Shown here piece by piece: positions 1 to 64,000 of a stretch of 64,000 bases of DNA. The position numbers and the translations under genes are program-made. Every line of letters begins with the position of its first letter. Positions within the stretch are counted from its first letter, which is position 1. The notes beneath the pieces are model-generated. The model did no database searches and was not told where the DNA came from. It was given only the letters and a program-made list of their open reading frames with translations. Origin of the DNA: Agelas oroides (taxonomy: Eukaryota > Porifera > Demospongiae > Agelasida > Agelasidae); NCBI GenBank assembly GCA_949130485.1, contig OX422196.1, forward strand, positions 7,049,054 to 7,113,053, in the 5' to 3' direction.

Positions 1-1736
1 GGAGGAAGAGGTATGTTCAGCATACATTCACTAGTTGCTAGCCTCGTCCTCTCATGGGAGGAAGAGGTATGTTCAGCATACATTCACTAGTTGCTAGCCT
101 CGTTCTCTCATGGGAGGAAGAGGTATGTTCAGCATACATTCACTAGTTGCTAGCCTCGTCCTCTCATGGGAGGAAGAGGTATGTTCAGCATACATTCACT
201 AGTTGCTAGCCTCGTCCTCTCATGAGAGGAAGAGGTATGTTCAGCATACATTCACTAGTTGCTAGCCTCGTCCTCTCATGGGAGGAAGAGGTATGTTCAG
301 CATACATTCACTAGTTGCTAGCCTCGTCCTCTCATGGGAGGAAGAGGTATGTTCAGCATACATTCACTAGTTGCTAGCCTCGTCCTCTCATGGGAGGAAG
401 AGGTATGTTCAGCATACATTCACTAGTTGCTAGCCTCGTCCTCTCATGGGAGGAAGAGGTATGTTCAGCATACATTCACTAGTTGCTAGCCTCGTCCTCT
501 CATGAGAGGAAGAGGTATGTTCAGCATACATTCACTAGTTGCTAGCCTCGTCCTCTCATGGGAGGAAGAGGTATGTTCAGCATACATTCACTAGTTGCTA
601 GCCTCGTCCTCTCATGGGAGGAAGAGGTATGTTCAGCATACATTCACTAGTTGCTAGCCTCGTCCTCTCATGGGAGGAAGAGGTATGTTCAGCATACATT
701 CACTAGTTGCTAGCCTCGTCCTCTCATGGGAGGAAGAGGTATGTTCAGCATACATTCACTAGTTGCTAGCCTCGTCCTCTCATGGGAGGAAGAGGTATGT
801 TCAGCATACATTCACTAGTTGCTAGCCTCGTCCTCTCATGGGAGGAAGAGGTATGTTCAGCATACATTCACTAGTTGCTAGCCTCGTCCTCTCATGGGAG
901 GAAGAGGTATGTTCAGCATACATTCACTAGTTGCTAGCCTCGTCCTCTCATGGGAGGAAGAGGTATGTTCAGCATACATTCACTAGTTGCTAGCCTCGTC
1001 CTCTCATGGGAGGAAGAGGTATGTTCAGCATACATTCACTAGTTGCTAGCCTCGTCCTCTCATGGGAGGAAGAGGTATGTTCAGCATACATTCACTAGTT
1101 GCTAGCCTCGTCCTCTCATGGGAGGAAGAGGTATGTTCAGCATACATTCACTAGTTGCTAGCCTCGTCCTCTCATGGGAGGAAGAGGTATGTTCAGCATA
1201 CATTCACTAGTTGCTAGCCTCGTCCTCTCATGGGAGGAAGAGGTATGTTCAGCATACATTCACTAGTTGCTAGCCTCGTCCTCTCATGGGAGGAAGAGGT
1301 ATGTTCAGCATACATTCACTAGTTGCTAGCCTCGTCCTCTCATGGGAGGAAGAGGTATGTTCAGCATACATTCACTAGTTGCTAGCCTCGTCCTCTCATG
1401 GGAGGAAGAGGTATGTTCAGCATACATTCACTAGTTGCTAGCCTCGTCCTCTCATGGGAGGAAGAGGTATGTTCAGCATACATTCACTAGTTGCTAGCCT
1501 CGTCCTCTCATGAGAGGAAGAGGTATGTTCAGCATACATTCACTAGTTGCTAGCCTCGTCCTCTCATGAGAGGAAGAGGTATGTTCAGCATACATTCACT
1601 AGTTGCTAGCCTCGTTCTCTCATGGGAGGAAGAGGTATGTTCAGCATACATTCACTAGTTGCTAGCCTCGTCCTCTCATGGGAGGAAGAGGTATGTTCAG
1701 CATACATTCACTAGTTGCTAGCCTCGTCCTCTCATG
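1..1736. repeat. 56-bp satellite array, 31 units
   Basis: Thirty-one head-to-tail units of 56 bp, nearly identical. They differ mainly at the first base of the unit (G, or A in units 5, 10, 28 and 29) and at one C/T site (T in units 2 and 29). Each unit holds TAGCCTCGTCCTCTCATG followed by GGAGGAAGAGG, a near-palindrome of about 31 bp, plus about 25 bp of spacer. TAG stops fall in every frame because 56 is not a multiple of 3, so it is not coding. The array starts at the window edge and probably extends left. Confidence 0.97.
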
Positions 1737-1760
1737 AGAGGGAACTTACCTCAAGGCAAT

Positions 1761-1812
1761 CAGTTCCCAGGCCTTTTCTCTCCTATAAATGCATGGCCTG
1801 GGAACAAGGCTA
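1761..1812. mobile_element. Short hairpin MITE, TAGCCTTG-type right end
   Basis: GTTCCCAGGCC and GGCCTGGGAAC form inverted arms around about 20 bp, and the right end reads CAAGGCTA as in the TAG(C/T)CTCG family seen across the window. It directly abuts the end of the satellite. The left terminus is degraded and no TSD is visible. Confidence 0.6.
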
Positions 1813-1859
1813 TAGTGTGTCAGAGCAACTCGTGTGAGTGAGTGAACATGTAGGATTAC

Positions 1860-2058
1860 TACAGTGGGAAGTTACTTATCTGAACACATTGGGACCGGAG
1901 GGTGTGTGGATAACTGACATATTTGGATAAGTGAAACAATACTATTTGTATACAAAACAGATTAATTTCCAGCAAAGTATCTATGAATATCGTATTTTGT
2001 TGGTTCGGATAACCAAAAAAAAAAGATTCGAAGTTCAGATAAGTGACCTCCTACTGTA
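1860..2058. mobile_element. pogo/Tc1-like MITE
   Basis: About 199 bp bounded by TACAGTGGGAAGTTACTTATC and an inverted GATAAGTGACCTCCTACTGTA, ends typical of pogo/Tigger-type non-autonomous elements, with TA at both borders (TA TSD). No transposase is encoded. The superfamily call rests on termini and TSD only. Confidence 0.65.
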
Positions 2059-2197
2059 GTTTAAACATGAGAGTACAGCTTGCACGCTGTTCCACTGCTT
2101 CATAGCTGCCAGTAAAGTCCTGCTGTTTCTTCTGCATGTATTACAGGCATTATTAAACTGAGCAGTTTAATCACACCATTGTATGGCTTCTATCTAG

Positions 2198-3652
2198 ATT
2201 GTGGAGTGGACACAGTTTGCTGTTGGAAGGCTCAATTGCTACTTCAACCTACTCATCCGCCTGCTACTGTTTGACAACATCAAGGCTTCCTTGAAGGTAC
2301 CAGTATGTTTCTCAACAGATACTCAGTGTGTTAATCTCATTATGTTCTACAGTTTGGTGTGGCCCTCTGGCTGTTGTCCTTTGTCACAAACTGCCTCAAC
2401 ATCTTGACAACACTCTTCCTGTGTGAGTAACCTCAACACTGCTGCAATTGCTTTCCTGCTCTCTACTGAGATAAAACAATTTCAATCTTTCATTTTCAGT
2501 ATATACCTATTACAAAACTCCTGTCATTATCAATAATGGCTTTCTTCTCCCACAGTGGTTATTCTTCTGTTCCTCATTCCACCACTGTATGATCGGTTCC
2601 AGGTGAGTGCATTCTTATAACACATGTGACAGTCCTGGGTAAAAGTCAAACATTCTGTTACATATTTTGATCGAAGTGGGGCTCATATGCACTTTGTAGG
2701 TGCATGAATCACCTGATAAGTCTGTAATGCGTGTATGAACCCTGGCCTTAATGGAAGTTCTGCGCTACAGTGCTTGGAACACAGTAACGCGGTCGAAATA
2801 TGAAATGGAATAATTTCTACCTGGGACTGCCACACATACAGTTGCTTATGATACAATTAGGACCAGTCTCTTTTCAAAACAAATGTTGCAGCCTCTTATT
2901 GGAAAGATGGTTCTCTGTTACCACCTGTAAAAGTCAGTTTTAATTACATGTAGTTTGAAGGTGGATGCAATGCTGTATAGCTCTGGGGCATGCATAACCA
3001 ACTTGCGATATGTCTTTACCCAGTCCCAGATTGACTGCCATGTGGATGAAGTGGTTTCTAAGGGAATGAAACTGTTTGACAAGTAAGCTCTCTCCGTTTA
3101 AAGACACAGAACTATGGTGGCCCAGTGGGCTAGCATGCAACCATGCATGTAGAAGTCTTGCCAACTTAACTGCAAATGTGTACTATTTCTGGTGCATGTG
3201 TTTGTGAATGATTACCCACCGTATAGGACACTTTTAGCCTATACCAGCCTCCATTAGCCGTGCTAAGGTGACCAGGAGATGAGAACTGCTCTTTCACGCT
3301 TTAATAAAAGCAGATTGCATGCAGGTTTCCATCATAAAGTTTTTCAGTGAAAACTCACTGAAGTTGGAGTAACCATTCCACAGGTTATTTAATCTTATAA
3401 ATGAACCGGATAATAATAGTCCTCCCACCTTGCACATGGGCAGACACTTTGTCTGCTAGCAAATACTACAGTTATGCAACCATCTGCTAACTATTACCTG
3501 GTTCAGTAACTTGGCATTTAATTCAATATGTGCAAATTTTGATTGGGGTTTTGAACTCTCCATTTATATTAGCTAAGAAACAACACTTCATTTATTTATT
3601 TTTTTTCCAGAGTGAGAAGCTCCATACCCTATTTGGGAAAATCCAAGGTTGA
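2198..3652 (+). CDS. Reticulon-family protein, C-terminal exons
   Basis: Four exons can be read: 2198-2296, 2353-2422, 2556-2602 and 3611-3652, with GT..AG introns and compatible phases. They encode the second half of a reticulon homology domain. First come residues aligning with the loop and LNC..LLRLLLFDNIKASLK, then a hydrophobic hairpin (FGVALWLLSF..NCLNILTTLFL, VILLFLIPPLYDRFQ), then SEKLHTLFGKIQG and a TGA stop. In known reticulons this domain forms a wedge hairpin in the ER membrane that curves tubules. The first membrane hairpin and the N-terminus must lie in upstream exons that I could not find between the satellite and 2198, so they may be left of the window. The last intron holds a MITE. 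Family identification rests on the order and spacing of conserved residues; there is no evidence for a particular paralog. Confidence 0.8.
2618..2838. mobile_element. CAGTCC-type MITE in reticulon intron
   Basis: Imperfect inverted repeat with outer ends TGACAGTCCTGGGTA.. and ..TACCTGGGACTGCCACA. The core has GGGGCTCATATGCACTT, and CCTTAATGGAAGTTC lies on the right side. The same core occurs at 28276-28519 and 47040-47222, so this is a repeat family of about 220-245 bp. No coding capacity. Confidence 0.65.
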
Positions 3653-4289
3653 TTAACAGTTACTGTGTGCTATACTGCATTTGCTTTAACATGCACTGTA
3701 TTTCTCATTGTCATGTTATACCTGTGGCAAATTACCGTTGAGTTGAGGGTACAGTGAAGATGATGTGATGGACGAGATTGTTTGCAAATGGCTGCAAGAT
3801 GCATGCATGAGCAGTAACTATAGTGTGTTAGCCTTGCTCCTTAGCCTTCCCACCGTCCAGTTTTTGATCACTTGCAGTTTTACTAAGACAAAGTCTACCA
3901 CCATAGCCTCATTCAAAGCCTCTCCCCTGCGCTGCCAAACCTTTCTCATCAGGGAGCAGGGCTGAGCCTTGTACCAAGGCTGCTGGTATTATATATTTCA
4001 ATTTATTTTTAAGTCCCTACGCATGGCTTAGCCAGCCTGGTTAGACTTACTGGACTACAAAAAATATACACACAAAATATATAAAGCAATGAACAACCCG
4101 AAGTCTTCCCAGTCCTCCCGTGTAGTCTACTGTAGACGACCACAGCCTGGTTCATGCGGCGGAAGACTGGGAACGAGACTATCAAGTCTGCGTTCCGTGT
4201 GGAGGTAGCCTCGTTCCCAGGCCGTTCCCGCCTCCAGTTTTTGATCGCCAGTGTACTAATGTGGAGGAGGAGCCAGACTATCTATCACA
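3653..4289. other. Intergenic, degraded repeat fragments
   Basis: No gene seen. It contains decayed pieces of hairpin elements: CCGTCCAGTTTTTGATCACTT near 3853 (the same motif recurs at about 4226, 53990 and 58962), and TAGCCTCGTTCCCAGGCC at 4208. From about 4265, GAGCCAGACTATC..CACACGAAAAGCG is a stump of the TAGTCTCG-type element seen whole at 12105. Confidence 0.5.
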
Positions 4290-4747
4290 CGAAAAGCGCA
4301 GAGGAGGTAGTGCAAGTATACGGATTTTGTATATGTTAGGGTATCCAACCTGAAATATGAAAGTGTGCGCATTGATTCCAAAACAGTGGTTTTTATAAGA
4401 GCTAACCCAGGTAAGAAAAAACCCACAGAAGGATCGGGTTCGAATGTCAATTTATTCGGAAACACTGCACTTTTCCGGAAGTGGTAAGTCCCGCAAAATG
4501 GTACGTGACCAATATCAAGCCATGGGCCTAGTTATCTCCCAAAAAACTTACCCTTACAGACCTAATGTATAACTCACAGCCATGTTTAAAGTAGCCTCGC
4601 TGGCAGTGGTCAGTGGTCTAGGAACGAAGAAATTTTACCGGTTACGGCGAACTTAAATTTTTGGTCACGTGCCATTTTTCGGAATTTACCACTTCCGGAA
4701 AAATGCACCGATCCCAAAAGAAATGACATGCGAACCCAATCCGTCTG

Positions 4748-5100
4748 TAGTCTCGTCCCCAGACCTAATTTTTCGCGCGCGCCCTGCGGACTCGTCGAAA
4801 AATAGGGTCTGGACACTTTCACTATGAAAACTGGGGCATGTTTACATACGGCGGTCAGTAAATTATCACATTATCAGCTACCAGCAGCGTTTGCTTTGGC
4901 GCCAAAAAATTTGCAAGCTGGCTATTTGTGATGACGCATAACGCAATTTACTTTACCTGAGCAATCTGATTGGTGCGACAACATGCCAATACGCTTGTAT
5001 GATTACGCCCCAGTTTTACCAGTGAACGTGTCCAGACCCTATTTTTCGACAAGGCCGCAGGGCGCGCGCGCGAAAAATTTGGTGTCTGGGGACGAGACTA
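4748..5100. mobile_element. 353-bp MITE with 9-bp TSD
   Basis: Ends TAGTCTCGTCCCCAGAC and GTCTGGGGACGAGACTA, with inverted arms of about 95 bp that include a GCGCGCGC tract. Perfect 9-bp TSD ATCCGTCTG (4739-4747, 5101-5109). A one-armed relative lies at 53647-53730. Confidence 0.9.
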
Positions 5101-5147
5101 ATCCGTCTGTGGTTTCTTTCTTACCTGGGTTGGCTCTTATGAAAATC

Positions 5148-5540
5148 TAGCCTCGTTCCCAGGCTCTCCCGGAACGCGAGTTGTACACGCGTGGAGAGCC
5201 TGGTATCTATTCTACGTAGCATGACGTAATCGAAATAGGACTAAAACAGAAAGGCAACGTTTTGCGCGTTTTTCAACCAACTGTGCGTTCAACGCTCGGT
5301 GTGTATGATATTCAACCCCCGATAACTAGATACATGTAGTAAGTTGGCCGCTACCTTCACTCTTTTTCCTGTTCTGAGTCTCGGGTACGCCCACGCTCAA
5401 TTAAGTTCTCCCTACCGTACCCGTACGTGCCCCCCCTCTCTACCTTTGAGGGTTCTCACGTGAGAATAAATACCAGGCTCTCTCCGCGTGTACAACTTCA
5501 ATATCGCGTTCCGGAGCGGAGGAGCCTGGGAACGAGGCTA
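5148..5540. mobile_element. 393-bp MITE with 9-bp TSD (copy A)
   Basis: Ends TAGCCTCGTTCCCAGGCTC and GAGCCTGGGAACGAGGCTA. TSD ATGAAAATC/ATGAAAACC (one mismatch). A second, inversely oriented copy of the same internal sequence is at 58996-59371, so this is a true repeat family and not a chance hairpin. Confidence 0.9.
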
Positions 5541-5961
5541 ATGAAAACCACTGTTTTGGAACCAATGCGCACACTTTCGTATTTCAGGTTGGACACCCTA
5601 TATACGTACATTACATCTTCCGGTGATATCCGTTATGATAATCGGAGTTATGCGGTTGTCGGAGCTGTACCAGACGGCAGATTTCGACACCATCTGTTTC
5701 AAGCTGTGTTCATGCGAACGACCTATCCTTCAAGATATGTGTATTTCAGGTGGTAAAGGGTCCACACAGCTGTCGAGACCGCTGCTACTGCTCCCGTCGG
5801 TATGTGAGAACGCTGTAAAAGCCGGGTCCAGTTTCAAGCCTCTGAAATTGGTGAGATTCAAGCGCCCGTAGCGCATGAACGCAGGGTGCTATCAAGACCG
5901 GACTTGCACCAGATTAAAGATCTGTTTCTGTGCTTTCTGAAAATCCTCACATGATGGGGGT

Positions 5962-6812
5962 GACATCCCCATTAGATTTGGAGCTATAAGCCCACGAAGT
6001 TAACCATGTTTTGTGGTTTTGGTGCGCATGGGTAAATTTGTCCAATCGTATCTCCTGAACCCTACCACCTATGGACATGAGACTTGAACCGTTGGATGCA
6101 GCAAAGATTGAAGTTTATAAGGGTATGTAAAAGTATTGTGACATCTGTCGTAATTATCAGTGACTAATTGAACAATTTACCCTTATCATTGTTGTGCTAT
6201 TATATGCCAGACAATTGCAGCAGACATTCTAGAACTTTCTCTTGTATTCCATGACTATATAAACCAGTTGTACTATTCTTCAAGTGAATCAGAATTGAAT
6301 GGCAACGATTATGACAACATCCACATCAGATATGGAGCTGTGAGCCCGTGAAATAAACCATTTTTCATGATTTTGATGCACACGGGTAAATGTGTGTGAC
6401 TGTATCTCTTGAACCCTTCCCTCTACAGACACGAAACTTGTACCATTGTATACAGCAAAGATTGAGGTTTATAAAGACTTGTTCAAGCATAGTGACATCC
6501 CCATCGCAATTGGAGCTGTGAGTCCTTGAAGTAAACCATGTTTCATGGTTCTGTACGCATTGGTAATTTTGTGTGACCATATCTCTTGAACCCTACAACT
6601 TAAAGACATGGAACTTGTACCGTAGGACACAGTAAGGATTGGCAGTTATAAGGATGTGTTGAAGTATCGTGACATCCACATTAGATTTGGAACTGCGAGC
6701 CCATGTTTTGGTTTTGGTACGTACGCATTAGTAATTCTGTGTGACCATATCTCCCGAACCCTACAAACTGTGGACATGGAACTTGTACTGTTGGACACAG
6801 CAAGGACATGCA
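5962..6812. repeat. Subterminal tandem repeats of foldback arm
   Basis: Four diverged units of about 175 bp, starting near 5962, 6316, 6490 and 6668. Each reads GTGACATCC..AGATTTGGAGCTGTGAGCCC, then TAAACCATGTTTCATGG, then an ATCTCTTGAACCCT block and a GACATGGAACTTGTACC block. The first three are mirrored in the right arm (7926-8600). Reading frames crossing them appear identically in both arms and are not genes. Confidence 0.75.
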
Positions 6813-7623
6813 AAAGACTTGGCATGAACCCTAGGGAGGTGTACATTATGCCGGCATCATAATTAGTAGCCTTGAGCAAACTAGCATTATTCTTAAAACC
6901 CGGAGCATAATACGTAAAATTTAGAGCATAATAAAATGATTTTACGAAGAGGCTACACGTGCTCTTGCAAAGTCATTAGTCATTAGTTGCTGACTTGACT
7001 ACGAGAGTTCCACCTCAGCCAACGGCAAATCCAGTGATCAACAGCTTGCATCTATGTCCACGGAGTCTGAGTTTTGCAGCAGTTTGTCACTTAGTCACGC
7101 AAGCCACACCTGCAAAATGTGTGGCTTGTGTGACTATTCGTTGCTATGACCAACGATATTCAGATGTCTGTATCTTGCACAATTCTATTGTATATTGAAG
7201 AAAGACCAATATTTCGTGAGCATAATTTCAGTACTCTTTTAGGCATAATAAGCTAAAAATTGAGGAATTGCGGAATAGCATAATTAGACAATTTTGAGCA
7301 TAGTGTACATGTGCTTAATGAGCCCAAACACTTAGGATTGTACATTTCTGAACATTTAAACTGAATGTTTACTGGAACACTTTAAACGAGATAGGTACAT
7401 GCTCAAGGCTAGTGATACACTGACTTTGGCTGACCCATCTGTCACCTGACATACATTTACGTCAGCATACAAGCCTGTAATACATATCAAACATCACGGT
7501 ACTTTAAGCAAGAAACATCAATCTCTCATTGTGTATTACTACACTATTGAAATGCAATAGCTATCAATTTTGTTCTGACTGGAACTGAACAATGTTTGGT
7601 GATTATTATGCATTCTTGGTTTC

Positions 7624-7808
7624 TATGATTGGACTAAGCGCAATAAAGGAATTTAGATATTATGAGGCAAAAATAGAGGAAAGTGAAACGAGTTGGGAGT
7701 CGAACTGTCTGGCTGTCGTGGCTCAGTAGTAGAGCACTGGCAGCCCAAGCTAGAGGTGACCTGGGTTCGGCTAAATTCCTTTATTGTGCTTGGTCTTTGC
7801 TGCGTCCA
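7624..7808 (+). repeat. tRNA-like (SINE-like) segment within an inverted repeat
   Basis: 7706-7766 reads GTCGTGGCTCAGTAGTAGAGC, a box A match. It continues with a possible 5-bp anticodon stem (CTGGC/GCTAG, loop AGCCCAA) and GACCTGGGTTCG, a box B-like block. The T arm does not close and position 33 is not U, so it is not a functional tRNA. It resembles a tRNA-derived SINE head. It sits between inverted copies of GCAATAAAGGAATTTAG (7630s and 7772), inside the foldback loop. Confidence 0.45.
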
Positions 7809-8999
7809 ATCATAATAAAATGCGCTCTTGTAGAAACATATTAGCTTATTAGAGTGTTCCTGAAAACAAATGCAATTCAGTGTATTGAATGCATGAATGT
7901 TCAGAGGCATACTACAAATACAAATTGCTTGCTGTGTCCTATGGTACAAGTTCCATGTCTTTAAGTTGTAGGGTTCAAGAGATATGGTCACACAAAATTA
8001 CCAATGCGTACAGAACCATGAAACATGGTTTACTTCAAGGACTCACAGCTCCAATTGCGATGGGGATGTCACTATGCTTGAACAAGTCTTTATAAACCTC
8101 AATCTTTGCTGTATACAATGGTACAAGTTTCGTGTCTGTAGAGGGAAGGGTTCAAGAGATACAGTCACACACATTTACCCGTGTGCATCAAAATCATGAA
8201 AAATGGTTTATTTCACGGGCTCACAGCTCCATATCTGATGTGGATGTTGTCATAATCGTTGCCATTCAATTCTGATTCACTTGAAGAATAGTACAACTGG
8301 TTTATATAGTCATGGAATACAAGAGAAAGTTCTAGAATGTCTGCTGCAATTGTCTGGCATATAATAGCACAACAATGATAAGGGTAAATTGTTCAATTAG
8401 TCACTGATAATTACGACAGATGTCACAATACTTTTACATACCCTTATAAACTTCAATCTTTGCTGCATCCAACGGTTCAAGTCTCATGTCCATAGGTGGT
8501 AGGGTTCAGGAGATACGATTGGACAAATTTACCCATGCGCACCAAAACCACAAAACATGGTTAACTTCGTGGGCTTATAGCTCCAAATCTAATGGGGATG
8601 TCACCCCCATCATGTGAGGATTTTCAGAAAGCACAGAAACAGATCTTTAATCTGGTGCAAGTCCGGTCTTGATAGCACCCTGCGTTCATGCGCTACGGGC
8701 GCTTGAATCTCACCAATTTCAGAGGCTTGAAGCTGGACCCGGCTTTTACAGCGTTCTCACATACCGACGGGAGCAGTAGCAGCGGTCTCGACAGCTGTGT
8801 GGACCCTTTACCACCTGAAATACACATATCTTGAAGGATAGGTCGTTCGCATGAACACAGCTTGAAACAGATGGTGCCGAAATCTGCCGTCTGGCACAGC
8901 TCTTTCGTTGCACGACAACCGCATAACTCCGATTATCATAACGGATATCACCGGAAGATGTAATGTACGTATACAAAATCCGTATACTTGCACTACCTC

Positions 9000-10142
9000 T
9001 AGCCTCGTTCCCAGGCCTTCGCGCGTTCGTCGCTTGCAGTACGAAATAATTCGCTCAGAAGGCCTGGTCCATTTCATCACGTGATGTGTGCCGCAGCTTA
9101 CGTCACGACCATTCTACTGGAATCAATGATGTCATAGATGAGCTAGAGCCCAGTTTAGCGTTGAAAGAGGCCCCCAGAGATCACAGTAATGGTTCGTGTA
9201 CGAACTTACCTAAGTGCTAAAAGTCTCGGCAGCGAAAGAGCACAAGCTGCCATGTAGTAGACGTCTATATTCAGATACCTTGGCCACATCGTGTTGCTAG
9301 GTCGAACCTGGATTTCGACTCCTCGTCTTCTTCAGCTCGAGTTTACTATTGTAGTCTATCGTACGCGCGTGACCTGTTTCAGGTTCTTCCAACTCCATTT
9401 GTGGTTATCTCTACAACCAATGCTGCAACACGGCGCGGCCATATCTTTATTTTATTTTTTTTTTTTTTTATGGGAACCAAACTGTCATACAAGTGCCATG
9501 ATATACAATACGAGGAAGGACTTGTTAGGGTTAAGAATATATATATATATAAAACAAGAGAGGAAAAAACTGCAGAAGCAATATAGTTTATTAGGGCAGG
9601 TGAAAACTGTTCAACAGGTGGATGTGAGGCTGGCTTCCACCCTCACCAGATCCACTGGCGGGGCTCTGACAGGAAAGCCTGAGTGTGAGCGGGCTCCCCG
9701 GATGCATCTGATTGAGGATCTCAAGAGTGAGAAGGTGAGACGGCACCTCAGCCAGGCCATCGTGGAGCTGTACGAGTTGTCCCACTTTGAAGCGAGGAGT
9801 GATGCAAGCCTCTTGTAGAATGTCTTGGCCTCGTTTCCGAGTCCTCCTGTCGCTGAGAAGATCAAAGGCGTGAAGGAAGCATGCTCAATATCTCTAATTC
9901 TTTGCTCATAGGAATTCTTCTTCAGCCTTTCGTGTCTCCTGTAGCATGAGGCGAGGTTGCTGTTTCTGTTGGAGGGAGCATGAGGGTTGAAGACCCTCAC
10001 GTCACAGACCCTCGCGGCCATATCTGGTGTGACGTAAAATTACGGCTGCGGCACACATCACGTGATGAAATGGACCAGGCCTTCTGAGCGAATTATTTCG
10101 TACTGCAAGCGACGAACGCGCGAAGGCCTGGGAACGAGGCTA
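9000..10142. mobile_element. 1.14-kb MITE with 9-bp TSD, interrupted by a LINE
   Basis: Ends TAGCCTCGTTCCCAGGCC and GGCCTGGGAACGAGGCTA, arms of about 85 bp (including GCGCGTTCGTCGCTTGCAG), perfect TSD CACTACCTC (8991-8999, 10143-10151). It lies inside the right arm of the foldback element. Removing the retrotransposon insert leaves about 560 bp. A shorter relative is at 29096-29355. Confidence 0.92.
9447..10012 (-). pseudogene. 5'-truncated non-LTR retrotransposon, ORF C-terminus
   Basis: On the minus strand a reading frame (10021-9611) gives VRVFNPHAPSNR..CYRRHERLKK.SYEQRIRDIEHASFTPLIFSATGG..FYKRLASLL..KW..WLRCRLTFSLLRSSI.CIRGARS. I recognise this as the conserved tail of reverse-transcriptase ORFs common in marine invertebrate genomes. 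It is followed by an AT-rich 3' region and an A-rich tail (T run at 9447-9470 on +). A 13-bp TSD CGCGGCCATATCT flanks it (9434-9446, 10013-10025). Truncation at the 5' end, the A tail and a TSD longer than 10 bp are what target-primed reverse transcription leaves. Dead on arrival: no RT catalytic core. Confidence 0.85.
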
Positions 10143-10175
10143 CACTACCTCCTCTGCGAAAAGCGGGAGAGAGTC

Positions 10176-10786
10176 TAGTCTCGTGCCCAGACCCCACCCC
10201 TCACGAGGAGGAAAAGGGGTCTGGTTACAATACGACATCCCGCCCGACCCTTGAGGGGCGTAACCAAATGCCATAAGTCATAAATTGTAAGTGACAGCGT
10301 GGGAAAATTGCTGGTGAGAAGCGTGAGAAACGGTTGTACCATAGATAATATATTAATGGAAGGTAGCACGCCTTTTTGCATGCTGTGAGGAATACCTCTG
10401 CCGCTATCGTCCAAGCGAGGAACCGTTTACTTCAGTTGAAGCGAACAAGGAAGCTGCTCACGTTTGTCGCTGCGACGCTAAGTGACCGTGATGGCAACCG
10501 ATTTCGTACTAGTCTTCGAACTGCTTCACCTATCGTCTTGTTGATGGTCATCTCAGTAAAGGACGCGTTGAGTCTTGGCATGCGCAAAACGGCAAAAGCG
10601 CCATCATCATTTTGTAAACCGCACAATTTCTCTGACACGTGGAGCTTCGAGTAATTATTACTCTAGCTGTGCTGTGATTGGTCATTTCACATGCCAGACG
10701 GCTACGTCATTGGGTCGAGCGGGATGTCGTATTGTAACCAGACCCCTTTTCCTCCTCGTGAGGGGTGGGGTCTGGGCACGAGACTA
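10176..10786. mobile_element. 611-bp MITE with 9-bp TSD
   Basis: Ends TAGTCTCGTGCCCAGACCCC and GGGGTCTGGGCACGAGACTA, inverted arms over 70 bp, perfect TSD GAGAGAGTC (10167-10175, 10787-10795). It inserted one base beyond the right TSD of the large foldback, into the same host element. Confidence 0.92.
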
Positions 10787-11639
10787 GAGAGAGTCTGGAC
10801 ACTCGCATATCGGGGGGGGGGGGGGGGTCGGACAAGATCACGTGCAGGAATTTTTGCTGATGTTGCATTTATTGGCACACTAGCGTGACTGCATTGCGCA
10901 CGTGCGTGTGTATGCTTGCTTGCTTGCTTGTTTGCTTGCGGCCATATACCGTAAATTTTAAATGAGCGTATTTAAATATTTCACGAAGACTGAACGTCCT
11001 TCGTGCACAGCCTACTGTCGGTACCGCGGTGAAGGGCCACAGCCAGAGCCCAGCGTCGGCGTGCAAGAAACCCGGAGCGAAGACGGCTCAAGTTAGCGCA
11101 CGTATGGCAACTGCGGACCATGACAGACAAGGGCTGCCCACAGACGGTACAAATTACGGCAGTAGTTGAGTTCGGGCCATGCATAATCGATACTCATAAG
11201 CGCCAGAAATTCAGCTCATAACTTCAGTGTGAAGTTTAGTCCAAGTGTGTGTGTAGCGGTAGTAGCTTCTTTAACCGGAGATGTATGATCATCTATATCT
11301 GGTGAGAACTATAGCTACTGCTTGGCTACATGAAGTTTTGCTTACCACGCCCATGGAACAGCAGACATGCAGTGACGAATCCTGCTGTTATAACAGTGCA
11401 TGGTTTGTGTGCCATGACAAACCATTAAATCAGCAATGCATTGCTCGCTCAGGCTCGCCCCACGATCATGCATGAATCATCTTACTAGTTTCACATTGGC
11501 GTTTGCATAGAGAAAAGAAACACGTAGTCGCATCAAATAGTTGTGTATTTCGAACTGTTTCGAAGTTGTGTGCGAAGTACAAGCTATAGACTTATACTGG
11601 TAGAAATTTTACTGCGCCCGGGCGTTATCATGACTAGTG
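10787..11639. other. Intergenic, no gene seen
   Basis: Begins with the host-element remnant GAGAGAGTCTGGACACTCGCATAT and a G homopolymer (10812-10827). A TTGC microsatellite follows (10915-10940). The rest holds no convincing exon, RNA gene or hairpin. Confidence 0.4.
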
Positions 11640-11807
11640 GGACTGGTGCGAGGAAGAGACTGGGGGATCAACAACCAGCTCTTCTGGAAGTTTAAGCAGC
11701 AGCATCAAGCGACTGGGTGATAGTAGCAGCGTTGAAGCTACTGAAGGAATCCCATCGACCCCTCCAGAACTTGTCTCGTGTACCGATTTTGACAACTTGT
11801 CTTCAGC
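11640..11807 (+). CDS. Possible Ser-rich exon, unassigned
   Basis: Open between an AG at 11639 and a GTACGT donor-like site at 11808. The translation is rich in Ser/Thr with GGSTTSSSGSLSSSIKRLGD and an acidic TPPELVSCTDFDNL stretch. I do not recognise it. It could be one exon of an unannotated gene, a decayed gene fragment, or chance. The sequence following it (11917-12060) is also Ser-rich in one frame but broken by stops. Confidence 0.22.
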
Positions 11808-11815
11808 TGTACGTG

Positions 11816-11916
11816 TAGCCTCGAACCCAGGCTTTCCGTCCCGGATTTTGTCTTGCAGCTTGGAGATTCAGAGCCGCGAGGCAAAAATCAGGATGGAAAG
11901 CCTGGGTTCGAGGCTA
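11816..11916. mobile_element. 101-bp hairpin MITE with 9-bp TSD
   Basis: TAGCCTCGAACCCAGGCTTTCC and its inverse, 40-bp arms, TSD CTGTACGTG/CTGTAGGTG with one mismatch. Confidence 0.85.
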
Positions 11917-12104
11917 CTGTAGGTGGTCTCATGCTTACCAAGTCTAGGCCTGGACCAAAGAAGGGGTTACTGGCAAAAGGCTGGAAGGCAACACACCATC
12001 ATCTCGTTCATCGTCTAGTCTGAATACGAGCCATACAGCGGGCGCGAAGACTTGGGGGTAAAATACGCAGTAGCTGCCAACCCCAAGTCGCTCGTGTACT
12101 ACTA

Positions 12105-12719
12105 TAGTCTCGCGGAGCCAGACTCTCACACGAAAAGCGGAGAGAGTCTGGTGACACTCGCATATTGAGTTGGTGCTAATAGGCCACGGAATTTCTTAGT
12201 CTCGCGTGGCCACACCCATTTCCGCAAGAGAGGGAAGTCTGGTAACCTTCGTTGCAGCCGCTCGTAGCACAGGAATTTCATTTACTCGCATTGCGTAAGC
12301 GCTAAGGCCGCATAATTATCTCGGGAAGACTGACGAAGCAGCTGTTTGTGGTTTCACAGTTGATTTACACCTTGTAATTTCCTATTGAAGTTGTAATAAC
12401 AGCACTCATGTGACCGAATACTGCGCTGTGATTGGAACGCACTCCACAGTGCGGGGCAACAAACTGCTGTAACAGAAGTTACCAGACCCCTTCCCTCTCT
12501 TGCGGAAAGGGGTGTGGCCACGCGAGACTAGGAATTTCTGTGGGCGATAATTGACCATAAGTAGGTTAGAGCGGCAACGTGGTCTGGCTTCAATGTCACT
12601 TCCATGACTTCCCTGTCAATCGCACACTTGACGCGCTGACAGTGCAACACCAACTCAATATGCGAGTGTCACCAGACTCTCTCCCGCTATTCGTGTGAGA
12701 GTCTGGCTCCGCGAGACTA
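12105..12719. mobile_element. 615-bp composite MITE with 9-bp TSD
   Basis: Ends TAGTCTCGCGGAGCCAGACTC and its inverse. Arms run through CACTCGCATATTGAGTTGGTG. Perfect TSD GTACTACTA (12096-12104, 12720-12728). It carries a second, complete MITE inside (12197-12530). Confidence 0.92.
12197..12530. mobile_element. 334-bp MITE nested in the composite
   Basis: Ends TAGTCTCGCGTGGCCACACC and its inverse, perfect TSD GGAATTTCT (12188-12196, 12531-12539). Confidence 0.92.
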
Positions 12720-12832
12720 GTACTACTAAGTACACGTATTCGCGATCAATTGGAATTTCAAGAATGTAAAATTAAATCACGTGCAATTCGAACCTTGTCC
12801 GATCCCCGGCCCCGGCCCTAGCCCTGCTCGCA

Positions 12833-13416
12833 TATTGAGTTGGTGTTGCACTGTCAGCAAGTCAGTAGTTAATTAAGTAGGTGCGAACAAGTGTGCGATT
12901 GACAGGGAAGTCATGGAAGTGACATTGAAACCAGACCCGTTGCCGCTCTAACCTACTTATGGTCAATTATCGCCCACAGAAATTCCTAGTCTCGCGTGGC
13001 CACACCCCGTTCCGCAAGAGAGGGAAGGGGTCTGGTAACTTCTGTTACAGCAGTTTGTTGCCTCGCACTGTGGAGTGCGTTCCAATCACAGCGCAGTATT
13101 CGGTCACATGAGTGCTGTTATCACAACTTCAATAGGAAATTACAAGGTGTAAATCAACTGTGAAACCACAAGCAGCTGCTTCGTCAGTCTTCTTGAGATA
13201 ATTATGCGGCCTTAGCGCTTACGCAATGCGAGTAAATGAAATTCCTGTGCTACGAGCGGCTGCAACGAAGGTTACCAGACCCCTTCCCTCTCTTGCGGAA
13301 CGGGGTGTGGCCACGCGAGACTAAGAAATTCCGTGGCCTATTAGCACCAACTCAATATGGGAGTGTCACCAGACTCTCTCCCGCAATTCGTGTGAGAGTC
13401 TGGCTCCGCGAGACTA
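12833..13416. mobile_element. Inverted, truncated copy of the composite MITE
   Basis: From CTCGCATATTGAGTTGGTG to the terminal GGCTCCGCGAGACTA this is the reverse complement of 12105-12719, including the nested element. The outer left terminus (about 47 bp) is missing and is replaced by unrelated GC-rich sequence, so the copy arose by segmental duplication or aborted transposition. Confidence 0.85.
12987..13323. mobile_element. 337-bp nested MITE, second copy
   Basis: Same element as 12197-12530 in the same host position but inverted context. TSD AGAAATTCC (12978-12986, 13324-13332) is the complement of the first copy's TSD. This shows that the composite was duplicated as a unit after the nested insertion. 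Confidence 0.9.
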
Positions 13417-14525
13417 GTGGAGGAGTGGCTACCTCGTCACTCTACTACAGCAAATGGACGGCACCGCCGACAAAAGCGACTGGAGTGGTGAACAGCATGG
13501 GTATTATATATGGCGCACCTACGTGTAAGGTAAGTATTGATCAGCTATGTAGAATATTTGAGACTTGGAAACGCTCCTGCCCTCACCAAGTCGCCATTGA
13601 ATACAGATAACTACCCCTCTGCCGTGCGTGTGTGTGTGTAGAGCTGGTATAAAGCTCACTCTTTGCATCGCTAGGAAGCGCAAAGCGTAGTGTGTTGTGA
13701 ACCCTGATACAACCAGCGCAACATAGCTTCATTCAGCAGTTACTGAAGATTGTTATACTTTTGCGTGATGCAAAGTTCTGCAAACCGCTGTACAGGGGTA
13801 ATGTTGTAGTGGCTTGATGCATAGATAGTAAATAATTAAAGAAGAGCGTTCTGACATAATGGTGAGATTATGTGATCATTTTGTGACCTAGTATGCAGAT
13901 AATTTTGACCAGTGGAACTCTCAAATTTTGCAGACCATTCTGATAAAAAAAAGACCTTACACAAACATTTGGAATAGAATGTTAACAGCAATAATGTGAA
14001 ACAGTGCAAGCAAAGGGGAAAGAAAACTTTGTACAGTTTTTCAGGAGCACCTCGGTTGTGGCTTTACTCATCATCACTCACGAGTGCCTACTGTCGAATG
14101 ACATCAAGCCTTTAATTATGGCAAGTATGTTTCATGTTACACCCTAATTATATGTATGCATTCTATTGCACGTACTTACTAGATGATTTAAATTTTGAGG
14201 GGTTATTCATGATCACGTGAGTACTATTTCTGCGAGCACTATTGCTTGCCGCCGCGTTGTAAGGAGATGGGTGGTGTTTCAAGCTCCATTACTGGTAATT
14301 TAGCTCCTGTGTGGATGTATATTGGCACTATTAGGTATACAGAGCTAATGCATACTAAATTAAGGAGTGCCTATAATTCAGTTTTCAGGACTCAGCAAGG
14401 ATAGGAATTTACTTAGCAAGTCGATAGTTAGTCAGAGTAGCTTGATCAAACTTCTCAGAGCTTGTTCCTAAACTTGTGTCTGCAAACTCCAAGATAGCCT
14501 CCATAAAGACTTTTACAACTTGTAA
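13417..14525. other. Intergenic, no gene assigned
   Basis: A short open stretch before a GTAAGT at 13530 could be an exon but matches nothing I know. The remainder is AT-rich with no hairpin elements and presumably includes the promoter of the gene starting at 14526. Confidence 0.35.
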
Positions 14526-17301
14526 ATGGGAGGAGGGGAGGCTAATGGTGTGGAGTCAGGTATGAATGGTGAATCCGGAAAACGTGGGATGAAAGTACAT
14601 CCTTCCTCTATAATAGGCCTTTGCCGTCGTCTGTCTACTGATGTAGCAAGACTCCTCAATGAATGCCTACCCTGCAATGGTGAGTTACTTGTAGTACAAC
14701 TGTTCACTTGGTATGTATTGTGGTATTCTGTACCACGCCTGGACACACGTAGACAACCCACACAAAGTTAATCAGTTGTGAATCCCAGGTTTCATGTCTT
14801 TCTTCTTCCAAAGATTCAGCTGGTTCTCCTTCACTTTCTCTTCTTCAATTCTTGCCGTATAAGTTTATGGGGTTCCTCTCTGTTTTTTTTTATAGATAAC
14901 TGTAGTCTGGTGCACATAACCACCCCACGTTGTTAAAATCTGGACCACTGATCTAAGCCCATTAGGTACCCACAACCTTAGTCCAATCAAATTGTTTACT
15001 CGCTAGGTTTGTAACCAGGCCATAACATAATGTTGTTACATCAGTGGCACACCAAAATACATTACTTGTACTATAAGCAGCCGAACAATTGCTATCCTGG
15101 GGGACAGGGAATGAGGCTAATAGCAAGTCTGTTAAATATTGCTTTTAGCCTTACTGCAGTACACATACTGTAGTTTTGCAAAAGAGCGCCCACCCCCCTC
15201 TTTGGCAGACTTGTAAGGTGTTCCACTCATGGGCACTCTTTTGCGAGACTACAGTATGTACACATGTACACACACATTGAAGCAGGGCTTGCCAAGGCTT
15301 GCTTGTCTGTATTAGTTACTGGAAGTTTATTATATAGTCCACATTCCTACCTACAGTAAACAAGATTGCTGCACTCTTGGTCTGCATCTTGCACGTCACG
15401 GTGTGGAATGTGTTCAACCCTACTGCACACCCCGAAGAACCCAACAAGGTTTTTATGGTGCGCATCCTCACGGTGTGCATCCTCACGGTGTGCATCCTCT
15501 TGGTGGGCACTCTCATAGTGTACTAGTAAGTGGGGGTACATGTACACAGTGGCATTCTATAGAGGTAAATGAACTATATATACCGGTTCTACTGTAGCCA
15601 ATATAGCTACCCAAGTATGTCTAACTTCCGAAAAGAGACAGGTAGAATTGAATAAGCGGTCAATAAAAACAACACTAGGGGGCTTGTTGCTTACGAACGC
15701 GATGGAACTGTTTCTGCCTTACGTCCGGTTCAAATTAAAACCCCAGAAGTTGGCTATGTAAGCGTAACCACTGTACACACATAAGCTGTTGTCGTACATG
15801 GGTGCATTCTTCAGTGAGAAACCATTTTGGCGTCAATGTCTTGGTGCCAAATACAGTCCTCTGTAGGGATAGACTGAAAGATGAAACAGGAATACGCCAG
15901 AATGCTTTTACATTTTTGAGAGCGACTCCAGCTGTTCAGATGTTTCATAGCTGCCCTTTTGGTATTTGGTTGCATTTACAATGTACTCTTTGCCACTTGA
16001 TCTGATTGCTCCTAGCTGGATCTGGTTTGTCTGTAGGTAGGAAAATCTTGATTCTCCGATTGGCCTGATTTTGACTCATGAATAATCAATAAGGTCGGGT
16101 GACCGTGATGGCGCTGCTAAAATTTATTGGCTTGTTTATGTTTTCCCATGGCGCAACAAGGGAGGCATGTCCCTTTGATGTGACATGCAGTGATAGGTGA
16201 ATTATAGTAGCATGGCCTTCTTCAAGGAGGCCTGCATTTTAGCCAGAGGTAATTGGCTACCTTTGTTTATCATCTCGCCTCTACACGGCCTCAGTTAACA
16301 CCAATTAGCACCCGTTGTAGGTCCACTATTGCCCTAATCTAGCTAGGCTTCCACACTATGTGTACCAGTACTAATTTCTGGCAGAACAAGCTGATTTGTC
16401 CACCTGCATTCAAGTCACTGTTTTCTTTTCACTTGGGGTGTGGTTAGCCTCGAGAAAAAAAAGAAGGAGAAAAAAAAACACTAGAAAGATTTTCTAGGTC
16501 ATTGAATGTGATGCTTAGCCATTTGTGTGTGAAAACTTGCTGGAGTGGGCTTGAATGTTTGTGAGTGTGCTGGAAAGGCCGAGAGCCATCCTGGAAGACG
16601 GGTGTCATCACACAGTAAGGTACTGTATGCGGGAATGTGTGTAACTTGGCTCCAGTCTAGGGGCAATGATAGGGAGGTTTGAGGCTGCAGCTCCCTGGCC
16701 TAGAGGTGACCTAGTTTTGTAGGGGGTGAGTTGAGCTTTCTGAAACTGGGCTCAGTTTTGGTTGGTTTCAGTGGGGGAGTGCCAAATTTTTCGTGAAAGC
16801 CAACACAGCCAAATTGCTGTTTTTGAGGTCGACTGTGAATTTTGCCCTGTAGACTGGAATTGAAGTGGTCCCATGACAATCCATGCATGAAGTTTCCACT
16901 TATTTCGTATGTGTACCAGGTAGAGGGAGCATTTTGTGCAAAATTTTGTCAATCTTGTGTACACTTTGACTTTGCCCATTTAGTCACGTTCGTATGATTC
17001 GGAGATTTGTGATCCTACCTTAACTTGTAGCAGTATTGTACTGGTGTAGTTGGTAAAATATTACTACTGGGAAAATTGTGTGATGCAAAACTTCTGTTGT
17101 TCCATAGCCTCGTTCCCAGGTGCTGCGCCTGGGAACGAGGCTAGTTGTTCCATTGGTTTGGTGTTTACACAGTTGTGAAGTTGTGGCAGACAGAGCACCA
17201 TTCTACTACTTCTGGGTTGTTTTGGCGGTATGTGTGTGTGTGTGTGTGCCTGCATGCGTGCGTGCATGCGTGCGTGTGTGCGTGAGTGTGTGCGTGCGTG
17301 C

Positions 17302-17343
<42 letters not shown>

Positions 17344-18180
17344 TGTGGTGTGTACGTCTGCATGTGTGAGTATGTATGTGTGCATTACACATGCACACTA
17401 CGTACCATGCATATGCGTATAGCCATACACCTGTACTCAGAAATTGTTTATCGAGCTGTGCTATTCTGGTGGCCAGTCACCTAAGGATTCTTCTTCAGCA
17501 TGTCCTTATACAGGTACAGTCAGCAATCAGCAGCAGTACCCAATATCATGGCGTACGGTAGCCACATTAAAAGTGCACAAATGAGACACTCGAAACATCT
17601 GCATTAGATTAGTCAAAGGCCTCCATGAGCTAGTCTCACTCGTATTTGTTGAATAACAATATCTGCATTGTGAAAACGACGTACGGATACATACATACAT
17701 ACATTCATACATACATACATACATACATACATACATACACACATACATACATACATACATACATACAAACATACATACACACATACATGCATACATACAG
17801 ATCTACACACCTCTTGTGTTCATCACGCTCAGGCTTGCCCCAGTAACACATTTACATTTGACTCCTCTTCTCTTCTGTATGCAGTTCGTAGTATCCCTGC
17901 CTACCATCCTTGGTTTTGCTATGGCATTAATAGCCCTGGCCGCCTACTTCTTACATCAGGTTTGTTGACATCATGTACCCCTGCATGATTCCCGAGCCTC
18001 ATTCCCAGACTTTCACGAGATCTCTAACCCTCATGCACTTAATATCTCTTATTGTAGCGGCAGATTGACCCTGCAGTAAGAGTGCTAGCCAGGAGGAGGA
18101 AGCTACTGCTGCTGATAATTCACGTAGTGTGTATTGTGACCACTATTGTTAACGTTGTAATAATATTTAACAAGAATTGA
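14526..18180 (+). CDS. Small three-TM membrane protein, unrecognised
   Basis: Four exons with compatible phases: 14526-14679 (ATG start), 15357-15448, 17885-17959 and 18058-18180 (TGA). The product is about 147 aa. It has a hydrophilic N-terminus, then three hydrophobic segments: IAALLVCILHVTVWNVF, VVSLPTILGFAMALIALAAYFL, and LLLLIIHVVCIVTTIVNVVIIF after a basic ARRRK. The donor of exon 2 is the weak point. AAG|GTTTTT gives the right phase, but the frame also stays open through a 15-bp tandem repeat (ILTVC units) to a better GTAAGT at 15519 that leaves the wrong phase for exon 3. An extra or alternative exon is possible. I do not recognise the family. Its stop lies 7 bp from the stop of the opposing TTLL gene. 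Confidence 0.6.
15163..15257. repeat. Hairpin with GTAGTCTCGCAAAAGAG-like arms
   Basis: Inverted arms of about 27 bp: TACTGTAGTTTTGCAAAAGAG and CTCTTTTGCGAGACTACAGTA, loop about 40 bp. The GCAAAAGAGCGC motif recalls the CAAGAGCGC family at 22965 and 35684. No clear TSD. It lies in intron 1 of the three-TM gene. Confidence 0.6.
17105..17143. mobile_element. 39-bp minimal hairpin element with perfect 9-bp TSD
   Basis: Arms TAGCCTCGTTCCCAGG and CCTGGGAACGAGGCTA (16 bp, perfect) around a 7-nt loop TGCTGCG, flanked by GTTGTTCCA on both sides (17096-17104, 17144-17152). There is nothing inside but the terminal repeats. It lies in an intron of the three-TM gene. Confidence 0.9.
17228..17342. repeat. 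(GT)n / (GTGC)n microsatellite
   Basis: Impure GTGC units followed by a pure GT run. Translations across it are low complexity and not genes. Confidence 0.95.
17688..17801. repeat. (CATA)n microsatellite
   Basis: About 27 tetranucleotide units with a few interruptions, in the third intron region of the three-TM gene. Confidence 0.95.
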
Positions 18181-18187
18181 TTCTCTA

Positions 18188-21100
18188 CTAGCAACACCAA
18201 GAGCTATCTTCTTGACACTTGCCGTGAAACCAAATATTCATCAAAAAGTTTGCTAAAGTCACGTTCTTGGGTTTCTGATGAAGAAGAGTGTGGGGTACGA
18301 TGGTGGCAGTCGGAGGAGGGTAGATTCTTTTGAAGTTTCTTCTGTTTACGTGCTCAAGAAATGCTGTTTTGAGGAGGAAGGCATAGCTCTCGTTCTGACA
18401 GGGCTTACACAGCTGACAAACCTGGGGTATGAATGGTGGGAGGAAGAAGGGAGGTGAGCAAGAAGGGTGCCATGGAAGGAGGAACAAGGGGAGGAGAGAG
18501 AAGATTGTGGTCTTACTGGGCTACTGCTGCAGACACGGCACTTGTCAATGCACTCCTCCAGAGACACTTGAATATCTTGGTTGCTGACTAGCATGACACT
18601 CTCGTACTCACCACTGTGTGCGATAGGTATTGGGGAGCAGGACAGAGGGGAGTGTGTGTGCATAATATTGACATATAACCTCATGCTTAACAGCTGTCTT
18701 ATAAGTGCCACATGATCTTGCCAGCATCACATGATCTCACATGATCTTGCCAGTGTCACATGATCTTACCAGGATCACATGATCTCACCAGCATCACATG
18801 ATCTTAACAGCATCACATGATCTTACCAGCATCACATGATCTCACCAGCATCACATGATCTCACCAGAGTCACATGATCTTACTTGTATCTCATGTTCCC
18901 CTCCACTGCTCTAGCCAGTCCAACCAAAGTCAGGAGATTGAAGATAACCTAAAACAGTGTAACAGGCGCTAGTACCTTCAGTCTGAGACCTCTCATAGAC
19001 TATAGGGCATGAGCCTCTACTCTGATTCACCTGCTCATACATGACTCTATTCTTGGGGGTGTGGTTTGAGGAGAGATTGGGGGACAAGTTCACCTACAAC
19101 AGAGAGGAGAGAAGAGTCAGTGACCAACATGGAAGAGACAACACTTACAGCCTTTGAACATGGTCATATAATGTGTATCTTTCTCTTTTCTCTGTATGGA
19201 ACTTGTACCCTAGCTCTCTTTCTACGGCCATGATGATAAGGAGGTCTGGATTTGACATAACAAAACACTTTGGTTGGACTGTGCACACTGAGTGGGTTAG
19301 TCTTGTTCCCCAGCCTTCCCACAAACTTGCACGACCAGACTGATATACACAACTTTACACACAAAGCTTTGGCTGATAGACCAATACCCTCATCATAGCA
19401 CTTTTGCATCAGGTCCTGCCATGATGCGTCTGGGTATTTCTCTCTGGATTCTGTTGTTGAGTTCTGTGCAAGCATTCAGAGTACCCTAATGTCCATTTTG
19501 GTCTCTTACAGTATGCAAAACTGAAGGAGGGAGGAGGTCTGGGAACAAGGCTAGCTAGTGGTACAGAATTCTCCCAACATGACTAGTTCAATCTGAGGTC
19601 ATTCTCTCCTAGTTTACACATGGCAGGGGAGCCTGGGGAGAAGGTTAGGGGACTGAAGCAGCGTCAAAGTTGATGGCCTACATGATTGTCAGGGCGATAT
19701 AGTGAGGACTATGTGGGGGGTGCATGGGTTCACTGTGGTAAGACCTCCTGTTGTCAAGTGTGACCCACCTCCATCAGCCACACTTTCAACTCTTCATCCA
19801 ACACAAAGTCAAACCGTACCAGCTCAAAGAAGTGTCTGGAGACAAAGAGAGAGGTGACGACCACATACTGTACACTTCCCATCTTATGCAGTATAACAAC
19901 TCTCTCACTGGTGCCTGATTGGTCAGTTGGTTATGTCACTTTAATCTCACTGACTATTCCATACACCTTCAATATTTCCCTCAAAATGGTCAAAAACACA
20001 GTGGAACCAACCTAGTGTAACCCTGCTTGCAGAGATGAGTCCTGATTAGCAAGGTAAGCGAAAATAGTTGAGGACCTGTCTTGATTAGCTATGTGTTCTC
20101 ATTTCAGACAACAAGGGGTTTGGTCGAATGTTCTGATTAATTCTCATTTCAATGTGAGGAGTTTGTCATGATTAGCAAGGTGTCCCTTATAAAGAGTTTC
20201 ACTGAACCTTGAGTCGGTGAGGCGCCGGGTGACATTAATAACATCAGTCTCACAGTGAAGAAGAACCTGCACACAGCAGGAGGAAGAAGGTACCAGTAAC
20301 ACATGCTGCTTGTGAGTGTGGGTACTTGTGTGTGGCTGACCTGAGTGATGATGGACGTTATCTGCTCCCAAACCTCGTCAGCGCTATAACCTAGATAATC
20401 AGAAACAGAGATTTGGTGCGCAGTGGTCTGGTATGCATGACACCAGCCTCATTCCCAGACCACTTCCCCCCCCCCCCCCCCCCCCATCTCCCTAGTGGCC
20501 TGGGAATGAGGCTAGCATGTGTACAGGGTTGCAGTATGACATCTAGGACTGTCTTTGAACAGGGAGATGTGGTTCACTGATTCGTTCATACATTTACTGT
20601 GCCTCTGATAGACGGACCTTTATTTTTCAGTACAGCGTTGAGGGCCTGCTTGTTACTGAAGTGCTTTTCCACCACCAGAGGATTCAGCGAGGGAAGCTGG
20701 GCCAGGAAGAAGAGTGATACCACATTGCAGAGTCCCATTCATACACATGGCACAACTAACACACTGCGCTCTGAGTCAGAGCCCCTCTCCCTCTTCCCCA
20801 CTCTTCCCCCCCCCCCTCCCTCCTCCTCCCCTTGCCTCTCTTCCTCCCTTCCCTCCTACCTCCTCCTACCTAAAAACAAAAAGTCTATTCCAGCACTAAT
20901 GATTGCACATGCAGCTCACAGCCTCTTACAAAGCTAGGAAGAAGGTTAACACAATAGCACAATGACAGTGGAGGCTGGATGACCAGTACGCACCTCCCAG
21001 GTCTGAGTGTAGTCGTCAACCACCACATATTTATTGAGTTTATTTGCATCAAACGGATGGTAGTCCATGGAACAAAACCTATAGGGAGTGAACGCACATT

Positions 21101-24100
21101 AGTAGCAGAGTAACATCATTGGATCCCAGACCTTCCCCACATTTGAGCTAGTGTGTGTGTGCAGAGTGGATCCCAGACCTTCCCCACATTTGAGCTACTA
21201 ATGGGTTTCTGGAGGTGACAGCATTCTCACAACTCAAGCTTGCCAAGCAGTGAGACTGTAGAGCAGCTTGTTCTGTTCACCGATTGGCTGATGTGGTTGA
21301 CACTCTATATGAACCAAATGTTACAAGAATACTACAGAAAGGTTAACAAGGCTATATGTGCTGTTTCTATGGCAACTAACAGAGTGAAGGAAATGCACTG
21401 CCTTGTTCACAAGCCATTCCCATGGAATGAGACCAGGAAATAAGTCCAGGGAATGAATTGGGAATGAGGTGGGTTTAGAGTGTGTGTGTGTGTCCATGTG
21501 TGTGTGCATGCATGTGTGTGTATGTGTACCAGTGTTGTAGTAATTGAATTCTAGCATGGTTTTATTGATCAATTACCAAGGGTACTTACAAGTAATGATT
21601 ACAATTACAAAATAACAACAAACTACACTGTTAAATTACAGGTTGAAGTGGTCATGATTTGGCAAATGTGCTGACAAAGTATGCTCTTGCCACATGTCTC
21701 GAACAGTACAGTACATGGTCAGCTGAGTGTGCTGAATATTGTAATTGAATCCACTGCAAATAATTACTTTAAGCATTACAACAGCTGTTTTTCGCCTCTA
21801 CAATTACAATTACAAATTACTGTGTTTGAAAACTGTAATTATTACATTTTGTTTTTCAATTACTACATCCCTGGGTGTGTACAAGGAAGGGAAAGATGGT
21901 CACACACACCTTATTAGGACTTCCTCCTCGTAGGTATAAACACGCAGTGGATTGACAGATGTGACGGCAGTGTAGACACCTATATCAAACTTCCTGTAGA
22001 CGGAACATAATGCCTCACCATTATTAACGGCAAAGAACAGCCTAGTTTCGTTCCCCTTAGACTAATTTTCATCCAGCGTGTACGATTAATTAAGTGCAGC
22101 CTGTGTGCAAAGGCCATAACCCTGGCTCACCTTCCGTCAATAAGCAAAGGGTTACTGACAAACTCTTGCACAAATGCCCCTCTCGAATGGAGGTCAATAT
22201 CTAAGGAAGTGAAAAGAGAATAATCGTGTGCTCGTAGGAACAAGGGTCACAGGTGCAAAGTGTTAATCACAAGGATAATTCCTGAGCCTTGTACCCAGGG
22301 CACATGGGAGGAGGGAAAAGTGGCCTGGGTACGAGGCTAGTCTTCTAACTAGTGAGCACTTTGACCAACCATGACGCCATTGTGGAAAGCGAGGAGTCTA
22401 ATGCACGTACCCTTAATCTTCTGGACCCTGATTCCTCTGTGCATGTTGCTCTTGTGTATCCAGAGCTTCTTTGGGTGAACTGAAGCCTACAGTTACAAGC
22501 AAGTAGAAAAACAGAAGGAGCACATTAAGTGTATATAGATAGTTTTCATTTCATGGGGTGTGGCTTCACTTCCAGTGGGCAAGGAGTCGGTCTGTGTTTG
22601 GTGAAGCTATGTGCAAATTACAGGCAAGGAAGCGCTACATGGAGTCCTTATCATCAGTACCGAAAGATAAAGAAACTGCTTCTCTTAAGGTGAAAGGTCT
22701 GGTGCACAGCTGCCTCTTGATCGTGCATTTGCCCTCCAGAAGTAGAATATGTAACTGACATTCAGAAACCATACATACAGCTTATGGACAGTTATAGGTA
22801 AGGAGATGAAGAGGGGGAACACCATGTGACATCCAAACTTATGTTTTGTCTCGGAAATATAAGCTTCTCATACAAATAACCTATTAGCTATGCATGCACA
22901 GTCGTCGCACCCTTTCTCCCAAAGCGTGATTCAGCACATGCATACTCAGCAAATAAGCTATTAGCAAGAGCGCATAAGAACGGGCGGCTAGAGTAAGAGT
23001 GTGTAACTCCAATAGAAGCCCGTAGTCCAGGCAAAATTATTGAACCATACTAAAAATAGAACACTCGGTCACGTGCGTGCTTAGCAACAATGCATAATGG
23101 CTTATGTCAACGCAGCGTGTGCAGGGCGTGTTACTATTTTTAGTACTGGCGGTAAATTCCGCCCGGTTTCGAATTTTACGTAGTTACACGCTCTTACTCT
23201 AGCCGCCCGTTCTTATGCGCTCTTGCCTATTAGCTATGCACGCACAGTCATTGCATCCTTTCTCCCAAAGCGTGATTCAGCACATGCATACTCAGCAACT
23301 CAAACGATTCCATCACTGCAAGAAGCATCATGTGACTATGTATCATATAATGACAGCACAACAAGGAAGCCACAATTTGTTGGGCGTGGCTTAGGTTATT
23401 CATTTTTGGAGGGCAACAGGCAAATCACACAGGCACACCAATGCAGCTGAAAGCAACATACATACAGAAAGGCCAGCTATATTGCTACCTCTCAATCGTA
23501 TGTGCCCCCCCGGAAGTGGTTGGCCCCACCCACCTAACTCTAAAAGATCCTTGTTGTTTGGATGAGCTACAAATCCCCTTCCTTCCTCCTCCACTCCCCA
23601 CCTACCTCAGCTTGCAGCAAATCGGCATGCTGTGGCAGCCGGAATGCCTTTGGGATAAAGGAAAAGTTGAGGGTGGCCAGTCGGGGTTTGTACGTGTAGC
23701 ATCCTGACCCAGGGAAATGGTTGACCTTCTGCTGGGGCTTGAGGTTCTTCCACATCTCACGTGGGAAGGCAGTGAAAGGGTACTCATGTGACCACATGAC
23801 GTCCCAGTGTTCCCCTGGTCCCACCATGGTATAGCCCAACCGATTGAACACTGTAATCACATGCCCTAACATACGATCCTGGTTGGTGGATGAAATGGGA
23901 GAGGAGAGACAACAAATTATTCCCTTTTTAGTTTCTATGTTTAAATGCACAAGAGCAAGACTAACGGTCTTATGGTAGATCCATAACGTTGGACTTGGGG
24001 GTGATTGTTGTGACCGTTCCTCATAGCGGTTGCTATGCAGAGCCCATCCTGATCTGATGTTGTAAACAAGGCAGATGTTAGCCACCAGCACAACAGTGCC

Positions 24101-24220
24101 CAATAGAATTGCCAATGCTGACCACACTGTGACCCTTCTAGTTAGGAGATACTGAAGACATAGTCGGCAGGATTTAGTCTTCATTTTCATACATCCTATT
24201 TGGGACAAAATACGTGACAT
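18188..24220 (-). CDS. Tubulin tyrosine ligase-like enzyme, TTLL15-like, membrane anchored
   Basis: About 15 minus-strand exons. Exon 1 is 24220-23966 or reads on to 23606. Others are 22486-22411, 22200-22131, 21993-21910 and 21078-20994, then exons near 20685, 20385, 20280, 19845, 19095, 18950, 18610 and a last one from about 18430 to the stop at 18188. The N-terminus carries a single membrane anchor (VWSALAILLGTVVLVANICLVY), giving type II topology. The TTL fold follows: RLGYTMV, WDVMWSHEYPF, QKVNHFPGSG, then the ATP-grasp core HKSNMHRGIRV, FVQEFVSNPLLIDGRKFDIGVY, EEEVLIRFCSMDYHPFD, and near the end FFELVRFDFVLDEELKVWLMEVNLSPNLSS. This family adds glutamate, glycine or tyrosine to tubulin tails; TTLL15 is known from worms and has a membrane anchor. 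Specific substrate and modification are unknown here. An 87-nt segment (23965-23879) has GT..AG ends and no stop, so it is probably an intron that stays in frame if retained. Confidence 0.85.
18710..18895. repeat. 20-bp tandem repeat in TTLL intron
   Basis: About nine units of CACATGATCTYACCAGCAT, each with a CACATG (E-box-like) core. Confidence 0.85.
19298..19553. mobile_element. TAGTCTTG hairpin MITE in TTLL intron/exon interval
   Basis: TAGTCTTGTTCCCCAGCC at the left and GGTCTGGGAACAAGGCTA at the right, about 256 bp. No matching TSD, so possibly an old or chimeric copy. Confidence 0.5.
20001..20195. mobile_element. pogo-like MITE, degraded
   Basis: Starts CAGTGGAACCAACC and ends TTTCACTG. 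The interior has two inverted copies of GATTAGCAAGGT. The TA TSD is not preserved. Confidence 0.5.
20444..20514. mobile_element. Short hairpin MITE with poly-C interior
   Basis: CAGCCTCATTCCCAGACCAC and GTGGCCTGGGAATGAGGCTA around a run of about 20 C. Only the first five bases of the expected TSD (GCATG) match. Confidence 0.65.
21121..21197. repeat. 48-bp tandem duplication
   Basis: GGATCCCAGACCTTCCCCAC plus ATTTGAGCTA occurs twice, at 21121 and 21169. It lies in a TTLL intron. Confidence 0.8.
22283..22339. mobile_element. 57-bp hairpin MITE remnant
   Basis: TGAGCCTTGTACCCAGG and GCCTGGGTACGAGGCTA around a GGGAGGAGGG loop. No TSD. Confidence 0.6.
22965..23225. mobile_element. CAAGAGCGC element, hAT-like, at a duplication junction
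   Basis: 261 bp with arms CAAGAGCGCATAAGAACGGG and its inverse (over 35 bp). Flanked by GCTATTAG and CCTATTAG, an 8-bp TSD with one mismatch. It sits at the junction of a direct duplication of about 78 bp (22880-22958 and 23226-23303, containing CTCCCAAAGCGTGATTCAGC). 8-bp TSDs are made by hAT-type elements; the ends do not otherwise identify the superfamily. Confidence 0.7.
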
Positions 24221-24579
24221 AATATATCATACATAGTACAGAAGAAGTATACATTCAGCATTCCTAAAATTATGCAAATAACAATTTTTAATTATGTAGC
24301 TTAACCCGTTACACACAGCATATAATACTTCAATGCCAACTCGTCACTCTCCAGTCGATGATCATGAATAGAGAACAACTGCTACCGAAGCCGCTACAGA
24401 TCGTCCAACCTCGAGGCCTCTCGCTAGCTCACTGACCACGCCCTAATGAGGTGGGGCCACCTCTACATACATTATTTACTAGCAGGGTTAAGTGTTGAAA
24501 TTGTGGTGACGTAATACGAAAATAATGCTGTGCTGTATTGTACTCAGAGTGACAAGGCATCTGCAGCCAGACTCGTACT
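24221..24579. promoter_or_regulatory. Divergent promoter, TTLL / F-box 1
   Basis: 359 bp separate the two start codons, which face away from each other. It includes TGACGTAATACG (24507, CRE-like). No TATA box is obvious. Function is inferred from gene geometry. Confidence 0.5.
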
Positions 24580-26097
24580 ATGGCTGCTGTCCAGCTCTGC
24601 CCGGTCGACTTTGTCTCCCGGCTCCCTCCAGAGGTTGTCCTGGACATTGTCCTGAACCTGGGCGTGGAAGACGTGGTGCAATGCTTACTCGTCAGCCAAC
24701 AGTGGCATGACATTCTCAGCGGTCTCGAGCCGTACTGGAGGCGGGCCTGTCTGGAGTTTGGACTACCTGACCACGTTGTGGGGAGACTTCGACCTCGATA
24801 TGCTACCTCAAAGGCTCTGTTGTTTGCTGCTAGGCAACACAGACAGTCCATATGTGCAACTCACCCACGGTGCTTCTCTATGTCGGAAGAGGGCTACCCT
24901 TACGATACTCACTACGCTTGCCAGTACACCAGCGGTGACATGATACTAGGAACAGTGTATAAAGACTTCAGACCAAAGGAAATCATAGTCGAAAGGGTGT
25001 GTTATAGATCTGTGGTGAGGGTGCGTACACTTTTCCCTCAGTTTGCAAGCACTGCCGAGAACAGAATCATTTGGGGGTGTTTGTCACAGGACTTTTTGTT
25101 GTGTGTTACTGCAAGTGGTATTTGGAGTGCATATGACAGTAGTATCAACTCACCCTTATTCCGTTGGAAGAGTGACTCTATGTATGACTCTGACATCAGA
25201 ATTGGTTGCTGCGAGAAATGCCTTGTTGTGTGCACGGCAAAGCTGGTCAGTTTTCGAAATGAGGAGTCCTACTGGGACTTGAAGGTGTTCAAGGTTGGAA
25301 GAGATTTTTCCACTCACATTCCTAGTGTGATGAAGTTCAAGGTCTTCACCGGAAACAGAGAGATCACATTGCGCCAGGCAAGCTGTGGAAAGAAAAGGGT
25401 GTGGCTACTTTCGAGTTCAAAACATACAGACACTGATGGGTTCTGCCGCTCACACACTCTCTTGATCCAATGGGCGCACACTGTAGCAGCACACACACTC
25501 ACCTCAAAGGAAAAGATGTGCATGCTCTCTCGGCATCCCCACACTCTGCTTACCATTCCATGTACACGGGAACACGCTGAACTCACAATTGTCCGCAAAC
25601 ACGGCCTGAACACAGAATTCTGCTTGTCTTCTGACTCAAAACTAATTGGTATGATATTCCAATCTCACCTTCACATCTGGGATGTTGGCACCTCAGAAAA
25701 GCTCTGCTGTGTTGAAATTATTTTGGACCAGTACAGCCATGAGCAGTTGAGACTGCTAGCCCTGGGTCACATCTACTCTATTATCGGTTTAGAGTTCAAG
25801 AATGCCGTGCTGGTAGTAGCAACACAAACAGGGAAAGTGGTTCTGAAGTATGCTGGTTTCGCCCAGAAGCATGGCAGAATGGTGCCACCTTACATTGAGT
25901 TTCTTTCTGCTGTTAGTGAGGGCTGGCTAAGTGACATATCCTGCCCGTGTTCCACGGCCAGGCCCACAGTTGTGTACTGGAACAAGACAAACAGGTGTAT
26001 TGAAGGTGTTGCATTTGGGCAACCTTACAGTTTTGAAACTGCAACTGATGGGACAAAACCAAGCCAGAAAAAATCGTGGTGGAATTGGTGGAAGTGA
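24580..26097 (+). CDS. F-box protein, intronless (paralog 1)
   Basis: 505 aa in one exon. An F-box lies at residues about 9-55 (DFVSRLPPEVVLDIVLNLGVEDVV, then VSQQWHDIL and the Trp YWRRACLEFGL), which would bind SKP1 and bring a target to a Cullin-1 ubiquitin ligase. The remainder (residues 100-490) has regularly spaced hydrophobic strands and looks like a divergent propeller substrate domain; I see no clear WD or kelch signature. It shares CCEKCLVV, LGHIYSII and a SEGWLSDISC..VVYWN block with the next gene at the same relative positions, so the pair arose by tandem duplication. Start chosen as the first ATG of the open frame, directly before the F-box. Target unknown. Confidence 0.85.
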   Translation: MAAVQLCPVDFVSRLPPEVVLDIVLNLGVEDVVQCLLVSQQWHDILSGLEPYWRRACLEFGLPDHVVGRLRPRYATSKALLFAARQHRQSICATHPRCFSMSEEGYPYDTHYACQYTSGDMILGTVYKDFRPKEIIVERVCYRSVVRVRTLFPQFASTAENRIIWGCLSQDFLLCVTASGIWSAYDSSINSPLFRWKSDSMYDSDIRIGCCEKCLVVCTAKLVSFRNEESYWDLKVFKVGRDFSTHIPSVMKFKVFTGNREITLRQASCGKKRVWLLSSSKHTDTDGFCRSHTLLIQWAHTVAAHTLTSKEKMCMLSRHPHTLLTIPCTREHAELTIVRKHGLNTEFCLSSDSKLIGMIFQSHLHIWDVGTSEKLCCVEIILDQYSHEQLRLLALGHIYSIIGLEFKNAVLVVATQTGKVVLKYAGFAQKHGRMVPPYIEFLSAVSEGWLSDISCPCSTARPTVVYWNKTNRCIEGVAFGQPYSFETATDGTKPSQKKSWWNWWK

Positions 26098-26143
26098 CCA
26101 GTTACCATATTGTTGCGGCGCGCGCTACATGGCGGTTTGTACC

Positions 26144-26188
26144 AAGCCTCGTTCCCAAACCACATAATTGTACCTGGGAACGAGGCTA
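26144..26188. mobile_element. 45-bp hairpin MITE between the F-box genes
   Basis: AAGCCTCGTTCCCA and CTGGGAACGAGGCTA around about 14 bp. It lies 47 bp before the second F-box start, so within its likely promoter or 5' UTR. No matching TSD. Confidence 0.65.
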
Positions 26189-26234
26189 AATTTATACAGG
26201 CGTGTTTATAGTGTGTATTGTGTATGGCATTATT

Positions 26235-27806
26235 ATGGATTTCATCACTGAGTTGCCTCCAGAGGTCGTAGCGAGGATCCTCAGCTACCTGGACGTTAGG
26301 GACTTATTGCACTGTCGAGCTGTAAGCCGAGAGTGGAGAGAAAATATGGAGGGACATGAGCAGTGCTGGAAAAACGCTTGTCAACGGGCTGGCCTCTCAC
26401 AATACAAAATACACGAATATTCTTCTAGATTTAGCTTGCCAACGATTGCAGCAGCGGTGTTGAAACACCGGCATTGGGTTACATCGAGTCATTCTATGGT
26501 GGACTCTTTGGTTGGGAGTACTGACTTTAATCTTCGTCGTGTGCTACATCTCCTGATCACAAGTGGTCCTTCTAGTGCTACATGTTTCCTAGGCCATGGC
26601 TTTGTCACTGTTGGCCTTCAGCCACCAGTGGATGTCAGAAGGGTGTGCACTGCCTCGAAGGCTATGAAAAAAGTCACCAGTCACTCCCACAATCCTGAGC
26701 TGGATTTGATTGCAAAGAAGAAAGGCAGGAGGAATCTTTTATCGTACGCTTTAACTGCCTCAAATGGGTGGATAACCTGGGGAAAAGCAAGTCCTGACTA
26801 CATTCTCTTCTTCACGCTGAGAGGGAAATGGATAGGGTATTCCCCACTGACTGATGAAGTGTTGCTTGAGTGGGAGGGTGGTAGTAGCGGACCAAGGGGA
26901 CTCCTGCATGGAGGCCATGGTGGAGGATCATGCTATAGTATCTCCTGCTGCGAGAAATGTTTCCTTGTGGTGACCACAGAGGCTCTGTTCAACAGTTCTC
27001 CCACCTGGGAGCTTCAGATCTTGAAATTGGGCAAGGGGGAAGTCCAGCCAGAGGTAGTAGATATGCGAACCGTTCTGGTCAAGCTCCAACAAGAAGAAAA
27101 GGTGCTACAGTGGCTGCTATTTCCTGATCTGCAGAGATCAGACCTTGCATGGGAGGAAATGGAGCCAGATTTCTGCCCTCATCACAACTTGATCTGCATT
27201 TGTGACACAGGTATCAGTGTCTATAAGATTGACCTTACCATGCCTGAGCTGAAATTGATTCAAAAGGCATGCCAAGTAAAGATTCCTACTTGTCGCTGCC
27301 ATGTACTACACCCAGAAACTGGGCTTCCTTGCATTACCAGTGCACAACTTTCAGCAGACAACCACCTGCTGGGTTTGATAGTGAAACCCTTTCATTTCTA
27401 TCTGTGGAATACACAGACTTGGGAACTGCTAACATCCACACACCTCTCATGGGTGCATGCTACCGTTGACACGTCCAGAGTCATTGCAGTGGGTCACATC
27501 TACTCAGTGGTAGCAACATTTGAGCCTATCCCTGGTGGTAATCTCCACATTGTCTCAACATCCACTGGTGAACTGCTCTGTGAAAGACAATCGCGGGTCC
27601 AGTGGTATACCTACCAAGGCCTTGATTTTGTTCAGCTCATAAATGAAAATTGGCTAAATGACATTTTCTGTTTCAATGCACCCTTCTTTGTATATCTTAA
27701 TCAGTCCACTCAAGTATACCAGCTGAGTTGTGTCCAGTTTGCCCACCACCCCACACCCCCACCACACTCAAAGTCATGGACAAAAGCATTGTTTAAGCAT
27801 TCATAA
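26235..27806 (+). CDS. F-box protein, intronless (paralog 2)
   Basis: 523 aa from the ATG at 26235. The frame opens at 26202, but the F-box starts right after MDF, as in the neighbour. F-box: DFITELPPEVVARILSYLDVRDLLHCRAVSREWRENM.., then CWKNACQRAGL. Downstream blocks match paralog 1 (SCCEKCFLVVTT, VGHIYSVV, NENWLNDIFC..FVYLNQ), with about 30 extra residues near 150-185. Presumably an SCF ubiquitin ligase substrate receptor, target unknown. The short gap (137 bp between the stop and this ATG) with a hairpin element inside suggests a compact own promoter. Confidence 0.85.
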   Translation: MDFITELPPEVVARILSYLDVRDLLHCRAVSREWRENMEGHEQCWKNACQRAGLSQYKIHEYSSRFSLPTIAAAVLKHRHWVTSSHSMVDSLVGSTDFNLRRVLHLLITSGPSSATCFLGHGFVTVGLQPPVDVRRVCTASKAMKKVTSHSHNPELDLIAKKKGRRNLLSYALTASNGWITWGKASPDYILFFTLRGKWIGYSPLTDEVLLEWEGGSSGPRGLLHGGHGGGSCYSISCCEKCFLVVTTEALFNSSPTWELQILKLGKGEVQPEVVDMRTVLVKLQQEEKVLQWLLFPDLQRSDLAWEEMEPDFCPHHNLICICDTGISVYKIDLTMPELKLIQKACQVKIPTCRCHVLHPETGLPCITSAQLSADNHLLGLIVKPFHFYLWNTQTWELLTSTHLSWVHATVDTSRVIAVGHIYSVVATFEPIPGGNLHIVSTSTGELLCERQSRVQWYTYQGLDFVQLINENWLNDIFCFNAPFFVYLNQSTQVYQLSCVQFAHHPTPPPHSKSWTKALFKHS

Positions 27807-27946
27807 TATATACCATGATGTATTTTCATGTATAAAAAAAAAACTGGGTCGTATATGTATGACTTTTCATGTATTATTAAGACTCCCACTAATTTCAGTA
27901 CTCTAAGTCATAATGATAGCAAAGAGTATGCATATGGTACGCCACA

Positions 27947-30900
27947 TCAGAAAGGTTGATCCTTAATGAAACGCTCAAACATGGCAAATGCTTGCTCTGG
28001 GCGAAACTGAGGTACCTGTGGATGAACGATCAAGAAGGAGTTACCAGATACACTTTTATGAAGAGACAGAACCTTCGTACCATGTGTCCAGACCCTTTCA
28101 CAGTGACAAATTTGAACCCGTTGACATCGTACTCTGTCACATACCCAGCAACCTATTGTAGTAGGAAATACACCAGCAACCTTACTATAGTCACATGATG
28201 CTAGTCACACAATCTTACTATAGTCACATGATGCTAGCCACACAACCTTACTATAGTCACATGATGCTAGTCACACATATGTGGCAGTCCCTGTAGAAAT
28301 CGAAGGTTATTCCGTTGCGTATTTCGATCGCATTGCTGTGTTTGAAGCACCGTATTCCGTTAGGGCTCATACGTGCTTCGTAGATGCTAATCAATCTACG
28401 AAGTGCATATGAGCCCTGTCCTTAATGGAAGTTCAGCGATATGGCGCTTCGAAGGCAGCGATGCGACCGAAATACGTGGCGGAATAACCTTCGATTTCTA
28501 CACGGGACTGCCACATATGTATCCTACTCTCGTCCTCAGACCCCACCCTCTCACAAGGAGAAACGATCTGGTGAATCAAGTCGAATTTCTTGGGCTAGTG
28601 CACGCTTTTACAACAGTGTCACCTAGAAATTTGCAGCAAATCTGCTCAAAAAAGGTACAGATACTCGAATGGAGGTGAACAAATTTTACTGTTGTAAGGG
28701 AAGTGCTATGTAATAATTACCGATCTCGCAATCTCATTGGTCCTTACCACTTTTTGGGAATAAGCCCAAGAAATTCGACTTCGTTCACCAGACCATTTCT
28801 CGCCAGAAGGCGCACAAGGGCTGGGCACGAGGCTATATGTATCCTAGCACATTATATATGTACCTGATTATTCACAGTCCACGGTCTCCAGCCATCCATT
28901 ACTTTAAACCCAAGACCAGAAGTCCATTGCTGGAATCATGATAAATACAATGTGAGACTGACATTGAAACCATGTTTCCCTTTGCCTTACCTCATTGCCA
29001 TTGTATGGCACACACCCATCCACATCACCATTGTAGATGAGAGTACGATAGGTTTGGCTAAATAAAGGAAATAGTGCACCGGAGTTAGCCTCGTTCCCAG
29101 GCCTTCGCGCATTCGTCGCTTGCAGTATGAAATAATTTGCTCAGAAGGCCTGGTCCATTTCATCACGTGATGCATGCTGCAGACATAGTTTTACATCACA
29201 CCCAGCATACAGCGGTATAGCAAATATCGCCATGTTGCCATGTTGCAGAGATAACCACAAATGGAGTTGAAAGAACCTGAAACAGGTCACGCGCGTACAA
29301 TAGAATTATTTCGTACTGCAAGCAACGAACGCGCGAAGGCCTGGGAACGAGGTTATATCAGAGTATGCTAACTCACATATTAAAGAATGCAGAGAGAGAG
29401 GAAGGGAGCTTGATTTAACTTACATCAGTGTGGGGTAGAGGGGCAACAGTGAAGTAGTATCTTCATTGTAGCGAATCTTGTTTGTACAGATCCTCCATCC
29501 TCCAATCTTCTCAACAGATGCAACATGAATAGCCTCACGGACCTGCAGTGGACAGTAACTTGAAGTGCTGTATATAACAAACCACATTATAACTCAGTTA
29601 ACACAAACCTCTAGTTAACACAAACCTCAGTTAACACAAACCTCAGTTAACACAAACCTCAGTTAACACAAACCTCAGTTAACACAAACCCCAGTTAACA
29701 CAAACCTCAGTTAACACAAACCTCAGTTAACACAAACCTCAGTTAACACAAACCTCTGAGTTGTTAAAGTACTTGCTCTCCACATGGTCATCAATGCATT
29801 CATCTGGGCCAAAATAGTCTGTGGCCTTTGAAAGCACCACTAGCTCTTTCACTGGGTTTCTACAAGAGGAAGAAGATGGGAACATTGACGACAGCTCCTA
29901 AACTGACTTATTGTTCTAAGGCGAAATATACCTGGCACGAAAGACAGTCCCCTCGGCTCCAGGTGGGAGGTTGTTGAAGCAAGGTGTGTAGATGTCATAG
30001 ATGTTCACTTTGCCAATCTCCTTGGACATCTCATTTATTAGATCTGCACACTGTTCACTATGTTGATGACAAATACAGGCATGCTCTAGCCTTGTTCCCA
30101 GGCCTCCCTCATTTTCCTTCTGTTTGCATTCACAATAATACACGGGAGCGGAAGACCGGTGAAAAATGGAGAAGGCCCGGGAGCATTCATCACGTGAGTG
30201 GACGCGAGGTGGACGTGGGGGAGGGAGGGGCCGATACACAAACTTGAAAGTGAGTTTCTTACCAGTCAAGACAAGTAGTTTCGATCACGCTAACGTATGG
30301 AATCCCCGGTCTTCACCAGTCGTGTATTATTGTGAACACAAACGGGGGAGGCCTGAGAATGAGGCTAGGCATTGTAACGATTGCCACTAAACTACTCACT
30401 TCCAGTCACTCTCACAGTCATGAACTCAAACTCAACAAGCACTGATAAATAACCACGAGGCGATCACATGATGACAAAATCATAACCGATGACGTAATGG
30501 TGAATAATACAATAGATGCATGATACTGTTACATCTTTCCTTTTACGGAAACACAACACAATTTCCAGTTTAGAGAGTCCAGAATAGAGAGTTCTGTTCA
30601 ACCATCGTCTGCATGTTTGCTGAACCAGTCCGGCTTTTTCCGAATTCGACTTGACCGACGTGGTTCAACTGGTGAAGTTGGGACTTTCGGGTTTTCCTCA
30701 ATCTGGGTAGGGGTGGTTTCCAACGTGTCACCTTGAGTGGTCTCTGGAGTGGTCTCAAATGATCTGGGGCCCGTTGGAGTGGCCGGGATGTGAGGGAGAG
30801 GTGGTGATTCGTTTGTTTGAATCAGTTGACGTCGGTTGCGACGGTATTCTTGATCGCCCACTTTAACTTTGTAGCTACGGGGCCCACTTTGGCCTGTGCA

Positions 30901-33900
30901 GACGCCAGGGGTCCATGTCTTCTCTCCTGGAAGCTGCATCCGCACTGTTTCTCCTGCACTCAGTGGGGGAAGTGGTTTTACCTGTCGATTGTAATAGAAC
31001 TTTTGCTTGTCTTTCAAGCTGTTCAGAGCTTGTTTGTCTTCAGAGGTTTCAAAACGGGGCTGTAACAGTGCTGTGTTGGTAGGCAGGAGTGTCTTGCATC
31101 GGCGCCCCAAGAACCTCTGTGCTGGGCTTGTGCTCATGCCCTCTGTTGGTGTGTTACGCCAATCTAGAAGTGCTCTGATCTCTGACTGGCCTGATTCTGC
31201 GCACTTGGTGAAGAGTCTCTTTACAGTCTTGACAGCATTTTCTGCCTTGCCATTGGACTGTGGATAGCGTGGAGAAGATGTAATATGCTCAAAACCCCAA
31301 CGTGTGGCAAATCTGCAGAATTCCTCAGAACTGAACTGTGGTCCATTGTCTGACACTAAAGTGTCTGGTGCACCATATCGTGCGAACATAATCATCAGGG
31401 CCTTAGTAATGCCGAGGGTGTTAGGCTTGCTAATATTCTCTACCTCGATATAGTTGCTATAATAGTCACTCACCACAAGCAGTGTGCGGCCCCTCAGCTC
31501 ACAGAGGTCAGCACCCACCTTCGACCATGGCCTTGCTGCAAACTCATGTTGTTGAATTGGCTCCTTGCTTTGGTGAGGTCGGTGAGCCATGCAGACATCA
31601 CACTTCGAGACATAGTCTTTCAGTTGTGTGGACATGCGAGGCCAGTACATGATGTCACGGGCACGTCGTAGGCACCCTTCTGTGCCAATGTGTGTTGAGT
31701 GCACGAGCTCTATCATCTCCTTCCTGAGTGTGTTAGGGATCACAATCAATGGTCCCTTGAAAACCAGTGAGTCTTGGACTGTGAGTTCGTCTCGAACATC
31801 ATAGTATGCAACCACACTCTCGCTTACTTGAGACTTATGTTCAGGCCATCCTGCCTGAATTGTTGCTCGGAGCTCTGTCAAGACCAGGTCGTCTGCTGAT
31901 GCCTGCTTGACTCTTTCCAATTGATCTGGAGGGATGGCAAGTAGCGCCGTGTGGTCAGTCTCTTCCAGCAGGTGTGTGAATGCACAGGTGTTGACCGCTG
32001 GTAGGTGTGCCCGGCTGAGAGTGTCTGCCAGGTACATCTCACTGCCTTTCTTGTATGTGAACTTGAGGCTGTACTTCTGGAGCCTTAGCAGCATTCTCTG
32101 CAATCGACTCGGTGCCTTGTACAGGGGCTTAGCAACAATGGATACCAGTGGCTGGTGATCGGTCTCTACATGCGCACACTCCCTCCCATAGACATAGGCT
32201 TCGAAATGGTCACAGGCAAACACAATGGCTAGTAGCTCCTTTTCTATTTGTGCATACCTGGTTTCTGTGGGTGTTAGGGCCCTGGATGCGTAGGCTACTG
32301 GTTGCCCTCCTTGTAGTAGAGCAGCACCGAGTCCAGACTGGGAGGCATCACACTGGAGGGTCACTTCCTCCTTCAGGTTGTAGTACCTCAGGACAGGGGT
32401 CTTGGAGACTGCTTCCTTGAGCTTCTCCAAGGCGGCTTGCTGGGGGTGATCCCAGGTCCACAGACTATCTTGGTGGGTGAGCTCTCTCAGTGGCTTAGTG
32501 AGGTCAGCGAGGTGGGGCAGGAACTTGCTCAGGTACTGTGCCAATCCTAGGAGGCGTTGCACTCCAGCCACATCTGTGGGTGGTGGCATCTCTTGAATTG
32601 CCTGAACCTTGTGGGGGTCCACTCGTAAGCCTTCTGCTGTTGCCACATGACCAATGAAGGGGACTTCTGTCTGTCGGAACTTGAGCTTTTCCTCGTTCAG
32701 CTTGAGATTCCTTTCCTCGCATCTCCTGAGGAAAGCACTCAGGTGGGCATCATGGGTTTTGCTCGCTTCCTCCTGTGACTCGCCAAACCCCACAACCACA
32801 AAGTCATCTGCCACAACTTCGACACCTTCTAGATCCTCCACGAGCTCGTGCATTCTCCGTTGGAATACTTCCGGAGCAGAGTTGATACCAAAGGGCATCC
32901 TCTTCCAGCGATACCTCCCAAAGGGGGTGTTGAAGGTGGTGAGCAGAGAAGACTCTTCATCGAGGGCAATGTGCCAGAACCCATGGCGTACATCGAGAGT
33001 TGTGAACAGCTTTGCTCCATGTAGGCGTGTTGCGATTTCCTCAATGGTGGGCAATGGGTAGTGCTCCCGCTGTATCGCTTTGTTGAGATCTTGTGGGTCG
33101 AGACACAAGCGTAAGTGGCCGTTTTTCTTGGGTAGAGCAACCAGTGAGCTGATCCAAGGAGTAGGTTGTGTTACGGGAGCGATGATGTCCTGTAGCACTA
33201 GCTCTTCCAGGGTAGACCGCAACTGCTCTCTGATAGCAACTGGGACACGTCGTGGTGCATGCTGTACAGGATCAACTCCGGTGTTGATTCTAATGTGGTA
33301 GTCGCCATCCAATAGTCCCACTCCATCTCCAAACACTAGTGGGTACCTCTGGATGACATCCTCCCTGGTCAGTGGAGCTTGCTTGCTGTCAACAGCATAG
33401 ATGTGGGCGTTTCCTGCAGGTGGTTTGTTCAGGTTGTCGTTGTCAAGGTAGGTCACTATCTTCATGCCGAGGCAGGCTTTCCTCCCAAGTATGGGCCGGA
33501 TGTCGTCCTGATTGACCAGCATGCAGTCCAACCTGCAGCGGTAGTCTCCTCGCCATACTCTGAGGAGTGTGGTCCCACAAACTGGAATCGTGGTGCCGCC
33601 ATATGCTGTGATCCTCTGCTGTGTTGGTGTCACATTCTTTAGGAGGTGGTCTTTGGTGGCCTTCTTGTACAGACTCAGGGGAACAACATTACACTGAGCC
33701 CCTGTGTCGACTTGGAATCGTAAGTAGTTTCCACTTTCGAGTTTGAGAGTGATCAGTTGGGTATCATCGAGGTTACCCGCAGGTCCTGTTTGAAACACCT
33801 CATCCCTGTCCTCGTCAGTTGCTACTGCCTTGACCGACCGCTGGCTGCGGCACTTTGCTGCAAAGTGGTTCCTCTTGCTGCACTTATTGCATGTCTTTCC

Positions 33901-36900
33901 TAGGGCAGGGCAGGCCTCTTTCTTGTGTTCATGTCTGTAGCCGCAGTTCCAACATTCTCGGTAGGTTGATTTCTCTCTCTCGGAAGACTTGGCCTGCTCC
34001 CTTCCCGGTTTGACTGCATGAATTGATGTGTTTGAATTCTCTTCCAAAACTTTCATCTGTAGTGACATGCTTTCGGCAGCTCGACAAATCTCATCTGTCT
34101 TGGCCAGTGTGAGGGCTGACTCTCGCAGTAGCCTTTCTCGGACTTTGCTGTCGCTAATGCCAAACACCAGGCGGTCTCTCAGAATCTCATCAGGCGTTAT
34201 TGCCTGGAAGTTGCAGTTCTCTCCTAGTTTCCTCAGGGTGGTTCGGTACTGATCGTATGTTTCTCCAGGCTGTTGTGATCGGCAGTTGAATCGGTACCTT
34301 TCGAAGGGGGTGCTTTTCCGCGGTTGGCAATACTCTTCGAACTTTGCTAACACAGGGTCTATTCTAGCATCGTCGCCGTCTGCTGCCCATCCCGTGAACG
34401 TGAAGAACACTTCTCGGGCCTCTTCCCCAATGACTGTGAGTAATGTGGCTACCTGCACTGCCTCATCTTTGCCTTTGAGTTCGGTTGCCAGTGCATAGCT
34501 AGTCCAGGCTCTCTTAAACTTTTTCCACTTCTCTGCTACTTGTGGATCGTGAATCTCTAACGGCTGTGGCGGTGGTAGTAGGTAGTTGCTAGTAGCCATC
34601 TCGGCTCTTCCTTGTCCGACGCTTTGTACTTGTAAACCTGCTCTCGTAGACTGTCTAATGGCTAGGGCCTATCCCACCGCTGCCACCATGTAACGATTGC
34701 CACTAAACTACTCACTTCCAGTCACTCTCACAGTCATGAACTCAAACTCAACAAGCACTGATAAATAACCACGAGGCGATCACATGATGACAAAATCATA
34801 ACCGATGACGTAATGGTGAATAATACAATAGATGCATGATACTGTTACAGGCATGTTCCTTACAAATGTTGCATAAAAGCAAAATTTCATTCTTGGGTTA
34901 CTTGCACCCCATATGTAGCTTTAGTTTACCCTGGAATCATGATAAATACTATGTGAGACTGACATGCTCTAAACGTAGGTAGTCACTTTCTAATGTCGCA
35001 GTGATACCTGGGTTTGGTTTTGAAGTCATCACAGGTCTGCACTATCTGATCATACAGAGCCTATAAAGAGATAAATTGAAAGGTCGTATCATGAAAGAAG
35101 TTTGAGGGTTTTATGCTTACAGTCGAACCCTGCTTAATGGACACCCCTCAACAGCGGACACCCACGATATAACGGACAATTTCAAAAGTCCCGACTGTCC
35201 CTCCATTCACTTCAATACTTAAAGCAAACCCTGAATAGCGGACACCCCGCTACTCTGTATAATGGACAGTTTTCGTGCTCCCAACTGTACGCAAACAATA
35301 CTTAACGCCGATTTAGTGGACGCTCGTCAAAATTTTCAGCAAGATTGTCTGCCATCGCTGCTGGAGTTAACAACTTGACATTATTTAGATTAGCGCTGTT
35401 ACTCGTAGTACTAGCCTCTGCTTAGCCTTCCCACCAGCGTACAGCAAGGAAAAGCTCTGAAAAGACAGCCACGTTGTGCTCAACACCCCGATTACGCATA
35501 CCATGCCTACCTGAAATACACCCCTGAATTAGGGAGACCTTGCTATAAGGGACAAAAGGTTGGTCCCCAATGGTGTCTGCTATAGAGAGGTTCCACTGTA
35601 AATGTCTGAAGAGCCACTAATCTGTCTGTGTCATCCAGGTATATAAACTTACCTGACATTTTTTACATTTCGATGTATGCCTGCAAGAGCGCTTGATGAT
35701 GTCATTATTAGAAAATAATGTCATCATGCGCTCTTGCTACCTTCTACAGGATATGTACCAACCCAGGCATGATACTCAATTATCTGGCTAGGTAATGTAC
35801 ATTTTCAGGGTAAGTACCTGGGTATTTTTCCATTAAATTTGTGTAATTTCATCTTATTCTAGAACTCCCTTATCCAGATTCTTAACTGGAAGTGACTTCT
35901 TACATCAGAAAAGAGTCCATGTCCGTGATAGAAGTCCACGTGAATCTTGAGTCCTGTCTCGTGTCCACATGCTCCTACCTGATTTCCTATACATCCATTG
36001 CCAACCTAGAAGATAAGGCACATGAGTTAGTGCTGTTTTGGTAAAATGGTTTATGTTTTTAGTTAGTTAAAACAACTGTTACAACTACAACGTTCTGGAT
36101 TATGTTTACTGACAATAATAATGAAATTCCTGGTGGGTGATGGACTGATAAATTGTTTTGAGTATTTACCAAAACCTCCCTGCTATTATGCATGAATAGA
36201 CACAACTTTCCTCTTTATTAACTACAAACAACATCCTAACTAAATAAGACACTGAAGATACAGTTGCTGATAGCTGTGAATAAGGGTCGCTTTAGCCATA
36301 AACTATGCTGCACTTTGTTTCACTTCAACAAAATGGGTTTGTAGGTTATGTAGAAAGAGGATCACTTTGATCAAAGCAGTTACAGTATTTACCTAGCTTA
36401 TGTCCACATAGATGGCTAAATCATTGAATTATGCTGGACATTACCAGCGTATTGCATCTGGCAAGTGTGTTCTAAGTTGAAAGTTTGCTGGACGTCATCT
36501 GGCAAATGTGTTCTTAGGTTGAGAGTTTGCTGGACATTCTACATTCACAGGGGCACTTTGCTTTTAATGTCTTATTTAGTTAGGATGTTGTTTACACTGT
36601 ATTGGCTTGTTACCATGAAGCCTTTCAAGTTGATGTGGGTGGCAGTGGCCTGCTGGTTCATCAATCTGATTGTGTTCACAAGTGTTGGCACATAGATGCC
36701 TGCATACGACTCACCACTATAATGGGAAGAAGAAAGGTCTAAGAGTATTAGCACTAGCTGAAGCAACTTGTTAATGAAAGTCCAAGCTTGCTTATCTCTG
36801 TTATAGGAAGCTTTCATAACTGAAGACATGCACTTTGGCAAGTGGGTTTAGTAAGAGGATGTGGGTTTAGATACCCTACCAGACAGGATGTTAGCACTGT

Positions 36901-38426
36901 CTATCTGTCGACATGCTTCTTCTCTTTGTACTTGTTTCAGTGCAATAAAAATGCAATACTGATATAAACTGCTTTGTTGTAAATGCTATACAAGAACACT
37001 GTTAGTGCACATACGTGACATAGAAGTCGTGGGTACTGTATTCCGAGTAGTTGCTGAACCAGTTGACAAGGAATTTATAGTTGTCAAGGGCAGTCTTGTT
37101 ATCGTCTGTGTTGTAGTCCATGTTGTCTGAGTATGAGAACCCAACACCGGCAGGAGCCTCCACTTTGTGAGGAAGATGGGGGGTGTGGTATAAGATAGCA
37201 CATCTCCAAGGGTCTACATACGTAGGTACTATCAAGCTTTACACAGTTATGTATGTAGCTATAGATACATGCATGTGCATGGAGTGCCAGAAATTGTATG
37301 TGACTTACAGAAGATCATGTTGGCAATGTTGGACCAGGCGTATGGATTTGCAATGAGAGGAGGAATGGTGGCATTTGCAGCTCCATCACTGTGGGTGTAT
37401 ATAGAGGGGATTAACAAACTAGATAATAAGGTCTTGCTCAGACCTATAGGAGTTGAGAACTAGGAGTGAGACTACCAGCTATAGCAACCTGCGGTTGAAA
37501 TGCAGTGGTCCATTTTCGTTGAAATAGCCATCAAGAGAGCTGCAACCAGGCCCTCCATTCTAGAATGAAGAGCATGCATGCATAAAAATACATAGATGAT
37601 CTGAGTCACATGAGTCATGTGATGATGAAAGTATTTAATTAGCTGCAAAGGAAACCATAAGTATGCAAGTCAGCAGTTTGGCAACCTCTACGCCCACACT
37701 TTGTTTAACATGCAGCTGGCCGAATTATCACTTGGCATGTAAAAGTATGGTCAAAAAGTCATTACTTTTGCATTTCTAGGGCAACATAATAATTATGGGG
37801 TCGGAAGGAATTATACATTGGTTAAAACTACAATGGATCAAAATCTACACTCAGGACTGCATTGAAACTTACCAGCCACAGAACCACTGGATCCGTTTTT
37901 GGGTCATGGGCACTCTCCACAAACCTGTACGAAATGGTGTGTTTAACATTGTGACATAGCAATGCATTCTCCAGTATTTCAGTGTGGAAAAGTTTTCAGG
38001 GGAACTGATAGTTACGGTCTGTACGGAATAGCTAGAACTCTAGTGTTTGGATAGTGAACGGCTTATAGCTACAGTACTGGTTCGATGGCGATAACAATCT
38101 ACTACAAAAGTGCGAGCTCTGCAGCTGCCAACCCTGCATTCAGTTTTGCAGTCACACTCACAGGATAAATCTAGGTACTCCAGACTATGCAAAAATTCTG
38201 CAGCAGACAAAGAGATTTGCAGTTGTAGATCTGATACTCACCAGTAATGGAGATATTTCCCGGTCGTCGCATCAATCTGGATGTATCCGCTGTACTGTGT
38301 CGTCGGAAGAGGACCATCCCAGCCCGGCAGCGACTTCACCAAGTGTTCGGGGATGTCCGAGAGGGCCGGGTGACTCAATACGAGAACGCTCAGCAGTAGA
38401 AGCACGAAGCTTGGACGGCAGTTCAT
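27947..38426 (-). CDS. Serine carboxypeptidase, cathepsin A-like (S10)
   Basis: About 15 exons. Exon 1 (38426 to about 38243) has a signal peptide (FVLLLLSVLVLSHPALS) and then LPGW..TQYSGYI..GKYLHYW. Later exons: FVESAHDPKTDPVVLWL (37.9 kb), NGGPGCSSLDGYFNENGP (37.5 kb), EAPAGVGFSYSDN (37.1 kb), YSGESYAGIYVPTL with the catalytic Ser (36.7 kb), GNGCIGNQ (36.0 kb), then 35.0, 30.0, 29.8 and 29.5 kb. YNGDVDGCVPYNG carries the catalytic Asp (29.0 kb). WTSGLGFKVMDGWRPW is at 28.9 kb, VTVKGSGHM with the catalytic His at 28.1 kb, and VPQFRPEQAFAMFERFIKDQPF plus the stop at 27947. The triad is complete, so an active secreted or lysosomal enzyme is expected; in vertebrates cathepsin A also protects beta-galactosidase and neuraminidase. 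The intron between 35.0 and 30.06 kb is swollen by an LTR element. Confidence 0.9.
28190..28273. repeat. 38-bp tandem repeat in carboxypeptidase intron
   Basis: About 2.3 units of TATAGTCACATGATGCTAG followed by TCACACAAYCTTAC. Confidence 0.75.
28276..28519. mobile_element. CAGTCC-type MITE, best copy
   Basis: Ends CATATGTGGCAGTCCCTGTA and its near inverse. The whole 244 bp folds back on itself (core GGGCTCATACG..CATATGAGCCC). Related to 2618-2838 and 47040-47222. Confidence 0.8.
28525..28835. mobile_element. 311-bp MITE with 9-bp TSD
   Basis: Ends TACTCTCGTCCTCAGACC and GGGCTGGGCACGAGGCTA, arms including GTCGAATTTCTTGGGC. Perfect TSD TATGTATCC (28516-28524, 28836-28844). It inserted into the terminal bases of the CAGTCC-type MITE. 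Confidence 0.88.
29096..29355. mobile_element. 260-bp MITE related to 9000-10142
   Basis: Same 85-bp termini as the element at 9000, and an interior block (ACCACAAATGGAGTTGAAAG) shared with it in inverted orientation. The flanks match at only 6 of 9 bases (CACCGGAGT/TATCAGAGT). Confidence 0.8.
29598..29755. repeat. 16-bp tandem repeat in carboxypeptidase intron
   Basis: About ten units of CCTCAGTTAACACAAA, close to homogeneous. Confidence 0.9.
30087..30367. mobile_element. 281-bp MITE, TSD split by the LTR element
   Basis: Ends TAGCCTTGTTCCCAGGCCTC and GAGGCCTGAGAATGAGGCTA. Left TSD GGCATGCTC (30078-30086). The right partner GGCATGTTC is broken: GGCAT at 30368-30372, with the rest resuming after the LTR element at 34850. 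Confidence 0.85.
30373..30533 (-). repeat. 3' LTR (161 bp)
   Basis: Identical to 34689-34849. TG..CA ends. Very short LTR. Confidence 0.95.
30598..34599 (-). CDS. Gag-Pol polyprotein of the Ty3/gypsy element
   Basis: 1,333 aa in a single frame, no gag/pol frameshift. Gag-like N-terminus (WKKFKRAWTSY..LLTVIGEEAREVFFTF). A CCHC knuckle lies at about 237-250, after a less regular Cys cluster (217-230). Protease DTGAQ is at about 298. Reverse transcriptase follows with LFTTLDVRHGFWHI and VVADDFVVVG (Val-Ala-Asp-Asp in the YxDD position). RNase H has QCDASQSGLGAALLQ and TDHQPL, and the integrase has an HHCC region and SDNGPQFSS..YPQSNGKAE. The order PR-RT-RH-IN defines Ty3/gypsy. The gag style resembles the mag/SURL lineage of marine invertebrates. 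All domains look intact. Confidence 0.95.
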   Translation of the reverse strand: MATSNYLLPPPQPLEIHDPQVAEKWKKFKRAWTSYALATELKGKDEAVQVATLLTVIGEEAREVFFTFTGWAADGDDARIDPVLAKFEEYCQPRKSTPFERYRFNCRSQQPGETYDQYRTTLRKLGENCNFQAITPDEILRDRLVFGISDSKVRERLLRESALTLAKTDEICRAAESMSLQMKVLEENSNTSIHAVKPGREQAKSSEREKSTYRECWNCGYRHEHKKEACPALGKTCNKCSKRNHFAAKCRSQRSVKAVATDEDRDEVFQTGPAGNLDDTQLITLKLESGNYLRFQVDTGAQCNVVPLSLYKKATKDHLLKNVTPTQQRITAYGGTTIPVCGTTLLRVWRGDYRCRLDCMLVNQDDIRPILGRKACLGMKIVTYLDNDNLNKPPAGNAHIYAVDSKQAPLTREDVIQRYPLVFGDGVGLLDGDYHIRINTGVDPVQHAPRRVPVAIREQLRSTLEELVLQDIIAPVTQPTPWISSLVALPKKNGHLRLCLDPQDLNKAIQREHYPLPTIEEIATRLHGAKLFTTLDVRHGFWHIALDEESSLLTTFNTPFGRYRWKRMPFGINSAPEVFQRRMHELVEDLEGVEVVADDFVVVGFGESQEEASKTHDAHLSAFLRRCEERNLKLNEEKLKFRQTEVPFIGHVATAEGLRVDPHKVQAIQEMPPPTDVAGVQRLLGLAQYLSKFLPHLADLTKPLRELTHQDSLWTWDHPQQAALEKLKEAVSKTPVLRYYNLKEEVTLQCDASQSGLGAALLQGGQPVAYASRALTPTETRYAQIEKELLAIVFACDHFEAYVYGRECAHVETDHQPLVSIVAKPLYKAPSRLQRMLLRLQKYSLKFTYKKGSEMYLADTLSRAHLPAVNTCAFTHLLEETDHTALLAIPPDQLERVKQASADDLVLTELRATIQAGWPEHKSQVSESVVAYYDVRDELTVQDSLVFKGPLIVIPNTLRKEMIELVHSTHIGTEGCLRRARDIMYWPRMSTQLKDYVSKCDVCMAHRPHQSKEPIQQHEFAARPWSKVGADLCELRGRTLLVVSDYYSNYIEVENISKPNTLGITKALMIMFARYGAPDTLVSDNGPQFSSEEFCRFATRWGFEHITSSPRYPQSNGKAENAVKTVKRLFTKCAESGQSEIRALLDWRNTPTEGMSTSPAQRFLGRRCKTLLPTNTALLQPRFETSEDKQALNSLKDKQKFYYNRQVKPLPPLSAGETVRMQLPGEKTWTPGVCTGQSGPRSYKVKVGDQEYRRNRRQLIQTNESPPLPHIPATPTGPRSFETTPETTQGDTLETTPTQIEENPKVPTSPVEPRRSSRIRKKPDWFSKHADDG
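34689..34849 (-). repeat. 5' LTR (161 bp)
   Basis: Identical partner of 30373-30533; the promoter end of the element on the minus strand. Confidence 0.95.
35120..35598. mobile_element. pogo/Tigger-like MITE
   Basis: Begins CAGTCGAACCCTGCTTAATGG and ends GAGAGGTTCCACTG, with TA on both sides. The interior has repeats of the ATAGCGGACACC type usual in such elements. Carboxypeptidase intron. Confidence 0.75.
35684..35736. mobile_element. 53-bp CAAGAGCGC hairpin
   Basis: CAAGAGCGCTTGATGATGTC and its near inverse around a 4-nt loop. Same terminal 9 bp as the 261-bp element at 22965. Flanks do not match. Confidence 0.65.
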
Positions 38427-38578
38427 CTTGTCAGTGGTGCTTTGGTTTTGCAACGCGATCGAACGGATCGGAAGACGTTCAGTTGTCATGTGACACAAGG
38501 GGTGGGGCTGCCTATACGCGTGCGCATGCGTGCATTTAGCTAGCGGGTGAGCAAGCAGCTGCTGCTGGGACAGGAGAG
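38427..38578. promoter_or_regulatory. Divergent promoter, carboxypeptidase / CatSper subunit
   Basis: Only 152 bp between opposite start codons. Contains TGCGCATGCGTG at 38521-38532, a match to the NRF1 palindrome known from animal bidirectional promoters. No TATA box. Confidence 0.6.
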
Positions 38579-41500
38579 ATGGTAAAGGTTCTACTAGCTT
38601 TGGGACTCTGGTTCCTCACTGTAGGGTGCCAGCAGTGCCAGGCTTTGGCCTGCCCTGGATACAGCCGGCAGTACACAGTGAGATTGGAGGGAAATGACCT
38701 GGTGATTGGCATCAGCTGCAGCAGTACATTATGCAAGGTACGTCAATCCACGCGTCTACAACGTATAACATCTTCTGATGATCTGTGCATGTGCTGTGCA
38801 GTGTGCACGTGATCATTCCAGTAAACAGAAGCTGCCATGTACACTCATGGATAACAGAGGCCTTACTTTCTACAGAGATATGAGACAGTTACATCTCATA
38901 TATCTAAACTTTCTATATATAACAGAGCTGGCGGCACTGCAATGGTACAGGTAGCTAGCTGCTGTGTTTGTCAACATTAATAGAGATGTGCAGAAATTTA
39001 AACACTAGCTTCCGGGAGTGGAGGAAAATACCAGCTTTTGGCAGTTCGTTGCCTGGGGTTGTTTTGGTGTTGCAGTATATGTCTCATGAGACTGTGTGGT
39101 TTTCCTTCGCGTCCTTTGGAGGGGACGTTAAGCCGTCGGTCCTGGGGAACCCCTTAAAATTAGCCTAAGTGCTATTGGGGATTTCCTCGTTAACTGGGTC
39201 TTCCCAGGTAAACCATAACAACAACAAAAAAAGTGGTATTCATAAAGGGGGGTAAAAGTAGTAAATACCAACTGAAATCAAAGGATCACGCATGTGGTCT
39301 GAAGCAAACACGTAACCACTGATAGCAGCTTTGTTGTCACTGCTCACAGTGTCAGTTGCCATCACAAACAACACCAGCCGTGGTTGAAGTTCAGCCTCTG
39401 GTTCACGTATCTACATGCCCAATGCCACCATCTCAAGAGCCCAGGGTCTCTGCCAACATTTCCCATGGACTTTTAGCAGCAGCTCAGAAAGTTCATTTGG
39501 AGGAAGGTTAGTTGAAAGTACTATGGTGTGCATAAACAAATATTTTATCTGAGATGTAATAGATGTTGTTCTTTGATATTCATCCAGATTACAAGTACTG
39601 GAGTTTAGAGCTACCGGACCATTTCCAAGGTGCCAGATGCATTGATGTACATGTTGAAGGCTCCATCACAGGTCCTGGACCTACTATTGCTGAAACAAGG
39701 TGGGCAGGTTCAAAAACCACACCATTTCAGAAACATTTAAAACACGCACATCTGCAGCCAAATAAGTCACTTTCAACTAGACTACAAGCTAACTGTACAT
39801 GATGGATCAAACTTGTGCATGTACCCTTGTGTGCAGGACGAAGCTATGGCATGAGCTCCCTGAACTCCCTGTGGCAGATCAAGAGGCAGCAGTATGTGCG
39901 AGTGAACAAGGTGAACTGTGGCTTAAAACTGTGTTGTCCCTAGCTGATCATGAAACTTTTTCATCATTTGAATCTTGTTTGAGTGCAGAGTCATGTGAAG
40001 TTCTGGACACAAGCAGCTATGTCACCACTGTGGCCCTCATCAAGAATGGGACAAGATATTTTGTGGAATATCTAGAGAGTGGTGAGTGAAGTGAAGAAGT
40101 CATCATAACCTACAAACATGCATGTTAGTGGAAAACACTTTGCAGGGCATAGGACTGTTTTACCACTGTTGGCTGCCATACGAGATCAAGGTAATTACAT
40201 TCTTCATGCTGTCATCCCTTGCATGTAAATTCTTAAGTACTTGTACATTTACAACTCTCCTACCTTCTAGTTCTGGGCTACAACTGCACCCCCTGCTGGA
40301 TTCTAGTTGAAGAGAATGCAACTGAAGGAGAGAACTGTGTGTTGTTTACACCGTCCAGAGTGTATGCTGTCTCAAAGAACGAGATGTACATCACAGGCAA
40401 TGGCCTACTATACAGGTAATACCGTCATGTATATCAGTATTCACTGGGTGGTGGGTGAGTCACATGGAACTATGCTACGTTGCCAGCCCAAACAGAGGTG
40501 ACACATTCTACCAATTACTGCTCCCACACCAGGAGTACCAAATTGGCTCCATTGCATTCTCTCAAGACAAAACATTTGCCTTCACCATCTTAAGCAGTGA
40601 GGTACGTACCTGATAGCTAAGTATAAGGTATGTGCTATACTGCAATAACCTGCTGTTATAATTACTACTGTGTTTGTCAGGTCATTGCTATCTGGATTGG
40701 GTTCACTGGTTCTGCTGACATCCTGCAAGTGTTCCCCTCTGAGCTAACCCAAAGAATTCGGGAGAGATGCAACTTCACTTGGGATGACTCGGTGCTCAGA
40801 AATGCTACGCTGTTGTTTGACAGTCAAGAAGACCTTGAGATCATAGTAAGATTCACTTGGTAGCAATTCTAATTTTGTTGTGAAACTTTGCTTTGTGTCC
40901 ATCTGCCTCACATAGGTCAGTGAGACAGTTTCAATGAGGTTTCCACTGCCACTACTTATCTCAAGTGCTGCAATGTACATGCACCATGACATGAATGTTT
41001 CTCATCTTGGCCTTCCCTTGTGGCTCCCTGCTGTCAACTACACCCAGCATCCACTGGCATTCAGCAACAATGGTGGACTTTACCATGAGCAGCTAATCAG
41101 TGCATCACATAATCTTCTAATGTCATTGCAATCCTGCTCCTTTGTGGAGATGCATGTCGAAGCAACTTCTTGTGGTACAATAACAAGGTCCAAGCTACAG
41201 GTGGTGAAGGAAGGAGCACTGAAATGGATCGATGAGCTCTCACTTGCCGAGAACAACTGCAACATTTCAGCACATAACCTGCCAAAAGATATATTCCTTG
41301 GAAAGTCAGCAAGCTACAATTTTTTGGTCCACTTTGTGATGAATCCATCCATTCTAGGTAACTTGATAATTGACTGTGTCACAGAGGTTTATACTGCATG
41401 AGATCTCCATCAGAGTATTGTGTGGAGAATCTAGCTCTAGATAGCTATCTACATGCGTGCAAGTTCTTTCTCTCTCTGTTAGACCCTTCCAGTTTCTACT

Positions 41501-43628
41501 TTGTGGCTAAGGTGTCTGACCCAGAAGTGTTGACAGTCGAAATGAGCGGGTCATTCCACAGTACCAACAGTACACTGACATATGAGGTAAAACATGTTTG
41601 AGAAATGATCATGGTGGTACCATGCATGCTTGCTGTGATACCAGTACACTTTGTTTAACTATACATAGGTCACACTGTGGGAACAAAAGCGATTCAGTGG
41701 ACAGTTTGAGTCCGGGTACACTGCTACTACTGTGGATGTAGACTTTCAGGTATAGTTGTAGCCAATACATCACATATACTGATAATTTATAAGGCTTTTG
41801 TGCAGCTATTATTGTATGGTTATACATTTTGCTCTGCTACAGGTGTGGGGAGCTGTCAGCAAATGTGTTGATCCACTTTCAGATCACCTCAAACAACCGG
41901 TATACTATACCTTAGCCTCCAGATCTGATCACTTACAGAATGGAAATGATCAGGGATGAGAGAGCATGACCTTACCTCCATGGCATGCTATATATGATGT
42001 ACGTATAGTCTTGTTCTTATTTAGGGCCATCTGCATACAAGGGTGCATGTCAGCTGTCCTCCTGGGCTCTCCCTTGCATTTGATGCTGAGATGACCAGTG
42101 AGCAGCAATCAACCCAGTACTGCCAGCCTGACAATGACATCAGCTGCTACTACTTTGACCATGGTACATTCAAGTCTTCAATTTACTTTCATGATAAAGT
42201 GTTCATGAATAAGAAGGTATACATGCTCCCCTTTCTTCCCCAACAAAACCTTGTACATGTACACACCGGAGAAATACCGGTACTCTACTAGTTTATAACA
42301 CTGATAAACAGTGTGTCTCTCTTTCTGGCAGAATTTTATCCAATATTTCAGATAATTGACTCAGTCACAGAAGAGCACACTATTTATAAGGAGCTTTACA
42401 CTTTGAGGGCAATCGCTGGAGGAACAGGACCTACTAATCTGCAGTACTTCAACCAAAGCATGTAAGAACTGTCTGTATTGGTACATACCTCCTAAGTTAC
42501 AATCTATAGAGATGTGCGATTTCTGTCATTACAGAGAATCAAGTATATGGACACCCATGAATGACAGCAAGACTGATAACATTTACCACTATGGGGACAA
42601 TGGACTCAAGTATGCTTTCCTAGTTCCTATGCAGTCTGACAGAGGTCTGGGAATGAGATTTAATCTTAATATGCAGGTGGGTGTGTGGAACAAGCAGCCC
42701 CTGTGGTGAAGTTATGCCCACCAGTGGAAGAGTGCCTGAATACTTCCTTCTCCTTGAAGCTTCCAATAGGTTTGGAATGAACATGTGCATGCAAGCAAGC
42801 ACACAGGCACACACCAACACACCAACAGACATACAAACGTACATGCATGTCCAGTGTAGCTGGTAAGGCCTAGTATTTGGCTCATTAATTTACTTTGCAG
42901 GAGAGTGGGAGAGAACAACACATACTGTGATTTTACAGTGCACTTCCTGATCCGGATTCATGGAATGGGAATGGGTTCAGTAACAGTGATAGTCACACTG
43001 CTGGTAAGCAGTTTGAATCAGCAATAAATTCCAGTACAGTGTGTTTCAGAGAATAATACCCATCTGATGTGTTTTGCTCACACTGGCGTACGTGTACAAA
43101 AACATGTTGTCCCACCATGTACTGTGTGCATTATCTATCAAGCCAGACCATCTCTCACCCTCCAGAAAAGTGAGAGAGACTTTTCTGGAGGGTGAGAGAT
43201 GGTCTGGCTTGATCGACAAGCAATAATGCACCACTCAACCCGGCCACTGTGCCCTAATACAAGCTGGCTATGTGGCAGAGAATAACTGTTCGAACTCCAG
43301 GAACATTCCAGGCCACGTGGGAAGAAGGAAAAAGGAACTGTTCCTCCTCCATGTGACTTGTATAAGAGGCTATAAGAATTTAATATATGACAATTACCTC
43401 TAGTCAGCAAGCTGGCAGACTCCTTTCTGTGGACACAGATCCATTTATTTGAGTTTCTCCTTCTCTCCTCAGTGCATTCTTGTGGTGTTTGTTGCTGTGA
43501 CATTTTGTCTGTTTGCACTGTGGCACTTCAAAGTGAAGGTCCTGTATCTCAAAGATCTCACAGAGGAAACAGGCAGAAAAATGGTCAACAGAGTGGCAGA
43601 ACAGATAAGACGTGTATATCACTCTTAA
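38579..43628 (+). CDS. CatSper channel auxiliary subunit-like membrane protein
   Basis: About 17 short exons, from a signal peptide (VKVLLALGLWFLTVGC) at 38579 to the stop at 43626-43628. The ectodomain has propeller-like blocks (DTFYQLLLPHQEYQIGSIAF, FAFTILSSEVIAIWIGF). A Cys-rich C-terminal part follows: VHVSCPPGLSLAF, FYPIFQIIDSVT, then CGTSSPCGEVMPTSGRVPEYFLLLEASNR and YCDFTVHFLIRIHG. One TM helix (CILVVFVAVTFCLFALWHF) and a short basic tail end it. The CPPG / FxPIFxIID / SPCG..PEYF order is the shared signature of the beta, gamma, delta and epsilon subunits of the sperm Ca2+ channel CatSper, single-pass proteins that cap the pore. I favour beta or epsilon but cannot decide. Intron boundaries are mostly GT..AG; several exons are shorter than 100 nt. 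Confidence 0.65.
38985..39235 (+). repeat. Possible retroposon tail in CatSper-subunit intron
   Basis: GGACGTTAAGCCGTCGGTCC followed by an (AAC)n/A-rich end at 39215-39233. Similar GACGTTAA..GGTCC 3' ends are common in invertebrate LINE/SINE families. No TSD found. Confidence 0.4.
43137..43213. repeat. Perfect 34-bp-arm hairpin
   Basis: 43137-43170 and 43180-43213 are exact reverse complements (ATCAAGCCAGACCATCTCTC.., 34 bp) with a 9-nt loop. Lies in the last intron of the CatSper-subunit gene. It does not carry the TAG(C/T)CTCG ends. Confidence 0.95.
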
Positions 43629-43782
43629 AGTGACCTTCAACCTGAACATAACATTGTGTACAATTAATATAGTCGTGTAAACAGCAACTTTGAATTATTA
43701 AAGCACAATTTTAATGTTGCAAACAAACAAACAAACACGTAACAGCTTTTTACTACCAACCAACACATTGTGACCTAATTCA

Positions 43783-55769
<11,987 letters not shown>

Positions 55770-55870
55770 GATCGAGTGTCTATACATGTACACCACGTGG
55801 GTTTCTTCGTAAAACTCCGCGACACTACACGTGGTACTCTCAAGGTCATACTCTGCTCTGTACTCAAGCC
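55770..55870. promoter_or_regulatory. Divergent promoter, CEBPZ / BPNT1
   Basis: 101 bp between opposing start codons. Two CACGTG E-boxes at 55794-55799 and 55828-55833, 34 bp apart. CACGTG is the Myc/Max site type often found at ribosome-biogenesis genes, which would fit CEBPZ. Regulation is inferred. Confidence 0.55.
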
Positions 55871-58800
55871 ATGTCTCAGGCACCGTTAATGATCCGGTTG
55901 CTCTCTGCGTCCGTGGCCGCCGCCAACAGGGCTGGGCAGATCATCAGGGACGTGATGGACAGCGGGAAGCTTGGACTTGTGCAAAAAGTGGGAAACGCAG
56001 TGTATAAGTTCCCCCCCACTGGGCCCCTCACATGCCCCTTTATAAATACTGTACCTTCTCTATACTGTATAGGGCCACGATGATCCCCAGACCGAGGCTG
56101 ATAGAAGGGCTCAGCGATGCATTGTAGCATCTCTCTCGTCTCAGTTCCCAGACATCACAATAATTGGAGAAGAGGTGGGTAGAAATTGTGGAGGGTGCCG
56201 AAACAAAATCGGGAATGAAAAGCTTGGGTTTGTGGCTACATTCAACAAAGCTGTACCAAGGGCTGCTACTTGTAGGAGCATTGCTGGAGCCTTCCAAAAT
56301 GGTAGCATAAGGCTAGGCAAAGACTTTGCAAATTATGCAAAATAATTATGGTGTGCTATGACAAATACACATGCTTTGAAGAAAAGTCTGATTTTTTGGT
56401 CTCTAAAGTTGAGAAGCATCACCCAGAACAGAATACCTGGGTTCCAGGATCTGGTGTTGTGTAGTGAACAAAATCCTGGAACATTTAATCTGGAAATTTG
56501 TCTTGATTTTTGTGCACTAGAATTGAATTGCAACACTGATCATGCCTTGATCTGCAATGGCTGACAGATTCTTATGTTCCCTCCACAGTCTCTCCCTCCA
56601 AGTGAGGAGGACCAGACGCTAGCCATCAGAGGAGATTGTGAAGAGGTTCTGAAGGAACAGTGCCCACCAGAGCTCACCGACGTGCAGGAGAAAGATGTAA
56701 GGAACACTGGCAGCTGCCATCTCAGTCCTCCTAGGCTCGTTGTCTGGCAACCAGTGTTATAGCTTAGATAACCTAGTCTCATTCCCAGACCTCACCTGAT
56801 ACATCTGGTGACTTTTGGCAGGATTTTCTGACTTCCTGAAACAGCATATGTCATTGTTTGATTTGCAGGCCTCGGGATCGGAGTGATCTAACCAAAGATA
56901 GGAGGATTCAATTAGCTATAAGAAATTTTTGCCAGGAAAAACAGTACATGGAAATACAGCTACAATCAATGTCAGGTACCTTACTAGGTACATGATGCCA
57001 CAAAATGTCAGCTGCACTCCAAAATAGATTTTAGGTATCTTACCTATATACCACGAAATGTCAGCTACTGTCAATAAATGTCAGGTACCATACCTAGAAA
57101 TGTTAGGTACATATCCTATAGCAGGTATACATGAAACTGTCAGGTATTGAAATGTCATATACATTACCTATAGCTTGAATAACACAGGAAGCTTAGTGGC
57201 CCTTCAATTGTGAACTGTCAAGCAAATTTACACATTATGTCATCGTTATGTCATCGTTATGTCATCGTTATGTCATCGTTATGTCATCGTGTTGAAGCAG
57301 CCAAGACCCCACCCAGCTTTCCAGTATTGCAACTACTACATTATGATTGGTAGTTTGGAACTTAAGTGATCGAATCCCAAACAAATCTGCTGAAAGTCAC
57401 CAGACCCTCTGTGCTCAGGTGGGGTCTGTTGAGCTAGCCAGGCTTCTCTGTTGGTAGTATACAGTGTGAGAGATGGGAGGCTAGGGTAGACGTTGAGGAG
57501 TCATTGTCTGTTCTCTGTTGTTTCAGGTGGTCGTCTGGGTGGACCCACTTGACGGCACCAATGAGTTCACAGTTGGTACGACTCACATATTGCAGTGCTG
57601 AAACATTTAGTATTTTAACTTCGTTCCCAGCCCCCCCCCCCCCCCCCCCCCCCCACCTCAAGCACTTGCAGTATGCTTGAGCTAGGGAAGGCCAGGGGAT
57701 GAGGCTTACTTTTGCAACCTTAACCTTTTGCGACCTTAACCTTTTGCAACCTTAACCTTTTGCGACCTTAACCTTTTGCGACCTTAACCTTTTGCGACCT
57801 TAACCTTTTGCGACCTTAACCTTTTGCGACCTTAACCTTTTGTGACCTTAACCTTTTGCGACCTTAACCTTTTGCAAACTTAACCTTTTGCGAACTTAAC
57901 CTTTTGCGACCTTAACCTTTTGCAACCTTATTACACCCCAAGATGCAACTTAAAGGACCCGCGTAAAATAATACGCAGGCCAGAGGAAGCATTGGACATC
58001 CAATCTGAGTTGATATTCGTTAATGGCATGGTGCACTTACCCCATGAATGAAACTTGGGTACACCAACAACTCTCCCTTCACCAGCTACACCACTGTCAC
58101 CCCTCACAGCGACTCCCGAAGCGATTTTTCCGCTTACGTGACGTCACACGTTCAATATACCTACGTATAAAATCATTGCTACGTGTATTGAGCGCGTGCT
58201 TCGGGCTAATGTAACGCACAGGTATAAAGCAGGTGAAGGCGTGCCTTGCTATTCACGATTGATAAACTGATGTCTGGCTCCTCCCTTGGGGGTAAAGCTT
58301 TTTTAAGAAACCACAAAACTCTGAACTCTAAGGCTTTCTACTTCAGGTCTTGTAGCTAAGCAGCAGCGAACTTTGTTTCCTAAGCCTACTAACAAACCTT
58401 TACCTATGTATAGCACTGAACTCTAAAGTGTTCGAGCCAAGGTAATTTGGTAAACCTGCAGCACTAACCTCCTATGAGCATCTTGGGGTGCGGTTACTTT
58501 GCTTGACCTTTTGCAAACTTAACCTTTTGTGACCTTAACCTTTTGCAAACTGAACATGATAAGATTGCGACCATTGCTGACCATATATTGTTATTACAGT
58601 AAAGACGGGGGGGGGGGGGGTGGCTAAGCATATTTGTGTTACTTACACGCAAATGAATGTTGGAGAATTCTAGTGACAATTAGACCATTAGACCAGAGGC
58701 AATAGGACTTATACTACTGCACAGTCTTGTTCCCAGACCCTCAGTATGATTCACACACGCTCTTGTGTGCATGTACTGTACCGAGGGTCTCGGAACGAGA

Positions 58801-60085
58801 CTAACTACTGCATCGGTGCATTCACAATATGAACTATCTTGAATCTTGTACAACAGATCTCTCAACACTCGAGAGGGTTAAGGTTGAATCACTGAAGAAT
58901 AATTTGCTGAAAGCTCAAAGGAATATGGTTGTATAGCCTCATTCCTATGTTTTCACCCTGTCCAGTTTTTGATCACTTATAGTATACTGTTTTTATAGCA
59001 TCGTTCCCAGGCTCCTCCGCTCCGGAACGCGAAATTGAACTTGTGCATGCGGAGAGAGCCTGGTATTTATTCTCACGTGAGAACCCTCAAAGGTAGAGAG
59101 GGGGTAGAGAGACCTTAATTGAGTGTGGGCGTACCCGAGACTCAGAACAGGAAAAAGAGCGAAGGTAGCGGCCAACTTACTACATGTATCTAGTTATCGG
59201 GGGTTGAATATCATACACACTGAGCGTTGAACGCATAGTTGGTTGAAAAATGCGCAAAACGTTGCCTTTCTGTTTAGTCCTATTTCGATTATGTCATGCT
59301 TACGTAGAAAAGATACCAGGCCCTCCACGCGTGTACAATTTGCGTTCCGGGAGAGCCTGGGAACGAGGCTACTGTTTTTACCTACTGCATGGAATGAAAC
59401 CTGGATAATGAGGACTAGGAATGAGGCTATAATTTGACGTTGTGCATGTAGCTTGCGGTAGAGGCTATAGAAATTATTCTCATTACATTTTTTGGTTTAC
59501 ATTTTCCAACTTCCTCACGCAGGTCTTGTTGAGCATGTGACTGTGCTGGTAGGAATAGCAGTGCAAGGTAGACCAGCGGCAGGTGTCATTCTTCAGCCTT
59601 TCTTTGGTGCCTCATCAGGACAGGCAGTTACTGGAAGGACGATATGGGGGATGCCCGGGCTAGGAGTGAGAGGGGCGACGCCTGTTTGCCCAGACCAAAG
59701 TGCTGCGAGAAAAGACGGCTTGAAGTTGGTGATCACAAGGTCCCACTTTTCAGAGCTTGTTGACCAAACGGTGAAGAGTATCGACCCTGCCGAGTTGCTG
59801 CGTGCTGGTGGGTGTGGCAACAAGATTCTAATGGTGCTAGAGGGAAAGGCAGATGCGTACGTGCACCCCAGTGTCGGCACAAAGAAGTGGGACACTTGTG
59901 CTGGTGAGGCTATCGTCCAAGCAGCCGGGGGGCTCGTCACAGACTTACTCGGGAGACCTCTGCCCTACGAAACGGATCCAACCAAACACAAGAACAAGAA
60001 TGGACTGATTGTCGCCATGCACAAGCCCACACACGAGGAACTGCTTAGTAAAATACCTGAAAAAGTCAAGGAAGTCTTCAGTTGA
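55871..60085 (+). CDS. BPNT1: 3'(2'),5'-bisphosphate nucleotidase 1
   Basis: Five exons. 55871 to about 55987 encodes LIRLLSASVAAANRAGQIIRDVM..GLVQK. About 56074-56174 encodes GHDDPQTEADRRAQRCIVASLSSQFPDITIIGEE. 56589-56696 encodes SLPPSEEDQ and onward. About 57525-57576 encodes VVVWVDPLDGTNEFTV. From about 59523 to the stop the product reads GLVEHVTVLVGIAV..GRTIWG..ITRSHFSELV..GGCGNKILMVLEGKADAYVHPSVGTKKWDTCAGEAI. It is about 308 aa, the usual length. GEE, DPLDGT and WDTCA are the Mg2+ and substrate ligands of the lithium-sensitive phosphatases. The enzyme removes the 3' phosphate from PAP made in sulfation, and the 2' phosphate from related nucleotides, in the cytosol. The fourth intron (57.6-59.5 kb) is packed with repeats and nested MITEs. 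Confidence 0.93.
57237..57292. repeat. 12-bp tandem repeat
   Basis: Five units of TATGTCATCGTT in a BPNT1 intron. Just upstream (56960-57180) AATGTCAGGTAC motifs recur irregularly. Confidence 0.85.
57716..57930. repeat. 16-bp tandem repeat with neighbouring poly-C
   Basis: About 13 units of TTAACCTTTTGCGACC; a further short run lies at 58503-58550. A run of about 25 C (57629-57654) sits just upstream between weak TAGCCTCG-type arms (CTTCGTTCCCAG / CAGGGGATGAGGCTT). Confidence 0.9.
58722..58803. mobile_element. 82-bp hairpin MITE with 9-bp TSD
   Basis: CAGTCTTGTTCCCAGACCCTC and GAGGGTCTCGGAACGAGACTA, perfect TSD ACTACTGCA (58713-58721, 58804-58812). The left terminal base is C instead of T. 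BPNT1 intron. Confidence 0.88.
58934..59429. mobile_element. Outer MITE interrupted by another MITE
   Basis: TAGCCTCATTCCTATG and ACTAGGAATGAGGCTA bracket the element at 58996-59371. Removing the insert leaves about 110 bp, including a GTCCAGTTTTTGATCACTT block. No TSD remains. Confidence 0.65.
58996..59371. mobile_element. 376-bp MITE with 9-bp TSD (copy B)
   Basis: Inverted copy of the element at 5148-5540. Ends TAGCATCGTTCCCAGGCTCC and GAGCCTGGGAACGAGGCTA, perfect TSD CTGTTTTTA (58987-58995, 59372-59380). Confidence 0.92.
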
Positions 60086-60368
60086 ATTGTATTTTAGACT
60101 ATATATAACTTTGGTGAGATTTATATATTGTGCTGTAGGTTTGTATTTTTTACAATTTGGTGATTAAAGAGTTTACTTACTGGTTGTGAACCAAAAGAGT
60201 TAATTTAAAACGTGGACTTGGGAAGCAATTGTGGAGTATGAAGCTACGAGTGGCGGAGGGGTTAGAGAGATTAGACAGCAGATGTGAGAGGCCACATGCC
60301 CCATCCATGGGTCTCGTGACTCAGGCGCCAACACGCAAAGAAGAGAACATGCAGTGATTCCTTCAGAC

Positions 60369-60476
60369 TAGCCTCATTCCCAGGCCTCCCCTGTTTTTGC
60401 TCTCAATTTGCGAATACACTGAAGTTGAAGTGACTGAACATATGCACAAACCAAAGAACAAAAACAGGAGGCCCTA
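60369..60476. mobile_element. MITE with deleted right terminus but retained TSD
   Basis: Left end TAGCCTCATTCCCAGGCCTCC. The right arm reads AAAAACAGGAGGCC directly joined to CTA, lacking TGGGAATGAGG. TSD CCTTCAGAC/CATTCAGAC (8 of 9). Confidence 0.8.
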
Positions 60477-60500
60477 CATTCAGACTGTATACTTTACAGA

Positions 60501-60570
60501 TAGCCTCGTTCCCAACCCCCACCCAGCTTTCCATTGCTTGAAAGCTGGGTGGGGTCTGGGAACGAGGTTA
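60501..60570. mobile_element. 70-bp hairpin MITE with 9-bp TSD
   Basis: TAGCCTCGTTCCCAACCCCC and GGGGTCTGGGAACGAGGTTA, arms over 30 bp, loop ATTG. Perfect TSD CTTTACAGA (60492-60500, 60571-60579). Lies just beyond the NOP53 stop codon. Confidence 0.92.
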
Positions 60571-60584
60571 CTTTACAGATGCAT

Positions 60585-63500
60585 TCAGCAGTAGGTTCCA
60601 TTTTTGCAAGACACTGAATCAACAAACGATTTAGTGATTAAAGGGTTACATGACAAATTATAATGTGCATAATTGGAGTCACCAGATTGGTCCTTCTTCA
60701 GGCAACCTAAAAGGAGGCAAAATTGTGACCGGTGACTACATGTACTATGTAGCCATGCAAGGTTTGGTTTTGCCAAAGATTCTAGCTGATGCGTTTCAGG
60801 TTGTGATACACACCTTGCTGATCTTTTCTCCTTCTCTTTGACCTTGTATCTTCGATGTGGCCTGTATATGAGAGTAAAACAAGATGGTTGTCTCAACAAT
60901 GGTAGCTCGCAACATGGAACAGTTACTGAGACGGCCATAGCCTGTGCTAGTACATTATTCCAGTAGCAAGGACCTACCGAACCACTTCTCTGGGTTCAAT
61001 GATGTTCCGCTTTTGTAAGCTTTTGAACCTGTCCACTGCCAGACTGCCTTCAGGCTGAAGGACAACACAAACAGTAATATAAACAAAACAGTAAACAAAA
61101 TTGTACAAACAAACAAACAAACAAATAAACAAACTAAAAACAAAAAAGGTAGTATCCCTTCTTTTTTGGTATGTATTAGTGATCTAAATGTTGTAAACCT
61201 AAAATGCAGATTAGAAAGCAGAGGAGGATGGACAAGCACTGGTGATACTAGTCTCGTGCCCAGACCCCACCTGCGAGAAGAGAGAGTCTTGGTGACATTC
61301 GGCCAATCCCTTGGGCTTCATAAATGTTGATTACATTCTGGGGAGAATTTTCCTTCCACCAATCACATTGCAGAAAACAATTTGTAGCGCAACACCGGAA
61401 ATCCTTGGCTACTTCATCACGATGACACAGCACTTCTTCGGCATGTAAATTAATTATCAGTTCTCAACTATGCATACAGCAAGCTATGAATTTTTAAATG
61501 AAGCCTGAGGAATCAGCCGAATGTCACCAGACCCTCTCCTAGTGGGTGGGGTCTGAGCACGGGACTACGGTGCTACGTGACAAGAAGGTCCATGTGCTTT
61601 CCATACTCCATGAAGAATGTGTTCTGGACTTGTGAAATGAGCCTATTATGTCCTCTCTGTCTTACTTTGAGGCAACGCAGAGAGCCCGAGATCTCGGAAC
61701 TCAGCTGGAGGTCAAGGTCAGGTGCCTCGTAGCTAACAGGAGTCAAGGAAGAGCACTTACTGTGCTAAACAAACAAGGGGTGGACCTCTGGAGTGGATAA
61801 GTGGTGCATTAAATCAACAACAAACGTCACAGCTATGAATATTGGATTTGGGGTAGGTATGAATCTTGTAACTGGGGATCCAAATTTCATAGCAACTTAG
61901 GAACCCCAGAAGCTCCTTCAAGCACAAGCCTCCTGATTAAAATGCTGGTAAGGATACGAGTGTTTTCCGAGCCTCCTAGTCTGGTAGAGAGACTGCTTCT
62001 CAGTTTCTAGTCTCCTCCTCTCCTTCTCAGCAACAGCTGCCTCCGTGTCTGTGATCTCTTTCTTGATGGATCGTAACCTAACAGAAAGATACCCTTGGCC
62101 ATAAGACTCAGACATGAGCCCTCGGTCATCACACAAGGTCACACAAACTCATGATGTCACACGGTGTCACACAAACTCATGATGTCACACGACATCACAA
62201 TCCCAATGAAAGCCTGTGCTTGTTCGTAGTCCCAGTAGCAGCACATACCTAAACACATCCTCCATCTTCATTCTATCTTCCTTCTCGGTTTGTCTCCTCT
62301 TTGCCTGAGTTAAGATAAAAGAGTCATACTTGTGCTCTGACTACAAGCAAGGAGTCACTCACTCACCTCTTCCTTCATCTCTCTAGCTTTCCTTCGCTGC
62401 TTTTTGCTCTTCCTGTCTTCAGCTCTGACTGGTCTCTTGAATGAAGGCAACTCAGCATCTCTCCCTTCCTCCTCCTCCTCCTCCTCCTCCTCCTCCTCCT
62501 CCTCCTCTTGTCCCTCACCACCAAAGAGTCCTTCGGTCATCTCTTCTAGCCACACATGCTGAAAGCAGAACAAGCGTAAGTATGAAGACAGCTAGCCTTG
62601 TACCCAAGCTGCTCGTCAAATGCAAGCGGCCTGGGTACGAGGCTAAAAGACAGCATCTTTGAACCACACATATCTCTCTGCCACACCTCTCTTTGTTGGT
62701 GGGTCATGGAGGCAAGTTGGAGCTTCTTTTCCAGCTTCTCTGCTGCTCTCAACTTCCGTTCCTCCACATCCACAGCAAGACGCAGTAGATCCTAAAGTGT
62801 CAGGAACACCATCCATTTAGTACATGTCTTGCTTCAAAGTTCAAGAGTAAAATGTCATATTCAGCTTCTGTAGATATGTCAAGGTAGCCTCATACCCAGG
62901 CCACACGGGAAGAGGAAAAAGTGCACTTTTCCTCCTCCCATGTGGCCTAGGATGCAAGGCTAAATATTGAGGTAGTTACTTAGACTATCCTTTACCAAAT
63001 CAGAAAGTAGTTATGGACTCTCTCTACCTGGTGATCCTCGAAGGTAGGATTGTAGGAGGTTCCCGGTGGAGGGGCTTCTACACTCTCTAGGGCTGAAGGT
63101 TTCATCCTCATAGTGTTAGGTATCTAAAGAACAGGGGGTGGGGGGATACGAGGGTAAGAAGCAAGGACTCATAACGCTCCACTCCTGTGATACATCAACT
63201 CGCTAAAACCAACCTAACAACTGCCTCACTTTGATAGGTTTCTTCCTGGTGACTTTCAAGTAGTGCTCGTCAGGAATATCAGCAGGCTTGGTTACTATGG
63301 AGACAGGGAGGAGGGAGCCTAAATTCTAGTGAAGGTGTCTTACACTACCATGAGACAAGGTACCTTCATTGTCAGCCCAAAGGTCTCTTGGAACAGGCTT
63401 CATCTGTAGTCTTTCCTTTGTGGCGGCCATTGTTCGTTGTTGTTGCCTTATTTGGGCATAGGTGACACTTTGGTCGTACTCATCATCACTAGAGGAGTCA

Positions 63501-64000
63501 CCAACACCAGAATCCTCAAGTGAAGCAGCTGAACCGTCTTTTAGCTTCAGCTTTCTTGATTGTGGCTTCCTTCTCTTCCGTCCTGGAAATGGTGGCACCC
63601 TTGTGTCTGGTTGGAGGTTGGCCTCTGAGCGAAGTGGTTTCAGCTTTTTTTTCCATTTTCCTCCAGTTGTCTTATCGTCACTCTCACCACCCTCTTTTGC
63701 AACAAAATATAACTCTTCATCAGCCTTTTCGGCAGCACAACCCCTGCAGGGAAATAGTTATACTGCCTTAGTCCCAGGCTCTTCCCCCCCTCCTCCCTCC
63801 CTCCTCCCTCCCCAAGAGCCTGGGTACAAGGTTTCATCTGTAGACAACTGGGGTCAAGGAACTTGATTGGCAAAAAATTGAACTTGATTGCTCCCTTCCA
63901 AAGCTTTTGAGCATTTGAATTGTAGTGAACTAGGACAATAGTAGCCAAGCCTCCTTAGTTAACTAAAAATTGCTGATCTGTCATTTGATTAGCTCTTTAA
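60585..64000 (-). CDS. NOP53: Ribosome-biogenesis protein NOP53, 5' end off window
   Basis: Minus-strand exons: ELYFVAKEGGE..VPPFPGRKRRKPQ..YDQSVTYAQ..PVPRDLWADNE (63.74-63.36 kb), VTKPADIPDEHYLKVTRKK (63.25 kb), MKPSALESVEAPPPGTSYNPTFEDHQ (63.1 kb), and VDVEERKLRAAEKLEKKLQL (62.75 kb). A Glu-rich exon with a run of about 15 Glu encoded by a CCT/AGG repeat follows (62.5-62.35 kb). Then come KEITDTEAAVAEKERRRLETEKQ..RRLGKHS (62.0 kb), YEAPDLDLQLSSEISGSLRCLK (61.73-61.67 kb), PEGSLAVDRFKSLQKRNIIEPREVVR (61.05 kb), and PHRRYKVKEKEKRSAR (60.86 kb). The PTFEDHQ, RRLG..YxAPD and RFKSLQKRNIIEPRE blocks are diagnostic for NOP53 (GLTSCR2), which recruits the exosome helicase Mtr4 to late 60S precursors in the nucleolus. 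After KEKRSAR the frame stays open for about 75 further residues to 60585, unlike the usual end close to that point, so a missed splice or a real extension is possible. Confidence 0.85.
61249..61567. mobile_element. 319-bp MITE in NOP53 intron
   Basis: TAGTCTCGTGCCCAGACCCC and GGGGTCTGAGCACGGGACTA, arms of about 50 bp, TSD TGGTGATAC/CGGTGCTAC (7 of 9). Confidence 0.85.
62593..62645. mobile_element. 53-bp hairpin MITE with 9-bp TSD
   Basis: TAGCCTTGTACCCAAGC and GCCTGGGTACGAGGCTA, TSD GAAGACAGC/AAAGACAGC (8 of 9). NOP53 intron. Confidence 0.85.
62885..62962. mobile_element. 78-bp hairpin MITE
   Basis: TAGCCTCATACCCAGGCCACA and its near inverse; the inner arms GGGAAGAGGAAAAAGTG / CACTTTTCCTCCTCCC extend the stem. 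No TSD match. NOP53 intron. Confidence 0.7.
63763..63833. mobile_element. Hairpin MITE with pyrimidine loop
   Basis: CCTTAGTCCCAGGCTCTT and AAGAGCCTGGGTACAAGG around a C/T-rich loop; lies next to a NOP53 exon. Confidence 0.6.

Follow-up and report, generated by a model that had tools for sequence, protein, structure and literature searches.

The 4265-10830 region of the window (the whole 64,000-nucleotide stretch of Agelas oroides DNA that was analysed) is a genuine nest of transposons inside transposons. Nine elements are recognisable in it: a host MITE, a foldback, a solo LTR, a hairpin element, MITE1, MITE2, MITE3, a retroposon and MITE4. The four levels of nesting proposed in the original prediction were borne out, running from host to foldback to hairpin element to MITE. 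The features are listed below with their target-site duplications (TSDs); strand is given where assigned.

4269..4298, plus strand: host MITE of the TAGTCTCGCGG family, left stump, with the foldback TSD CGAAAAGCG at its end (4290-4298)
4299..10156: foldback element, ends CAGAGGAGGTAGTG, TSD CGAAAAGCG at 4290-4298 and 10157-10165
4337..5600: hairpin element, ends TAGGGTRTCCAACC, 7-bp TSD TATAYGT with one mismatch
4748..5100: MITE1, TAGTCTCG ends, TSD ATCCGTCTG exact
5148..5540: MITE2, TAGCCTCG ends, TSD ATGAAAAYC with one mismatch
5608..6636, plus strand: left foldback arm, inward of the hairpin insertion (outer piece 4299-4336)
6146..6316, minus strand: left-arm copy of the solo LTR; its TSD reads GATGT on the minus strand
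6637..7927: foldback centre, whole or partial in most sister loci
7928..8999, minus strand: right foldback arm
8248..8418, plus strand: solo LTR in the right arm, identical to the left copy over 171 bp, TSD GATGT
9000..10142: MITE3, TAGCCTCG ends, TSD CACTACCTC exact, 5 bp (CTCTG) inside the foldback right end
9447..10012, minus strand: poly-A retroposon in MITE3, 13-bp TSD CGCGGCCATATCT exact, LINE identity unproven
10176..10786: MITE4, TAGTCTCG ends, TSD GAGAGAGTC exact, in the host stump
10787..10810, plus strand: right stump of the host MITE, a terminal repeat; the remainder of the host was not recognised beside it

Borders and order of the insertions

The TSDs of the inserts were exact or carried one mismatch, in agreement with the predicted precision of the junctions; random 9-mer pairs drawn from the window were identical in 11 of 200,000 draws. 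Family searches covered the window's own genome, and the empty-site test suggested with the original prediction was run there: the named inserts were absent at matching sites in other genome copies. These empty sites uphold the nesting order, the borders and the host, but inserts lying in different arms cannot be ordered relative to one another.

The host element was confirmed as a TAGTCTCGCGG-type MITE, and elsewhere in the genome an intact terminal repeat of its family runs unbroken across both the foldback site and the MITE4 site. The host had been placed at 4265-4298 and 10157-10830; it is real, but its right stump ends near 10810 and 10811-10830 is unsupported. About 55 bp survive in recognisable form, at 4269-4298, 10166 and 10787-10810 only, and no TSD of the host itself is discernible at the nest. 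A doubt over the "TAGTCTCG host" was dropped when a shorter query found the host family. A separate repeat at about 10876-11040 took most of the 40 scored places in the first host query. The claimed distance of one base between MITE4 and the foldback TSD was confirmed. TAGYCTCG MITEs share their ends, a 9-bp TSD and many copies, with copies found for MITE3, MITE4 and the host family.

The hairpin element did insert into the left arm, but at 4337-5600 rather than the proposed 4333-5605, and with a 7-bp TSD that had not been given. All seven fetched hairpin copies are 500-501 bp long, six of them with an exact adjacent 7-bp TSD; minus its two MITEs, the window copy is 500 bp long and 97-98% identical to all seven. 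The reading of these two MITEs as later insertions is upheld by hairpin copies in the genome that contain neither, and that of MITE3 as an insertion into the right arm by its exact TSD and by its unbroken site in foldback sisters. Patterns for the hairpin and MITE3 sites, searched on both strands with up to three and two substitutions allowed, respectively, gave 49 and 48 unbroken matches in 27 loci. Within MITE3, the supposed truncated LINE stands as an insertion, given its 13-bp TSD and MITE3 copies that are unbroken at the site, but "LINE" and "truncated" are unproven. Its T-run (9447-9469) and TSD correspond to the poly-A tail and long TSD of a non-LTR retrotransposon, and the one 142-aa minus-strand frame tried had no Pfam match. 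Outside the nest, a candidate composite mobile unit at 12105-12719 was rejected, as the whole composite was found only in the window (40 scored of 680 candidates).

A solo LTR mirrored in the foldback arms

The foldback insertion had been called together with its TSD, and both were corroborated. Without its nested inserts the element is 3083 bp long, with inverted arms of about 1 kb that contain internal 177-bp tandem repeats; in the arm alignment, five substitutions and 11 gap columns separate the two arms of the window copy, which also hold different inserts. The foldback ends had 142 genome matches at ≤2 mismatches, and a reversed control had 0. Sister loci were chosen by similarity to the right arm of the window copy, and most are built on a common two-armed plan with a common centre. 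Among the 20 sisters with both ends found, six were 3078-3094 bp long and the others 2195-3960 bp; a 9-bp TSD was present in 17 (one of them mismatched) and absent at the named ends in three. The window foldback is non-coding and has 9-bp duplications, and presumably moves by cut-and-paste. By eye, part of its centre resembled a tRNA, but neither ARAGORN (window) nor Rfam (3900-13500) found anything.

One insertion had been missed in the original prediction: a 171-bp solo LTR with a 5-bp TSD, GATGT, is present in both foldback arms. It has TG...CA ends, and its relatives elsewhere in the genome include five same-strand LTR pairs, of which two have a partial member; end sequences, retrieved for two pairs, showed 5-bp TSDs, GGAAC and ACATG. 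The solo LTR was absent from all 27 fetched foldback sister loci. One copy that lacks it (L029) has a centre 98.5% identical to that of the window copy. Because the LTR is identical and mirrored in both arms and missing in the 27 sisters, it is probable that one arm was overwritten with a copy of the other once the LTR was in place. The sequence of events would begin with an LTR retrotransposon inserting into one arm and being reduced to a solo LTR; the arm with this scar would then have been copied over the opposite arm. The hairpin element and MITE3, both unmirrored, would most simply have inserted afterwards. We infer from these patterns that the opposite arm served as template for the copying, by gene conversion or break repair, probably around the time of transposition. 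Bounded by its own TSD and mirrored in one copy only, this LTR offers a marker by which arm copying can be dated. Our literature searches brought up no report that we recognised of a foldback with a solo LTR mirrored in its arms.

Arm similarity across the foldback family

The mirrored scar points to a process in which hairpin-shaped elements use one arm to overwrite the other. With the observed borders, duplications, empty sites, mirrored LTR and family-wide mirrored substitutions taken together, we consider it very likely that the nest is genuine and that foldback arms evolve in concert, one serving as template for rewriting the other, with the LTR-bearing arm having been copied in this element.

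In a comparison of whole and partial arms that covered 23 of the 28 copies, the average difference was 0.0114 between the two arms of one copy and 0.0400 between copies, where same-side and opposite-side comparisons were alike. None of 2000 shuffled arm pairings was as low as 0.0114. Minority bases found in exactly two arms fell within the two arms of a single copy in 63 of 76 cases (23 copies; chance about 2%). These 63 mirrored private bases were spread over 18 of the 23 copies, against a mean of 0.25 in a mispaired control, although two copies (L052 and L047) contribute 26 of them. Beside them stand 100 one-sided private bases; for the window copy the numbers are one mirrored and three one-sided. 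In an outer-arm tree, from which 10 of the 28 copies were dropped for want of a full arm pair, the arms of one copy were sisters in 17 of 18 cases. This early result became weaker once whole and partial arms were used: the arms were nearer each other than to the closest same-side arm of other copies in 12 of 23 cases, equal in one and farther in 10. The mirrored-base and shuffle tests, in contrast, stayed strong. The window copy falls just among the 10, with 0.0059 between its arms and 0.0057 to the nearest same-side arm, and the arms of L048 are strongly diverged. As only 12 of 23 copies are closer to their own partner arm, copying did not postdate the divergence from a sister in every case.

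Arm borders mostly cluster at one position, with some extensions. Inverted identity runs 43-249 bp into the centre in five copies (L030, L031, L032, L037 and L047), and L048 and L055 suggest the same. The many copies of the family allow both the rate and the tract length of copying to be measured.

Transposase source, alternatives and known foldbacks

An 8.5-kb element, C6, has foldback ends, an exact 9-bp TSD and, between its ends, a P-type transposase gene (PF21787 at 2.8e-19; gene seen in part). Pfam detected no THAP domain in the 357 aa seen of this partly seen gene, and a PDB search gave no match for the transposase fragment. A search for relatives of the P-type gene gave 115 matches. Compared with a sister foldback, one C6 end matches along about 1040 bp, the full length retrieved, and the other along about 311 bp. 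The family may descend from C6 as its coding parent, or C6 may carry the gene as a nested passenger.

We give roughly even chances to the passenger reading, according to which a MULE transposase moves the foldback, as its TSD suggests. The TSDs of the window copy, 17 of 20 sisters and C6 are 9 bp long, not the 7-8 bp of the P superfamily, and fall within the 8-11 bp range produced by Mutator elements (MULEs; PMC6446971). The genome has 119 matches to the MULE transposase domain PF10551, and a standard 3.1-kb foldback with a 5.4-kb insert would also measure 8.5 kb. Another P-type match near a listed end (C4:4058752, 41% identical; fragment 4059827) lies outside that end by strand. Yet none of the 119 PF10551 matches is less than 10 kb from any of the 100 listed foldback ends (of 142), the nearest being 17 kb away, and the ends that enclose the P-type gene of C6 are flanked by an exact 9-bp TSD. 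More tentatively, C6 could be the family's coding parent, a P-type element with 9-bp duplications and one long and one short end; foldbacks would then arise by the long end being copied over the short one, with arm copying continuing in the offspring. Should the P-type gene be part of the family, superfamily assignment by duplication length alone would be unsafe. If C6 is the parent, a foldback with a 9-bp TSD would no longer identify Mutator, and insertions could be dated from the divergence between arms in the way that LTR divergence is used.

The unequal ends of C6 are also what would be expected of a one-armed precursor, and fold-back priming at breaks has been described in other systems. 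Foldbacks might accordingly be born palindromic, a one-armed precursor with the LTR being inverted-duplicated by fold-back-primed synthesis at a break, with no later conversion. We regard this as unlikely, since repeated birth must reproduce the two-armed plan and centre shared by most sisters, and since the arm borders cluster as described above, with only some extended. Fold-back artefacts of long reads exist (PMC12870357), but an assembly origin of the palindrome or of parts of the nest is highly improbable. The arms differ in sequence and inserts, sister copies elsewhere share the plan and mostly have 9-bp TSDs, and the insert TSDs are exact or have one mismatch. LTR elements can show target preferences, but two independent insertions at the same base pair of both arms were rejected as scarcely credible, since the copies and their GATGT junctions are identical, reduction to a solo LTR would have to have happened twice, and the two relative pairs with fetched ends have other targets.

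Among known systems, a close precedent is Galileo of the P superfamily in Drosophila (PMC3573991, PMC4168063, PMC3688188). It resembles the present family in its long terminal inverted repeats (0.5-1.2 kb) with internal tandem repeats, in arms lengthened by recruiting inner sequence, and in fragments of other transposons found in both arms of some copies (PMC4168063); conversion or break repair has been proposed for its arms (PMC3573991). In contrast, Galileo TSDs are 7 bp, rarely 8 bp, with the target consensus GTANTAC (PMC4168063), whereas those found here are 9 bp at varied targets. Moreover, what is mirrored here is an entire solo LTR, flanked in each arm by its own TSD, arm copying was tested on 23 copies, and P-superfamily membership is unproven. 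In the published work consulted, explanations for the near-identity of foldback arms were inferred from arm structure.

Tetris of Drosophila virilis (PMC4079207) is likewise a foldback without conserved coding frames, with 8-10 bp TSDs and with arm tandem repeats, of roughly 220 bp there and 177 bp here. Its authors found no transposase and argue from TSD size towards Mutator, whereas the only transposase gene seen between foldback ends here is of P type; they mention homogenisation with regard to the tandem repeats, while here the arms were tested (PMC4079207). Tm1 of root-knot nematodes also has foldback-like composite arms and mostly 9-bp TSDs, and one of its copies contains a nested element with a 7-bp TSD (PMC3169594). 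It differs in being titled Mutator/Foldback, and in having arms of 13-15 bp repeats with an average arm identity of 93.15% (PMC3169594).

Borders of the nest and uninterrupted copies of its parts

The nest of transposons was confirmed, and the insertion order read from it in the original prediction was supported. The borders proposed there were correct to a few bases, apart from the right stump of the host element, the MITE into which the foldback and MITE4 inserted, which ends at about 10810 and not at 10830.

Elements of the nest, by window position (border checks; TSD check for MITE4)
4299-10156, foldback, the largest element, with two long inverted arms and a centre; TSD CGAAAAGCG, exact
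4337-5600, hairpin element, in the left foldback arm; TSD TATAYGT, one mismatch
4748-5100, MITE1; TSD ATCCGTCTG, exact
5148-5540, MITE2; TSD ATGAAAAYC, one mismatch
9000-10142, MITE3; TSD CACTACCTC, exact
9447-10012, retroposon; 13-bp TSD, exact
10176-10786, MITE4; TSD GAGAGAGTC, exact

The empty-site check that had been proposed with the prediction returned unbroken genome copies for the hairpin, MITE1-4, retroposon and foldback sites. Seven hairpin copies elsewhere were 500-501 bp long and unbroken at the MITE1 and MITE2 sites; once these two MITEs were taken out, the window hairpin measured 500 bp and shared 97-98% identity with every one of the seven (at locus L008, with its other strand). 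Copies of MITE3 aligned end to end with the retroposon-free MITE3 (best 99%), and the hairpin and MITE3 sites were uninterrupted in the foldback's sisters, its copies at other loci, with 49 and 48 pattern matches, respectively (27 loci, both strands). The target of the foldback and MITE4 was reconstructed from the flanks as a 112-base genome query. Of the 42 matches listed, 38 covered query bases 55-109, which include both insertion sites (37 at 88%, one at 89%); some of these matches are opposite ends of a single element. Copies of the TAGTCTCGCGG family were found at five fetched places, three of them (L072, L074, L075) 295-307 bp long with 9-bp TSDs; 9-bp TSDs were looked for at L073 and L076 and none was found. 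The terminal repeat of this family holds CGAAAAGCG and GAGAGAGTC uninterrupted and runs unbroken across the foldback and MITE4 sites, bearing out the claimed host element, which, judged by sequence, is this family. About 55 bp of it is recognizable in the window, and the opposite end was not detected next to this remnant.

Six other genome copies of the retroposon matched it at 100% (as rounded) along 533-538 bp. Its best 20 matches, the window copy apart, all ended at query base 539, four bases before the query end and TSD. The family is very young, and the retroposon is possibly a short element rather than the truncated LINE first proposed.

A mirrored solo LTR and probable arm copying across the family

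A nest alone is ordinary; what makes this one more interesting is a mirrored LTR together with probable family-wide arm copying. A 171-bp stretch present in each foldback arm of the window was absent from all 27 sister loci, and the site was uninterrupted on both strands in the seven sisters inspected. Its two copies are identical (TGTCAT...ACGACA), with GATGT on both flanks in both arms. This LTR had 15 genome matches: the two in the window, five same-strand pairs, and three more, of which two are fragments. The pairs lie ~3-5.5 kb apart, two of the five including a partial member; an LTR retrotransposon is laid out as such a pair. In the two pairs with fetched ends, the TSDs were 5 bp long, GGAAC and ACATG. 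Given the identical LTRs and GATGT junctions, the absence from sisters and the paired relatives with 5-bp TSDs, the arms are most simply explained if an LTR element entered one arm and was reduced to a solo LTR, and the arm bearing it was then copied onto the opposite arm. Our literature search found no report of a mirrored solo-LTR marker in a foldback. Over 1036 aligned bases, the window arms differ by five substitutions and 11 gap columns; the substitutions are all transitions, and two lie at the inner edge of the arm. Because each sits in one arm only, the hairpin element and MITE3 most likely postdate the last copying across their places.

The 25-base foldback end had 68 forward and 74 reverse genome matches (≤2 mismatches), and its reversed control had none at the same threshold. 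Both ends were present in 20 of 27 fetched sister loci, with a 9-bp TSD that was exact in 16, had one mismatch in one and was absent at 9 bp in three. These 20 range from 2195 to 3960 bp, nine falling at 3000-3150 bp and six at 3078-3094 bp; their longest stop-to-stop frames are 86-259 aa. Taking the hairpin element, MITE3 and the two LTRs out of the window foldback, together with one TSD copy apiece, leaves 3083 bp.

In a tree of full outer arms from 18 of 28 copies, counting the window, a copy's own two arms were sisters in 17. A distance test on arms, whole or partial, from 23 of the 28 copies gave mean arm differences of 0.0114 within and 0.0400 between copies, the latter being equal whether same-side or opposite-side arms were compared; of 2000 shuffled pairings, none was as low as the observed within-copy mean. 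In only 12 of the 23 were the two arms closer to each other than to their nearest same-side counterpart in another copy, with one equal and ten farther, among them the window copy by a very small margin. Minority bases found in exactly two arms lay in both arms of one copy in 63 of 76 cases (chance ~2% with 23 copies; mean of 0.25 in a mispaired-arm control). At least one such mirrored base occurred in 18 of 23 copies, L052 and L047 contributing 26 of the 63, and a further 100 private bases were confined to one arm. In L030, L031, L032, L037 and L047, inverted identity extends 43-249 bp into the centre, as tracts of copying that overshot the arm would give. The TSD copies of the 17 sisters having a TSD (those without being left out) differ at 1 of 153 positions. 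As this resembles the median arm difference (0.0074), copying close in time to transposition fits the data, in numbers too small for proof.

Possible coding relative and similar known elements

On contig C6, foldback ends at 4490637 and 4499139 bracket 8.5 kb and are flanked by a 9-bp TSD without mismatch (ATTTCCACG). Similarity to a sister foldback covers ~1040 bp at one end (the full length fetched) and ~311 bp at the other. A middle slice holds a 357-aa open frame, continuing beyond the slice, with PF21787 (TNP-like RNase H N-terminal domain; 2.8e-19), which we take from the domain's name to be of P-element type. The frame had 115 genome matches; the best after itself shares 84% identity and contains six stops. 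Among the ends listed, only the C6 gene lies between foldback ends; C4:4058752 (41% identical) and C4:4059827 (a fragment) fall outside a different foldback end, by 1.4 and 2.4 kb. The C6 element, about half of which was read, is possibly a coding relative of the foldback. Since a foldback of 3.1 kb carrying a 5.4-kb passenger would have the same total length, the P-type gene may instead be a passenger nested in a C6 foldback. The left part of the element (L078, C6:4490580-4491700) has another open frame, at least 164 aa long, on the strand opposite to the P-type gene.

The general kind of element is already known, because Galileo, Tetris and Tm1 show such features. Galileo of Drosophila has long arms with tandem repeats, lengthened by inner sequence (PMC3573991), fragments of transposons in both arms, and TSDs of 7, rarely 8 bp (PMC4168063), in contrast to 9 bp for the window foldback. 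TSDs are 8 bp for the P element (PMC7776569), 8-10 bp for Tetris, used by its authors towards classification (PMC4079207), and mostly 9 bp for Tm1, named Mutator/Foldback (PMC3169594).

Surroundings of the nest

The window lies at G000:C14:7049054-7113053 in a genome of 259 Mb and 141 contigs. Domains of ordinary eukaryotic genes (F-box, kinase with Kelch repeats, inositol phosphatase) lie to the right of the nest, as does a 1356-aa open frame at 30598-34668, a retroelement polyprotein whose domains are reverse transcriptase, RNase H and integrase. The TAGYCTCG elements form a local cluster: all eight in the 64-kb window, including a small one at 11816-11916, fall within 4748-13323 (exact 8-base ends, 100-3000 bp, 9-bp TSD with ≤2 mismatches). 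At 4215-4255, part of another TAGCCTCG-type element adjoins the host stump; C11:1685982-1686072 holds a sequence matching it at 98%, together with an inverted partner.

A second nest comprises a better preserved host-MITE copy at 12105-12719 (TSD GTACTACTA) containing a 334-bp MITE at 12197-12530 (TSD GGAATTTCT). About 107 bp further on follows an inverted, end-truncated second copy of this composite, reaching 13416, with its inner MITE at 12987-13323. The two copies are 92.6% identical, and among scored candidates the whole composite was found only in the window.
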